Shown here: one piece after another, positions 1 to 64,000 of the stretch
Numbering within the stretch: the stretch's first letter is position 1
Layout of the letters: each line of letters starts with the position of its first letter
DNA from: Antedon mediterranea
Lineage: Eukaryota; Echinodermata; Crinoidea; Comatulida; Antedonidae
Reading direction: 5' to 3'
Assembly (NCBI RefSeq): GCF_964355755.1
Contig: NC_092673.1
Location: forward strand, 30,633,001-30,697,000
DNA length: 64,000 nt
Program-made: the position numbers and the translations under genes
The notes under the pieces: generated by a model
The model's database searches: none
What the model saw: only the letters and a program-made list of their open reading frames with translations
What the model was told of the DNA's origin: nothing

Positions 1-518
1 GGTTTTATTCGGTTCAATAAAATAACTAAAAAAACTATTTAAAAAAACAGTAACAGAACCAAGAAACAAAATTTTACCCAGGATAAAGTTGTATATGTTT
101 TATACTAGATTCTGTGTGACGTTTTTTGCCTGAAAATTGTGATTGAGTACTGTATGATATTATACGTATGAAACGCCTAGTCTTCATTAAACTCATATAA
201 TACAAGTGAATACAAAAAAGACACATTATTTATTGTCATTCTACACTATTGTACATAAGGCTAGCAATTCATATCAAAAACTGAATGTCTTGTCCTTTTA
301 ACAAGCATAAAAATGATTTGTAAACTCATTGTCAATTTTGTTATATCATACAGGACTTTCTACAATAATTGAAAAAAAAAATCCAATTTTATATGATGAA
401 ATAAATATTTTAGTAGTGTAAACAGTGTAAAATAATTTTATTGTTTTTATATATACAGTATTTCATTTATTTTTATTGAAACAAGATATCAGAGATTATT
501 GACCTATGATGTCTGTCC

Positions 519-3500
519 TTATCGTCCGATTGACGTTGAGCTTATGCCACTAGCCGCCGGCTTGTCTATAGAACTAGCTTCTCGTTTGAGCACGTGCAGT
601 AGTGTTTGTGAACTTTCTATAATCTGAAAGATATCAAAATTATAATTAGGAGTGGGACAAAATATTGTTAGAAAATTACACACATTTAAAAAAAAATTAA
701 TGTTAAGGATGTATTATATTTTTTTAGGAAACACAAAATCTATGCCTCATTATACTGTAATATTTACTGGCCATTTAAGTGACCTTTGACCCCAAGACTA
801 GCATGTACCTTTCCATCTATATAAATTATTGCAGTGTGTTTTGCTATTAGATAGAAATAGAAGAAAAATCCACTATTAGTAAGATTTTTATCATACAAAA
901 AAAAGATTTTGTAATGGATATAAGCAACATTAGAAATAGTACTGTAACTAATGATAAAGTGAAACATTTACTTTAAATTAATATTACTTTATTATTTTCT
1001 TTGCAGAGTGACTTTTTAAATGTGTAAGTGTTGAAATTATTTGTATATGTGCCCAAAAATCTGTTGCCAAACTAATTAGTTCTAATGAATAATTAGCAAC
1101 CATCACCAAAATATATTTATCAAAATATTTTTTAAATTATACAATTGAAACTTTTTACCAAGCACCCATGCATATTATTTATTATTATATTTATAATCAA
1201 ATTGACATCATGATCTACTCTACCAACCTATGATACTATATATCATGGTTTTGTTTAGTTGATTATTTAGAATAAATGTTCACCTAATTTTTATTGTATG
1301 AAATCTTAATATTTACATTATTTATTTCTCTCTGTACAGATTTTGTGTAAAAAAAGTGCCTAAATATGGTAGTGATATACTTAAATATGGTGGTGATATG
1401 ACATCATCATGTCCATATGGGCACATCACAGTTTGATAGTGGACAGAACTTTAGATTTGGTAAAAATACTACGCTACAGTAAATTAATTTCACTCTAGAA
1501 CTCTAGACACTTTGCATTCACATTTGTTCTGTTTTACATAACAAGTGTGAAATGAAGATTTTCAGAATACAAATCAAAACATTTGGATTTAAATGTAGAA
1601 TCATTCTATCTATTCAAACAGCTCAGAAGAGCATAATCTACCAAATGAAACAAAGCTATACATAAAACAGGATGTTAGTAATTGTTCTAGGGTAGTTTTG
1701 ATTGCACTAGACACACCTTACTAAATAATCTTTTAAACTACAATTAGAAATCTGTATGGCCAGGCATTAATTGTTCTCAAAATGCACTGGGTAACAGTTC
1801 ATAGCAGCTGTCGTTCATTTCAGCTTGCCATACTTTACCTAAAAGAAAAATACCACCCCTTTGGCTTTAGGGATTAAAAGCAGGGAGATCTAAAACTAAT
1901 TTGTTTTAAATCTCTCTGGTAACTAAAAGCAATGAGAAAAAATTCCAGCCTATTGTACTCAATTGTATTTATTTATTATTTCACTATACTGGGTAGCCTC
2001 TTCAGTCAAATACTATTCTCCTAGAGTAATGGTGAATAAATTATAAATTTAAGCTTATTAATTGGTGACCGAATAGATAAGATACCTTGAATATTAGTAT
2101 TCCTTCTCATAGACTCCCATTTACACTTATGTTTGGGTCCCAGGACGGCCCAAATCGTAAGTGTAAATGGGGTCTTAGACACCATACACTGTGTCTACAT
2201 CTCAGTAGGGTAAGAACAATTCAAGATACAAATTTTTATATTATTCTTTGTAAACATGTGCAGTGCAATCAAAAGTACTCTACTAAATAATCTATAACTA
2301 CTGTACCACTCCAGTGCACAAAAAAAAATTATTTATAAAGTTATTAATTTTTCAGCACCTATTAACTTTTTGTAAATTTTAAATGTCCCTTATCTTTCAA
2401 AACATCTGCCTCACTCTTTAAGACATTTAACAACGTATGAGAACTTTCAATTATCTGTGGGATGGAGGAGATATTATAGTTCATTTGTATGTGGTAGGTA
2501 GAGAGAAAACAAGTTTGCCCACAGCACTTGAAAGACGGCTCATTTACATTGTACTGCATGATTGTGGGTCACACGGCATGCAATACTATGCACTATTGAA
2601 CTATTGTTCAATAGTAATTAAAAACAATTTTTTTTGTGTATGAAAAAATACAGCGCTTCCTATTAATGTACTTCTGCCACAGTGATTGAAGTGTGACCTC
2701 GTATCGCAACAGAAGTACATTTTTGGAGATCGTTTGTATGATTTTAATTAATTATTAGGAATATATTCACAAGACATGGAATCGTTGCCATTGGATAAAA
2801 ACAGAATTAGCCCAGATGATTTGCCTGTAGAAGTGTTGTAATAATGAAATATATAAAATATAACCTTTCATCATTTACCCCATTATTTGTACCATTCTAG
2901 TAGAATTTCTACTCATTACATTTTCACCTGTGTGTCATGTAAAAATGAACGGATAGTCAGGTAAAGGTAATAAAACAAAACTTATAATTAATTATTATTA
3001 AGATAACAAGACAAAAGATATCTAATATTAATATTATTATTATACCTTCATGTATGCTGCTTCAGTTTCAGCTATTGTTTTATCAAATTCATTTCTCATT
3101 GCCATTTTCTTTGCTAAACTTTCATTTACTTTTGCTAGTTTCTCTGTCAATATCCTAACATCATTTTGAATTTTCTGCTTCTCTTCTTCTTCTGACAATA
3201 TTTGTTTATGCAGATCATCTCTCTTTACACATAACTCTTCGATACCTATAAGTAAAAATTATCGATCAATAAAGAAAACATTTGCAACTAGGCCTAGGCC
3301 TATTTCTGCATGTCTCTCACTCTCTAATCTGATTTTTTTTAAAGCATTCACATACATGCTGCACAGACAGCGCGGTATGGCGGGTAAGTGACTGTGAAGT
3401 CGGTGTTAACTATCAAATTATATATATATATAATATACCTCATATAGTTAATAGGTCTAGACTTAACAATACATGGCACTCTAGGTCTAGCCCATCTAGG

Positions 3501-3706
3501 CCTGGATGTGTGTGGTGGTTTGGTACAAAACAAAGCGCGTCGGCGGCCGGCGTTGGGTTTGGGTTGGGGGCTTCCTGTTTAGGCCTAGGCCTAGGCCTAG
3601 GCCTACTAGCCTTTATTGTAACGACCGTAAACACCACATTACCCTAACACTTACATTTCACAAGTTCATTGTTGTAACTCTGAAGCGCAGCACCTTGTTG
3701 AGACAT
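519..3706 (-). CDS. SSNA1: SSNA1 (NA14), centrosomal/basal-body coiled-coil protein, isoform with distal last exon
   Basis: Short coiled-coil protein known to self-assemble into fibrils and to act at centrosomes, basal bodies and microtubule branch points. Coding exons read on the minus strand: 3655-3706 (starts [17 protein letters not shown], donor GTAAGT), 3046-3245 (200 bp, acceptor TATAG, donor GTATAA) and 519-623 (acceptor CTTTCAG). Phases are 1 then 0 and join cleanly into 118 residues; human SSNA1 has 119. The central exon is a heptad-rich helix containing [17 protein letters not shown], nearly identical to the vertebrate family as I remember it. The last exon begins [16 protein letters not shown] and ends in a Ser-rich tail with stop at 519-521. 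AATAAA signals (as TTTATT on +) lie about 45-55 bp past the stop. A second, alternative last exon lies at 2362-2454. Identification is very secure. Confidence 0.93.
1345..1454. mobile_element. Foldback MITE family A, partial copy 1
   Basis: Member of a family seen nine times here. Full copies begin AGCTCTGTCTACACTATCAA and end with its complement. Shared inside: GTGATGTGCCCATAT, a GACATGATGATGTCATAT core and ACTACCATATTTGGGCAC. This copy lacks the left terminus and lies in the SSNA1 intron. Confidence 0.7.
2111..2174. repeat. Short perfect-looking hairpin in SSNA1 distal intron
   Basis: Two arms of about 27 bp (from AGACTCCCATTTACACTTA to its near-complement TAAGTGTAAATGGGGTCT) separated by about 9 bp. 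It sits between the two SSNA1 last exons. It could be a tiny foldback transposon or a hairpin RNA; nothing else supports a microRNA. Confidence 0.6.
2362..2454 (-). CDS. SSNA1: SSNA1 alternative last exon (proximal copy)
   Basis: Thirty codons plus stop, preceded by a good acceptor (CTCCATCCCACAG) and in the phase (0) required by the SSNA1 central exon at 3046-3245. It begins [16 protein letters not shown], matching the distal last exon at 519-623 at 13 of the first 16 residues; the tails after that are unrelated (this one is lysine-rich and ends HLKFTKS). Joined to exons 1-2 it gives a 114-residue isoform. Both copies carry their own stop, so they must be mutually exclusive terminal exons. 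AATAAA signals on the minus strand at about 1966-1978 could end this form. Loss of function of one copy cannot be excluded, but the frame is open and the splice site intact. Confidence 0.8.
   Translation of the reverse strand: MIESSHTLLNVLKSEADVLKDKGHLKFTKS
2776..2832 (+). CDS. Candidate first coding exon of the unidentified plus-strand gene (option 1)
   Basis: An ATG opens 19 codons (starts [19 protein letters not shown]) and ends in phase 0 before a weak donor GTGTTG. It would join in frame to the short exon at 4055-4096 (14 codons, phase 0, good acceptor AAAACAG and donor GTAATA) and then to 5397-5533. It lies antisense to an SSNA1 intron. Phase agreement over three exons is the only support. 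Confidence 0.3.
3577..3604. repeat. Hexamer tandem TAGGCC
   Basis: About four and a half head-to-tail TAGGCC units in SSNA1 intron 1. Isolated TAGGCCTA strings occur all through the window. Confidence 0.8.
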
Positions 3707-3768
3707 TTATTACGTATGAAATCGTCTTTTTTGTAAGTTTTAGACGTACGTGCACAACTTGTTTACAA
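3707..3768. promoter_or_regulatory. Possible bidirectional promoter, SSNA1 / plus-strand ATG exon
   Basis: The SSNA1 start codon (3704-3706, minus) and a plus-strand ATG at 3769 followed by a GTGAGG donor are only 62 bp apart. No TATA box is evident. Whether the plus-strand ATG is used is not known. Confidence 0.35.
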
Positions 3769-3818
3769 ATGGCGATAAATTTCCCAGGGCAACAACTTTT
3801 TACGCGCCACATAAATTG
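3769..3818 (+). CDS. Candidate first coding exon (option 2), start MAINFPGQQLF
   Basis: Sixteen codons plus two bases, ending at a strong donor (AATTG then GTGAGG). It is placed head to head with SSNA1, a typical gene-start position. It fails to join in frame directly to 5397-5533: a stop arises at once. It either needs an unseen intermediate exon or belongs to a non-coding leader. Confidence 0.25.
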
Positions 3819-5166
3819 GTGAGGGCGACAAACACACTCCAATGTGATGTTTTTGTGGGATTGAGTCAGATACTTTGTGAATAAATCGTAATAAAAAAAA
3901 AACTAGACTTACTAACTGATTTGTTTCAATATGTTTGATTATTTAATGGATGTTGTGTAAGCATTGCATTTCAAATATGTATTAATAGAAAATTATTGAA
4001 TAAAGTCATTGAAATGATGAAGCGTAATTTTATCTTGATTGTTTCTTAAAACAGGAAATTAAATATTTGGCAAGTAATGATGTTCCCAGTAGTGAGGTAA
4101 TAATATATCGGATGTTCCACAATCCGTTTTAGGATAGCGCCCCCTCACACAATGTTTTGTATTTTACGATTGGAATATCACGTTAATCATCAAAACACAT
4201 TATTAGCAGCTATGGCAACTGACTAACGTGACATTATAATACCATCATAACATCATCTTATCTGCTTTCGAAGTAGGCCTTATTGAACATTTCAACTAGA
4301 AAGGTAGGTATGTTACTTTGATTATGTTATTACAAATCTCTACTTTGAACTACCTTTTTTCAGTAGAATTTGGTGTCGTTTTACTCTTACTTAGTTCAGA
4401 CTGACCGACCCGAGTACTCTGGTCTTATCTTAGTCCGCACTGCAGTGGTGGTGGACTATAGTATATTTCCAAAAGCACGGGCCTAAAAAAAGTTAATTTT
4501 TTGTTAGTAGGCTTTATAGGTTGTTTACATACATAGGCCTACCTGTACATTAATATTGGAAAAGTCGGGGAAGAGATGTCATTGTCAATATTACCATCCT
4601 TGTATTTTATTACTATTTATTTCAAATGTTACTTTTAGAGTACAGACATGTTCACAATGTAAAATGCAACAAAATTAAACAGTTACAAAAGCTATACCCA
4701 TTTCACACGGATTTCACACATAGGCCAATGTAAAAAGTTTAAGTTGCTAATCTCCTAGTTTGTTTTCTGTGTTCATACGCACAGTATTGCAACAGTTGTT
4801 GATGATGTAATTAATTTCAATTTTCTATCTTTCCCATTACTCTCAATTTGTAATCTTTATGTCAATTAATTCAGCTTTTAATACTCCCACTGAAAAACAA
4901 CTAATCTAGCTTTACTTCAGTGACTATTAACACTAAGTACCATTGAATAGAATATCCCGATCCACAAACTGAATTTATTTTTCACTGACGAGTCTAAATT
5001 ATGACTAAATAGTTTACTAAAGTATCTTTTTATCCTGAAAAAATACATTATTTAACGACAGTATTAAAACATTACTGTTTCTGAAATAGGTGCATTTTTA
5101 AGAGTTCTTTAAAAATAATTGTAACTGATTCAGATTGTGAAAAAGTGGCCAGGTTGAAACCTTACC

Positions 5167-5210
5167 AATCGTACTGGTGGCTACAGCCATCGTACTGGTG
5201 GCTACAGCCA
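5167..5210. repeat. Tandem duplication, about 22 bp unit x2
   Basis: ATCGTACTGGTGGCTACAGCC occurs twice in a row inside an intron of the unidentified gene. Confidence 0.8.
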
Positions 5211-5396
5211 GCCCTGGATTGTGAATTACGTACAGTATTGTGTTGGTAAGGTTTAATTGTTCTACATGGGCAAGTCAAGCTTTGAAAATGAATTATGATC
5301 AATAAATACAAAGAAAATTATAATTTGGTGATACCATATAATAATAACATATACAATTTGTCTAATTATTTTATGAATTTGACTTTGTGTTTTTAG

Positions 5397-8300
5397 GAAA
5401 CTATTCTTGATGTAGTAGCGAGATACATCAATGCCTGCACTTGGCGTTTTTTGGAAAATGGGATGCGCAGCCAGTCAACCCAATATAAAAAATACAGTCT
5501 GCGAGGATTATGGGCTGAAAAAGGCAAAAATAGGTAACTGTACTGTACGGTTGTTGTTGAATATTTTGTGAGAATAATCATAGATAAATCAGGTATACTG
5601 CCTAAAAAAGTATAAGTCTTTTGTGTACATAATATGTAGGCCCGGTTGTAGCCAGGATTGTAAAATACTAATGCAATTTACTGTATGGCATCCCTACATC
5701 GATGAGACTTAACTGCATGCATTGTCAGAGATGGTTTTATTTTTTTATCCAGTAGGGGTGATGTAGGCCAGGCATTTTAAACAATTTGGTGTGGGTTTGG
5801 GGTAGTGGTTAGTTTGCTGTATAAGGGAGTTTCAAGGTTGTAGCAAATCGAACAGAACCCTAATATCCCATATCTGATATGGGTCAACAATTGTTGTGTA
5901 AAATATTGTATTTGTTTTCTGACAAAGAAACTTTGGCTTTTGTACTTTATCATTTTGATTTAGCTTTGTGCTTAAAGATGTATTGTCCCTTCGACTAATT
6001 CCAAAAAAATTTGTAAACAAATATTTTGAAAAAAAGTGGGTCATTTTGAAGTATCATAATAGTTATTAACTTTCACCAAAAATTAGTCGAAAAAATCATT
6101 TAACTGAAATACAGACGTTTTTTTGTTTAAAAAATAACTTTGACTTCTAGTCAAAGTTTTCGATCAAAACATATCTCATAATGCAACGCGATTGTTTGGC
6201 TACTCTGTATGCATAATCATAAAACTTCCTCGCGATATTTTTGAAAACACCTTCACAACCGTGACGAGTTGTAAACAATCCTAATTAGCATCGTGCATAA
6301 TGCATACTCGTGGTTTGAAATCTTTGTTTACTTTCGCTCGCGACGATTTTACAGACGAAATGTAATCAAATTAATTTACCTGTTAATTACGTAAACTTGT
6401 AGTTTTTGGCTCAAATTGTTGACTTAAAGTGAATAATTTTAATATTACTTTGATATGGCAAATTTTAATTTAGAATATTTTGACATTTATTTTTTGTGTT
6501 TCAAGGGACAATACATCTTTAAGTAGCCTAGTTATTGTATTTCCATTGAGATCCAGCCACTGATACACAACAGTAATTTCGAGTAATTTGCATTTGGATT
6601 TTACTAAAAAAAAAGAAAAGCATGAATATTTAAGAAGATAGCAAATGTACACATTAATCAGAAGTTACGTTTTGATGCATAAGAGGAATTTATTTATTTA
6701 TTTACCCTGAGGAGAAATTATGCTGAGTACTCTGCATGTAAGAGATATGGTGTATACATAACCACAGAGTATTTTTAATTTGCTCTCAATTTGCTTTCTT
6801 GGAAATTATTCACAGTGTGCGTACTAAGATCATGAGTAAATTATCTATTTCTAAGATTTTACCATTTATTAATTATACATAAACAAACAGAGTATAAATA
6901 AAACATAAAATATGACCATACATCAGTAAATGAAGTGTACAGTATAAAAGACTTAAAATTAATATCGTAGGCTATAATTAATTGCCAATTGATTGCCAAA
7001 GGTTTCTGAAGAATTCATAAGGGAGGCACTATTCGGTTGTTTCATGATTCCTGCGAAAAGCTATAGTCATGTAATTTAATTTAAAAAAAATGTTATGCGA
7101 CTGGGTGGAAGTGAAAATATGAACAAATATTATTTAAGTTTGGGAGGTCAAAAAGGATCTGGTCACAATAAATGTACAATTTATTAATTTCTAACTACTG
7201 TCTACTGTAGAACCAACCCTCTCCTTTGGGATACCCGGGACTCCCTCATTCCGGAGGACATCCCAGTTTTAGGGGACACTTATCCTGTAAAATGAACAAG
7301 GGGTAAAATTAATATTTTTACCACTATGGCCAGTCTCTATTAAGGGGACACTTTCCTTTAAAACAAACGAGGGGAAATTTTATACTTATTAAAGACTACG
7401 ACCAACCTCTAATCAGGGAACTTCTATTAAGAGGACACTTTGTTGTGTTTTTCATCTTTCTGGGCGTGTACCTTCTTCTTTCGAAATTTTGTTTACATAA
7501 TATTGTTCATTGAAATCTATTTTGTATATGAAACGAGAAAATAAATGTTGCTTTGAATTGAATTGAATTGAATTGGTTCCCGATGGAGATAGAGATTCTA
7601 TAAAAACTATATACTGTAACAAATTTATGGCACAAGATGTTTGATACAAGACATAATTTAGATTGACAAAATAATATTTATTGTACATAAATGCTAGATA
7701 AAACTATACTAACTGATAGATTGTGTCTTTAAAATGTAGATTCTGTCGTTACTGTAAATACTGATACAATTCCGCATCATTTTATGAATGCTAATGAGAA
7801 TCACAACAATGAGCCTCCTCCTACTGAGACAACGCAAGAAAGCAACGTACAGATTAATAAAGTGAGTATGATAGAGTATATGGCTTTTTACACAGCACTT
7901 AATTACAAAATTATAACACCAGTTGCAGTGCTGATAGTAAAATGATCTCTTACATTATACAATCACGTTTAAATTAATAAATTCACGATATTAATAAGCT
8001 AATTTACGATGGTTGTCTATGCTCTTGCTTTTTTTTCAACTTATGATGTTTTATTATTGTTTGCTCAGGTATTTTTTTATGTATTTGTGTATCTTGCCAG
8101 ACTTGTATTGTAATTTATTTACATAATAATTTGACCTGGTGACACGTTGGTCAGTATTTTTTTTAATAAAAAGAGAATATACAACAATTTTGTGAGATAT
8201 ATTATTATCCAGGTTTATTTAACTGGACCAGTAAAATAATTAATTCACTGGCCCGAATTCAAATTTACTAGCCAACAATAACAAACCCTGTTTTAAAATT

Positions 8301-11300
8301 GTTTTGCACGTTAAAGATAAAGATAGTGGCCATTATATTGTGACTAAAGATTCTAAATGCAAGTCGTGTATGTTCCCGGGAATTAGAAATGTTACATGGA
8401 TAAATACATACAGTACTGTATATCCCAAAAGTCTAATGAAGCCATGACCTCCAGGTTAATTAGTAGAAATAGTAAATATTTGTCACATGTTGTTCCCATC
8501 CTTGTAATTAATTAGCATTAGTATAAACTAGTCATTAGAATCCTTGTTAAGAATGAGGTCAAAATGGACTGTAGTGTAGATTTTAACACTTCCAAAATAA
8601 GTCTTCTTCAACACAAATGTACTGTATATTTGTGTTGTGTTGGAATTAATTAGTGTTGTTGCTATGATGTTGTTATCATTGTTAGATATTGTTGTTTGTT
8701 TAACTGACACTGACCTTTTGTAGTGAGCATACTGGTATCTTGAAAGGTATACAGTATATACCTTAAACTTAAAAGCTTCATCTTTTCCTGTCTATTCTTT
8801 AGTTTTGTTTTATTCTTTAATTTGTTCATCCTATTGACCATGGCTATATTTGACCCTTTGTGAGAGGTATTCGGCTGTATCCAGCAAAGTGTTGTTGTGG
8901 GGATTTCAGTAAACGTTATCTTTCATTACCAGACTTTAATAGCATGCATACATATGTTGCATCAACTCAAGGTCAACAAGTCATAAGTATATGGCAGCCT
9001 AGTCTTATACAGTTTAGGCCTTACACATTTCCATACATTAATGAAAGTCATGTTTGTGAATATGTACAAATAGAAGAGAGTGAATAAAATCTTTGATACT
9101 GGGGTCGAATTTGGCACATGAGGTTCTACCCAGTAATAGAATATTTCCTACCTAAGCTACAGTATTTCAGATTCTTGCCCATAATCAAGCTCATAACCAG
9201 GAAGGTTCGTAGGGTTCAAAAGAATTGCCATTTTCAAACTAGAGATCTCGGCAAAAGTTCTGGTTAAAAAGGCCTAAAACGTATGACAGTGTTATGGCCA
9301 ATTCTACCTAGCTACAGGCTTGTCAATACAGGAGGATTAGGACATTATTTTTAATGTATTCATACATTTTAAAAGATACAGTACTGAAAACATTTTCTTT
9401 TTTAAATTTTATTTAGAAACACTATGTCCTTGTTTTGGTTATAGAATCTTCCTTTTCGATATATACTAGCTTGCTTGCTAGAATCAAAACTAACATGTTG
9501 ATGACCTCCATACAAAGTGTAACTGTGTAATTGTAAGTAAACAGTTCAGTTCCAACATGTCACACAATTTAGTTGATAATGAAATGTGTATTGTGTTCTT
9601 GTTGTTGTATCAATTGCTTGGCAACACTATCGTCTTGTCTATTTGCGATATCCTTTTGTTGATTTTGAATTACTTGTTACAGAGTTTGTCTAATTCGGTA
9701 GATTGCCGCTATTAGTGATTTCAAGGTTTGCAAGGGCGGAAATTTCTAGGGGTTGGCACTTCCTACATTTAGTGGATTTAGAGGATTAATATAAACAGGA
9801 TTCAATCAACCTTTCCACTTAACAGGATACATTACATCTGTAGATACAAGCAAAGCAATTATATTTTTGTATGAAAAATATGAAAATTGATTTTAAAGTA
9901 CTATTATAATTGCTGTATATCATGATTTAAAATTTTAATTTAAATATGGCGGAGTATAGTATACACTGAGTAACATAGTGGGTGGGATTATACTTAGATT
10001 GCGTTAACAATGAAATTATTATCAAACGGTTGTTGCCGAAGTTGAGGGAGGTGGAATTATATTCTTGGTCATATTATAAGTGGCTTTGCATGGTCACTAC
10101 ATTTTCACACAAATGGCAATTCAGTTCAAACACAGCGTATGTGATATTAGTGCTGTGGAGAGTTAAGTATTATGGGATATTTTGCCCTAAGTGACATGAA
10201 TTGTACTTTATAGTATACGAACACACAGGTAGGACTTGAACCCATGACCTCCAGATCACTAGCCTTGCAGGCTTCTGCTACTGACCAGTTTTACATTCAA
10301 GCACTTGGAAACGGTGATACTACACCAACACACCAATAATAGCACTGTAGGGCAGAAAGGTTTAAATTTCAACAACATAATAATAATGATGATAATATAT
10401 CAATACCAATCGTTCATGAAAAATAGGTGTTGAAAATAAACTAATTAACTATGCGTAAAAGATATAGTAAGGAAATATAAATTAAATTGGTACTTCCTTT
10501 GCATTGAGCGATAAGTATTGTTAAATAAGAGTCGCTGCAATGTGTTTTCATATTTCTTTTGTAGAAAACCCACCAGAAGCAGGTAGTAACATCGACGCCG
10601 TTGATGCATAATACAAAGTAAGTAGTCTGTGATTTTGTTGCAAAAAAAAACTTGATTGGAAATGTGGAACCACTGCCAATATTCATTCATTCATCAGTAG
10701 AATATTATTTCCATTTATTGTCATTTGCATATAAAATATACATAGAAATTATGTTTGCTCTGAAATATACAAAAACAGAAAAATTGAAAAACTAAACAAA
10801 ACAATTACATTGGAGTGGAGCTGTGGGTTGGTGGTTATGATGCTTGGCTACCAATCTAAGGGTCCTGGGTTCAAGTCCTGTCATATGTCAGGGTTTTTTT
10901 CTCATGACAATTTACAACTCCACTCCCAAAGACTTAATAATAAGTCTTTGTTTATGTAGAGCATCTTGTGTATAGGTTTGTCTTATATGTTCTAGTGCAG
11001 TATATGGAGAGCCATCTCGATAGTGCTTTGCACTCATGGCAATCCTCAGGGTGCTGCACCGCTGTATTGTCATGTATTGTTGTGCCTGAAAATTGAATAA
11101 AATAAAATAAAATAAAATAAACAAAGTGTCACTCTAGTACGGTTTTTAAATTTATAAAGAAAATCAATAATCAAGTTTTCAGTAAAATAACACTTTTTTG
11201 TGTATAAAGACTGCTTTACTCTACAAGTCTAGAATAAGGCCTGCTTTCTTGACGCACACACCGGTTTTTGAAAACAATTAATTTTAAAGATTTTCGGTAA

Positions 11301-13376
11301 GATGGTTTTGCCACGACACTCCTCATAAAATGTTATCCTCACACATCATTTTTACTTGTCTTTATTTAAAAAAAAAAAAATTCTATCTAAAAACAGTTTT
11401 TATTTTTCTTTGCTGTTTATTCATGTTTAAAATAATATGTTGAAGAGAAACCTTGCTGCATTGGGTGAAAATAAGAATTTCAATAATTTATGGTAACAAA
11501 ATTCATAAGAAAATCTGTGAATGCTATGTTTTATAACCCCTTGGGGGGAAGAATACTACATTAATGATTTTACTCGGAGCATATCCTTCACTTGTTGTAA
11601 TGACTTCAGTACTACCTTGAAGCTATTCTACAGTAATGGTCGATATGTCACATCATAGATAATTGGACTGTTTCTTTTTTTCTATCATCATTGGAGTTTT
11701 TCTTTAATTTGTTTTAGGTTATGAATAAAAGATTTTTTAAAAACTAAATATTTGATCTCGATTTTCACAATTCTTGCCTTTAATAAGGTTTTTAGTTAAT
11801 CTACTTTATTTGCTATTTTTAAATTTAATGCATGCATATCTTCTTGAGGATAAGGGAAAACAATTATTTTTCTATTACAATTAAATTTATCAATTCAATA
11901 TTTATGTACTGCTTTAATCAGGTTCAATGTCAAAAGAATTAAGGTTTTTAAATCAAGCCAATTTATCTTTAAGTTCAGAATAATTTGTTTAATGCTTGGT
12001 AATTAGAGATTGAAAAAAATGGGAAATGCAAACAAGAATAGCAAAAAACAAAAAGTCTTAATTACATCAAGATGCTGATCTGTTACTAGGTTCAGGATCA
12101 TAGACCTAATACTGCATTATTCTAAATTGCCTTTTTTTTCTCTAAAATATTACATTTTAACCTTTTCGAAAACCTTTAGCTAAAGCACAACTGACATGTG
12201 CTTGACACTTTTATTTTAAGATTGAAAAAAAGGAAAACACACCAAAAAAAAAAAAAAAATTGAACAAAAAGCCTAATGTAAATGTTACTGAGTTCAGAAT
12301 CATTAGACCTTATTACTGTATTGATTTAATTGCTTTTTTTCTCTAAAATTTACTGAATTAAATGCTTTAACCTTTAATAAAGCCTCCAGCGAGAGCACAT
12401 GTTACTTGTCACATAGTGTTTGATTTGCAGCTTTTTATTTTGTTTTACTCTCGCTCTATCTAATACCTCCTGATGCGTTTACGATGGGTTATCAACATTT
12501 TCAAAACCTATTAGCAAAATTTTGCCTGTCAAAGTCTTTACTGATAGTTTCTTTTTTAAAGTTTGAAGCTAAGCATGTCACTGTATCAATAAATGTCATG
12601 TTTTGATATGAAAGAGTTTTTTATTACTTTGTTTTTTTCTCTTCTCTTCAGAAATGCTTCCCAAAGTCAGACAGACTTTTTCAAGATGCTTGATGCAAAA
12701 ATAGAAAAGGTAAACTGTTGTGAAATATAACTTCCTGTCATTGATCTTAATCATTACATGATTTGATTTTGATTTTGACAACTTGTCATCTATTCATAGA
12801 AATAATCTTTATTGAAAACAACACCTTTATATCGGGTAAAACGGTGCATCCAAGAAGAACAAATCAAAACTTAAAAAGTACTGGTGAAGACATCAATCTA
12901 ATTTTCAAAATAGAATAGTCCTGACCTGACTTACGTTTGACATTTTGGTAGATAAAATATAGAACAATTTGCTAGAAAAGTTGTGCTAGTATAAATAATT
13001 AAAAATGTACTTGTTGCCAGACATTTGTAATGAATGTATTTGTAAGGAAAAGAAGAATTTTTTTTTTTTGGGGGGGGGGGGGGGAGATTGGGTTCGAGAG
13101 ATACCAAATTGTTTTTATTTTAAAATAAGAATGCTGTACAGTAGAAAGTTTCCCTTTAAGGGAGTATCTCTAAATAAACCTTGGGGTTGGCCATAGTGTT
13201 AAATATTTTGCCTCTTGTTTGTGTTATAGGAAAGTATTCAGAGGATATCCATATTAATATCTCCTGAATTTTGAAAATCTCCACTGTATTCCTATCTTTT
13301 ATATCTTTTACTAAAGTCAACAAATCTTTATTTTTCACAGGGACATGATGCTTACTCAGAAACCAGTGTAACGTAA
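5397..13376 (+). CDS. Unidentified spliced gene, C-terminal exons
   Basis: I do not recognise the protein. Exons with consistent phases: 5397-5533 (acceptor GTTTTTAG, donor GTAACT; ETILDVVARYINACTWRF followed by a Lys-rich stretch), 7740-7861 (polar, with NEPPPTETTQES; donor GTGAGT), 10565-10617 (donor GTAAGT), 12652-12709 (SQTDFFKMLDAKIEK; acceptor CTCTTCTCTTCAG, donor GTAAAC) and 13341-13376 (GHDAYSETSVT, stop 13374-13376). The last four join exactly in frame. Exon 5397-5533 needs one small bridge to 7740; a 20 bp candidate micro-exon at 6816-6835 (acceptor TTATTCACAG, donor GTAAAT) has exactly the right phase. Upstream exons may be 4055-4096 and 2776-2832. The predicted product is about 185 residues, soluble, without signal peptide or membrane segment. 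Long introns carry several transposons. Existence of the gene is fairly likely; its limits are uncertain. Confidence 0.55.
5972..6522. mobile_element. TTAA-flanked MITE (piggyBac-like ends)
   Basis: About 550 bp bounded by TTAAAGATGTATTGTCCC on the left and its exact complement on the right. If TTAA is the target duplication, as in piggyBac-type transposons, the terminal repeat is AGATGTATTGTCCC. No transposase is present. It is inserted into a copy of another repeat whose two halves flank it (about 5945-5971 and 6523-6600). Uninterrupted copies of that host repeat lie at 52150-52260 and 63245-63345. Single ends of the same MITE family are seen at 29663-29681 and 62562-62578. Confidence 0.75.
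7200..7575. repeat. Degenerate GGGGACACTT repeat and a (GAATT)n retroelement tail
   Basis: 7200-7445 holds spaced copies of AAGGGGACACTTT and related strings. 7505-7575 looks like a non-LTR 3' end: AATAAATGTTGCTTTGAATT followed by four GAATT units. It is intronic with respect to the unidentified gene. Confidence 0.5.
10228..10312 (-). mobile_element. tRNA-derived SINE fragment
   Basis: On the minus strand the segment carries a B-box-like GGGTTCAAGTCCT preceded by a CTGGAGGTCAT stretch and a degenerate A-box region. The 3' part of the element is missing. Confidence 0.5.
10813..11125 (+). mobile_element. tRNA-derived SINE with (AATAA)n tail
   Basis: Head region resembles a tRNA: TGGTGGTTATGATGCTTGG as A box, and the B box GGGTTCAAGTCC at about 10868. 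A non-tRNA body of about 200 bp follows, ending TGAAAATTGAATAAAATAAA with five AATAA units. The pentamer tail implies mobilisation by a LINE whose own end has the same repeat. Confidence 0.75.
12040..12425. repeat. Tandem duplication of about 210 bp, diverged
   Basis: 12040-12230 and 12250-12425 share, in order, TTACTAGGTTCAGGATCAT-like, TAGACCTAATACTG-like, TTTTTTTCTCTAAAAT and TTTAACCTTT strings. The copies are separated by a poly(A) run, so this may be a doubled retroelement fragment. Confidence 0.55.
13060..13086. repeat. T12-G14 homopolymer junction
   Basis: A run of T directly followed by about 14 G. Such G tracts are prone to slippage and to sequencing error. It is intronic. Confidence 0.8.
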
Positions 13377-15744
13377 CACAGTAATAAACTACAAGCAGAA
13401 TGCCAAAGACTATACTTGTACAAACATATTAAAATCATTATATAGAATTATATATACAGTATACATGTATAAAATATATTTTACAATTTGAACTAAACGT
13501 ATTGGTTATGCAGTATGCCTTCCAATTGACAGCAGCATCTAAATCATGTTATCATTTTTGTGAGACTGCAAAAATATTTTCAGTACACTGAACATTTTGA
13601 AAGAACACTTTTAGAAGATGGACAGTTGGTTGTACGCTCTTTAAATGTTTATATAATTTAAAAGAAGGCAGCCCTAGTCGATTGAACCGTTTGTGTGCAT
13701 TTATAACTTTTGAAGATGATAGCCTAGCAAATTTAATTGAACCTTTTGTGTATATACAACTTCAAAGTTTTGACTTTCTCTAAGAAACTACTGTTGTTAT
13801 GTACAGTATATAGAACTCATAAGGTCGAGAGACACCTTCAGGACCCAACAAAGTTCCCTCTAATGGGAGTTTTCCAAAAAAGGGTTTTTACTGTAGGGCC
13901 TACTTTAATTTAAAAGGCGGAGGCTTGGCTATTAATATGTACATTTATAGATGATGTGATGTAACAGTAACCAGACTCATCTCAGATGTTACCCACTGCA
14001 ATGTTGGTTGGTTTACTGTAGGCTTTTGAAATGGGCCTACTTTAGTATTACAAGAGTGCTTTTAATTTAAGAGTGCTGCTGTATCATACTGAATGCTGTT
14101 TTTTTCTGTAATTGGTAAATTATACATTTTTCAGATTTTGCCCAGTATTGGAAATTTATTGAATTTAAAAGCTATCCAATTAATGCAAGATACTAAATAA
14201 TTAACAAAGAAGTTTAAATTGGCTATCCAATCAACGCAAGGCACTAATTTATCTAACGAACAAGTTTAAGTTTAGGCTATACAATGCAAGGCGCTAGGTA
14301 ACTTACGAAGAAGTGCAACTGATGGTGCTTTACTTATTTTACCAAATGATTAGCTGAATTTTATCTATAAATTATGTGTTAAGATCCAATCAAAAGATTA
14401 TAAATATTGTGTTTATTTGGAAATTTATAAATAAATTTACTAGTATTAATGAAATAACTTGTGTGGGTGTGGGGTTGAGGGGTGCACCGTTCTTAAAATG
14501 TTGTGAAAAAAATATAAATAATAGACAACATTGATTAGGCTAGTGAAGAGTATCTCCAGCGAGGAGGGCTAAGAGTTGATCTTTTGATCAAATATATATA
14601 TTCATGAAATCATACCCTGTGGTTAAATAGAGCCTGCAAGCCCGTAGCTTTGGTCCTTTTAAACTAGAGCCCACCTGTGGAAGAAGTGATAGTATATACA
14701 GCTAATTAGGCTGCCTAGCTCCTCAATTCATGTTTGCACACCAAGAGACGCACCCCATGTGGTCCTTCGTCAGTATTCATCCAGATGGTTCACGCGACTC
14801 TACATCTCACTATGTCAGTCGGTTGGTCGGTCTCGGTCGATTGGTCTAACTTGAGCACGCGACTGCAGCCATGTATATGGCCTTGTTATCCCGTTTGTGA
14901 CTACAAATCCTATATTGATTGCTACTAAACTATTGTTAATCTAGTCATGATTGGCAGTCTTGACTCCAGGTAGATTAAACATTATAGAATATCGCGTGAA
15001 TATGCAAATTTAATCTAGAAATTCCGAGAATGTTGTTAACGTTTTAATATAAATTTTATAAAATAGGGACCGCTATTGTAATTACTATACAGTATAATAT
15101 TTCATGTCGCAATTATTTTGTGTACTGCTCATTTTGTAAATGTGTTTACAAAGACATCAAGAGGATGATGGATGTAATTTTATATCTACTCTAAATATCG
15201 AGGCTAAATGAGATGAGTTAAAAACCGATGATTACTGTATATTTTAATCAAGATATAGCAATTCCTTTTTCTTCTTAAATCAGTTAATATTTAACTATTA
15301 ACCTTTCTATATTATAATCTTTCTTTAATGTTATTAAGAACTAGATTGTCACTTTCACGAATTATAGATTATCTTCGTAGTTTAATTTCTAATATGCCTA
15401 ATAACATTTTCCAGATCATGTTTACATATATATGATTTTTGTTGTTTACATTGCAATTTAGAAGATCTCTGCAATGAATATGATAAGTTGTGGCGTAAAT
15501 TGTATCCGAACTCATCCAGTATCTATACAACTCAAGTTTAAACGCGAGAGATTTTTTTGTATCTCTTCTTATATTGGTACAAACCGTGATCTTTCTTTCA
15601 TTGTTATCAATAACTAGATTTTAATGTCACTTTCACCAATCATAGAATCAAACAAGGTCGTATTGAGACTATAAACTGTTCATCAGTTCATCAACAAAAT
15701 TGCTCTATGAAAAATATCTATGCAAATATTTGCAATCCCTGTGC
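13377..15744. other. Intergenic, no gene seen
   Basis: No splice-bounded open frames of note. 14165-14325 holds three degenerate tandem units of about 55 bp, each starting GGCTATCCAAT or GGCTATACAAT. An AATAAA at 13383-13388 follows the stop of the preceding gene by a few bases. A run of ATG-initiated codons at 14734-14928 has no supporting features. Confidence 0.5.
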
Positions 15745-15947
15745 AAACTATAATAATTAGGGCGCTGTGGTTTGATTTAACTAAGGATAATCTAACTTCA
15801 GCTCAAAGAAATCACCTTATATATCGGAATTCTGAATAATAACTGTAAGATCAAGTAAGTAAAAGCGTTTCTGAAAGAGAAAAGAGTACGTTAGTTGAAA
15901 AAGGTCAGTTCTTTTGATCTGGTAAACATCCGAAACCAAATAGAAAA

Positions 15948-17267
15948 ATGTCTAAGCCAGCTGAAAATAGTAGGCCTACCATCATGGCGAATGAGTACCA
16001 TAACAACGGGACTAACAAAGCCAAACACCTACATAACTACCAAGCTAGCAAAAATACACCCGGTGACGTAATCGAAATCGATACTCACACTGAAAGCGAT
16101 CACAAAGAAGATGACGTAATAGCTTCTAAACAAAAGGACCAAATCTTCTCAAGCGTGAAACCTATTTTCTTCAAGGATAGCGATGCACGCGAAAGAAATG
16201 AGGACTTTTTGAGCGAAGAAAAAATATATTTCGCTTTATGTGAAATAATAAATGGAGATAATTTAATAGGAATACAGAAAGTGAAGAACTTGTGGAGAAT
16301 TTATATCAACAACCGTTCCGACAGAGTAAAGATCCTCTCAACAGGACTCAACCTGAATGATAGAAATGTGTTGGTTCACGATATAAATCCGTATCTACCG
16401 GTGAACAACGGCGTTCGTGTACTTGTGAAAGACGTGCCAATATCCGTGCACAACGACGAGATCAGAAATAGTCTACAGCAGTTTGGATGTAAAATAATAG
16501 GAACAATTCAGTATGTAAAATTTCGTATCAACGGAAAATTATCTCGCTTCATTAATGGCGACAGATCTGTGATAGTTGAGCATTTCAAAGGAAGCCTACC
16601 GCGCTTCACTAAAATCAATGGCTTTGGTGCTAGATTATTTCACAAAGAACAGTTAGGCGTTGGTGAGAACAGATGTTTCCAGTGTAAGGAAGTTGGACAC
16701 AAAGTTAACACCTGTCCTAATGCCAAGCCCTACACTTGTCATAGATGCGGAAAAGAAGGTCATATTGCTAGATACTGCAAAGAAGTGGAAATTCCCGACA
16801 AACAACCGCACATAGCAAAAGACATACATTCTGACGTAAGTAACGATGAAAGTGAAGACGAAACAAATGCGATTTTTCGACCAACATCTGGGGAGAAATT
16901 CATCCAAAAAATGTGGAAAAATCTAGTCGAAGACAAAGATAAAGATCTAGGATGGAGTATTGGATGTAGTGATGGAAGCGACAATGAAACCATCGTCAGC
17001 GCCAATGACGATAACGCTCATGCCGCAAGAAGAAAAGATCTAGAGGACACAGCCGAAAACAACATTAGCTATACAAAAGAACATGTAAACCTACAGACAA
17101 GCATCAAGTCTTTTATTAAATCGACACCAAAGATCCATGAAGAAAGCCATATCTCAACCGAAGACAATGAAAACACTAATGAAAATACGAACATAGATGC
17201 CAGCTCATCTAGTTCTATCCAGAAACAGAAAAAAAAAAGGAAGCGCATGAGAAGCAAATCAACATAG
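15948..17267 (+). CDS. LINE ORF1, RNA-binding gag-like protein with two CCHC knuckles
   Basis: 439 residues. The N-terminal 60 residues are polar. A middle segment (about residues 85-240, including RVLVKDVPISVHNDEIRNSL) looks like an RRM-type fold, as found in ORF1 proteins of this group. It is followed by two zinc knuckles, CX2CX4HX4C, at residues 243-256 and 264-277. The C-terminal third is acidic and Ser/Asn-rich, ending in a basic KKKRKRMRSKS stretch that could act as a nuclear localisation signal. The product is expected to coat the element RNA. It is intact; translation of ORF2 probably occurs by reinitiation, since the ORFs do not overlap. Confidence 0.9.
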   Translation: MSKPAENSRPTIMANEYHNNGTNKAKHLHNYQASKNTPGDVIEIDTHTESDHKEDDVIASKQKDQIFSSVKPIFFKDSDARERNEDFLSEEKIYFALCEIINGDNLIGIQKVKNLWRIYINNRSDRVKILSTGLNLNDRNVLVHDINPYLPVNNGVRVLVKDVPISVHNDEIRNSLQQFGCKIIGTIQYVKFRINGKLSRFINGDRSVIVEHFKGSLPRFTKINGFGARLFHKEQLGVGENRCFQCKEVGHKVNTCPNAKPYTCHRCGKEGHIARYCKEVEIPDKQPHIAKDIHSDVSNDESEDETNAIFRPTSGEKFIQKMWKNLVEDKDKDLGWSIGCSDGSDNETIVSANDDNAHAARRKDLEDTAENNISYTKEHVNLQTSIKSFIKSTPKIHEESHISTEDNENTNENTNIDASSSSSIQKQKKKRKRMRSKST

Positions 17268-17355
17268 GGTCAGAATTATCCTTTATCATTATTATTATTA
17301 ATTTATATACCTGTTATTTTTCTGTTTGCATTGAATTGATTTACTATATCTAATT

Positions 17356-20300
17356 ATGGCTAAGCAACAAAATGCAATCTTACATTGTGTATCCTTGAAT
17401 GTAAGAGGACTGCGAGTCAAACAAAAACAAAGAAAAATTTTTAATTGGGCTAAAGACAACAAAATTGATATTTTTCTCATCCAAGAATCTCATCTGACAA
17501 ACATCTTTGTCTCCAACGAGAATTTTCTTTGGGATGGAGATGCTTATCATAGTTTTGGTAGCTCTTTTAGCAAAGGTGTCTCAATATTGATTAAGAAAGA
17601 CCTTCAATACAAACTTATAAAACAACAAATTGACATTAATGGAAGATATATTCTGTTAAAAATTGATATCAATGGTACCCAATACACGTTTGTAAATATA
17701 TACTCGCCAAATGATTCAAAAGTAAGAGGTTCTTTCTTTAATAATATTGAGAAGCAAATTCAAACATTTTCGATCACTGATGAGTATATCATTATCGGCG
17801 GAGATATGAATTGTATTCAGGATAGGCTACTCGATCAAAAAGGTAGCAAAATGAAAACTGATAAATCTGTCTTAAAAATTAAACATCTTATAAATAAACT
17901 GAAACTAGTAGATAGTTGGAGACTTCTAAACAAATTAAAATCACAATTTACTTGGTGTAGGAAATCGGCCAACCTTTTTAAACGTCTAGATTACTGGTTT
18001 GTATCAAAAAGTTTGCATGATACAGGAAACATCGTCTCATGCGATATTAGACCAGCGATTTCTACTGATCACCAAGGAGTTTCCATTAAGATAAATATAT
18101 TTCAAGACTCTCGTGGTCCAGGATTATGGAAATTAAATTCCGATTACTTACAGGACGAACAATTTCTCAACAAAATTAATCAGATAATAGATAGCTGTTC
18201 ACAGCAGTTCTATTTTCTTAATAACATAGAAATCTGGGAACTAATTAAAATCAAAATCAAAGAATTTTCAATCAACTTTGGCAAACTAAAATCGAAAAAT
18301 AGAAATAGAAATAAAGAAAACTTACAAAAAGAAATTCAACAACTAAACGCTAAACTAATGAACAACGATAGAGATGAATATGTGAATGCAGAAATTGAAA
18401 TTAAATCTAAAGAATTAGAGGATATATATGACTATGAGGCAAAAGGGGCTCAAATTCGTTCAAGAGCGAAATGGGTAGAAGAAGGAGAAAAGAACTCCAA
18501 ATACTTCCTTGGTCTGGAAAAAAATAACTGGAAAAGAAAACAAATAAAAAGATTAAAAAAATCTGACGGAACATGCGCCAAAAAAACTAAAGATATCTTG
18601 ATTGAAGAAGTCAAACACTTTGAAAAGTTGTATGCAAAAGAGGACATACAAGCAAATGATATTCAAAATTATTTAAATTTAATAGACGTTCCAAAGTTAA
18701 CACATCTTGAAAAGGGGTTATGTGAAGGAGAATTAACCTCCGTAGAATGCGAAGAAGCGATACGGAGTATGAAATTAAATAAAGCGCCAGGTACCGATGG
18801 TCTCACGGTAGCATTCTATCAGACATTATGGCCCAAGATTGGCGTATTAGTCTGCAATGCTCTCAATCTATGTTTAAAAAATGGAGCACTATCAAATACG
18901 CAAAAAAGGGGAGTAATAAACTTAATATTTAAAAAAGGGGATCTCGAAGACCTAAACAATTGGAGACCCATAACTCTCTTAAACACTGACTATAAAATTG
19001 CCGCCTTTGTTTTAACAAAAAGGCTACAAAATGTTATTAAAACAATTGTGAGTAATGATCAAAAAGGGTACATTAGAGGCCGTTTTGGTGGTGAAAACAT
19101 CAGATTGATCGAAGATGTAATTGAATATATGGATACTAGCAAGTTATCAGGGGCATTATTAAGTTTAGACTTTAGAAAAGCTTTTGACACAGTAGACAGA
19201 ACTTTTCTTGTTAACACTTTGTACCATTTCAATTTTGGACCGTCTTTTATTGCATGGGTCAGAGTTCTATATGCTGAAACAGAATGTATTATTTTAAACA
19301 ATGGTTGGTGCTCAAAAAGCTTTAAAATGTTTAGAGGTATAAGACAAGGTTGTCCTTTATCCGCACTTCTGTTCATCTTGGTCGCTGAAATTATGGCGTT
19401 AAAGATAAAACAGGATAAACTTATTAAAGGTATACTTTTACCAAACCCAGTTGTCGAGGTCAAAATTGCACAACTTGCAGACGACACGGTCTTATTTATG
19501 AAAGATGAGAACAGCATAAAAAAGTGTATTGATGTTGTCATCAAATTTGGTAATGTGTCTGGGTTAAGACTTAACAAAGAAAAAACGAATGCCATGTGGC
19601 TTGGAAAATGGAAGAAAAAGGACAACATATTGGACATTAATTGGATTTCTGACGGTTTTAAAGTTTTAGGTGTTTATATTGGCCATGATAAAGAATTTTG
19701 TTTTGCCAAAAATTGGTCCGAAAAAATCTATTCGTTACAAAACACACTTAGATCGTGGAGAAAAAGAAATCTGACCATTTTTGGAAAAATAATTATCTTA
19801 AAGACGCTGGGCCTGTCAAAACTTGTTTATGTTGCAAGTATTATAGACACGCCTGAAAGTGTTCTAAAACGTGTTGATAACATAATTTTTGACTTTTTGT
19901 GGGATGGAAAAAGAGAAAAGGTTAAACGAGTAGTTCTTATAAACGAATATGAAAGTGGTGGTGTTAAAGCGCCTGATTTCAGGTCACAGGTTAAATCTTT
20001 AAAAATATCTTGGCTTAAAAGATTGTATAACAATGAGGATTCAAAGTGGAAATGTCTGCCAAACACATATTTTAATAGAATAGGCCCAAAAGACATTATT
20101 GATAACATATCATATATTGATAAGAAAAATGCTATTTTTAAAGCCATACCCGATTTCTATAAATCTATACTATGTATTTTAGTCAAACTTAATAGTGGTA
20201 TGACTAAACGTCAATTATGTTATGATGATATATTGCATCAACAACTCTGGTATAACAAAATGATTTTATACAATGACATGTCAATATTTTTTAGAAACTG

Positions 20301-21048
20301 GGTAAGGTCAGGTGTGCGAAATATTAAGGATATTGTAATTGAGAATAGGTTCATTAACGCAAATGAATTACTAGATATGCTTAGGTATAAATCAAACTGG
20401 ATTGCTGAATGGCAAATTGTATTAAACGCAATTCCAAAAGAATGGAAAGAGAAAATCTTTTTAAGGGATAAAAACCAAAAGCACTCAAAAACAACACACG
20501 TTCGATGTTTGAATATGAGTAGCAAACAAATATGTTCTTTCTTTATTAAGGAAAAATGTCTAGAACCATCCAAAAGTAAAACAAAATGGGAAACATATTT
20601 TAACATGGAGAACGATTGGTCTGTAACATGGAAAAGAAAAATTAAAGATATTAAAGATAATAAACTTAAACAGTTGAACATCAAACTATTGCATTGTATA
20701 ACACCTACCAAAAGAAGGCTGTTAAAATGGAAAATAAGCAACACAGATACTTGCCTACAATGCAACGTAGTAGAGGATGATGCCCATTTCTTTTATGAAT
20801 GCACTGAAGTAAAACCCTTATGGGAATATATTAACGTTTACACCATGCACAAATTTGGGATCGAGGCAAATTATCGAAACATTGTACTAGGTACAGGAAA
20901 CAAATATGTAGACCACATGTTCTCTATTGGATGCTTCAGCGTTTACAAGGCACATACTTTGAAAAATGTAAACAAATGGACCGGATCATTGTCTCGTCTT
21001 TTTATGGCGGAAAAAAACAAAAGATCTTACCTTAACCACCTATTATAA
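17356..21048 (+). CDS. LINE ORF2, apurinic-type endonuclease and reverse transcriptase
   Basis: 1230 residues. Endonuclease domain, about 1-245: SLNVRGLR with N15, IQES with E44, IIGGDMN (D150, N152) and STDH with H239, all the expected catalytic positions. A linker coiled segment runs to about 460. The reverse transcriptase has LNKAPGTDGL, NWRPITLLN, LLSLDFRKAFDTVD, FRGIRQGCPLS and the catalytic LADD (D709, D710), followed by a thumb region. A C-terminal CX2CX7HX4C cluster starts at C1133. No frameshift or stop. All key residues are present, so the enzyme should be active. Confidence 0.94.
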   Translation: MAKQQNAILHCVSLNVRGLRVKQKQRKIFNWAKDNKIDIFLIQESHLTNIFVSNENFLWDGDAYHSFGSSFSKGVSILIKKDLQYKLIKQQIDINGRYILLKIDINGTQYTFVNIYSPNDSKVRGSFFNNIEKQIQTFSITDEYIIIGGDMNCIQDRLLDQKGSKMKTDKSVLKIKHLINKLKLVDSWRLLNKLKSQFTWCRKSANLFKRLDYWFVSKSLHDTGNIVSCDIRPAISTDHQGVSIKINIFQDSRGPGLWKLNSDYLQDEQFLNKINQIIDSCSQQFYFLNNIEIWELIKIKIKEFSINFGKLKSKNRNRNKENLQKEIQQLNAKLMNNDRDEYVNAEIEIKSKELEDIYDYEAKGAQIRSRAKWVEEGEKNSKYFLGLEKNNWKRKQIKRLKKSDGTCAKKTKDILIEEVKHFEKLYAKEDIQANDIQNYLNLIDVPKLTHLEKGLCEGELTSVECEEAIRSMKLNKAPGTDGLTVAFYQTLWPKIGVLVCNALNLCLKNGALSNTQKRGVINLIFKKGDLEDLNNWRPITLLNTDYKIAAFVLTKRLQNVIKTIVSNDQKGYIRGRFGGENIRLIEDVIEYMDTSKLSGALLSLDFRKAFDTVDRTFLVNTLYHFNFGPSFIAWVRVLYAETECIILNNGWCSKSFKMFRGIRQGCPLSALLFILVAEIMALKIKQDKLIKGILLPNPVVEVKIAQLADDTVLFMKDENSIKKCIDVVIKFGNVSGLRLNKEKTNAMWLGKWKKKDNILDINWISDGFKVLGVYIGHDKEFCFAKNWSEKIYSLQNTLRSWRKRNLTIFGKIIILKTLGLSKLVYVASIIDTPESVLKRVDNIIFDFLWDGKREKVKRVVLINEYESGGVKAPDFRSQVKSLKISWLKRLYNNEDSKWKCLPNTYFNRIGPKDIIDNISYIDKKNAIFKAIPDFYKSILCILVKLNSGMTKRQLCYDDILHQQLWYNKMILYNDMSIFFRNWVRSGVRNIKDIVIENRFINANELLDMLRYKSNWIAEWQIVLNAIPKEWKEKIFLRDKNQKHSKTTHVRCLNMSSKQICSFFIKEKCLEPSKSKTKWETYFNMENDWSVTWKRKIKDIKDNKLKQLNIKLLHCITPTKRRLLKWKISNTDTCLQCNVVEDDAHFFYECTEVKPLWEYINVYTMHKFGIEANYRNIVLGTGNKYVDHMFSIGCFSVYKAHTLKNVNKWTGSLSRLFMAEKNKRSYLNHLL

Positions 21049-21736
21049 TTTATATTGATGTGAATCTGATTATTTAAAATATATTACATAATAATGTTGT
21101 ATAATACACATAGGCAGTTTCATTTTACCTTATATGAAATATAAATAAAAAAAAAAAAAATTGTATAAATTAATATTGAAAACAAAAAAGAAACGTAACG
21201 CAACATAAGTAACGCACGAGAAGATAAGCAAACAAATATAACCATGAGACATAAAACTAGACACAGGAGTAAGAAAAGCATTTTTAATATTTTTGTTTTT
21301 GTTTTTTTTATTCGTATTTTAAAATAATGTATATAATCTGTATATAGGGTATAAATGAATTGTATGTCAAAAATACTACCGAAAATAACTATACAACATT
21401 AGTAAATGTATCTCATACAGTACATTTATTAGTTAAGTGTTCACAATGTTAGATGTTGAGAATTATAGAACAAAAAAAATACTAGAAAATTATGAAAAAA
21501 GTGGATAACAGAAAAGAAATAATGCTCTGATTCCAAGAACAGTAACGTTGATAAAATAAAAATAAAAAAATATATATATATATATATAAATACACCAAAC
21601 CAAACAAAAGTAAGAATAACAATGAATAGTTATTATTATTATTAGAAATAATTGTATTAATCTGTTGATGAAATGAAATGAATAAATAGTGGTTAACGCC
21701 ACAAAAGAGAAAAAAAAAAAAAAACTATAATAATTA

Positions 21737-23483
21737 ATGCTAATTGGACATAAAGTAACTTAATAAACATATTCCATCGTCTTATCATGTTCGCAGCTTA
21801 GCACGCGTGACATTGAAATATGTTATTTTTCACACGATCCTTTGATTAAATATTATTATTATCGCGAATGAGTTATAGAAGGCGGGCGTAAGACGTGTAT
21901 TGTATTATACCGATACAAATAAATAAGTTTATGATACGTGAAAGAATAATGTTTATAACTCAATCAAAAAGATTAAAGGTATTTACGCCTAACTAGTTTC
22001 AGAAATCAATTTGTTTAAACCTTTTTTTTAAATGGTATGTTTCCTATAGGCCTAGTTAAGTTACTGTTGTTATCTTAAAACGCTTTGATTATTAGTGCGT
22101 GGTTATCAATGAGCAGTAGCATTTAGGCCCGTATTCTTAAAAGGGGACTAACTTAGTCCATGACTAACCTGGACTTCTCAGCAGGACTAAAGTTAGTTCC
22201 CTTTTAACAATACGGGCCTAAATGCTACTACTTACTGCTTATACTTTATGGTTATGAATAATCATTTCCAAATATACAGTACTTTTATTTACGTCCTGTG
22301 TCCTAGAGGTGGAATTGTAAGTAGAATCAAAGAACTCATAAGTTCTTTGGTAGAATTAGCTTAGGTAATTTATTTTTACATTTTATATACTTGTTTAGTG
22401 CCCTCTCTTGTTCAGTTATCCTCCGTCCTGACTTCGTAACTCCATCACTAGGCGTACATACAGAAGCTGATTTATTATTACCAATTTGGCAAATAGCCCA
22501 AGAGGAAACATGGGCGAGTGGGAACTACTTGATACAATATAACATTTTTTTTTATATACAAAAACAGAATAAACTGGACATTAAAATTAACAAGACAAAA
22601 ATAATGTCACATCATATAACAAATTAAAATGAATACATATATTTATTATTATTTATTTTTTCATTGTATTCTTATTACTTTATTATTTTATTTTTAACTG
22701 TACACTTTTGTCTTACATTGTATAACCTAGTCGATTTAATAGATTGTATACTGAATTTAACAAACCGTTCACAAAGGATTGACAAATGCAACTTTGCGCC
22801 AATCAGAGAAAAGATTGGCAGACAATCGCTTCTTTTCCGAATCCAATCAAGTTATCCGGATTTCCCGCGGTTAAAGTCAATTTGTTCCATCCACACACAG
22901 GGCACAAGCACACCATGCAGCAGAGACACGAGATTGTGGACATGGCACACGAAGGCCGGTTTTTATTAAAATAGCAAAGAGAAAAAACAGGTTTGTTCAT
23001 CATAATAATTGTTAATTAAATATTAGTAACTAAAACTCGTCACCAGGCCATGTCGAGTCAATGATTATATAGGGAAGATTATGGTCTTGGAATGAAAAGC
23101 TAGGCCTAGACTAGGCCTAGGTAAGGTAGAGCCGACTAGGCCATAGCGCTGTCTAGGCATACCTGCTATACCGACCCGGCCATGCTCAAAACTAGCTATT
23201 GTTCGATTCGATGGTAGACGAACGGCCTACATGTAACCCCGTGTGTAGGCTGATCATCGGCAGCAGCTATATTATAGTTGTATTAGTCCTATAACATCAC
23301 AGTACAGCAGTAGGCTAACAGTTAGAACCTGTCTGTTCCTCTAGGCCTACTGTGTGACACTAGAAAGCAGGGCAGTTAGGGTCCGGCTAGGCTAGGTTGA
23401 ATCAATATTTTGATTATGATAAGTAACCGTGATGTTCGTGTTGGTGTATCAGTGAGTATACATAGGCCTAATACATAATACAA
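21737..23483. other. Intergenic with palindrome and two exon-like stretches
   Basis: Apart from the palindrome at 22113-22233 (listed separately), two short stretches look coding. One is 22419 to about 22540, after a good acceptor CTCTTGTTCAG, reading ILRPDFVTPSLGVHTEADL and ending without a clear donor. The other is 22786-22974 (contains VNLFHPHTGHKHTMQQRHE, stop after RFLLK). I do not recognise either. They could be decayed transposon or gene remnants. 22990-23480 is rich in TAGGCCTA strings. Confidence 0.3.
22113..22233. mobile_element. Near-perfect palindromic element, about 120 bp
   Basis: Arms of about 47 bp: left runs from AGTAGCATTTAGGCCCGTAT through AAAAGGGGACTAACTTAGTCC, right is its complement with few mismatches. 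The centre of about 24 bp is itself related to the arms (GACTAACCTGGACT). Looks like a small foldback MITE. Confidence 0.7.
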
Positions 23484-23957
23484 GTGATGGTTAGGCTTAT
23501 GTATAGGCAAAGAGTAGTCTTTTTTTTTGTTGATACAAGCAAAGATATTAATTTTGTCACTCCTAAGGCTACTGGCGTTAATGATACGACTTTTTATTTC
23601 TTAGGTATCCCCAATTCACTCAAATCAATACAAAATAATGCAACCTTCAAAATAAAACTTAACGAATATTTTAATAATGAACAGCTTGGAATTTCAGTTT
23701 AATTAAGTTATTTTTAATGTTGTTTTTTTGATGTTATCTTGTCTTGTATGTATTTTCTTGTTTTTTTCATTTTTACTGAGTCATACTTAATGATAATTGT
23801 ACTAGGCCCAACCACTCACTTTTCAGTCATTACGGATTGGACCCCATTGGAAATAAGTTTACTTTTTTGTCGACTTAATGGGTTATCCAGGTATTTTAAT
23901 ACATTGTATATTTTAACTTTTTATGTATGAATATCGAATAAAATCAATCAATCAATC
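23484..23957 (+). mobile_element. CR1/jockey-like LINE 3' fragment with (AATC)n tail
   Basis: An open stretch at about 23520-23702 reads TPKATGVNDTTFYFLGIPNS then a SIQNNATFKIKLNEYF-type end. This resembles the extreme C-terminus of CR1/jockey-group ORF2, where a 'WNSLP...F' pattern is usual; the Trp is lost here. A 3' UTR with ACCACTCACTTTTCAGTCAT follows, ending GAATAAAATCAATCAATCAA. The same 3' UTR occurs at 41050-41217. Confidence 0.6.
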
Positions 23958-25104
23958 ATTGAGACATGTTACATACGTTTTAGCGCCCTCACATTTCAAA
24001 AAAGTTTATTAAAAATGCTGCTATTGCAAAGCCACAATAAAAGCCATTCATAATACAATTTTCTAGGCGGACTATCAGTGACAAAAAAAAAAGATATTTC
24101 AGTGCAGTCCAAAGACGAGCTGTATCTCTAGACCTATCCAATCCACGACCTCAGACGATCGCTCTGGCTAACATTTTGTATCACGTGAACTACGGAAACA
24201 TATTTATTTATAGTTCTCATATTTTTATCGTTTGATACATGGTTAGGCCTTCTTATGGAACGACTGGCGACATCACGCCAGGAGTTGACAAAAGGGTCGT
24301 GTTTCCGAAAATGTCATAACCTAATGATTTTGTTTTTCTTTAATAATTGATTCACTACTAATTCTAGGAATATATTATTCTTTCTTCTGAAATAATTCAG
24401 AAATGTTTCAGTTTTGTATAAAAGAAGGTTTTTTTTTACTGTACATACAATCGTTCGAAATACCCGTTCGGTAAAATACTGTAGGCCTACACTTTAAATG
24501 AAAAAAAATGCTGCAAATATATATATATATACCTTATTTATTTTTTGGAGGGTTTTAGAGGGGAGTTTATTTAAGCGAGGCGTTTATTTGAAAAAGTACG
24601 GTAGTATATTTAATTGTATCAATGAGTAATGTCATTTTGAATGTTGAATCATAATCATACGCGTATTTCAATGTTGCAATGCTTACATTACGGTAATTAA
24701 TTCAAGCCATGTATTAATGTCAGTTCCGGAAAGAGGATCATTGTACTTTCCAAAAATGAAACTACGGCTAATTAGAGAAATAATCTAATTATCGTATTTC
24801 TCTTAAATGGTATAAGAAATCAAAAAAAGATGTTTGAAGCAAACATCAGGAAAAAGATTTCCCGATGACAAATTATTCAGAATATATGTTGTTTGTGACA
24901 TGAAGATTTGATTACAAAATGTCGAATATTCTTTCGTTATAAATTGCTTTAAACATTTTAGCTATCAACGATGTCAGGGCTATATTATCGGCTTTGCGTC
25001 ATTTATTCTGCGCACAATATCGACTGGAAAAGTGAAGTAAACACCCGAATCCACATAGAAATCAACAATACTAGGCCTACCGTACTGTTCTAAAATTTAA
25101 CTCA
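23958..25104. other. Intergenic, 3' flank of the kinase gene
   Basis: No gene seen. A short TA microsatellite is at about 24517-24532. TTTATT at about 24537 (AATAAA on the minus strand) could end the kinase transcript about 570 bp past its stop. Confidence 0.4.
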
Positions 25105-26127
25105 TCAAAGTATTGTACATTTTTTACATTTATTCAATCTTTGTAACTTCTTCTCTCGCTTTCTTTCTTTCTTAATTGTCTTTTCTTCTAGTTCTTCATT
25201 CCTTCGCGCAAGTTCGCGCCAAATATCTGTTTCCACGTCTTTGTTTGTCATTCGTTCCATGGCACATCGTAGTTGTTCGGCGCCGGGCCTCTCGTGATAA
25301 TCTTTCCGTAGAAGACTGTTTAGAAGTAGGACTAGGTGAGGGTTAATCCATAGATCAGACGGTAAGACATAATCCATATTGAAAAATATCTCGTAATCCG
25401 CAATTGTCAGATTACCCATGCAGACTACAAGCAGATCACGTTTTACGCCGACTTGTGACGTGTTTATTTGCACTTGTTGTTTCAACATCATTGACGCAAA
25501 TATGGCGCCTAAGGAGAATACATCAGCCTTGTGAGTGTAATGGAAATTTTGAGTCTCAGGAGCTTGGAAAAATGGCGTTCCACAACAAGTTTTCATGTAT
25601 TTCCTTGATATACATTTCTCTTGCGCCGAAGGGTTGAACGTTTGAATGAAGACCTTCGCTAAGCCAAAGTCAGAAATTTTAACCACGGCATCGCCTAGAT
25701 GGTTAAATTCGATAAGTATATTATCAGGCTTCAGATCTCTGTGTACTACGCCTTGTCCGTGAAGAAATGACACACCAGACGACAACTGTTTCATAAAATT
25801 CAAATTGTTCACCATGTCTTTTGGTCTTTGAAGAATAAAATCATTGAGAGTTCCTCCACGACAAAGTTCCATCACTAAACAAAAGTGTTTGCCTTTTTGG
25901 AAGTACTCTTTCAGATTGACAACATTTTCGTGATGTTTAACTTTCAACAAAGCATCGATCTCTTTCATTGCTTCATTCTTTAGCTCTTTAAGTGAGTTAA
26001 AGTTGCTACGCTTAAGAGTTTTGATAGCCCAGGAAGTCCGGCTGTTTTTATCCCAAGCTTTGTAAACCTCTCCACACATGCCTTCTCCCAACTTGTTTTG
26101 AATGGCATAACTTGTTCCAGTACCCAT
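25105..26127 (-). CDS. Serine/threonine protein kinase, PDIK1L/STK35-like, with lipid-anchor signals
   Basis: 340 residues in a single exon. The kinase domain spans about residues 7-305 with every catalytic element: Gly loop GEGMCG (14-19), K36 in WAIK, HRDLKPDN (129-136), DFG (153-155) and APE (189-191). The long insert between DFG and APE and the CGTPFFQAPE sequence resemble PDIK1L/STK35; other families, such as NEK-type, cannot be excluded. The N-terminus MGTGTSY fits the N-myristoylation consensus (Gly2, Ser6). The C-terminus is a charged helix (EELEEKTIKKERKREKK) ending KCKKCTIL, a polybasic stretch plus CaaL box of the geranylgeranylation type. The family is not known to me for prenylation. 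Intronless coding sequence suggests a retrogene or a 5' UTR-only intron. Confidence 0.88.
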   Translation of the reverse strand: MGTGTSYAIQNKLGEGMCGEVYKAWDKNSRTSWAIKTLKRSNFNSLKELKNEAMKEIDALLKVKHHENVVNLKEYFQKGKHFCLVMELCRGGTLNDFILQRPKDMVNNLNFMKQLSSGVSFLHGQGVVHRDLKPDNILIEFNHLGDAVVKISDFGLAKVFIQTFNPSAQEKCISRKYMKTCCGTPFFQAPETQNFHYTHKADVFSLGAIFASMMLKQQVQINTSQVGVKRDLLVVCMGNLTIADYEIFFNMDYVLPSDLWINPHLVLLLNSLLRKDYHERPGAEQLRCAMERMTNKDVETDIWRELARRNEELEEKTIKKERKREKKLQRLNKCKKCTIL

Positions 26128-29100
26128 TGTCGTCTCAGTTAAATTTCTATTTTACAGATCAAATTTGTAAATAAGTCTATGCGTAAAGAGAACAACGGTT
26201 TCGTTACATGTCGTTATTAAATGCGAATTGCGAATCGATACGTTGGCTTCAACAACTATAGAAACAGTACTGAAGTTGAATAATCCGTCAAGGCGCCAAA
26301 TATTTTTCTCGATACAAAACCGTAGTAACGCACGATTACTTCTCCGTTTACGGCCAAATCAACGTTCCGTTTCTTCAAAAAACTAAATAATGAACCAGTT
26401 TTGTTCTGTGGTCACAAAAGTATAATCGAACTTCTCGATAAAGGATTAAGTATAATTTGATCTGGAAGTAAATAATAAGAAATATCCTTAGTGTTGTGAG
26501 TGGTAGTTTACCGAGCCAGCTCTTTCTCAGCCGCTTTTATCTCTGAACCTCTTGAATTTAATTTCCTGAGAGTTAAAACACATTTTCTTATAAGTTTGTT
26601 ACTGTACCTGAATATAGATTCATGAACTTAACGGTAATGTGTTTTACCCGACGCTGTCTCAAATGTATTTATCTTTAGACCTTTTAAAGTTGATTTTCCC
26701 GAGGGTCTAAATGTATTCAAGATTTCGTCTGCCCCTGAAAATAGGCCTAAGACCATGTGCGATAGTTCTGTGTTTTGTGGTTATACTCTACTTTAACTGT
26801 TCTGAAGTTGATTTCCTCGGGGCTTAGCACTTAATGTACACGTGCATCGTGAACACGGTCTCCCGGGGAATCTACGTTGCCTGCAGCGTACATGATGACT
26901 AAGATATTCTCCAAACAAATTTCTATTCTTCACTGTTGAAACAACCGGTTTGCTTAAAAGAAATCCCCAAAAGCTGGACACAAATGTTGCGTATTATGTG
27001 TGGGTCTAACCGTTACCTGTGTTTTTTTCCAATGTAAAGATGATTTCTATATCCAAAATGGACCTCCAAACAATAATAATAGTCACAACTTCATCTAACC
27101 ATAATCCTTAGTACAATGATCCAACGGTGCATATTATTTAACCAATCGTAAAGAAGACGGAAATCGCTTATTTATGCAGACTTTATAAAGTGCTTTATCA
27201 CAGTTCGGCTTGTTTTTTTTTTTTTACATTTATAAAGTTTAAAATGAAATTACTATAGGGAGAAAAACGTCCGTGGGCCTACGTGATAAAAGGAGCATAG
27301 TTACTCAGTTAGTTGGTCAGAATATTATTTGTTTTTTTGTAGTGTATAACGTAAGGGATATTAAAAAGTTTACCTAATCCTAATTTAAATAGCAGATAGG
27401 ATTGAATTTCTCCTGTTCTTCTTCAGACTAAGCTGAAACACTGGAAAACACGGCATTTGCTTGTGATTTAATTGGTTAAAAACGTTATGCCACGTGATAG
27501 GTCAATAAATATTTAAACATTAAAAACTCTGCAGTTTAATTGACGTGCCTTCCCCAAAAGGAAGATGTGAATTTGGCTGAGTGATTGTTACGGTTTTATT
27601 TACTTCAGTTTAACAGATAACAAAAATGTTTTGTACTATTAGAACGGAGAGATTATGCTCACCCGAGTTGAATGGAATAGTCAAAACTTTAAATTCCTCC
27701 TCAGTTCAATTCACAACCATTTACTATTTGTAAATTGGAATGAAATCTTTATGTGTGTGGTCGAAAGTGTACCTTATGTTTTTAAGGTACTTCAATTGAA
27801 AATTTAGTCACATACTTTTTAAACATTTCACTTTAAAGCTGCCACGCGGGTGTCTGGATACTCAGATACTAAGTTTTCTATTTCTGTTACCTGATGCAAT
27901 ACGAAGCCATCCAATTAATAACCTATCTCAATATATTATTATTATATATAGGCCTAACATAGTATAACATTACTTACAAATCATGAATTCCCTCTTTTAC
28001 TATGTTAAAATAATTTTGATGAAAAAATCTTTTAGATTATTTATAACAATGCATAATACCTTCAAGCTCTTTGGAGAAACTTTAGTAACGGAACTTCCGT
28101 TCAATTTCCGTCGATAATTATGTTAGCACTCAAGGGGTGTTCGTATTGCACAAATATTTGTTACATTGGAATGTATTTTGAAGTTGTTTTTTTAGGCTAA
28201 CTTTCTCCCTAATTCAGTGAATGATATCGTTTTTCAATACAATGTTTATGTTTGGTGTAATTAAAGGGTATCTAGAAAACTAATTATCTAGGAAACTTAA
28301 GATATCTTAGTTTTCTAGATCTAGAAAACAAGATATCTTAAGCCTGTTTTCAGCCTACTAGGCAAATTCGCGCGAATTGGAAAACCTAGGTGAAAAAGTA
28401 GGTGAAAATATTAATACGCATGCGTTCACGCGAATACATTCGCCTAGTGGTAAAGATCTTAGTTTTCTAAACACCCTTTTTCTAGACACCCTTTCTAGAC
28501 ACCCTGAATCCAATAAGAGAAAGGTTCTCCAAATAAATCAGCACGAAATAGCTCATAAAAAATCACAAACGAAATTAACTTTATGATTTAAATTGTTTAA
28601 TTTCAATACACACATTATGACAATTGATTCATCCAGTATTTTTGTTTATAATATATTTATGTTACTAAACGTATGCCTACAAATCTATAACTAAAATATA
28701 TATTCTGCATTAAAATAATTAAGATTTCTAAATTCAGTGACACTAAAAATTAAGTACAAAAATACAAATCTATAAAATATTAGACATTCAAGCTAAATAA
28801 TGTCATGATATAACATTTGTTGGTAAAAATTTGCATAGGCCTATTACGAAATTGAAAGAACCGCACCAAATGTGTTGATGGACCGGTTCAACTATCATTT
28901 ACCCAAAGTAGTTTGTTTCATGGGAACAGTTACTATATCGCTAACTTTGTTGGGCAGGACACAACATACTCGGGTAAATAACTAAGCCTGTATTTCTTAT
29001 CGCGGCCCGGTTACCCCTCATGAAACGTCACAAAATAAACATGAATATTCATTAGTCATATTCATAATCTATATATAAATTTACGTAAGGGCATAACTAC

Positions 29101-29983
29101 AATTCGCTGAAGCAAACGCGGCCCTATGTTGTCGACAAGAATTACAGTACACTATATTTTTTTGGAAGCGCGAAACAACTTTGCTTAAACAATCTAAATT
29201 AATTCTACCCAAATGCTCCGATTATATGGACCACCTGGAAACACTGCATTTTGCATATAAACATTTCATTTTATAAATAAAATCTTTTTGTTTTGTTTGT
29301 ACTTTATTATACATCAAGGTAATTAAACAATCACCTTGTTTACATAGCGTAATGTGTCGGTTCACAAAAGACAATATCAGCACTATTTTCAAGGCAATAA
29401 CAAAAATATGGAATATACATATCTATATAGTACATATCTATATAGTACATTAAACAGCTTTTATACATTGACAGTTCATTCGACACACTTTGACAGTTAA
29501 GAAACACATTTGTAAAAAACATACTGTAGTAAAAAAAATTAATAAAAGTAAAAAATATATATGCTTTACACAGGTTTATATTGGGATGGTACAACCAGGT
29601 ACAACAGAATACCGATCAGTTGCTTGTTAATGTTACGTTTTTTTTCACATCAGATCAATGCGTTAAAGATGTATTGTCCCCCAAACATGGAAAATAAAGA
29701 TAACGTTTTAATAAAGTTATTCATTCCTAATAAAAAAAAAACGAATAAAATAAGGGTTTCACTTATAAGAAGACAAAATTAACTTTAACTTTCGGTTATT
29801 TTTGTTGCGATTTTTTCCTGGTACCGTAAGTCAAATATTCGGTCAAAGTGAATCGGTGTTATGTTTAACATTAAAATGGCATATTTAACCAAATATGTGT
29901 AAGCATTATCTGCATAATATTTACCCAGTGTAAACTGCCTTCTACTAATGCATAGAAAAATATACTTAAGTTAGAATAGTACG
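26128..29983. other. Intergenic between kinase and SLC10 gene
   Basis: No supported gene. Contains the foldback element at 28264-28483 (listed separately). Near 29041-29082 there is a segment whose complement recurs at 47666-47716 (TGTTTATTTTGTGACGTTTC), and a TTAA-MITE end at 29663-29681. Short tandem TACATATCTATATAG lies at about 29416-29448. Confidence 0.4.
28264..28483. mobile_element. Foldback MITE with nested palindromes
   Basis: Outer ends AGGGTATCTAGAAAACTAA and the approximate complement TTAGTTTTCTAAACACCCT. Inside is a perfect-looking hairpin around TTTTCTAGATCTAGAAAA and a second pair of ends, CCTACTAGGCAAATTCGCG against CGCGAATACATTCGCCTAG. Two foldbacks may be nested. Confidence 0.5.
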
Positions 29984-31468
29984 TTAAACATCTTCTGGTC
30001 CTTCAATACAATCTTTGGATGGAACTGTCATTGGAGTAAGTTCATTCTCACAGTCAGCCGATTTAGTATCTTCTTTTGTTTTATGATCATCACTTGAGAA
30101 ATCATTTCCAATGTATATCTTCCTACTGTTCTCTGACACTTGTGGCAACTTTGTCCAACCGTTATGTCTACCATTTTCTTCTGCTTCTTTCGATTTTAGT
30201 TCATTTGGCTCCTCATTGACTGGTTGGTAGGCTCTCTTTGATAGATGTTGCGATATGACGTAGATGAAAACTATAATTGTTCCCTCTATCATGGTCAAAA
30301 TTGCGATCAACAGTGGGACTCTGCAAACCAGATCGGCCTCGGGTTGAGGGTACGATAACTTGGCCATAGTTGTTGCTAAAAGACTGTTTTGAACCCCTGT
30401 TTCAAAAGCGATAGTCAGTGCTTCTGGAGTTTTTCTTCGTGTCACCGTCGCGATGGTGAAACCAGTGATGCCACCGATAAGAGGGAAAATGGCCGCGGCG
30501 GTGTAAACTCGCCAAGATGAGCTGAAAATGAACATCTGCGAAGGAACTCCCAAACTGAATGCTATCACAATTAGACCAAAGGCGAATGGTTTAAGCAGTT
30601 TGACACACAAGTCCGCAAGTTTTGTGAATTTATATAGAATAACGATGCCTATACCAACTGGGATAAGCATCAAAGCAAGTTGCATGGTGAGTGCTGCGTA
30701 CGGTGTCTCTAAAGAGTCACCTTCTTCGACAAAAGGCTTTGTATACAGCATCATATTCAGCGGCATCATTCCAAGTGCTAGGATACTGGAGCAGAACGTC
30801 ATAGTTAGGCTTAGGACAAAATCACAGTCAAGTAGTAAGGTAAAGACATTGCTTAGCCATCCACCAGGACACGATCCATCAACAAGCAACCCGACAGTTT
30901 CTTCTTTCTCCAACGAAACAATGTTCGCTACAGCAAACGCTAAAACTGGCATTATCAAAAACTGACAGACGATGCCTGTGACCACGGCGTACGGTCGTCG
31001 CAACTTCCCCCAGATTATTTTAAGATCCATCTTTGTACCCATAGTTACGTAAGACACGATCATCCAACTTAGCAGCGTGTACGTAAACGCGTAGTCAAGC
31101 ACGCTGGATTTACGTAAAACTTTGACCTGATAATTAATTTCGGACTCGCCATCTGGAAATGTCAGTAAAATCCGAATAGTTCCAATACCAAGCCTCAAAC
31201 CTAAAATTGGTATGTCACCATTTTCCATAACTAAGGTCTGGTCATCATTATCGTCTGGGATAACTTGAAATATGTCTTCATCTATATTTACTATTGTTAT
31301 ATTTGTTTGCTCAATGTTTGATATGTTGATGTTGACATTAGCTATTTCACCTTCCGTGACAAGAAGAAAATCATCTGGAGTTATCGTAAAACCAATCGAA
31401 GAATTGGATTGAGTTGACAGTCCAAAAAGCAGACAGAATACCAGAGCGCAGTAAATTGAACCTTCCAT
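29984..31468 (-). CDS. SLC10 family (bile-acid:sodium symporter-like) transporter, SLC10A3/A5 type
   Basis: 494 residues, entire coding sequence in one exon; an acceptor (GTTTTATTACAG) abuts the ATG, so a 5' UTR intron is likely. Signal peptide at about 1-20 (IYCALVFCLLFGLS). Next comes an extracellular domain of about 105 residues with N-glycosylation sequons (NSS, NIS, NIT), a layout typical of SLC10A3 (P3) and SLC10A5 rather than of ASBT/NTCP. Then come about nine membrane segments from residue 130 to 420, including SCPGGWLSN and the ETGVQNSLLATTM motif of the sodium-binding core. The cytoplasmic tail is acidic. Substrate of this subgroup is not established. The E(T/S)GxQN motif and the SCPGG motif are both intact, so it is probably functional. 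Confidence 0.9.
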   Translation of the reverse strand: MEGSIYCALVFCLLFGLSTQSNSSIGFTITPDDFLLVTEGEIANVNINISNIEQTNITIVNIDEDIFQVIPDDNDDQTLVMENGDIPILGLRLGIGTIRILLTFPDGESEINYQVKVLRKSSVLDYAFTYTLLSWMIVSYVTMGTKMDLKIIWGKLRRPYAVVTGIVCQFLIMPVLAFAVANIVSLEKEETVGLLVDGSCPGGWLSNVFTLLLDCDFVLSLTMTFCSSILALGMMPLNMMLYTKPFVEEGDSLETPYAALTMQLALMLIPVGIGIVILYKFTKLADLCVKLLKPFAFGLIVIAFSLGVPSQMFIFSSSWRVYTAAAIFPLIGGITGFTIATVTRRKTPEALTIAFETGVQNSLLATTMAKLSYPQPEADLVCRVPLLIAILTMIEGTIIVFIYVISQHLSKRAYQPVNEEPNELKSKEAEENGRHNGWTKLPQVSENSRKIYIGNDFSSDDHKTKEDTKSADCENELTPMTVPSKDCIEGPEDV

Positions 31469-33015
31469 CTGTAATAAAACAAAAATTAAATATAATTTAA
31501 CATCTTATTATCGAGACGAACATTCAATACAGTCGCCAAGAAGCGAAGGGAGGCAGAAGGATGTCGTTTCGATATGAATCATACTTGAAGCAGTCCAGTA
31601 GGCCTAGAATAGACGCAATTGCCACATGTGACCTAATAATAGTCAGCCCACCAGCGTTATACGTTGTAACAATGATAGCATAACACAATTATGTTGATCG
31701 TAAGATTTGAAATTAGGCCTGAAAAGTGGACAATATATGGTTACAGATAGTGTCTAATAAATAGACTATAACATAATAACGTCTGACATCACAACACAGA
31801 TACTATAATTAAAGAAACTAATGTACAATGAAAATGTTCTGTTACATTAGAAAATGTATATTTTTACTATGACCACCGGTTAACGTCTGCCTATGGCATC
31901 CAATGGGAGGCTCGGACATGGCTGGCTGTAATTGACACTGTAGGATAGATGTAGGCAGATGTTCGTTAACGAGTTGAAACGGTCAAAATATGAATGTTGT
32001 CACGGAAGCTTTGATATCATGGTTTATTATGATATGAGTCATATTGTTCCAACTTAAGTCATATTAAGTGCACTACGCTGTTTTGTTGATATTATCGTTT
32101 TGCTCCGTTAATCATTCAGTTTTTTTTAAATATATGTTAGGGTTACGGTAATTATCCAAGCGGCGACGAAATTGTATGGATTATCACTAGACTGGACGAT
32201 AACGTAAACCAACCTTTTTCAAATCTAAATGATGAAAAGTTACATCTTAACGAGTGCACCCGATGCATCCGTAACACACGATTATCGATATAGTGTAGGC
32301 CTAATAGTATATCTTGTTATCTAATGCCTAATCAAATAAATATAAATATTGTAATACATTTGTCACATGTGAAGTACATGTGACGCCTGTGTCTAGCCCT
32401 TAACATAATAATGATAAAAGCATCACATGTGAAACACATGGGATGCTGTATTCCGAGTTTGCCTATAATACGGTACAGCAACAATTTATGTTTGTCAAGT
32501 TAGATGAGAATCGGTGTTTTTTGCGTCATCGATAAAGTTTTCACGCAGTAACATTTTTATAGACTTGAATCTGCCTCTGCTTCCTTGAGTTTAATACACG
32601 TAAGATCTCGATGTTCCATATGTGGAGATACATAGACTGAGAATCAATTTGAGTTTTATTGCATTTGTAGATATTCATGCATTAACGTTCTATTTTCTGA
32701 TTGAATTTGCGAAAGCTGATAAATATGATGCATATTATCATTATCAACAGTGTTCAACTGAAAATGTCTATGTCTACAGTAGACCCCGATAAGAAGATAG
32801 GCCCATGGGACAGAAATACCAATTACGAACAACATAACAGTGAGCTTATACAGTAATTAACGTCTTTGTGCGTAGGAGGATATCATCAATGTATTGATGC
32901 TCGTTTTCCGTTTAATACATTGACTGAAAAATAAAGATACGCGTTAATGCTTGGATGCACACACCATAATAAATAGGCGTACTCTACAAGCGCGCGCTAA
33001 CTTGTTTCTGGATGT

Positions 33016-33180
33016 TAAGCTCTGTCTACACTATTAAACTTTATGTGACAAACAAATGTGATGTGCCCATATATATATGGACATGATTATGTCATATCAC
33101 TACCATTATTTAAGTCTGCTGTATCACTAGCATATTTGGGCACGTCACACTTTTTTTGTCAAACTAGTTTGATAGTGTAT
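33016..33180. mobile_element. Foldback MITE family A, complete copy
   Basis: Left end AGCTCTGTCTACACTATTAA, right end CAAACTAGTTTGATAGTGTA; inside GTGATGTGCCCATATATATA and GTCATATCACTACCAT. About 165 bp, no coding capacity. Confidence 0.8.
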
Positions 33181-34216
33181 CATTGGTCTCATCGGTAAAG
33201 ATAAATTAACTGCAAATCTCGCACTTCTTCTTCGTCATCTTATTATATGCATATATTTAAAAAAACAAATCAAAATATAGAAAAATACCAAAATAGTTTA
33301 TCAATGCTGAATGGACTTTCTCACATTATAAAAAGGTACCGTCCATTCCCATCGACTTACTTGTTGACGAATATACCTGACACTATAAAGTTGTTTCAAT
33401 AAAATGACCACCTAGTTTAGGCCTAAGAACTGTAAGTTAATAAAATTATTGTATTGTTGTGCAGAGCTTAAAGCTATTCATTGCTTCAAGGCAGAAACCA
33501 CAGGACTATATTACAACAAGTTGAACTTTTCGTTTAGCCTGCACATCCATCCAATCGATTTATATGTCTACAGAGGTAACCCCTTCTCTTTTCTCGATTA
33601 CGAGTTAGATTTATAGCCTAACAGATGGAATAAGAATGTATCTATTCCTCCAGGTCTGTGTATAGTTTTCACTCACTCATGTTATTGAGTCTGGATGTTT
33701 TACTTAACTTTAATAGGAATACATGCGTCATGCGTTTTAGGTATAAACTTGTTTTGTGCTGGATGATACACACCCTACAGTTTATACGGTTGTTGACCGG
33801 TTGGTTGTCGCATCATTTCCTTCAATCGGCCATTCCCTCAGTCAAGTCCGTCCCCAATACGACCTTAGACGATCTCTATACGGCTGTCCATAATTGTTCA
33901 TCGCGTCAATCAAAAGCATAATGTTATAAGTAAGTATTGCTAGCGACAAGGTTTGATTCATGTGTATGTTGCGGAAGTATCCGTCTTAACCCGAATTAAC
34001 CCTTCGTCTGGTATACCGGTTAGGGATAGAACATTTATGATTCAACTGTTGTACTTACTATTAGGTACATACGACGCCATTGACCTAAGTATTGTCTCAA
34101 GTATCATAGTATTCACTAATTTTAATTTAATGTTTGTATAATTATTATCAATATCCAGTAGTATTAAACGAAATGATAATAAAGTGTGCAAATAAATAAG
34201 AGCACGCATTACATTT

Positions 34217-34364
34217 ATGTCTACACTATCAAAGTTTGACAAAAGAAGTGTGATGTGCCCAAATATGGTAGTGATATGACCAGATATGGCAGTGATATGA
34301 CATCATCATATCCACATCACATGTTTTTGTCACATAAAGTTTGATAGTGTAAACAGAGCTTTAG
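34217..34364. mobile_element. Foldback MITE family A, copy
   Basis: TGTCTACACTATCAAAGTTT at the left, AGTTTGATAGTGTAAACAGA at the right; contains a doubled GATATGGCAGTGATATGAC-type core. Confidence 0.8.
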
Positions 34365-34808
34365 GGTTAAGCTAATAACATAGGGATAGAGAAAAAGCAA
34401 AGGATCGGAAGCGAGTGACAGGGACAATTCTACAAATAGTGCTAAAAGTGTTAATTGCAATGTGATTTGGAACTACTTGGAAGTACTTACAAGAAGAACA
34501 ACAGTGAAGACAGAGAAAGTAAAAAAATACGCTTATATAATAGGTAAATATGAATAAAGACCGAATGGAAAAAATAGACCATTAAATTAGTATTTTAGAA
34601 CAATAAAAACATACCAATGCAGTTGCACTGTAATGAAAGTTTTTAAAGAAAAATATTGCAATCATTATAAAATTAGTTATTAGCAATAGGATCTATCATT
34701 AAATCAACTAGGCCTGGCCCTAGTAATATTATTAATTATAGGCCTAATAATAATGTTTTAATATAATAAAGAGCCTACTAAAAATTAAAATAAGAAAGTT
34801 TGTCTTAC

Positions 34809-34900
34809 CTTATAATAACACGCTATTTGAACATTTAGTCCGGTTCCAAGAATAAAGCACTGACGATTCCACTTAATGATTTGATTGTCAGGATGTTCGT
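34809..34900 (-). other. Possible 5' UTR exon of the SLC10 gene (far edge not defined)
   Basis: On the minus strand the sequence ending TTATAAG meets a consensus donor GTAAGACA at 34808. This is the best donor upstream of the SLC10 coding exon, whose ATG directly follows an acceptor. The 5' limit of the exon is not visible, and the link is inferred from splice signals only. Confidence 0.35.
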
Positions 34901-36846
34901 CCCGCGGTCAAATATCCTCAAGGACTAGATATTATGAACCTTTTGTTGTCCGTTTTATGTTTTTGTTCCAGTAAAAATCGTCAAGCTTAATTAATGTAAA
35001 TTTCACGTTAAATATGCTTAACTGTTTCGTCTTTACGTAAATAAAACATACATGTTATGGATATGCAATACGGAACACATTAAACATCCGAAACATCTTA
35101 GTTCCTTCCAGCGACAGTTATAACATCAACGCACCGCGGTGTCCGTATTATAAGTCTCTGCGCTACAGCGTATACAATTAGCAAACTCGCCAGGCACATT
35201 GGTTTGATTTAAATGATCGGTATTTTATTAGCTATGAATTGTTGTGTCAGTGTTTTGACGTGGTATGCCCGTCCCAGAGGGGAGTCAAAAACTTCTTTAC
35301 AACAAGTGGTTCTCAATTTATCCAATGCCAAAAGAGTTCAATGATTGGATAAGATGAATTTAAAGTGACTTGGATTTTAAAGAGATTTAAATTTTACTTC
35401 GGAAGGAAGTTCAATATTGAAATGCATATCTCACTGAGACACCCCTAACGTGAATGCACCTAAAATAAGGGAAATTTGGTTAAATATACATTTTAATGCG
35501 AAAGATTATTATCGAGGTAATGAGATCTCAGGTAAATTATATACCTAACCGAGTAGATACGGTAGGCCCATGGGCATGGTTTTCTTTTCGTTTATTGTTA
35601 TTTCATAATCTTCTTAAAAAAAATGAAAATAAACTTAGGTGTGTTTCATGAATAAGGTCGAATAAAGTCATAATCATATATATTTATTTCTAATTCTTCT
35701 CATATTTTGTTTTTTAAAAGATAATTTGATTTGACTTGGACTTGAATTCCCCTTTAATCCGGTAAAAGGTAAAATTAAACACAGATTTTTCCAGATGTTC
35801 TATCAATCACTTTTTATTATCGTTATTAGGCTTTTACCCCATTTAGGGCAGTTTTGAAATATATTTTCAATTTTGGTAGTACCTGTATAAACTCACCTTG
35901 CGTGATAAGTTTAATTAATCTTGTAATATTTCAACACAATAACTTTCTCCTTTCCAAATTGACAGAAGGGCTGGTAAGTGTACTCGTCAACATTGCAACA
36001 CTAAAAAAATACAACGTTGGAATTTTTTTTAAGAACAAAGGTTGAAATATTTTTAAAGTTGACATTAACTGTAACATTAATATCAGCCTAGAAGAATGGA
36101 CATAGGAATAGAATAGGAAGATAGGAATTAGCCTGTTTTATAAACAATATGGTCAGGATTCGTTACGTGAGGATAGTTTCTCTCCGCACACACAAACCCT
36201 GTACAAGATCTTTCAAATTTGTTTTTATTTTATTATTTCATACGCATCCAACAGCGAGTAATTCACCAAGTTCTGGATGAATAAACTATTTAATAATGTC
36301 ATTTGAGGCGTAGGGAGTGGATTTGAAATAGTCGTGAGTTACAACCCTGGCACACTAGGTCAGGATAGAGCCCGGACCTTGGGATTGGAAGGCAAGCACG
36401 TTAACTACCAAGTACAGCTCCATTCTCTTCATTGTCTTTATCTTTCTAAAAAGTGTGACCATATCCACTGTGCCCAACTAACCCCATGCTAGAATTCATC
36501 CTTAAACTGGAACATTAAGATTGACGATGATGACGTCGTTTGAGTTTATTTCAGAAATAAAATTCCCAATATAAAAACATAACACATAAAACATATGTTT
36601 GCATAGATAAACCCAAAGAAAAATAAAATGGGACAAACCCATGGGATGGATTTATTAAACATAAACGTATTATAATTGTATGAAATAAATATGCATGTAG
36701 ATGAAAAAAAACCAAAAACAACTATGTAAGAAAAAATAAGCTTTGTTAATGAAAATGTGTTATAGATAATATGTATAAAAATAGTAAACTATGTAATCAA
36801 TGTGGTTAAATGATAATGTATGTATAAACAAAATAATATATGGAAA

Positions 36847-36878
<32 letters not shown>

Positions 36879-39537
36879 AAATAAGTAAAAAAAAAAAAGT
36901 GGAATGAATCCACATAAGAGAAGAAAGTAAAAAAGTTAAATGAAAATTTAAGAAGTTATAGATGCAAAAAAGGATCTGCTGGTTTTGTAAACATTAAAGA
37001 ACAAAAATATTAATATTAATGTTAAAGGATGAGAACAATATTATGTTAACAGTAAACATTTAGTAAGTAATGAGTATAACAGAGAATATGCATTGTTAAA
37101 TGAAAATGTGGTAGATGAAAAAAATCAAAAACAACTATGTAAGAAAAAAAAATAAGCTTGTTAACGAAAATGTGTTACAGATAATATGTTTAAAAAGAGG
37201 AAGCTATGTAATCAATGTGATAATATGTAAACAAATGAATAAAACTCTTTAAATAAGTATATGTATACAGATGATTAAACAAACATTGTAAATATAATGA
37301 TATGTATAGTGTATAGTGAAAAATATATGTAAAGAGAACAGTGGTATGGAAATAAAAGTGGGATGAACCCACATAAGATAAAAAAAAAAAAAAAAAAAAA
37401 ACATAAAATCCGTTTACACGCTATGAAAGCAACATATAACAGAATAATAAAAGAACAAACAAATATCATATTCCAAATACATTGGTGTGACGGTATAAAT
37501 CATGCAATATTGATTCATTGGCACAGCTTGACATCGACTTAAAGTCGTCTTAATAATAAATTATAAAATCAACAGATTGTTTAATGAAAATAATGTCAAC
37601 AGCTATTCGTTGACTGCATATAATAATAATAGTATTAATTTAATTCTATATGTTTGTTGTTTATTATTATCCACATATAATAAATATAATTTTCTTAATA
37701 AATCTTCAAATAGCCTATTTATAAACGTGGATGGTGGTCTCAATAAGTTTATGAAATAAGAAATGTGTTGAAATTGTTCGGCTGTGCTTTACAAAAAACA
37801 AAAACTTAAATTGTTCGTAAAATTGAATAAAGGCCTATACACATCAACAAACACAAGATAAACAGTACAATTACATTTATTAACGTCATCACATATTCAA
37901 AGAAAAAATGTTATGGTCATTTTTATGTACGAGATGAGAATTTCCAGAAACCAAGAAGGCATGTATGTTATGTATGTGGGATTAAACATTTGTGTTTTAC
38001 GTACCTAAGCAGTTTTCTTCACGTTATTTTATATCTCATCGCCAGACCTGCACAACACAAAAAAAAGATATTGTATCGTTCCGCTTAAAACCTACCCCTT
38101 TTATGATATAGGAATTGGAAATTAGCTAAGCTCATAGCTCAATACACCAATATTACAAATGTTACCATAGCTAACTAACTTTCGTAAACATCACACTAGT
38201 ACACATCATAAACAATAAGGTTGATAATTGTTTAACTACCAGGAAGTAATTTTGCATCAGGGAGCTGTTAATTGGTCAGATGTTTTTCTCTGTAGACAAA
38301 AAATCTGACCAATTACAATAAGGTTGAAGTCGCAGAAAAACAATAAATCGATGTTGGAATTTTTTTTTTATATAAGATAGAACCATTATCATTAATCAAT
38401 CATTAAAAAAATCTCTCATTAAATGCCTTACGATTTTAACTTGAAAGTTTGATGGTATCATACATCATTTAAAAAATGCAATTAAAATGTTCACACTTGA
38501 TCATGAAAACATGAAAAAATATTGTTTTCATTAAATGTTAATAATATTAATTGAAATTAACTTGTTGGTTGTGGTTGTACGGTAAACTAAATTCAATTTA
38601 ATATATTTTTCAATGAACTATTGATCTTATTTCAATCATATTAGCGACCGCACCTGTTGCCGTAAGTAAGTACAGGTGAGCACCGTGTCTGCTGAAGGAT
38701 GCCACGTGTGGTACCAACGCGAGAACGGGGAATAAAGTTCCTAACAGCGGTATAATTGAGTTGAGTACCAAGTCTGTATAAAGGTTACTGTGTTAAAAAC
38801 TAAAGGTAAAAACGAGAAAGTCTTCATAAATAATAACACATAACTAATAGTATTCTTATGATTTATAACGTAAAAAAATCTTGGATTTTGATTTATTTGT
38901 CAATTATGAACATATCAAACCCATGGAAGAGTGGCGATGATGTTTATGTTATAACATTAACACTCGGTGGCATTAGTAATATAAATATGGGGTTTTTTTT
39001 TTCAAACCAGTTTTTGATATGACTTCAAAATGTTTGAAAATCACATTTGTAACGTTATTAATAATTATACATTGAACAGTGCAGAAACAATTTTATATTA
39101 GTTTAATGAAATAAATGAATAGAACCATTCTGTATGACCAAAAACACTACAAATATATTATTTAAGAAAAAAGATACTAGCAATAATAATGTAGCAGGGC
39201 ACCAATGAAATAATGTTAACTTATTTATATTTTATTATGTCTTGTTTAATTGTCATTTCATGCAAACAATGGTTTCATCTTAAAAAGATTTGAATATCGA
39301 ATAAAGTATAGAGTGGTCTGAGAGTTTCACAGGAAGCAAGTCATGGAGCGCATAATGTAGTGAAGAATAGAAAAACTTGCAGTTCTTATTGAAACATGTT
39401 GGTGCAAACATCCCAGCAAAGAAGAGGAATACACGTTAAAGACTAGTCTAGGTTCTAGACCGAAATTAGTTTGGCACATATGGCGTTTCATACGTCAGAC
39501 AAAAATCGAATTGGTGGACTAACAGTAACAGATTCAT
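34901..39537. other. Gene-poor, repeat-rich stretch
   Basis: 36330-36430 is a tRNA-derived SINE fragment on the minus strand (GAGCTGTACTTGGTAGTTAA ... TTCCAATCCCAAGG). 36700-36920 and 37110-37385 are diverged direct copies sharing AAAATGTGTTA.AGATAATATGT and GATGAA(C/T)CCACATAAGA, each with A/T homopolymers (T28 at about 36847, A20 at about 37380), as in retroelement 3' ends. No supported gene elsewhere. Confidence 0.45.
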
Positions 39538-39990
39538 TTTATTATCATTCATTCATTCATTTATCTTTTTATTTCGGAATATCATGGTGACATAATATTA
39601 TATCCATAGCAAAAGAGAGAAAAAAAAATCTAAATCTAACAGCTCATAGAACAAAAAACAAAGATATGTCAATATATAAAGTCAATGCAACAAAGCATTC
39701 CATTGTATGTGCATTCTTGACACATTAAGAACGTGGCGATTAATGGCCATTGATCAAGGAATTACTACTTGTGTTCACACGATTTTTAAAACTAAAAACA
39801 GATTTGCTAATGAACTCATCAAAGGATGGGACGTCATTTAAGACAAACATCATGCTTGCACTACAATGTCTAGGCTGCTTCAGCAGCAAACGTAAGGCAT
39901 TGTTATAACATACTTTCAGTGATCTCAGAGTGCTCCAATATATAATGGAAATTACAGTGCTCATATCTTGGCTTGTGTTAAATAAATATA
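39538..39990 (-). mobile_element. LINE fragment, RT C-terminal region plus 3' end
   Basis: The minus strand at 39740-39964 reads STLRSLKVCYNNALRLLLKQ and SASMMFVLNDVPSFDEFISK. This matches the conserved 'ayNna.R.l...pr..Sas.mF...v..f...' region after the RT domain of CR1/L2/Rex-type LINEs. Downstream, the end carries an (AATG)n tail (CATTCATTCATT on +, at about 39548). Truncated at the 5' side, no intact RT. Confidence 0.65.
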
Positions 39991-40964
39991 GAGGAAAACA
40001 CGTTAGGCAAGTCTAGTAAAATACCAATTGGCTTGCAATACATTGTACCACGAAAATACCGAGAAACTTAATAAAAACTACAAAATAAATAAAGAGCTCA
40101 ATGCATAGAGCGATATTACAACTCATAATATGACAATATAAAAAATTAAATACAGTTTTTTAACTTAAATTTAGTAATATTGTTTAAAAAACTAAATCAT
40201 TTAAACTAAACACATTTATAGCGTAGCTACAAATGGTAAATTTGTCTCTTAAAAAAAATCAAAAGTTTATATTTCTGTTTTCAAAGTTTCAGTAGAATAA
40301 AGTTCAAAATGTTTTGACGTATCTAACAGGTGATCTATTCGGTTCGTGAGAAACCAATTCCAAAACTTTCAAAAGTTATTTTATGTATGTCCTGGGAGTT
40401 AACACGCTCCCGTATGTCGTCATTAGTAACCGAATACAGCGAATTTTCGGAAATCATATATCGCTATGATGTTTAAAAGTGCGTCGCGGTGGAATGACCC
40501 CTAGCAAGTGGTTCTAACAGAGGGTCAGCGACTGGACATCAGGGCGGTCTTGGGTTGCGTGTCCATTAAAGTTCTGGCTAATTATATCACTGATGTGAAT
40601 GTAATGGAGTTTTAAAGTAAACAGTTACAATGACCTACATTTAAAAAAACTTTCTAAAATCGCTTTTTTTAGATTTATATAATATATACCTGACTAATGT
40701 ATCGTATTGCTGTCTTTTTTTCAGCTCGTTTGATTAGAATATACAGTACAACGATCATGCGTTTGTGTTTTTTTTAAAACATAAAATATTCAGTAGAATT
40801 ATTAATTGGAACTTAAAGCAACTGTAAATTCCTTTGCGAACCATGCCACAGTTATTTGCAGTTTTTCGTGATCTATGTGGCCTACAGGTGCGAATAGGCC
40901 TATAAAACAAAAAGTGCATCGTACCATCGTAACAACATTACATCGTACATTTTACACCTGCATC

Positions 40965-41256
40965 AACTTTATGTGATGTACCCATGGACATGATGAAGTC
41001 AGAGCACTACCATATTTGTGCATATCACTTCCATATTTGGGCCCAACTATAGGCCAAACCACTCACTTTTTTAGTTAATACGGATTGAACCCCATTGGAA
41101 ATAAGTTCACTTTTTATTTGTCGACTTAATAAGTTATCCTGGTATTCTTTTTTAATATGTACATTGTATATCTTAACTATTTGTATGAATTTCGAATAAA
41201 ATCAATCAATCAATCACACTTGTTTTTTTCTAGTTTGATAGTGTAGACAAAGCTTA
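40965..41256. mobile_element. Foldback MITE family A copy split by a LINE 3' end
   Basis: The MITE runs from about CAACTTTATGTGATGTACCC to AGTTTGATAGTGTAGACAAA. It is interrupted after CATATTTGGGC by about 165 bp (41050-41217) that match the LINE 3' UTR at about 23810-23957, ending AATAAAATCAATCAATCAAT. So the LINE end landed in a pre-existing MITE. Confidence 0.75.
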
Positions 41257-42680
41257 ATGGTTATTTTTCTTTCCTCTCTCTCTACCTTTGGAATTGCTTG
41301 GGTGCCTATCCGCAGCCAACTTACATTGCTTTTAATTAATTTTAATTTCTAATTGTTTCCCTTTTTTTCTTAATTTGTTTACATTTATTTTTAGTTCTAA
41401 ACGCAGCGTAATGCGCTATAAAACTTGAAATATTATTTCATATAAGTTTGGCGAATACATACTGTACATAAACAATCGTTTGAGTCAACAAACAAGCCCT
41501 GTTATTTAAGAGAAAGCACATTGGTCTGAACGGGCGGTAAATATTCATTATTCCCCACGATAATTACTATCAAAGTGAGCTTATTATACCCATGAATTAT
41601 GTGTCATATAAAGAGGTCGGGGCTGAATGCTTACAGTGTGATAAAGGAACCACGATTGAACTGCTGCCATCGGTCATCTATAGGGGATAGGCTTTAGTAG
41701 AACAAAGTTAGGCCAAATAAACAAAATTAGTTTCACGCCCGTGATTTCATCTACTTTGTTTGTTTTGTTGATGAGGGAGTCAACTATTAGCGATTTTAAT
41801 ATTGTACCACCACCATAAGAATAAGTCCATTTGTCGTTTACAAAGCTCGGAACGATTATTAACGACCGGGATCATGAAATCTTGATCAAAAATTGGATTT
41901 CTTTTAATGAATAACAAATAGTAAAGCAAGTCCGCGTTGCTCTGTGATGATGTGATAAGGGTGTGGGGAAAGTAACATAAGTATATCTATATAATATATA
42001 ATGTAATATATCAATTTACTTTGAATCTTTGAACTAACAATTTGTTTGCTGTCCTACCTTTTGTAGGTTATAGTCATTTTGATGAAATATTTACCCAGAC
42101 CCAGACTATACACACCGGTCCATTGGGAGCTAGTTTATTAGTCAACTGTGCTCAATAATTCATGTTCTTTTTTTTCATTTTGTCTGGCACCTTATCTGAA
42201 ATACCCAGTAGCAAAAAAGCGTATGTGTAAACTTTCAAGTTTCCATGGCTCTAACGTACAAAATCCGAAATATTACAACTTGTGCTTTAGAGTAAGGAAA
42301 TCGGCGCTTAAACTTAACTGCAATGACGTAGGCCTACATGTATGTATACTGACATTCTAGTGTCTTGATAAAAAGTATTTTTTATAATATATAAATGTTT
42401 CTTCTGCAATTGTTGTGGCCCGTTTTGTGGTTAAAAAGAATCTAATATGCTAAAACAGGACATTCGAATTCAATCACAAAAATAGTATGAGAAGCCAATG
42501 CTGCATTTAGACTAGTTGCATTATCAAACTTTATTTCTAGTAACGAAATGCACATCATTAGATTTACATTACGATTCTCTTACAAAAATATTGGTAAACT
42601 TAATACATAATGAACAAACATTGCGATATAATAACTACTTTTCTCAAACAAAATAAATAAATATATATATATATAAAATA
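41257..42680. other. Intergenic, nothing recognised
   Basis: No splice-supported or conserved coding sequence. A 213 bp open run at 42148-42360 has no family features. Confidence 0.35.
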
Positions 42681-42682
42681 TA

Positions 42683-43272
42683 TTAAACTCGGAAAGAAAA
42701 TAAAGATATTTCTTTAATAAATAATTCTAAACACAGTCTAAAAATGGGGTAATATAATTTTAAATGCATATTGCATTGGTTTCTCATAATCCCCTCTGTC
42801 AAAAAGAGGGGAAAGGTCACCCATAAGGTTAACATACTTCCCTGACGAATGAGGTTTATATAACTCGGAAAGAAAAGATATTTCTTAAATATATACATAA
42901 TTGTATACACAGTGCAGTCCAAAAATGGGGTAGTTTAATTTAAGTCAAATGGAGGTGAAGGGTCACCCATAAGGTTACACATACTTCCATGACGACTGAG
43001 GGGTATACAAATGGAAAAGTAAAGATAGATATTTCTTAAATATATAAATAATGTTATACAAAATGCAGTCCAAAAATTGGGTAGTTTAATCTAAGTGCAT
43101 TTTGCATTGGTTTCTCATAATCGCGTATATAACATGTCAAATATTACGTACACATACTTCCCTGACGAGTAAGGTTGATATAACTCGATAAGAAAATATA
43201 GATATTTTTTAAATATATAAATAATTTTATAGACAGTGCAGTCCAAAATTAAGTGGATATTTCATTGGTTTC
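42683..43272. repeat. Tandem copies of the downstream gene's 3' end
   Basis: Three degenerate units, followed upstream by the genuine gene end. Each repeats GGTCACCCATAAGGTTACAC, ACATACTTCCCTGACGA.TGAGG, a GATATTTCTTAAATATATAA box and GCAGTCCAAAAAT. Unit ends fall at about 42852, 43001 and 43175, and the genuine one at 43352 (spacing 149, 174, 177). The unit includes the last 20 or so codons of the gene ending at 43273: minus-strand RQGSMLTLWVTFPLF in the farthest copy echoes RQGSMCNLMGNHSPLF of the gene. Confidence 0.75.
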
Positions 43273-46200
43273 TCATAATCGCGTATATGACATGTCAAAT
43301 AGAGGGGAATGGTTACCCATAAGATTACACATACTTCCCTGACGACTGAGGTCAGGCGGCATTGGACTTTCAAAATCAGTCATCAGCGGCTTTACTGCCT
43401 GAACGTTAGGTTTAAACATCTGCTGCTGGAAAGTACACGGCATCAATGAATTGGCCCGATACGCTGAAACGATCGTGTTATCGTTTTCGTCAAATATGAT
43501 GCATTTTGGCGGTTCGGGCGGACGAGCGATGATGATTTCCGGTACAAGGCATTTCCGCAGATTTCTTTCTTTATTCTTTTTATTTGCCGGTTGGTCTTGG
43601 AAACGGGGCGGAGCTGGAATCAATTCATCGTTTAAAACTTTATTATTATTTTTATTATTAGGAAATGAACTTAACTTTACGCACGTTGGTGGTGACGGCC
43701 ATTTTGATGGTGAGTGATCAGCCCTTCCCCAGTCGGTAGTGTTTAATCCAGTTTCACCGACGATTGCTTCCGTAGATAGACTATCTCTCCTTTTTGATGA
43801 ATCCGATATGATCGAGATGACACTCGGTGGCCTAGTGGAAGGGTGAAACAGCACTTGGTCGTATCTGAGGCTAGGGTTTGGCGGTATTAAGGTCTTTTCC
43901 TCGTGTGGCAAATAATCTTGGATTGCTACTTCTTGTTTCAATGTCGGCTCGTTTGTCTGATGTTTCGTCAATGGCTCGTTTGTCTGATGTTTCGTCAATG
44001 GCTGTTGACGAGCCAATCTCTTGTCCATGAATCGGTTCTGCATAGATTCCTGTGACGTCACCATTGTGTCATCTGAACAGGTTGCAGCAGACAAGTTCAG
44101 TACAGGTAGTAGTGTCGTTTCTTGCGTGTTCTAAAAAAATTAATGGAGAGGAAAATTATTACTATGAGACGCAACGTACTCCGATAGTGTAGACAGAGCT
44201 TTATACAAACATACGTTCACACAAATACACTTTGTAATATAAAAGGAGAAGTTATTAGTTAAACTATTATATTTAAAAAAAAGGTAATATTTACTGGTGA
44301 AGACAATTCTGTTCTCAACGATTTACTATTGGATCCCTCGTGAAACACCCAGCTACCAGGGCTAACGTTCACTCGAATTCCCGCAATCTGCCGTGTTATT
44401 TCGCCAGTAGCATCGTCATAAATGGGGCTCTGAAAGTAAGGTTAAAACAAAGCTAGTACTATTTATACTACACAAACACATACATAAGGATCTACTACTA
44501 TAATAGTGTTTTCCTTTTTGTTACAAATGCTATATAGAGAATTTAGTTTTAGTTTGTTTGGTTTTAGTAACTTTTCGTACATATTTCAATAGTTGTAAAG
44601 CATTGTGTGTCAAAAAATGGTAGTGATATGACGTCTTCGTGTCCATATATGGGCACATCACATTTTTTTTGTCACATAAAGTTCGATAGTGTAGACAGAG
44701 CTTTATAGACCAAGTAAGTTTGAACAAAATAAGTATATAGGTGGCGCTTTCATACAACTTTTATACTGTTAAAATAGCTTACCATTTTCCTCTCCGATGA
44801 TTGGTGGATACGCTCTAAATCAGCCATATAGTGTTTCAATCTTGAACGAATCCGATTGGTTATTACAACGGTATACAATATACCGAAGATTGAGGAAACA
44901 AGACCGATTACAGTACCAACTAACGTCAATAAATATGCTAAAACAAGACAAAATATTAACACAATTTGTTTTGTGCTTGAAAAATAAAATATATCATTTT
45001 TATTTGAAATCTCTTTAAAAACATACAGTACACAAAAAACAACAACAAAACAAGTCTTCTCGGATAAGGACTATAAACTGTAGGTCCAGTGTACACAACT
45101 TGCTCGTGTGCACTTTAAAGAACCTAGTACATCTTTCGAGACGAGTAGGGGGTTACCCCGGTGTATTAGTACATCACAGCCACTGATCACCAACTGGACC
45201 CTCTGGGAGACCAGTCTTTGACTGAAGAGGTTACCCAGTATAAATATATATTTCAACCAACCAAGACAATACACAGAATGTTTGTAAAGGGAGTCCCACA
45301 ACGAAAATTTAAGTACAAAAGAAAACAAAATTATTAACAATATTAAACGTATAATGCTGCTGTGCGAAAATACAGTCGATCACGCAGATATGTAAACGTG
45401 TATAAAAAGTGGAAGAAAGGCCATGCGAAGAACATGAACATTTAGTTTAGTCAATCAAAGATAAAATATAAAATATTCGAATACGCTTAGTCCTATACAG
45501 TAGGCTTACTGTTAGTAATCCTTTGCAGTGCAACATTATAGGCCTAGGGCCTACAACAGACGAAAATAAACAGCAGTGATATTAAATTCAAAGTAACCTA
45601 CCCAAAAATTTGAATTTCCAGTATTTTACTGTACGCCTTTTTTTGTGGTAAATCGAATAGCCTAAACTGAATTAGAGCGTGTATAACCACTAACACCGTG
45701 GAATATACCTATAGAAGTGGAACCACATACCTATGTAGATAACGTTGTTATCTTCGATCAAATCTTCATTTTTACCAGTGAAGTATTCCCATTCCACGCA
45801 TTTCAGTATTGGGATATTGGCGATGCAAACAGCACAGACAAGAATTTGCATAATCAGGATGACAGCCACCTGTAATAAATAGTAATCAAAACTCGGCAAA
45901 TAACTTGTAGAAACGCACATGCGCGAACATAAGTCTAATAAATGTGTTCTATGTAGACCTACACCTCCTGTATGTATACAAATAATTCAAAATTACTATT
46001 GGGTACGTTCAAAAAGGTAAACCCACTTACCTTTAATTTATTAATATATTCCATGCACCGACAGAGACCCAGAATATACAGTCCAATGGCAAATACCTTT
46101 TTCAATTTAAAAAAAAAACCCTACATAGATTCATTTATAAATTTTCTTAATAGTACATAGATATTATTATAGAGCCATGAAGATGTTATAATTACAGTTT

Positions 46201-46550
46201 GCTAATTGTTTTAAATCCAAGTTCCGTCAAAAATGTAAAATTTAACTTTACGACAAAGAGTCAATCGATTTTATATTTTGTTTTCGATCTGTGTTGTATT
46301 TGTTATCTATGTGTTATATGGCAATACTGTAACGTACGATGAGAGTCAATAAAGAAATGAATTAAACATCACATACCAGTATTCCACCCCAGATCACAGA
46401 GCCCGTTTTAAACAACGGGTACTCGAGCACCACTCGTATGCCAGGAGAAGCCATCAAAGCTCCAGCCACCACGTACGAAAAGGCAAAGCAGGCTAGTCCG
46501 CATATTGTCCAATCCCGGGAGTGGTTTTCCCGCTTTTTGGTTTTAGCCAT
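43273..46550 (-). CDS. Multi-pass membrane protein, unrecognised, five exons
   Basis: Exons (minus): 46377-46550, 45731-45869, 44783-44937, 44295-44429 and 43273-44130, all with GT-AG borders and matching phases (0, 1, 0, 0), giving about 486 residues. Start MAKTKKRENHSRDW is basic. Hydrophobic segments at about 15-34, 51-77 and 103-130 give three clear membrane spans; the layout recalls tetraspan CD20-like proteins, but a fourth span is not evident. A juxtamembrane basic helix (TNRIRSRLKHYM) follows. The rest, about 340 residues, is a polar, Pro/Ser-rich tail, presumably cytoplasmic, with PLTKHQTNE twice in a row from a 27 bp tandem duplication (about 43946-43999). The tail ends DMSYTRL. Function unknown. 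Introns hold a family A MITE and a SINE-like repeat. The 3' end is duplicated downstream. Confidence 0.8.
44609..44705. mobile_element. Foldback MITE family A, right half
   Basis: From ATGGTAGTGATATGACGTC to TCGATAGTGTAGACAGAGCT; left terminus absent. Lies in an intron of the five-exon membrane-protein gene. Confidence 0.7.
45075..45262. repeat. Interspersed repeat, SINE-like
   Basis: Contains CACTTTAAAGAACCTAGTAC, ATCTTTCGAGACGAGTAGGG and CACCAACTGGACCCTCTGGG. I believe similar strings are widespread in marine deuterostome genomes, but only one copy is in this window, so the call rests on recall. Intronic. Confidence 0.35.
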
Positions 46551-46700
46551 GGTCCATACGAAATATCTAGCCCTATTTAATCCTCAAATATCTATAGGCT
46601 AGTCACATAACATGTCACATCAGATAAACCTTAATTTTTCCAATCGTCTTCGAATATCGCGCGCCGCTGTGAATGTGACGGTACAACGGACATCTACTGA

Positions 46701-46725
46701 ATATGCAAATTAGTAATTTGCATAT
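46701..46725. promoter_or_regulatory. Perfect 25 bp palindrome of two POU octamers
   Basis: ATGCAAAT and its complement ATTTGCAT sit back to back around one central G, with TAAT homeodomain cores overlapping. The site is about 150 bp upstream of the ATG at 46550 (minus-strand gene), so it is in promoter position. Binding by POU-domain factors is inferred. Confidence 0.5.
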
Positions 46726-47899
46726 ACATGCCGACAACATTCTAAAATAGAAACAAGAACCTGGTTTTCTCTTGTCGTTTTCTCGTTTATATTTAAATAC
46801 AACCTGAGAATATTATCAACAATATACACTCTAACGACACAACTTCGAATAATATAAAATTTATTGTTTATTACGACTTAAATCAGTCCAATGAATAATT
46901 TCATTAAACAATTATAATCAAATTCACAAAAAAAAAGTTGTTTTGAGAAAAAATACCTTTTCTGAGTAATACATTCTGTTATGACGTCATGAATATTAAT
47001 GATGTCATTGCAAACTATCGTTCAAAATGCGTGGCTATTGCTACATTTACGTTTCTTGAGGGACTGCGACACGGAAATGTTTTTGGTAAGTTTACGTTAA
47101 AATTATTGGCGCAATATTGACGAATCGAATGTTTACACGTTTCAGCACACCGCAATTAGCAAAATACGAAAGTTTTGTGTGGACCACGTGTACGATGAAC
47201 GCGCAGACGACGCGCTCGTCACCCCAAAATACGCAAAACTTTGCAATGTAGACAAAATACTTGTGCCACAATCTTGGTTAGTTGTTTTACCAACCATACT
47301 ATTCAATATTTTTAAAATATCCTTCCTGAAACATTTTCTGCTTGAATAAAACACTTTTCATGTCATGGTGCGTGCCATGACGACTTTTACTCAACAACAT
47401 GTGAACTATTATAATTAGTGTAGAAGTAACCTTCCGGTACCACACAACAAAGTGCATACCTCTAAAATGATTTTTTTTTTCGTACATAAGTTGGGGACCC
47501 CTTATGTGAAAGATAGCCGAATTACTTCCTAAAAACAACCTAACCTTCTAAATAATCTCTCTCCACTTTAAAGTAAAAAGAAGTTGCTCATGGTATTCAA
47601 ACCCCACTCGACTACACAGCAGACGGCTCGACACAAAACATTTGTAGTTAGATCAATTCTTACGTCACACCTTATGGATATGACTAATATTCATGTTTAT
47701 TTTGTGACGTTTCATGAGGGTCCCCAAAGAAGTACGAAAGGAAATATCGCTCCCCGGCCCTGAATATGGGTTGGTCGTAATGTTAAAACATAGACTATTG
47801 CCCCTCATTTGTTTTAATGTGTCCACTTAATAGGCATTTCCATGTACATTATTATAGCATGAAGAATTAACTTAATTCTCCATGATTACAGTAACGTGA

Positions 47900-48062
47900 A
47901 ATCCGGTTCTCAAAAAAGCTTTGCGCGACGCAACTATGCGTAGACGCAACGCAATTGAGTTTACCAATCACAAGCGACAGTTCGGGTGATCCATCGCGTC
48001 GCGATTAGTCAGGTTTGCGTGCGCTAACGTCCTTGCGCTGCGTCATGGTGAGAACCAATTAG
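47900..48062. mobile_element. Foldback MITE family B, diverged copy
   Basis: GCGACGCAACTATGCGTAGA, ACGCAATTGAGTTTACCAAT and CCTTGCGCTGCGTCATGGTG resemble the arms of the element at 48857-49238. Confidence 0.55.
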
Positions 48063-48343
48063 ACGCGAATGCAGCCTAAAACTCGACACAAATACGAATT
48101 TGTTCTGGTAACCGAAATCATTTCAGGTGGTATAAAATCACACACATTTCGTCCATCATATAAGAGTAAACATTAATGTTCATTTTAACATACACAATTA
48201 TGAGTCCATTAGGCCTACACTACGTTGGGATAAAACAATTGGATTAAAAAAGCAAAACCATCCCATTCAATGAATTATAGAAATAGTGTTAAATGAAATC
48301 GCTGCAGAACAAATTTTCTTATAGCAACGGCTGAGGTGGTTAT

Positions 48344-48556
48344 TCCAAGGCAATCTAACAACAGGATGCTGAGCTCCGGAGATCAAAGGGTGTACCTGTG
48401 GCTGCGACACGATCAGTTCCACGCTTTAACAGACACTGCGCATATGTACATAGTACAATACTGTTGGTATTTGCCGCAGCCAGACATACGATCAAAGTAC
48501 AAGGTTCCTATCTTGGCAAGGCGAGCTAAGTGTCCTGCTGTTTAATTGCCTTGGTT
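48344..48556. mobile_element. Small element with about 22 bp terminal inverted repeats
   Basis: CCAAGGCAATCTAACAACAG at the left and an approximate complement CTGCTGTTTAATTGCCTTGG at the right, 213 bp in all. The inner sequence is unusually GC-rich and open in one frame (48336-48545), but nothing is recognised in it. Confidence 0.55.
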
Positions 48557-48856
48557 ACTCTACCTTAGGAACCCCATAGCTACAAGCATTCTATTTTATA
48601 CATAATGAACCTAATGATAACAATAGCAATCCCTGATTACAAGTAGGCCTACAGTACTGATGATGATACACGGAAAATGAATGTTCCCTTTGGTATTCAA
48701 AGCAGCACCTTGCATAATGTAAATTCAATTTAACATAAATGAGTTTTGGTCTCGCACAAATTATGCCTATAGACTCAATGATTAAAGACTCTGAATGAAC
48801 GGTATGCTGAGATTTAACGTTCATTTAATTACATAAATATGGCGTTGTATCTATAT

Positions 48857-49238
48857 AGCTTGGTTCCCACTAGGACCCATCGCAAGGACGTAAGTACGCC
48901 GTAAAGCTTAGTTTCCATTTGAACGCAACGACGTAAGCTCAACGCAAGTGAGTTGAAGAATCACAAGCGGGTAGTTCGGATGGTCCATTAGGTTTTGATT
49001 GGTCAAATTTCTTATGTTGTGTAAAAATTGGTTTACACTAGGACCCAAACGCAAAGACGTAAGTCGCAACGCAAGTGAATTGACCAATCAAAAGTGATGG
49101 ATTATTCGAACAGTCGCTTGTAATTGGTCAATTCGCTTACGTTGCGACTTACGTTCTTGCGTTTGATTCTATTGGGAACCAAGCTTTATTACTTGCGTTC
49201 TTACGTCCTTGGGTTGTATCCTAGTGGGAACCAAGCTT
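48857..49238. mobile_element. Foldback MITE family B, one copy nested in another
   Basis: Outer ends AGCTTGGTTCCCACTAGGAC and TCCTAGTGGGAACCAAGCTT. An inner copy at about 49028-49186 has its own pair of ends (TTGGTTTACACTAGGACCC and TATTGGGAACCAAGCTT) and arms rich in AACGCAAGTGAATTGACCAA and its complement. Confidence 0.7.
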
Positions 49239-50581
49239 CTGGCATTGTCCCTATATAGGTGGCGTTTATATGATGTCTCTAATTACAGACAAGATTGTTT
49301 GATTTTTTCCGAGATGGCAGAGTTTCAATTGGTTTTTATAACTTGACGGAGTCATAAAAATCAATTCAGAAAAATAACAATTTAAGTTTGTAAAATTTAA
49401 GATTGTAAAAATGCTTTCTACAATTTCAAATCAGTATCTATCTATACAGTTATGCAATTGATATTTAGTTATGAGTTTTGCTATCACCTTAGAGGGGAAA
49501 GGACTATGTCGATTTATCCAGGTAAGTTAGGCACGAACTAGACACTACCATACCCATATATTAGTGTTTTCTTTCTTTTATAAATTATATAATATATATG
49601 TAATATGATACATAGTATATAATATATAGAAAATATATAATACATTTGTGTAACTAAGGTATTGTTACATCAAATGAGAATAAAAACTCCCTCTATTGGC
49701 TAGTCAAATTATCAGCCTCAATATCTTATTGGAGTAAACAATTAAAACAATCAGACTCTTTGCAAATATCAATTCACCATTGTGAAAAAAAAAACAAGCT
49801 TACACGATTCCTTTAAATCTAGCATTTCAAATGCTACCTATACCCATAAAGATAATTATTATATTTTACTATAATATCTCTATGCTATACCAAGATGCCA
49901 AGAATTTGTGACCTTCAAAAACCAAGTTTTGTAGACTAATAAAAGCTATAGTGTTAATACCTGTTTTCCACTAGGATTTCCATTTCCATAATTTTTCTGC
50001 GACGTTTTTTTCGCTTTTTTTTATTATAGTAGTTTAAATAGTTTCTACTTTTTGCAAAGCAAAAGGTATTTGTGCTGTAGTGGAAAGGGTAGCTTAATTT
50101 TGTTTCAGCGAAAACATTGCATTCGCATGACTAATTGCCTAATGGAAAACAGGCTTAAAAAATTCTAAAAAAATTACATGTTTCACTTATGATGTCATTA
50201 ACAAACTGCAATAACATCTAAAAGGTCATTGTTTTGTAATTAGTACAATAAAAATTCACTGGTTATTCTAGGCATCTTTTCCATCTGAAAATTCAAAATC
50301 ACCATTTAAAAAAATTTCATTCACTATCTTTCATAAAAAAACATCAAAAACGTTTCATTTCATTCGTTCAAATTTTAAAAAACTCATCTTATTGGTTAAA
50401 ATCTTCGTCATTAACCTTAGAACAACAATCCAGAGTCGAAGTCTCAGTCATCTGATGGACTAGTATTTTGTCTAGGCCGCTTTGTTATACCAATCACCTA
50501 GTATTTAGCCTATGTAGCCTCAGTCTTGCTCCTGTGTATCTGTGGGTAGCCTAAGCAACCTCAATTAGGTCTACATTGAGA

Positions 50582-53500
50582 CTACTGCGACTTACTCTTT
50601 CTGTTCCTTTGTCTAAAAAAATAGTAAAAAACAATCATTAGCTCAAATAAAACATTTTTTGTTAAAGTCTTAAGTTACACAAAATTACAATTAGGTGAAC
50701 TGGAAGATAATCATTAATAAAACATTTCTTTAACATTTTTCTTTTAAAATGTCTTAAAATACTGAACAACTAAATTGCAATAATTTTTCTATGGAACTGT
50801 ACACCTGATGACCTCTTGCAACAAGTGCCCATGTCACATCCTTAGACTAGTGAAAGATTCCTCAGCATGAAATACCATAAGGGGCATAACTAACATTTGG
50901 TGGCCTAACAGGATCACTAAAACATGGTCGATGAAACATGTTTTCTCAGACACAAATTGCGCTTAAAAATTTAACTTAATTGACAATAGCTAAATGAAAC
51001 ATTATATAAACACAAACTACGTCACCTGGCTTCTGTTCTTGCAGTGGTGTATTCAAACCACAAAATATTTGGAATTAAAGTAGAGTCACGAATCATAAAG
51101 TATTCTGACACGCCCCATGATGCAATCCACGGGAAAAATGGAGTAAATACAAGCTGAAAGATGTAATTGTAAATGTTAAAATAGTGATAATCAATTATTA
51201 GTTACTGTGAACAACATACTGATAAAACACTGTACTCGTTTAGCTCTGTCTACAATATCAAACTTTATGTGACGAAAAATGTGATGTGCCCATATATGAC
51301 ATGATGATCACTACCATATTTGGGCATATCAATACAGTATTTAGGCACATCAAACTTCTTTTTGTCAAACTAGTTTGATAGTGCAAACAGAGCTTTCTTT
51401 TTCATGACATACCACATGACCATACAGATATGCGGTGCATGCATTGTTAATATGTTTTTGCGTATGAGAAAAGCTGTGACAGGTTTTCATGAAAATGAAA
51501 GTCTGCTACAATCTGTGGTGGAGTAGGGAAGAAATCAAGGATGGGAATGGAAGGGATATGCCCAGCAAGACTCCTGATATAGTAATCCTTCCTACCAGGA
51601 GTATCAATTTATTTTACTAATTTATTATAAACAATATCATACTTTCTTCTATTTAGTCAATGGTGCAGATATAGGTTAAATATGTTTTTTGTTGCATAGA
51701 AACTTACTTGTGTTAAAACAAACCATGGAATAGCAAGTATTATACCAAGTAAAGCACCGCATAGCACCTGAGATGTAGTATGGTATTGAAGATAAACACT
51801 AGAGAAGACAAAAATACAAAATTAAAATAATAACTATATTTCACTATACTGTATGTGATTTGTGTCAAATAATGCTTTAGTATTTTTACAAATTACATTA
51901 CTTTACTATAGATGCATAAACATACAGATTTCAACAGTAATTTATATTATAATTTATTTTAAACTGTTTCACATTTTATTAATTATTTAAGATTCTACTC
52001 GGTACAAAATAAATTTTAAAACTAATTTTGACAATAAAGTTGACTTCTATCTTACAACATACATTAAACTCATAAAACTCAATGAAAACAAATTACTATA
52101 TTATAATATTTATATACCGTACAATATATTTTTGAGGATGATTTACTTTATTGTTTTGATTTAGCTTTTTGCATATTTTATATTGTATCTCCATTGAGAT
52201 CCTGCCACTGATACGCACAGCTTTTCCATTATTTTCAGTAATTTGCCTTTTATATATATTCACATATATTTTTTACTTACCGACTATATGATACAATAAC
52301 AGCAAGAAAAACAACTCCCACACCAATTATAATTCTCCATATATTATCAATGAAAGAGTATGAAGATGGTTGGTGAAGTCTAAAGAGGTTGAGATAATAA
52401 ATGGTAATTGATTCTGTAAGTATTATAATGCACTTTCTACAGTTAAATTCAATTAAAGATTTGTGGAGCAGTATGTTGGACGTTGAACTAATAACTGATT
52501 TCATCGTGGGTTGAAATCCAACGCTCGTCGCATTGCTTGTACAGTATCCTTAAGCAAGACACTTGCGTTGCCTCTATCCACCCATGTGTACAAATGGGTA
52601 CCTGGTAATGTCAAGACACAGCTTTGTGCTGGTTACTACTAGCTACATTGTAGGAGTATGTTTTCATACGTTTTTTATCCAAAAATTACGAGGGTAATAA
52701 TATGTACATTACGCACTTTATAAATCTGGGATATATATATCTCGGTATCTTTAGTCAATAAATAAAACAATGATATATAAAAATACCAAGGCAGCACAAG
52801 TAATAATATTATTATTAAGTGTCTTACAGATGATTAAGAGCCTTACCTGATACATATGAAAAGGACAACATAGATGGCAAAAAAGGCCATAAACTGTGCA
52901 TGACTAGAAGGCATACCATATTCTCCAAACCCTTCGTGACCTAACAAAGTAAAAAAGAACACACGCTTGTAAATTGTGTTCTAACAATCCTACCATATAT
53001 GGTTAAGGTGATGAATGCTAATAATACATGATAAATCTTTTATTTTATCAGTCGTTACTTAATTACTATTATATTTAAATATTTTTCATAATGTTATAAA
53101 CCTTTTCATTATTTCATTGTGCAATTTGCGATTGGACCGTTCTAGAGGTGTTTACCACCTGTTGGTCCTACCCTTCACTGAATTTTACTCTTTTTATATG
53201 TTATGTCTTTTTCTTTCTATGTATGTACATTTTTGTGAAAATTTGAATAAAAAAAAATAAATAAAAAAAGTTGTTGAATGCTAATTATACATTAACTTGA
53301 CTTTTTATGCTTTTGTGTTTTAAAAAAAAAAATTTTATTAGTGTATAATGTACATTAATTTTTAATTTTTTATATTTGTAAAATTGTACTCATTTCAGCC
53401 TTTGGCTGCCTGAATGATTTCTTTGGATGAATAAATTAAACCTTGAATATAAATATAAATGTACTAATGATTCTTGAATGAGTCTTCAGTTACAGTCAAT

Positions 53501-55203
53501 GATCAAACATGTCTAATGTGAATGAATAGTATTTTATTTACAATTAAAATATTAAAATACTATTACTAACCTCGTACAGGTCTTGGTTCCTTTATGATAT
53601 GCTTTGCAATCCAATTTATTCCTTCATTCAGCACCAAACCAGTCAGGAAAGTAATCTAAATTAACAACAAATTGATAGTTAATGTTCTAGACAACATTAA
53701 AGCCTAGCACACTAGAAAACATTCACCAAGTTTGCCACTGTTTGAAACAGATTGTGGTGTCTTTCTGACCTAGGCTACTAGATGCACTGTGCCTTCAAAC
53801 ATTTTAATAATTATAATAATACTATATTTATTTGGGACTTAATTAAAGAAATATGTGATTAAAACTTACTGTATGTAGTTCTCTTCTAAACAATAGAATT
53901 GCACAAAAACCCACTAACATAAATACTGGAGTTAAACTGAAATAGGCCAGCAGTTTTCCAATGAGATCACCTTAAAGAAAAAAATAATAATAAAGTTATG
54001 AGTTTTAATAAATTCTGATTACAGATTTGGAATCCTCCTTGAATGGCCATTAATTTGCTACTTTTTTCATTAAAATCAAACTAGTAGTTTTGAAAATATT
54101 CACGTTTTAAAATTGACAATCTTGCAAGATTTTGCTCTTTTTCGCAATTTTCGGCCATTTGAATTGCCCGTAACTTTTCAACGGTTTGTCCGATTTAAAC
54201 AAAATTTGAAATTTTGAATTTTTTCATAGTGATTACCATATATTTCAAATTTGATCAAAATCTGAGATGGTGAGGTATGTATAAATTTTTTTTTTTTTGG
54301 GTGATTTGACATGGAATGACCCTAAAACAATGTAACTTTACAATAGAACTAGACTGTCCTAGTTAGGGAAGCCTAAACTTTTAAATTAAAAAATTTTACG
54401 TCAAAACATGTTTTTGTAAAATTGATTCACATGGAAAAGAAATCTCAACAGAGTTTCATTTTTCACCACAAATCTGACAGTATTTATTTCTTTAACAAAG
54501 ATGAACTTTTTTTATGCACGGCCAAATTTTTCATGGATAATGAACAATATCTACTTTTATTACATACAGCAGAAAGAACACGTTTGTTTATTTATGAAAC
54601 ATGAAAGTTGTTGAGCTGACTCTTTTGGGGCACTTAATTCAGCATCATAAAATCACATGTTTATAACAAAAATACCACACAAAAAACAGTAAAGAATAGC
54701 ATGTCTCATGACCTACTTATTTCATGTGTTCTCTCATTCATTCATTTATTAATATAATTTTGATATTACAAAATTAATCTTGTGTTTTACTGTTTAAATT
54801 AATTAATAATTTAATAATATAGTTAGGGCCTAGGCCTAGCTAGCTAATTAAGCCTTAATTTAACTAAGCTAGGCCTACAATACAACAATAACAAACAGCG
54901 CAGACTAGGCCTACATATTCATGGAGAAATAATATTTCTCAACATTATTCTCCCTTGACATAATATTAATAATATGCAATCAATGCTTTTTTGCTGTGAC
55001 CAACGGGTCGAATTGACCTGGCACTGCACTGATAGACCCAGACATCCGTATTCTGCCTATTGTCTCTGCTTTAATTGGTAATTATGGTAGGCCTTCGTCG
55101 GGTTGGCCCTTTAATGTAGATTTCACCTATTATTGAGCTTACCTTGCTGGTACTGAACAAAAGTAAGTGAGACTGGTTTCCAAATAACACTATCTTCAGC
55201 CAT
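50582..55203 (-). CDS. DOLPP1: DOLPP1, dolichyldiphosphatase 1
   Basis: Endoplasmic reticulum membrane phosphatase that converts dolichyl diphosphate to dolichyl phosphate, recycling the lipid carrier for N-glycosylation. Eight exons (minus): 55143-55203, 53870-53970, 53571-53655, 52847-52940, 52281-52379, 51708-51798, 51026-51153 and 50582-50612, every junction GT-AG and in phase. Product 229 residues (human 238). PAP2 motifs are intact: KHIIKEPRP (KX6RP), GMPSSHAQF (PSSH) and SRVYLQYH (SRX5H). About four membrane segments. The C-terminus has [17 protein letters not shown] and ends KSKSQ. The human W after motif 3 (YHTW) is T here. The first exon faces ODR4 across about 325 bp. Introns contain a SINE, a family A MITE and LINE tails. 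Confidence 0.96.
51240..51396. mobile_element. Foldback MITE family A, complete copy in a DOLPP1 intron
   Basis: TAGCTCTGTCTACAATATCA to TAGTTTGATAGTGCAAACAG with the usual GTGATGTGCCCATATATGAC core; 157 bp. Confidence 0.8.
52150..52260 (+). repeat. Repeat family C, uninterrupted copy
   Basis: GATTTAGCTTTTTGCATATT, ATCTCCATTGAGATCCTGCC and CACTGATACGCACAGC, ending CAGTAATTTGCC. The same unit is inverted at 63245-63345 and is split by the TTAA MITE at 5945-6600. Confidence 0.7.
52460..52738 (+). mobile_element. tRNA-derived SINE in DOLPP1 intron 4
   Basis: tRNA-like head with B-box-like GTGGGTTGAAATCCAACGC, then the typical body: CCTTAAGCAAGACACTTGCG, CCACCCATGTGTACAAATGG, GTACCTGGTAATG and a 3' end with GCACTTTATAAATCTGGGAT. 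I know this body sequence as a common SINE type of marine invertebrates. Confidence 0.75.
53105..53270 (+). mobile_element. LINE 3' end fragment in a DOLPP1 intron
   Basis: CCACCTGTTGGTCCTACCCT, then TGTACATTTTTGTGAAAATT followed by GAATAAAAAAAAATAAATAA; the shape of a non-LTR 3' UTR and tail. Confidence 0.45.
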
Positions 55204-55528
55204 GATTTATCAAAATAGTTCTCACTGTGACATAACAAAATACATAAAAATGTCAGGGAGGGGTAGCCTAGCCGCCGATCCGCGACGTGGATGATGGATG
55301 GCCTTTTTTCCATCCAACAAAAATTGACTAAAGACGAAAAATTTTTTGTTTTGACTACAGAAATGTCAGTCTGCGCCGTTTGTGTTTCATTTTTTACATT
55401 GAGCCACAATTCATTCTTGTGTGCACGGGGAAAACACGGTGAAATAATACGTGTCGAAGTGAAACAGATTGTCAGATATTTTACTGAAAAAAGTCACAGA
55501 TTTCGTTATTGAAATAAAATCTTTAGAA
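55204..55528. promoter_or_regulatory. Divergent promoter region of DOLPP1 and ODR4
   Basis: The two start codons (55203 minus, 55529 plus) are 325 bp apart, head to head. The segment contains no other supported gene; the open frames crossing it on both strands look accidental. No TATA box is obvious. Confidence 0.6.
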
Positions 55529-58500
55529 ATGGGGCGAACAATTTATGCCACAGATCAAATAAAAAACATAATAGAATCTAATCGTGAAGATCCTCGTTCA
55601 CTTAACGTAGGTTTAATTGTAGGCCAAATGGTACGTATAAATAAGCATGCGAATTCTATCCAACTTGGTCGTTCCTCCTCTAAACGGAGTCATTTCGGCC
55701 GCCAGTTATGAACGACCGGTCATACTAATCTACGCCCGGTAGGTCTGTGTGTTATAAACTGATTAAGTACGTACATGTATTAACATGCTCTACTAGGCCA
55801 AGTGGTAAATTTTATTTAATATATAGTTTTCTTTCCAGAAACCAGTTAAAGTCAGTTAAAATATTGGGCGCTAGTTCCGTTTCGCACCTGTCATTTATTT
55901 CAACTCAAAATTTGTTTAGTAACTTTATCGTAAGTACCACACCTTAGAATTAGGCCTCAAAAATACTTTTACGAAGAAGATCACACAAAAAGTATTGAAC
56001 ATGGCGTATGCGAAATTCACGAACAGATGTGCGAGAAACACGTCATCAATTTAAAGGATTTATTTGTTACTTTTTGTGTGATCTCCTTCGTAAAAGTATT
56101 TTTGAGGCCTAATTCTAAGGTGTGGTACTCACGATAAAGTTACTAAACAAATTTTGAGTCGAAATAAATGACAGGTGCGAAACGGAACTAGCGCCAAATA
56201 TTGTTATATACTTTGATTTTCATTCGTCACATATTCTAGACTCACAATAATGTGTTAAAAAAATCCACATCATTTTCAGTTTCAGAATAAATCTAATCAG
56301 TATTTTGACAGTTTTTCACATAAAAAATGTATCAAATGTGCAATATCATTTATTTTAACATTAAATATTATGTTAGCATGTACATAAAACCATATACCAG
56401 GCGATATTTGGTCCTGTTGTAAGTCCTAGTTGACTATTGTTCTTTACCGCACACACAATTTACGCAATAATATTTGTTATCTTGTACTGCTCACTAATTT
56501 TATAGGTAGAAAAAAACCATTAATTGCACCTTCTTTTTTATAATATAGAATGATTTTGGGAAGGATTTTGCCATGATGTTAGTTCCCACACCAAGTCCAG
56601 ATGGAGGTGATAGTAACACGGAAGTTATTGATGACCAGTGGCTTGCTCAACATTCTATACAGGTCATACATGAGAACCCCTTTTAACACTACAGGCAAAT
56701 TTAGGAGTAGCGCTTCTCCTATGCCTGGCCCCAACTCCCCCCGTTATGGCTTTGGCTTCCCTATTTCCCCCTTCCCCTACAGTAGCTTCACCTCTGCCTG
56801 GCTTCCCCTATGCCCGGCTTCTCCTTCCCCTATGCCTGGCTCCTCCTTCCACTATGCCTGGCTCCTCCTTCCCCTATGCCTAGCTCCTCCTTCCCCTATG
56901 CCTGCCCCCACCCCCTCCTTCCTCGCCTGGCTCCCCTCTCTCTTTGACAGCTAAAATGAATTATGAACTACTTTTTGATGTCTATTTTTTAACAGACTAT
57001 TATTAATATTGTGGGGTGGGATGTCCCCTGTACAGGGATTGGCTGTGTATTAAGACATATACTCTAATTCCCCTTGAGAATAGGGTCCCCTGAATAGGGA
57101 TGTTCCAAGAGAAGTATTTTAGTAATGTTCATTAGCATCCATTCACATTAATAAAAAAAAGAATATAATTTTTTATGCAATATTCTAAATAATAATTGTT
57201 TATTTTATTAGGTGTCACGAATGATGCTAGGTGGAATGAAGGTGATTGGTGTGTTTGTCATATGTACAACCTCTGAGCTTCTTAAGAAGATACAACCAAA
57301 GCTACGTCAGGCTGTGTTTGCTATACACAAACACATGAAGCGAAAGCAGATAATAGAGTTAGAAGACAGAGTCACTGATAGGATTTTGCTACAGGTCTCG
57401 AGTGTAGGCCAAACCAAATCGTATCCTTTATCCAACAAGCAGTTTGTTACCATATTTGGGTATATCACTACCATATTTGGGCACATCAAACTAGTTTGAT
57501 AGTGTAGACAGAGCTTTTAATACTGTATCATCAAACATCCAGTATATTATACTGTATGATGGTATAGAGCCCTGCATAAAAAATATTTAAACTCCTGGAT
57601 GTGAAACTGAATCTTATTTTTTTTATTTGGCCTATGCAAGAAGAATCTACCTATATCATGATGATGGTTTAATACTAACTCTTCCAAATTTTAAAACCAA
57701 AGAACTTTTCCAATCTGATTTTGGGCCATCTGAAAATAATGTCAGCAAATTCACAGTTTTACTACTACTATTAATATACCAGTGGCCATATTCACCAATC
57801 ACACTTAAGTCCCTTAACTCAATAAATATTTAAGTATTCCCTTAAATTGTATTCACTTAGATAGGAGATTTTAATTTAAGTGTAAGTATTTCCCTTAGCC
57901 TAAACTTTGAACTTTGAACTTTGAACTTTATTGTATCTCTTTTAAATCAGAGGCACAGTCTCAATGAGATGTGCAACAAGTTTACAGTGAAAAATAATAC
58001 ATACACACTTAAATATAAATACAAAACAAGAAATTAGACATAAGAACAAAATAACAAAAAAAAAAAAAAAAAAATTTAAGAAAACTGAGACAGATTAAAT
58101 ACTAAGAAAATGAATAAATTAAGTTTGAGAAGGAATTGTATTATATATATCATTTCGTGTGTTCCAAGCCATGGTCAGAAAAATTTTACAATGTTTGTCG
58201 AAAATAATACTTGCTAATTCGTATACATCATGGGTCAATTGATTTGGTGTAATTTTAAATTCATTATGGATTTCAAGATCATCGAAGACTTAACCAATGT
58301 TTCTAGCATTACTTGTAGAAGCATTGATGTAGCTGATCCAAATAGCACATTGAAGCACGCTGACTGGAAGTATCAAAGCTCCATCAGTTGTAATATTGCA
58401 ACTACTCAGCTTCAGGTGGACTTAACAATACCGCTCACTGTACAAACGGGAAAGTCTGCCTTACGCAGAGACCTTAATGTAAGTAAGGTTGCAGATTCTG

Positions 58501-60653
58501 ATGGGGAATTCAAGATTCAATATTTTTACATAAAATTATTATAATTGATATATTTTTCATCCAGAACTTAGAAACACAATAAAACACAAAAACGAATTAG
58601 CATTTTTTTTCTGAAAACGTAATTTTCTTTGTTCATGTCATGTCATTAACAAAACTTAGTGGCAGTGGCGTAACGAATATTAGCACTCACTGGCTAAACC
58701 CAGACAAGAGCATGAGCAGGGCACTAATGCAACTACACAGGGTTGAAGGGCCCCTTAGGAGTTCTAAACCAGGGGCCTTTTCCCCTGCGTTACATCACTG
58801 CTTAGTGGAATTTAATATCTAATTGGGTAGCCATATTAACTTGACTAGTACCTATTTATAGTCCTGATTTAATGGATGAAATTCTCATTAAAGATCTCTA
58901 ATAAAAATCATTGTCATTATATTAATCATGATTAGACTTACAGTATGTTTTTATTATTCACCTTTTTTAGAATGGTCTAGTCCCATTTTTAAATTCAGTC
59001 AAGCAGGCAATGGCAACAATAGATCAACAAATAAAATCGGGAGAAGAATTATTTGAATCGCGTTCATCCAAGGTAATATTATTTTGATCTAATTTAACTT
59101 TCATGGTATGAGCAGTTAATAAATCAATCTCAATCAACTCACCAAATTTATCCCAATTCTAATTTTGTAACATGAACCGAATTGTGATGAACAGCAAAGG
59201 CATTTTATTTATTGTATTTGCATTTCAGCCAAAGTCTGGAAAGAAGGCAGCTGTTACAATCCCTGCAGTGCACACTCATACACTAGAATTGTTCGCTAAA
59301 AAGGTATGTTTTACCATAGTAAAGTATACAGTTTATTTTTAAAAGCAGAAGTGAGAACATGCTAAAGCACCATTTCCTCTACTTTCTTTCATAGGTGTGT
59401 GACAATTATGAAGTTACAAAATCTAATTGTGTAGCCAGTTTACGTTTATCGGGGTGTATAGAATGTCGTGCGTACCTCAACAGTAAAGCCACTGTAGATG
59501 ACGCCATTCAGGTACAGGTTACTTAAAATCTAAATTAATATTATAAACAAAGCAAACACAATTTGAAGCACACTTAAGCTCTATCTGCACTATCAAACTT
59601 TATGTGACAAAACAATGTGATGTGCCTATATATATAAGTTAAATTTTTGTAATATTTTTAATTTCACTATTGTAAGGATTACTCAGTGTTATTAATTAGA
59701 GAAAATTTGAACTTTGACCCTTGACATATAGGCGTTGAAGGAGGATGCAATTAGAAGTATGCAGGCACGATGTGATCTTTTAGTTGATGAACTTGCACAG
59801 GACCAAGATGATGCTGAGGGTAATTGTAATTTATCATCATGAATATTTTTAGGTTTTGTATCCAGTGTGAATGGGCTACTACCCAGTGGTCAAGGGAGGC
59901 ATTTATTTAAAGCGGGGCATTTATTTGATATCCTTAGCTGAATGATATTTCAATATTTTTGTTTATTTTTCAGGTTTTAATAGAATTACTATACTACCTA
60001 CAAGGGTGTTTTCTTCTATGCCTGATGTATCAATTGATGTCTGTGACTACATGTTCCCTGATGAATCGGCTATGGACTGTATAGAAAGATTTTCCGAGAT
60101 TCTTGGGGTAGCAGTAACTGAAGACATGTTAGACATGGAGTCTGAACCTCTACCAGGTTAGTACAGTGAGGCTTAGGCTCTTTGTTTAGCACTCCTATGT
60201 GGCCCTCAAATGCTGGGTATTGTAGTGGGCTGTTCATGCTGTGTGTTTAGCCAGTGAGTGCTCATAGCCGTTACGCCACTGGGTTAGTAATTTTGTTTTG
60301 AATCCTAATTTAATGGCACTATATAACAATTATAGTTGGGAATTATATTAGGTCACGTTTTTTTGTGCAGATACTGACAGTCTAAAGCAAGAAGCTGACC
60401 CCAGTGCCAAAGAAGTGCCAACAGAAATGAGTGATAGTACACCTGAGGCTAGCCCATCTAAAAGAGGACAATATATAGGTAGTCAATTATTTCTTAATAA
60501 TATGGTTGCACATTTACATTAGCTGGTATAAAACTTTTAAAAAAAATATTGACATTTTCTTATACAATTTATTTTATTGCAGCTGCTGCAGTCAGCATGT
60601 CAGGGGCTTTGATTGCAGCATTAATGTCATATCTAACACTATCCAATGATTGA
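55529..60653 (+). CDS. ODR4: ODR4, ER-membrane GPCR-localisation factor
   Basis: Tail-anchored endoplasmic reticulum protein that helps odorant-type GPCRs leave the ER in nematodes and works with the UFM1 protease UFSP2. Eleven exons: 55529-55630, 56549-56662, 57212-57394, 58278-58478, 58971-59072, 59229-59303, 59395-59511, 59732-59819, 59974-60156, 60371-60478 and 60583-60653; all junctions GT-AG and in phase, 447 residues (human about 454). Start MGRTIYATDQ matches the family start. Other conserved parts: DDQWLAQHSIQVSRMMLGGM, HADWKYQS, CRAYLNSKATVDDAIQ and the C-terminal anchor SGALIAALMSYLTLSND. Exon 4 start is the least certain; the acceptor CAAG at 58277 keeps frame. An AATAAA at about 61149 would give a 3' UTR of about 500 bp containing a MITE. 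Intron 1 carries a 135 bp inverted repeat. Confidence 0.94.
55860..56202. repeat. Long inverted repeat, 135 bp arms, in ODR4 intron 1
   Basis: Arms 55860-55994 and 56068-56202, no gaps, 4 mismatches by eye (about 97%), 73 bp spacer. Left arm starts AATATTGGGCGCTAGTTCCG. Transcribed with the intron, it would fold into a long double-stranded stem. The ends show no clear target duplication; it may be a foldback transposon or a local inverted duplication. Confidence 0.9.
56695..56945 (+). repeat. Pyrimidine-rich minisatellite in ODR4 intron 2
   Basis: Irregular units of about 22-25 bp close to CTCCTTCCCCTATGCCTGG, some eight copies. Strongly C+T on the plus strand, out of character with the AT-rich surroundings. 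It produces an accidental Pro/Ser-rich open frame. Confidence 0.8.
57440..57517. mobile_element. Foldback MITE family A, right part, in ODR4 intron 3
   Basis: ACCATATTTGGGCACATCAA to TTTGATAGTGTAGACAGAGC, about 50 bp after the exon 3 donor. Confidence 0.7.
57895..57975 (-). mobile_element. LINE/SINE 3' end with (TTCAAAG)n tail
   Basis: On the minus strand CACATCTCATTGAGACTGTG and GATACAATAAAGTTCAAAGT, with three TTCAAAG units. Intronic in ODR4. Confidence 0.6.
59578..59636. mobile_element. Foldback MITE family A, left end only
   Basis: AGCTCTATCTGCACTATCAA, then ACTTTATGTGACAAAACAAT and GTGATGTGCC; right end missing. In ODR4 intron 7. Confidence 0.7.
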
Positions 60654-60863
60654 ATATGAAATGCAATGGATCTGTCAGAGAGTGTCACAGGACAGGATAC
60701 CATAAATGTGGCTTCCAGTGGTTAATGATATACATAACACATGTAGAATACGCCTCAGTGGTTACAAGATATTCACACAAGAGATGCAACATGTGTTGGA
60801 GGATGCCATCTCAACAGATTTGATCATTCTTGCAGAGATAACTAAAGAATTCTATATATTGCT

Positions 60864-60955
60864 GATGTGCCTATACTGTATGTACACGATGATGTGTCAT
60901 ATCACTACCATATTTAGGAACGTCAAACGAGTTTGATAGTCTAGACAAGGCTTTA
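60864..60955. mobile_element. Foldback MITE family A, right part, in ODR4 3' UTR
   Basis: ATGTGCCTATACTG ... CATATCACTACCATATTTAG ... GAGTTTGATAGTCTAGACAA. Lies between the stop codon and the likely poly(A) signal at about 61149. Confidence 0.65.
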
Positions 60956-62193
60956 GAGTTCCCCTATTTGCTATTATATGTACACCAAGATGTATATAGA
61001 AAAATGCAGAAAAGCATTTATCTTTGTATGCCTCTCTAACTCACTACACAGTATGATATTGCTTATTGCATTTATTTTTCCTTTGTAACTCCTGTACCGT
61101 TTGGCAATTTACTCGATATAAATTTGTACTGTGCATTTATTATCACAAAATAAATAACACTTATTTTTCTATAAAAATATCTTTATTATCAAGCGTTTTA
61201 GTGGAAGAGTTTTAAATACAATATGTATATGAAGGATTAAAGATTAATATATTGAATATAATATCTATAAATAATAAAATGAAAACTAAATAAACACACA
61301 GACTTCTATTGTTATAAATGTATTAAGTACAGGATATGATCAATGCCACAAATTGACTCAAGTAGACTGGAAGAAAATAATTATGTTTGTACCTTCAATT
61401 CCTGAAAATAGAAATATGTATCTTAACATTTGGATGCCCCTTGATTGTCATGGATCATGTCAACGTGCTGCGTTTTTCAAAGACATTTTACTGGCAAGCA
61501 AACGTGTATTTTATAACTACAATACTGCAAAGTAGCGTTGCGTTCGGGAGCGAAGCAATTGGTCAGGTTTGTGCAAGACATTTGACCAATTATGGATGGT
61601 CTTTTATGGATTCCATTTCCACTTTGAACCTACATAAAAATTCTGTTTTTGTCATACCAACTATATAGGAAACATGCCTGGTCTTAATTGTATAACTACT
61701 GCATGTTATTGGTTGGCAATACATCTGACTAATAATGCATGTCTTTTCATAATTGTGCTCAACTACTCTTTTTTCTTTACAGAATTATACTTAAGCAGGT
61801 TTCCTACTCATCTGTTCCATATAAAGTAATATTATTATTCTACATACGTAAGGCCTACATATAGACCCTGAAACATATTATTTTAAAGATGGTGTTCTTC
61901 TGACGCACGTATTAACCACTGTGTTAAGATCAGTGAAACTCGCATGTTTTATACACAGTATTACTATCTTCTAAAGCCTACATATAGACCCCGAGACATA
62001 TTATTTTAAAGAGGGTGTTCCTCTGATGCACGTATTAACCACTACTGTGTTAAGATATGTGAATTCACTCTATTCATTGTCATTATGTCCTGTGCAAATG
62101 CATCAGACCACTATCCTTCGTTCCATCAGAAGAAATTTGACACATTTCAGGTTTAAAGTAGCTAAAAACATCCTCAAACACAGCATTACTCTG
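60956..62193. other. Convergent intergenic region, ODR4 and MLLE gene 3' sides
   Basis: ODR4 AATAAA at about 61149. A direct duplication with about 125 bp period: 61848-61937 and 61973-62062 share CCTACATATAGACCC, CATATTATTTTAAAGA and CACGTATTAACCACT. No gene seen. Confidence 0.5.
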
Positions 62194-63961
62194 TCAACTT
62201 GAAGTGTTCAAGAGAGCCTTGTACGCCATGTCTACCTTCTCCTTAAGAAGCTGCGGACAGGTTAGCAAAACCTTTAAACTTTCGACATTCATTTCCAACA
62301 GCATTCCTGTAAAACATAAATAATGAAACTACACAAGCAAGAAATAAAAGAGAAAGAAATTTCACTCATGCATGCTTGTTCATCTTACTAGTTTTTCATT
62401 TGACCAAAAACTGGATCAGAAAAAAAAAAATATTTACCTGAAAAAATGTAATTTAAACAAAAAAATACTGTCAGACAATGAGTTTTTGGTTAAAATTAAT
62501 TGTTTAAATCCTATTAAAAGTCTGATTTTATTAATCTTAATTAATTTTCGTGTTTTTGGGGGACAATACATCTTTAAGAAAAAAAAGATCATAACAAACC
62601 TGTTATCTTGGCAGCTAAATCTGGATATATTTCAACTACTTTATCAAACAACTCCTCCCCAATCTCATCCTTTCCTCTATCTGTCACCTGTGATCTGTTT
62701 TCATTATTGTCTAGACACGCCTTGGCTTTACTTATGGCAACGTCAAGGTCTTTATTGGACAACAGCAATTTTTCAATCACATCACAATCCAATTCTAGCA
62801 GCATACCTGAAAATGAGCAATTTATATAATAATAAAAGTTTACAGACGGGTACCTGGTAGGCTAAAAAACAACTATGTTGATTCAGTGGCTTAACGACTG
62901 TGAGTGCTCACTGACTAAACCCAGGGGCCCCCAAAGCTTATGGGGGACCTGTGCAGTGCCCAGGGGAAAAAAAAGGAAAAATAATATGTCAACAATGGCT
63001 AAAAACACCCAAGGCCTCCAGCGTTGGAGGGCCACTTAGGGTTCCTAAACCAGGAGCTTCAGTCAGGGATGTGCTGATTGCTAGTTATTATTAAAGCCAT
63101 TAAAATTATTTATGTTTGTTTTGCTTTACCACGGACGAAATATAAGGAGGGTTATTTAATTATCAATGTTGTTCTAAACAATAGAAAAACTGTGTATCCG
63201 GAACTACCCTTTAAGTTTAATGTATATAGTGTATATATATAAATCCAAAGGCAAATTACTGAAAAAATGACAATGCTGTGGGTATCAGTGGCTGGATCTC
63301 AATGGAGATACAAAAATAAAAGCGAAAAGCTAAATCAAAACGAGAAGTAAAACAGCCAGAAAAGTTAGAAGAGCTTTTGGGCAACACTAGCCCTTCATCA
63401 GTGCAACAGTATATAACAGTTTACCAGTAATTTTTGCACAATTATCTTGTTCTTGGTCTTCTACCCGTTGATAGAGTTTCTCTGCGAGTTCCTCATTATC
63501 AAAACTTTTATAATCAGAACGTCTACAGATAAATAAAAAAGAATTGATTTATTTTTTTACAACCAACAGTGAAACATCATTTAAAAAAAAAATAAAAACG
63601 TATCAATATTTTATAAAAAATAGAGTAGAATGCCTCATTTGGGACACCTTTATTCTGTGGACACTTCTCCATTAACTCAGGAAACACCTAGGCCTAGTAG
63701 GGTAAAGGTGCTGGTGCATTTTTGGCATCTTTAATATAGATAGGGGTTCTACCTTTTCAAAGCACCCTGTGCTGCCTTTACTTGAACCTGGAGCAATTTC
63801 TTGTCCTGTAGAATTCTTAGTACCTCATTGTTACCCATCTCCAGCAACATCCCCGTCACCTGCGCTGCCTCATCTGCTGTAATATTTAGGCTAACAACTA
63901 GCGAATACAGGTGGTCACCAAGGACGTCCTTACGCTCTGGAATTGCACCACACTTCTGCAT
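62194..63961 (-). CDS. Stand-alone protein of three tandem MLLE (PABC) domains
   Basis: Four exons (minus): 63753-63961, 63425-63522, 62600-62806 and 62194-62306; GT-AG and in phase, 208 residues. It consists of three MLLE domains and short linkers. Domain 1 at about 9-68 (DHLYSLVVSLNI ... VTGMLLEMGNNEVLRIL), domain 2 at about 80-140 (EKLYQRVEDQ ... KITGMLLELDCDVIEKLL), domain 3 at about 148-206 (EELFDKVVEI ... KITGMLLEMNVESLKVLL). TGMLLE is the signature by which poly(A)-binding protein and UBR5 MLLE domains hold PAM2 peptides. No RRM or HECT part is present. The ATG has an in-frame TGA three codons upstream in the same exon, whose likely acceptor (CTCTCTACAG) is at 63984, so this looks like the true start. 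Donor of exon 1 (GTAGAA) is weak. Role inferred: a scaffold or competitor for PAM2 proteins. Confidence 0.87.
62562..62578. mobile_element. End of a TTAA-type MITE in the last MLLE-gene intron
   Basis: GGGACAATACATCTTTAA, identical to the right terminus of the element at 5972-6522. Other end not found. Confidence 0.45.
63245..63345 (-). repeat. Repeat family C, inverted copy in the MLLE gene intron
   Basis: Complement of the 52150-52260 copy: GGTATCAGTGGCTGGATCTC, then AATGGAGATAC and AAAGCTAAATC. Confidence 0.7.
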
Positions 63962-64000
63962 TCTTATTCAACTTAGTATTTAGCTGTAGAGAGTGTAGTA

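Follow-up and report, generated by a model that had tools for sequence, protein, structure and literature searches.

At the end of the 64-kb window (the whole stretch of DNA that was analysed, 64,000 nucleotides of Antedon mediterranea), a small gene occupies positions 62194-63961 of the minus strand. Its four exons join to 627 nt and encode 208 codons plus a stop. Four in-phase exons for 208 residues at these coordinates had been put forward in the original prediction, and the model was borne out: all introns are of the gt-ag type and the frame is free of breaks. The gene, referred to here as the MLLE-triplet gene, has RPL28 upstream on the opposite strand, arranged head to head with a start codon approximately 1.46 kb from the MLLE-triplet ATG (Pfam Ribosomal_L28e, E = 1.7e-34), and ODR4 downstream, convergent and tail to tail (Pfam ODR4-like, E = 1.8e-36). 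The features of the gene, in the order of transcription, are as follows.

63753..63961, minus strand, exon 1: start codon and the entire MLLE1, with a gt donor in phase 2 at its end (Pfam MLLE, 59.9 bits)
63523..63752, minus strand, intron 1: separates MLLE1 from MLLE2; gt-ag, phase 2
63425..63522, minus strand, exon 2: N-terminal half of MLLE2, as far as the G of TG/MLLE
62807..63424, minus strand, intron 2: within MLLE2, at the Gly of TG/MLLE; gt-ag, phase 1
62600..62806, minus strand, exon 3: C-terminal half of MLLE2, a short linker and the N-terminal half of MLLE3
62307..62599, minus strand, intron 3: within MLLE3, at the identical residue and phase as intron 2; gt-ag, phase 1
62194..62306, minus strand, exon 4: C-terminal half of MLLE3, followed by the TGA stop
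61182..61187, minus strand, possible poly(A) signal: first AATAAA 3' of the stop, approximately 1 kb downstream and beside the ODR4 3' end

MLLE1 contains no intron, while MLLE2 and MLLE3 are each cut at G583 (PABPC1 numbering) in a common phase. As the intron phases are 2, 1 and 1, skipping of exon 2 would break the frame. The codon usage of the joined frame amounts to 0.144 bits per codon. Of 400 segments of 627 bases placed at random across the whole 64 kb, with genes and training genes included, 11 attain this value in the best of their six frames; the joined frame is coding-like by this measure, but the measure is not decisive. Possible poly(A) signals of the MLLE-triplet gene (61136-61187, minus strand) and of ODR4 (61149-61154, plus strand) lie within approximately 50 bases of one another, hence the 3' ends of both mRNAs may overlap. 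The scan was for AATAAA alone, which is frequent in the local stretch anyway (17 found versus 9.2 expected).

MLLE, whose usual place is the C-terminus of poly(A)-binding proteins, is a domain that docks peptides and folds as a bundle of four or five helices. Using hmmscan, the whole protein was found to match Pfam MLLE (PF00658) over three stretches (E = 3.3e-45), and each domain exceeds the cut-off of 27 bits when cut out singly (MLLE1 59.9, MLLE2 44.9 and MLLE3 63.2 bits). TGMLLE is present in MLLE1, MLLE2 and MLLE3 alike. This HMMER comparison with PF00658 confirms the three predicted MLLE signatures, and at the level of Pfam the added claim that the protein holds nothing else also stands, the remaining matches up to E = 1 being either to a related PABC profile (PF23182, 29.1 bits, cut-off 27) or below cut-off (HTH_9, E = 0.068; for MLLE2 alone also CUE, E = 0.091). 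The PF23182 profile, the PABC of plant AtC3H46, fits best at residues 78-136, corresponding to MLLE2; however, for MLLE2 alone the general MLLE profile gives the higher score (44.9 versus 22.7 bits), the comparison being by profile only. No RRM was found by Pfam within the 208 residues, nor was a HECT domain found after the MLLE domains, as the stop codon directly follows MLLE3 and no HECT match is listed nearby. All 24 distinct sequences among the solved-structure matches (E up to 1) are PABP or UBR5/HYD chains. AlphaFold2 with MLLE1 alone as a single sequence gave a poor model (pLDDT 66, pTM 0.32) with two helices, of which one spans 40 residues, and in which the MLLE fold is not apparent.

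A search of the genome for MLLE domains yielded four matches at E up to 0.001 from 10 candidates, belonging to three genes: the MLLE triplet (two matches), PABPC and UBR5, the latter two names being assigned from domain order. PABPC, located on C1, has RRM matches at 38,418,334-38,421,605 followed by an MLLE at 38,423,435. UBR5, also on C1, has an MLLE at 18,501,740 followed by HECT matches at 18,503,174 and 18,505,390. As neither the halves of MLLE2 nor the second half of MLLE3 were listed in this search, it may have passed over other MLLE genes whose domains are interrupted by introns. When the MLLE-triplet protein itself was used as the query, eight matches were obtained, consisting of its four exons, PABPC (E = 0.041), UBR5 (E = 0.154) and two weak matches on C10 (E = 0.225) and C3 (E = 7.9), both of which we take as chance.

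The MLLE-triplet protein thus shares its domain with PABPC, which in contrast combines RRMs with one MLLE, and with UBR5/HYD, a HECT ubiquitin ligase with one MLLE ahead of its HECT matches. The MLLE of the genome's PABPC is 41% identical to MLLE3, 38% to MLLE1 and 34% to MLLE2, and that of its UBR5 is 45% identical to MLLE3. Overall, MLLE1-3 are 30-45% identical to the MLLEs of human and of this genome's PABPC and UBR5 (32-45% for the genome's own) and 32-41% identical to each other, counted over 56 core columns with two inserted residues of MLLE1 left out. The MLLE introns also differ, PABPC being interrupted between K606 and V607 and UBR5 between 575 and 576, versus G583 in MLLE2 and MLLE3 (PABPC1 numbering). 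We therefore rejected the MLLE triplet as a part of PABPC or UBR5, since both are located elsewhere, have RRM or HECT matches of their own and carry their MLLE introns at different positions. A recent copy of either MLLE was likewise rejected, given the differing intron positions, the low mutual identity of the domains, and the 30-45% identity to PABPC and UBR5 compared with 77% between the human and this genome's PABPC MLLEs. Judged from these comparisons, the gene is either old or fast-evolving. In a tree of nine domains, MLLE2 and MLLE3 were grouped weakly (FastTree support 0.835, IQ-TREE bootstrap 48). The intron common to both, in residue and phase, suggests that a unit already containing the intron was duplicated in tandem to give these two domains.

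Beyond this genome, no relative was confirmed among the 4 and 3 pattern matches in viral contigs. Of 34 pattern matches in the bacterial collection, one locus was confirmed (L013:3001-3165). Its MLLE is PABP-like, resembles the wheat domain by eye and lies at the end of a contig assigned by binning to a gammaproteobacterium; because this contig is probably chimeric or a contaminant, the locus was not taken as a relative.

The capacity of the three domains to dock PAM2 peptides was assessed from their pocket residues. As the glycine in contact with the Phe of PAM2 we took G563 of PABPC1, the presumed equivalent in the domain alignment. Pocket A was scored over eight positions, G563 being added to the seven that one study gives for human PABPC1: Q560, E564, L566, F567, K580, T582 and L586, with L569, T576, L597, P600 and L603 forming pocket B (PMC7356810). 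That a glycine makes the contact with the PAM2 Phe is stated in a second study (PMC9249222). In pocket A, MLLE3 agrees with human PABPC1 at 7 of 8 positions (Gln to Asp at 560), which equals the count for the genome's own PABPC. MLLE2 retains 5 of 8 (Gly to Ala at 563, Gln to Glu, Phe to Tyr) and MLLE1 4 of 8 (Lys to Gln at 580, Glu to Asp, Gln to Asp, Phe to Tyr); human UBR5 and this genome's PABPC likewise carry Tyr at 567. Pocket B agrees with PABPC1 at 2-3 of 5 positions in MLLE1-3 and at 2 of 5 in each of the genome's PABPC and UBR5. With the most canonical pocket-A residues, MLLE3 is the best candidate for a PAM2 site of this protein. The three PAM2 docking sites originally predicted are hence upheld in part: MLLE3 has a near-canonical pocket, but those of MLLE1 (Gln for Lys580) and MLLE2 (Ala for Gly563) are altered, which makes triple docking doubtful. 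MLLE2 could still bind PAM2, an Ala in place of the Gly being a milder change than the Ser and Arg of the fungal protein Rrm4 discussed below.

Candidate partners for such a site were sought using a PAM2 profile. The genome search returned 14 places up to E = 10, six of which pass the Pfam PAM2 cut-off alone. A seventh passes jointly with a neighbouring place, the two overlapping motifs forming a single locus, so that the seven correspond to six loci. The double overlapping motif is one that we take to resemble eRF3. With PAM2-like motifs over cut-off at six loci, PAM2 partners seem to exist in this genome.

Taken together, the gene model, the three domains over cut-off, the lack of RRM and HECT, the 7 of 8 canonical residues in the MLLE3 pocket and the PAM2 motifs in the genome lead us to favour, at evenly balanced confidence, the MLLE-triplet protein as a compact, free-standing PAM2 receptor of 208 residues that is RNA-free and might serve as a hub or a competitor, mainly via MLLE3. 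With neither an RNA-binding nor a catalytic part, the protein would act as a receptor for PAM2-type peptides. Poly(A)-tail factors that carry PAM2, eRF3 among them, would dock on MLLE3, and more weakly or with other specificity on MLLE1 and MLLE2. In receiving them, the protein would either compete with PABPC and UBR5 for PAM2 partners or join two partners. Expression of the protein, its binding of peptides, and competition or bridging by it are what we infer from the gene.

The nearest parallel in domain number is Rrm4 of Ustilago maydis, which likewise has three MLLE domains, C-terminal in that protein. In Rrm4, MLLE1 and MLLE2, with Ser and Arg in place of the canonical Gly, bind neither PAM2 nor PAM2-like peptides (PMC9249222), and the essential MLLE3 adopts an enlarged, seven-helix form that takes PAM2-like peptides (PMC12852828). 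An adaptor of the Rrm4 kind is the alternative that we regard as somewhat unlikely though worth serious attention: MLLE3 would bind PAM2 or PAM2-like peptides, MLLE1 and MLLE2 would bind non-PAM2 partners, and the protein would couple an mRNA regulator to some other partner instead of competing with PABPC. The graded pockets found here, canonical in MLLE3 and altered in the other two, repeat the hierarchy of Rrm4, where MLLE3 is the one domain with the canonical Gly and a working site (PMC9249222, PMC12852828). However, this order could be a coincidence, and the link of Rrm4 to RNA is made by its own three N-terminal RRMs (PMC12852828), which have no counterpart in the MLLE-triplet protein. 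Since MLLE3 of Rrm4 has seven helices, a form not seen here, and takes PAM2-like peptides, the parallel is a loose one. The spacing also differs, the Rrm4 domains being modelled at 446-530, 571-629 and 665-791 (PMC9249222) in contrast to the approximately 13 residues between the Pfam stretches here. In addition, MLLE1 and MLLE2 are 30-38% identical to the PABPC and UBR5 domains and thereby nearer to canonical MLLEs than those of Rrm4, which are 17 to 32% identical to their modelling templates (PMC9249222). The comparison gave no evidence of common descent of the two triplets.

An improbable alternative is that the locus is a duplicate of MLLE exons that is decaying or has no function. The divergence of the domains is compatible with this, as is the finding that the longest branch in both trees is MLLE2. 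However, all 208 codons are open, the splice sites are all intact and all three domains pass the Pfam cut-off, with TGMLLE kept in each despite the 32-41% mutual identity; a neutral copy of such age would be expected to be broken.

The limits of the gene bear on whether it is the C-terminal part of a larger gene with further exons outside the window. A pyrimidine-rich, acceptor-like ag (ctctctacag) ends 22 bases 5' of the ATG, making a 5' exon plausible, and a 5' untranslated exon of the MLLE-triplet gene is possible via this site. An in-frame TGA is located between this acceptor and the ATG (63970-63968, nine bases 5' of the start codon), hence no coding exons can be joined in this frame through ctctctacag. 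A second possible acceptor, a cag inside codons 1-2, is poorer, with no pyrimidine tract ahead of it. On the gene's strand, six upstream open frames of 54 to 83 residues, chosen among those listed in the first 3.8 kb of a flanking stretch that overlaps the window and runs past 64000 (L005), gave no Pfam match over cut-off, the two weak ones having E values of 0.06 and 0.14. No further MLLE exon exceeded the inclusion threshold in the window and 19.5 kb beyond 64000 (4649 open stretches); only these four exons were recovered, by a local profile built from the three domains of this gene and those of the genome's PABPC and UBR5, exon 1 being matched twice, with L005 overlapping the window. The gene is located at 30.695-30.697 Mb of its chromosome, C4, where the nearest listed RRM match is at 28.19 Mb (at least 108 matches in the genome, a lower bound, with 150 of 216 candidates scored) and the nearest listed HECT match at 26.19 Mb (at least 106 matches, again a lower bound, with 118 of 118 candidates scored). 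With RPL28 on the other strand in the upstream region in addition to these observations, a larger gene is very improbable. The prediction of a separate gene with no RRM or HECT part is accordingly in agreement with the Pfam results, the distances to listed RRM and HECT matches, the RPL28 and ODR4 neighbours, the upstream TGA and the upstream frames; as for RRM exons beyond 64000, there were none among the frames examined.

Access to the MLLE of PABPC is thought to be a point of competition for translation, deadenylation and release factors. If the PAM2-receptor reading is correct, a natural protein made of MLLE domains only would come ready to act as a competitor or connector, and through it the docking of peptides could be studied cleanly apart from RNA binding and ubiquitination. 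More tentatively, and with less probability than we accord to the receptor itself, the MLLE triplet might represent a gene family conserved in animals whose products, RNA-free and multivalent PAM2 receptors, draw partners away from PABPC and UBR5 or bring two such partners together, such that competition for MLLE sites would itself be regulated. Among the matches listed for multi-MLLE, MLLE-only and PABC proteins in open-access full text, and within the portions accessible, Rrm4 was the only protein with several MLLE domains and there was no animal case; that no animal protein of this kind had been described, as originally supposed, held true among the open-access papers listed. The MLLE-only triplet is a new architecture of a known domain, and unnamed database entries with the same architecture may well exist.

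A number of other features were observed in the window and the genome. A retrotransposon of the non-LTR type is located at 15918-21048 on the plus strand of the window with both frames open, one encoding 449 residues with a zinc knuckle and the other, from 17359, encoding endonuclease and reverse transcriptase domains in 1229 residues. Long open frames on the minus strand encode a protein kinase (25105-26151) and a sodium/bile acid symporter (SBF; 29984-31504). A search of the assembly for COX1 gave no match. Within the HECT listing, 13 of the at least 106 matches consist of the C-terminal part of the domain in open frames of exactly 93 residues, distributed over several chromosomes (for example C1:19518787, C3:19229336 and C9:15663294), a pattern that would suit a repeat or mobile element as the carrier. 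A few kb past RPL28 (L005:8055-8914), an apparent tandem array of a short unit was seen, with several frames open on both strands.
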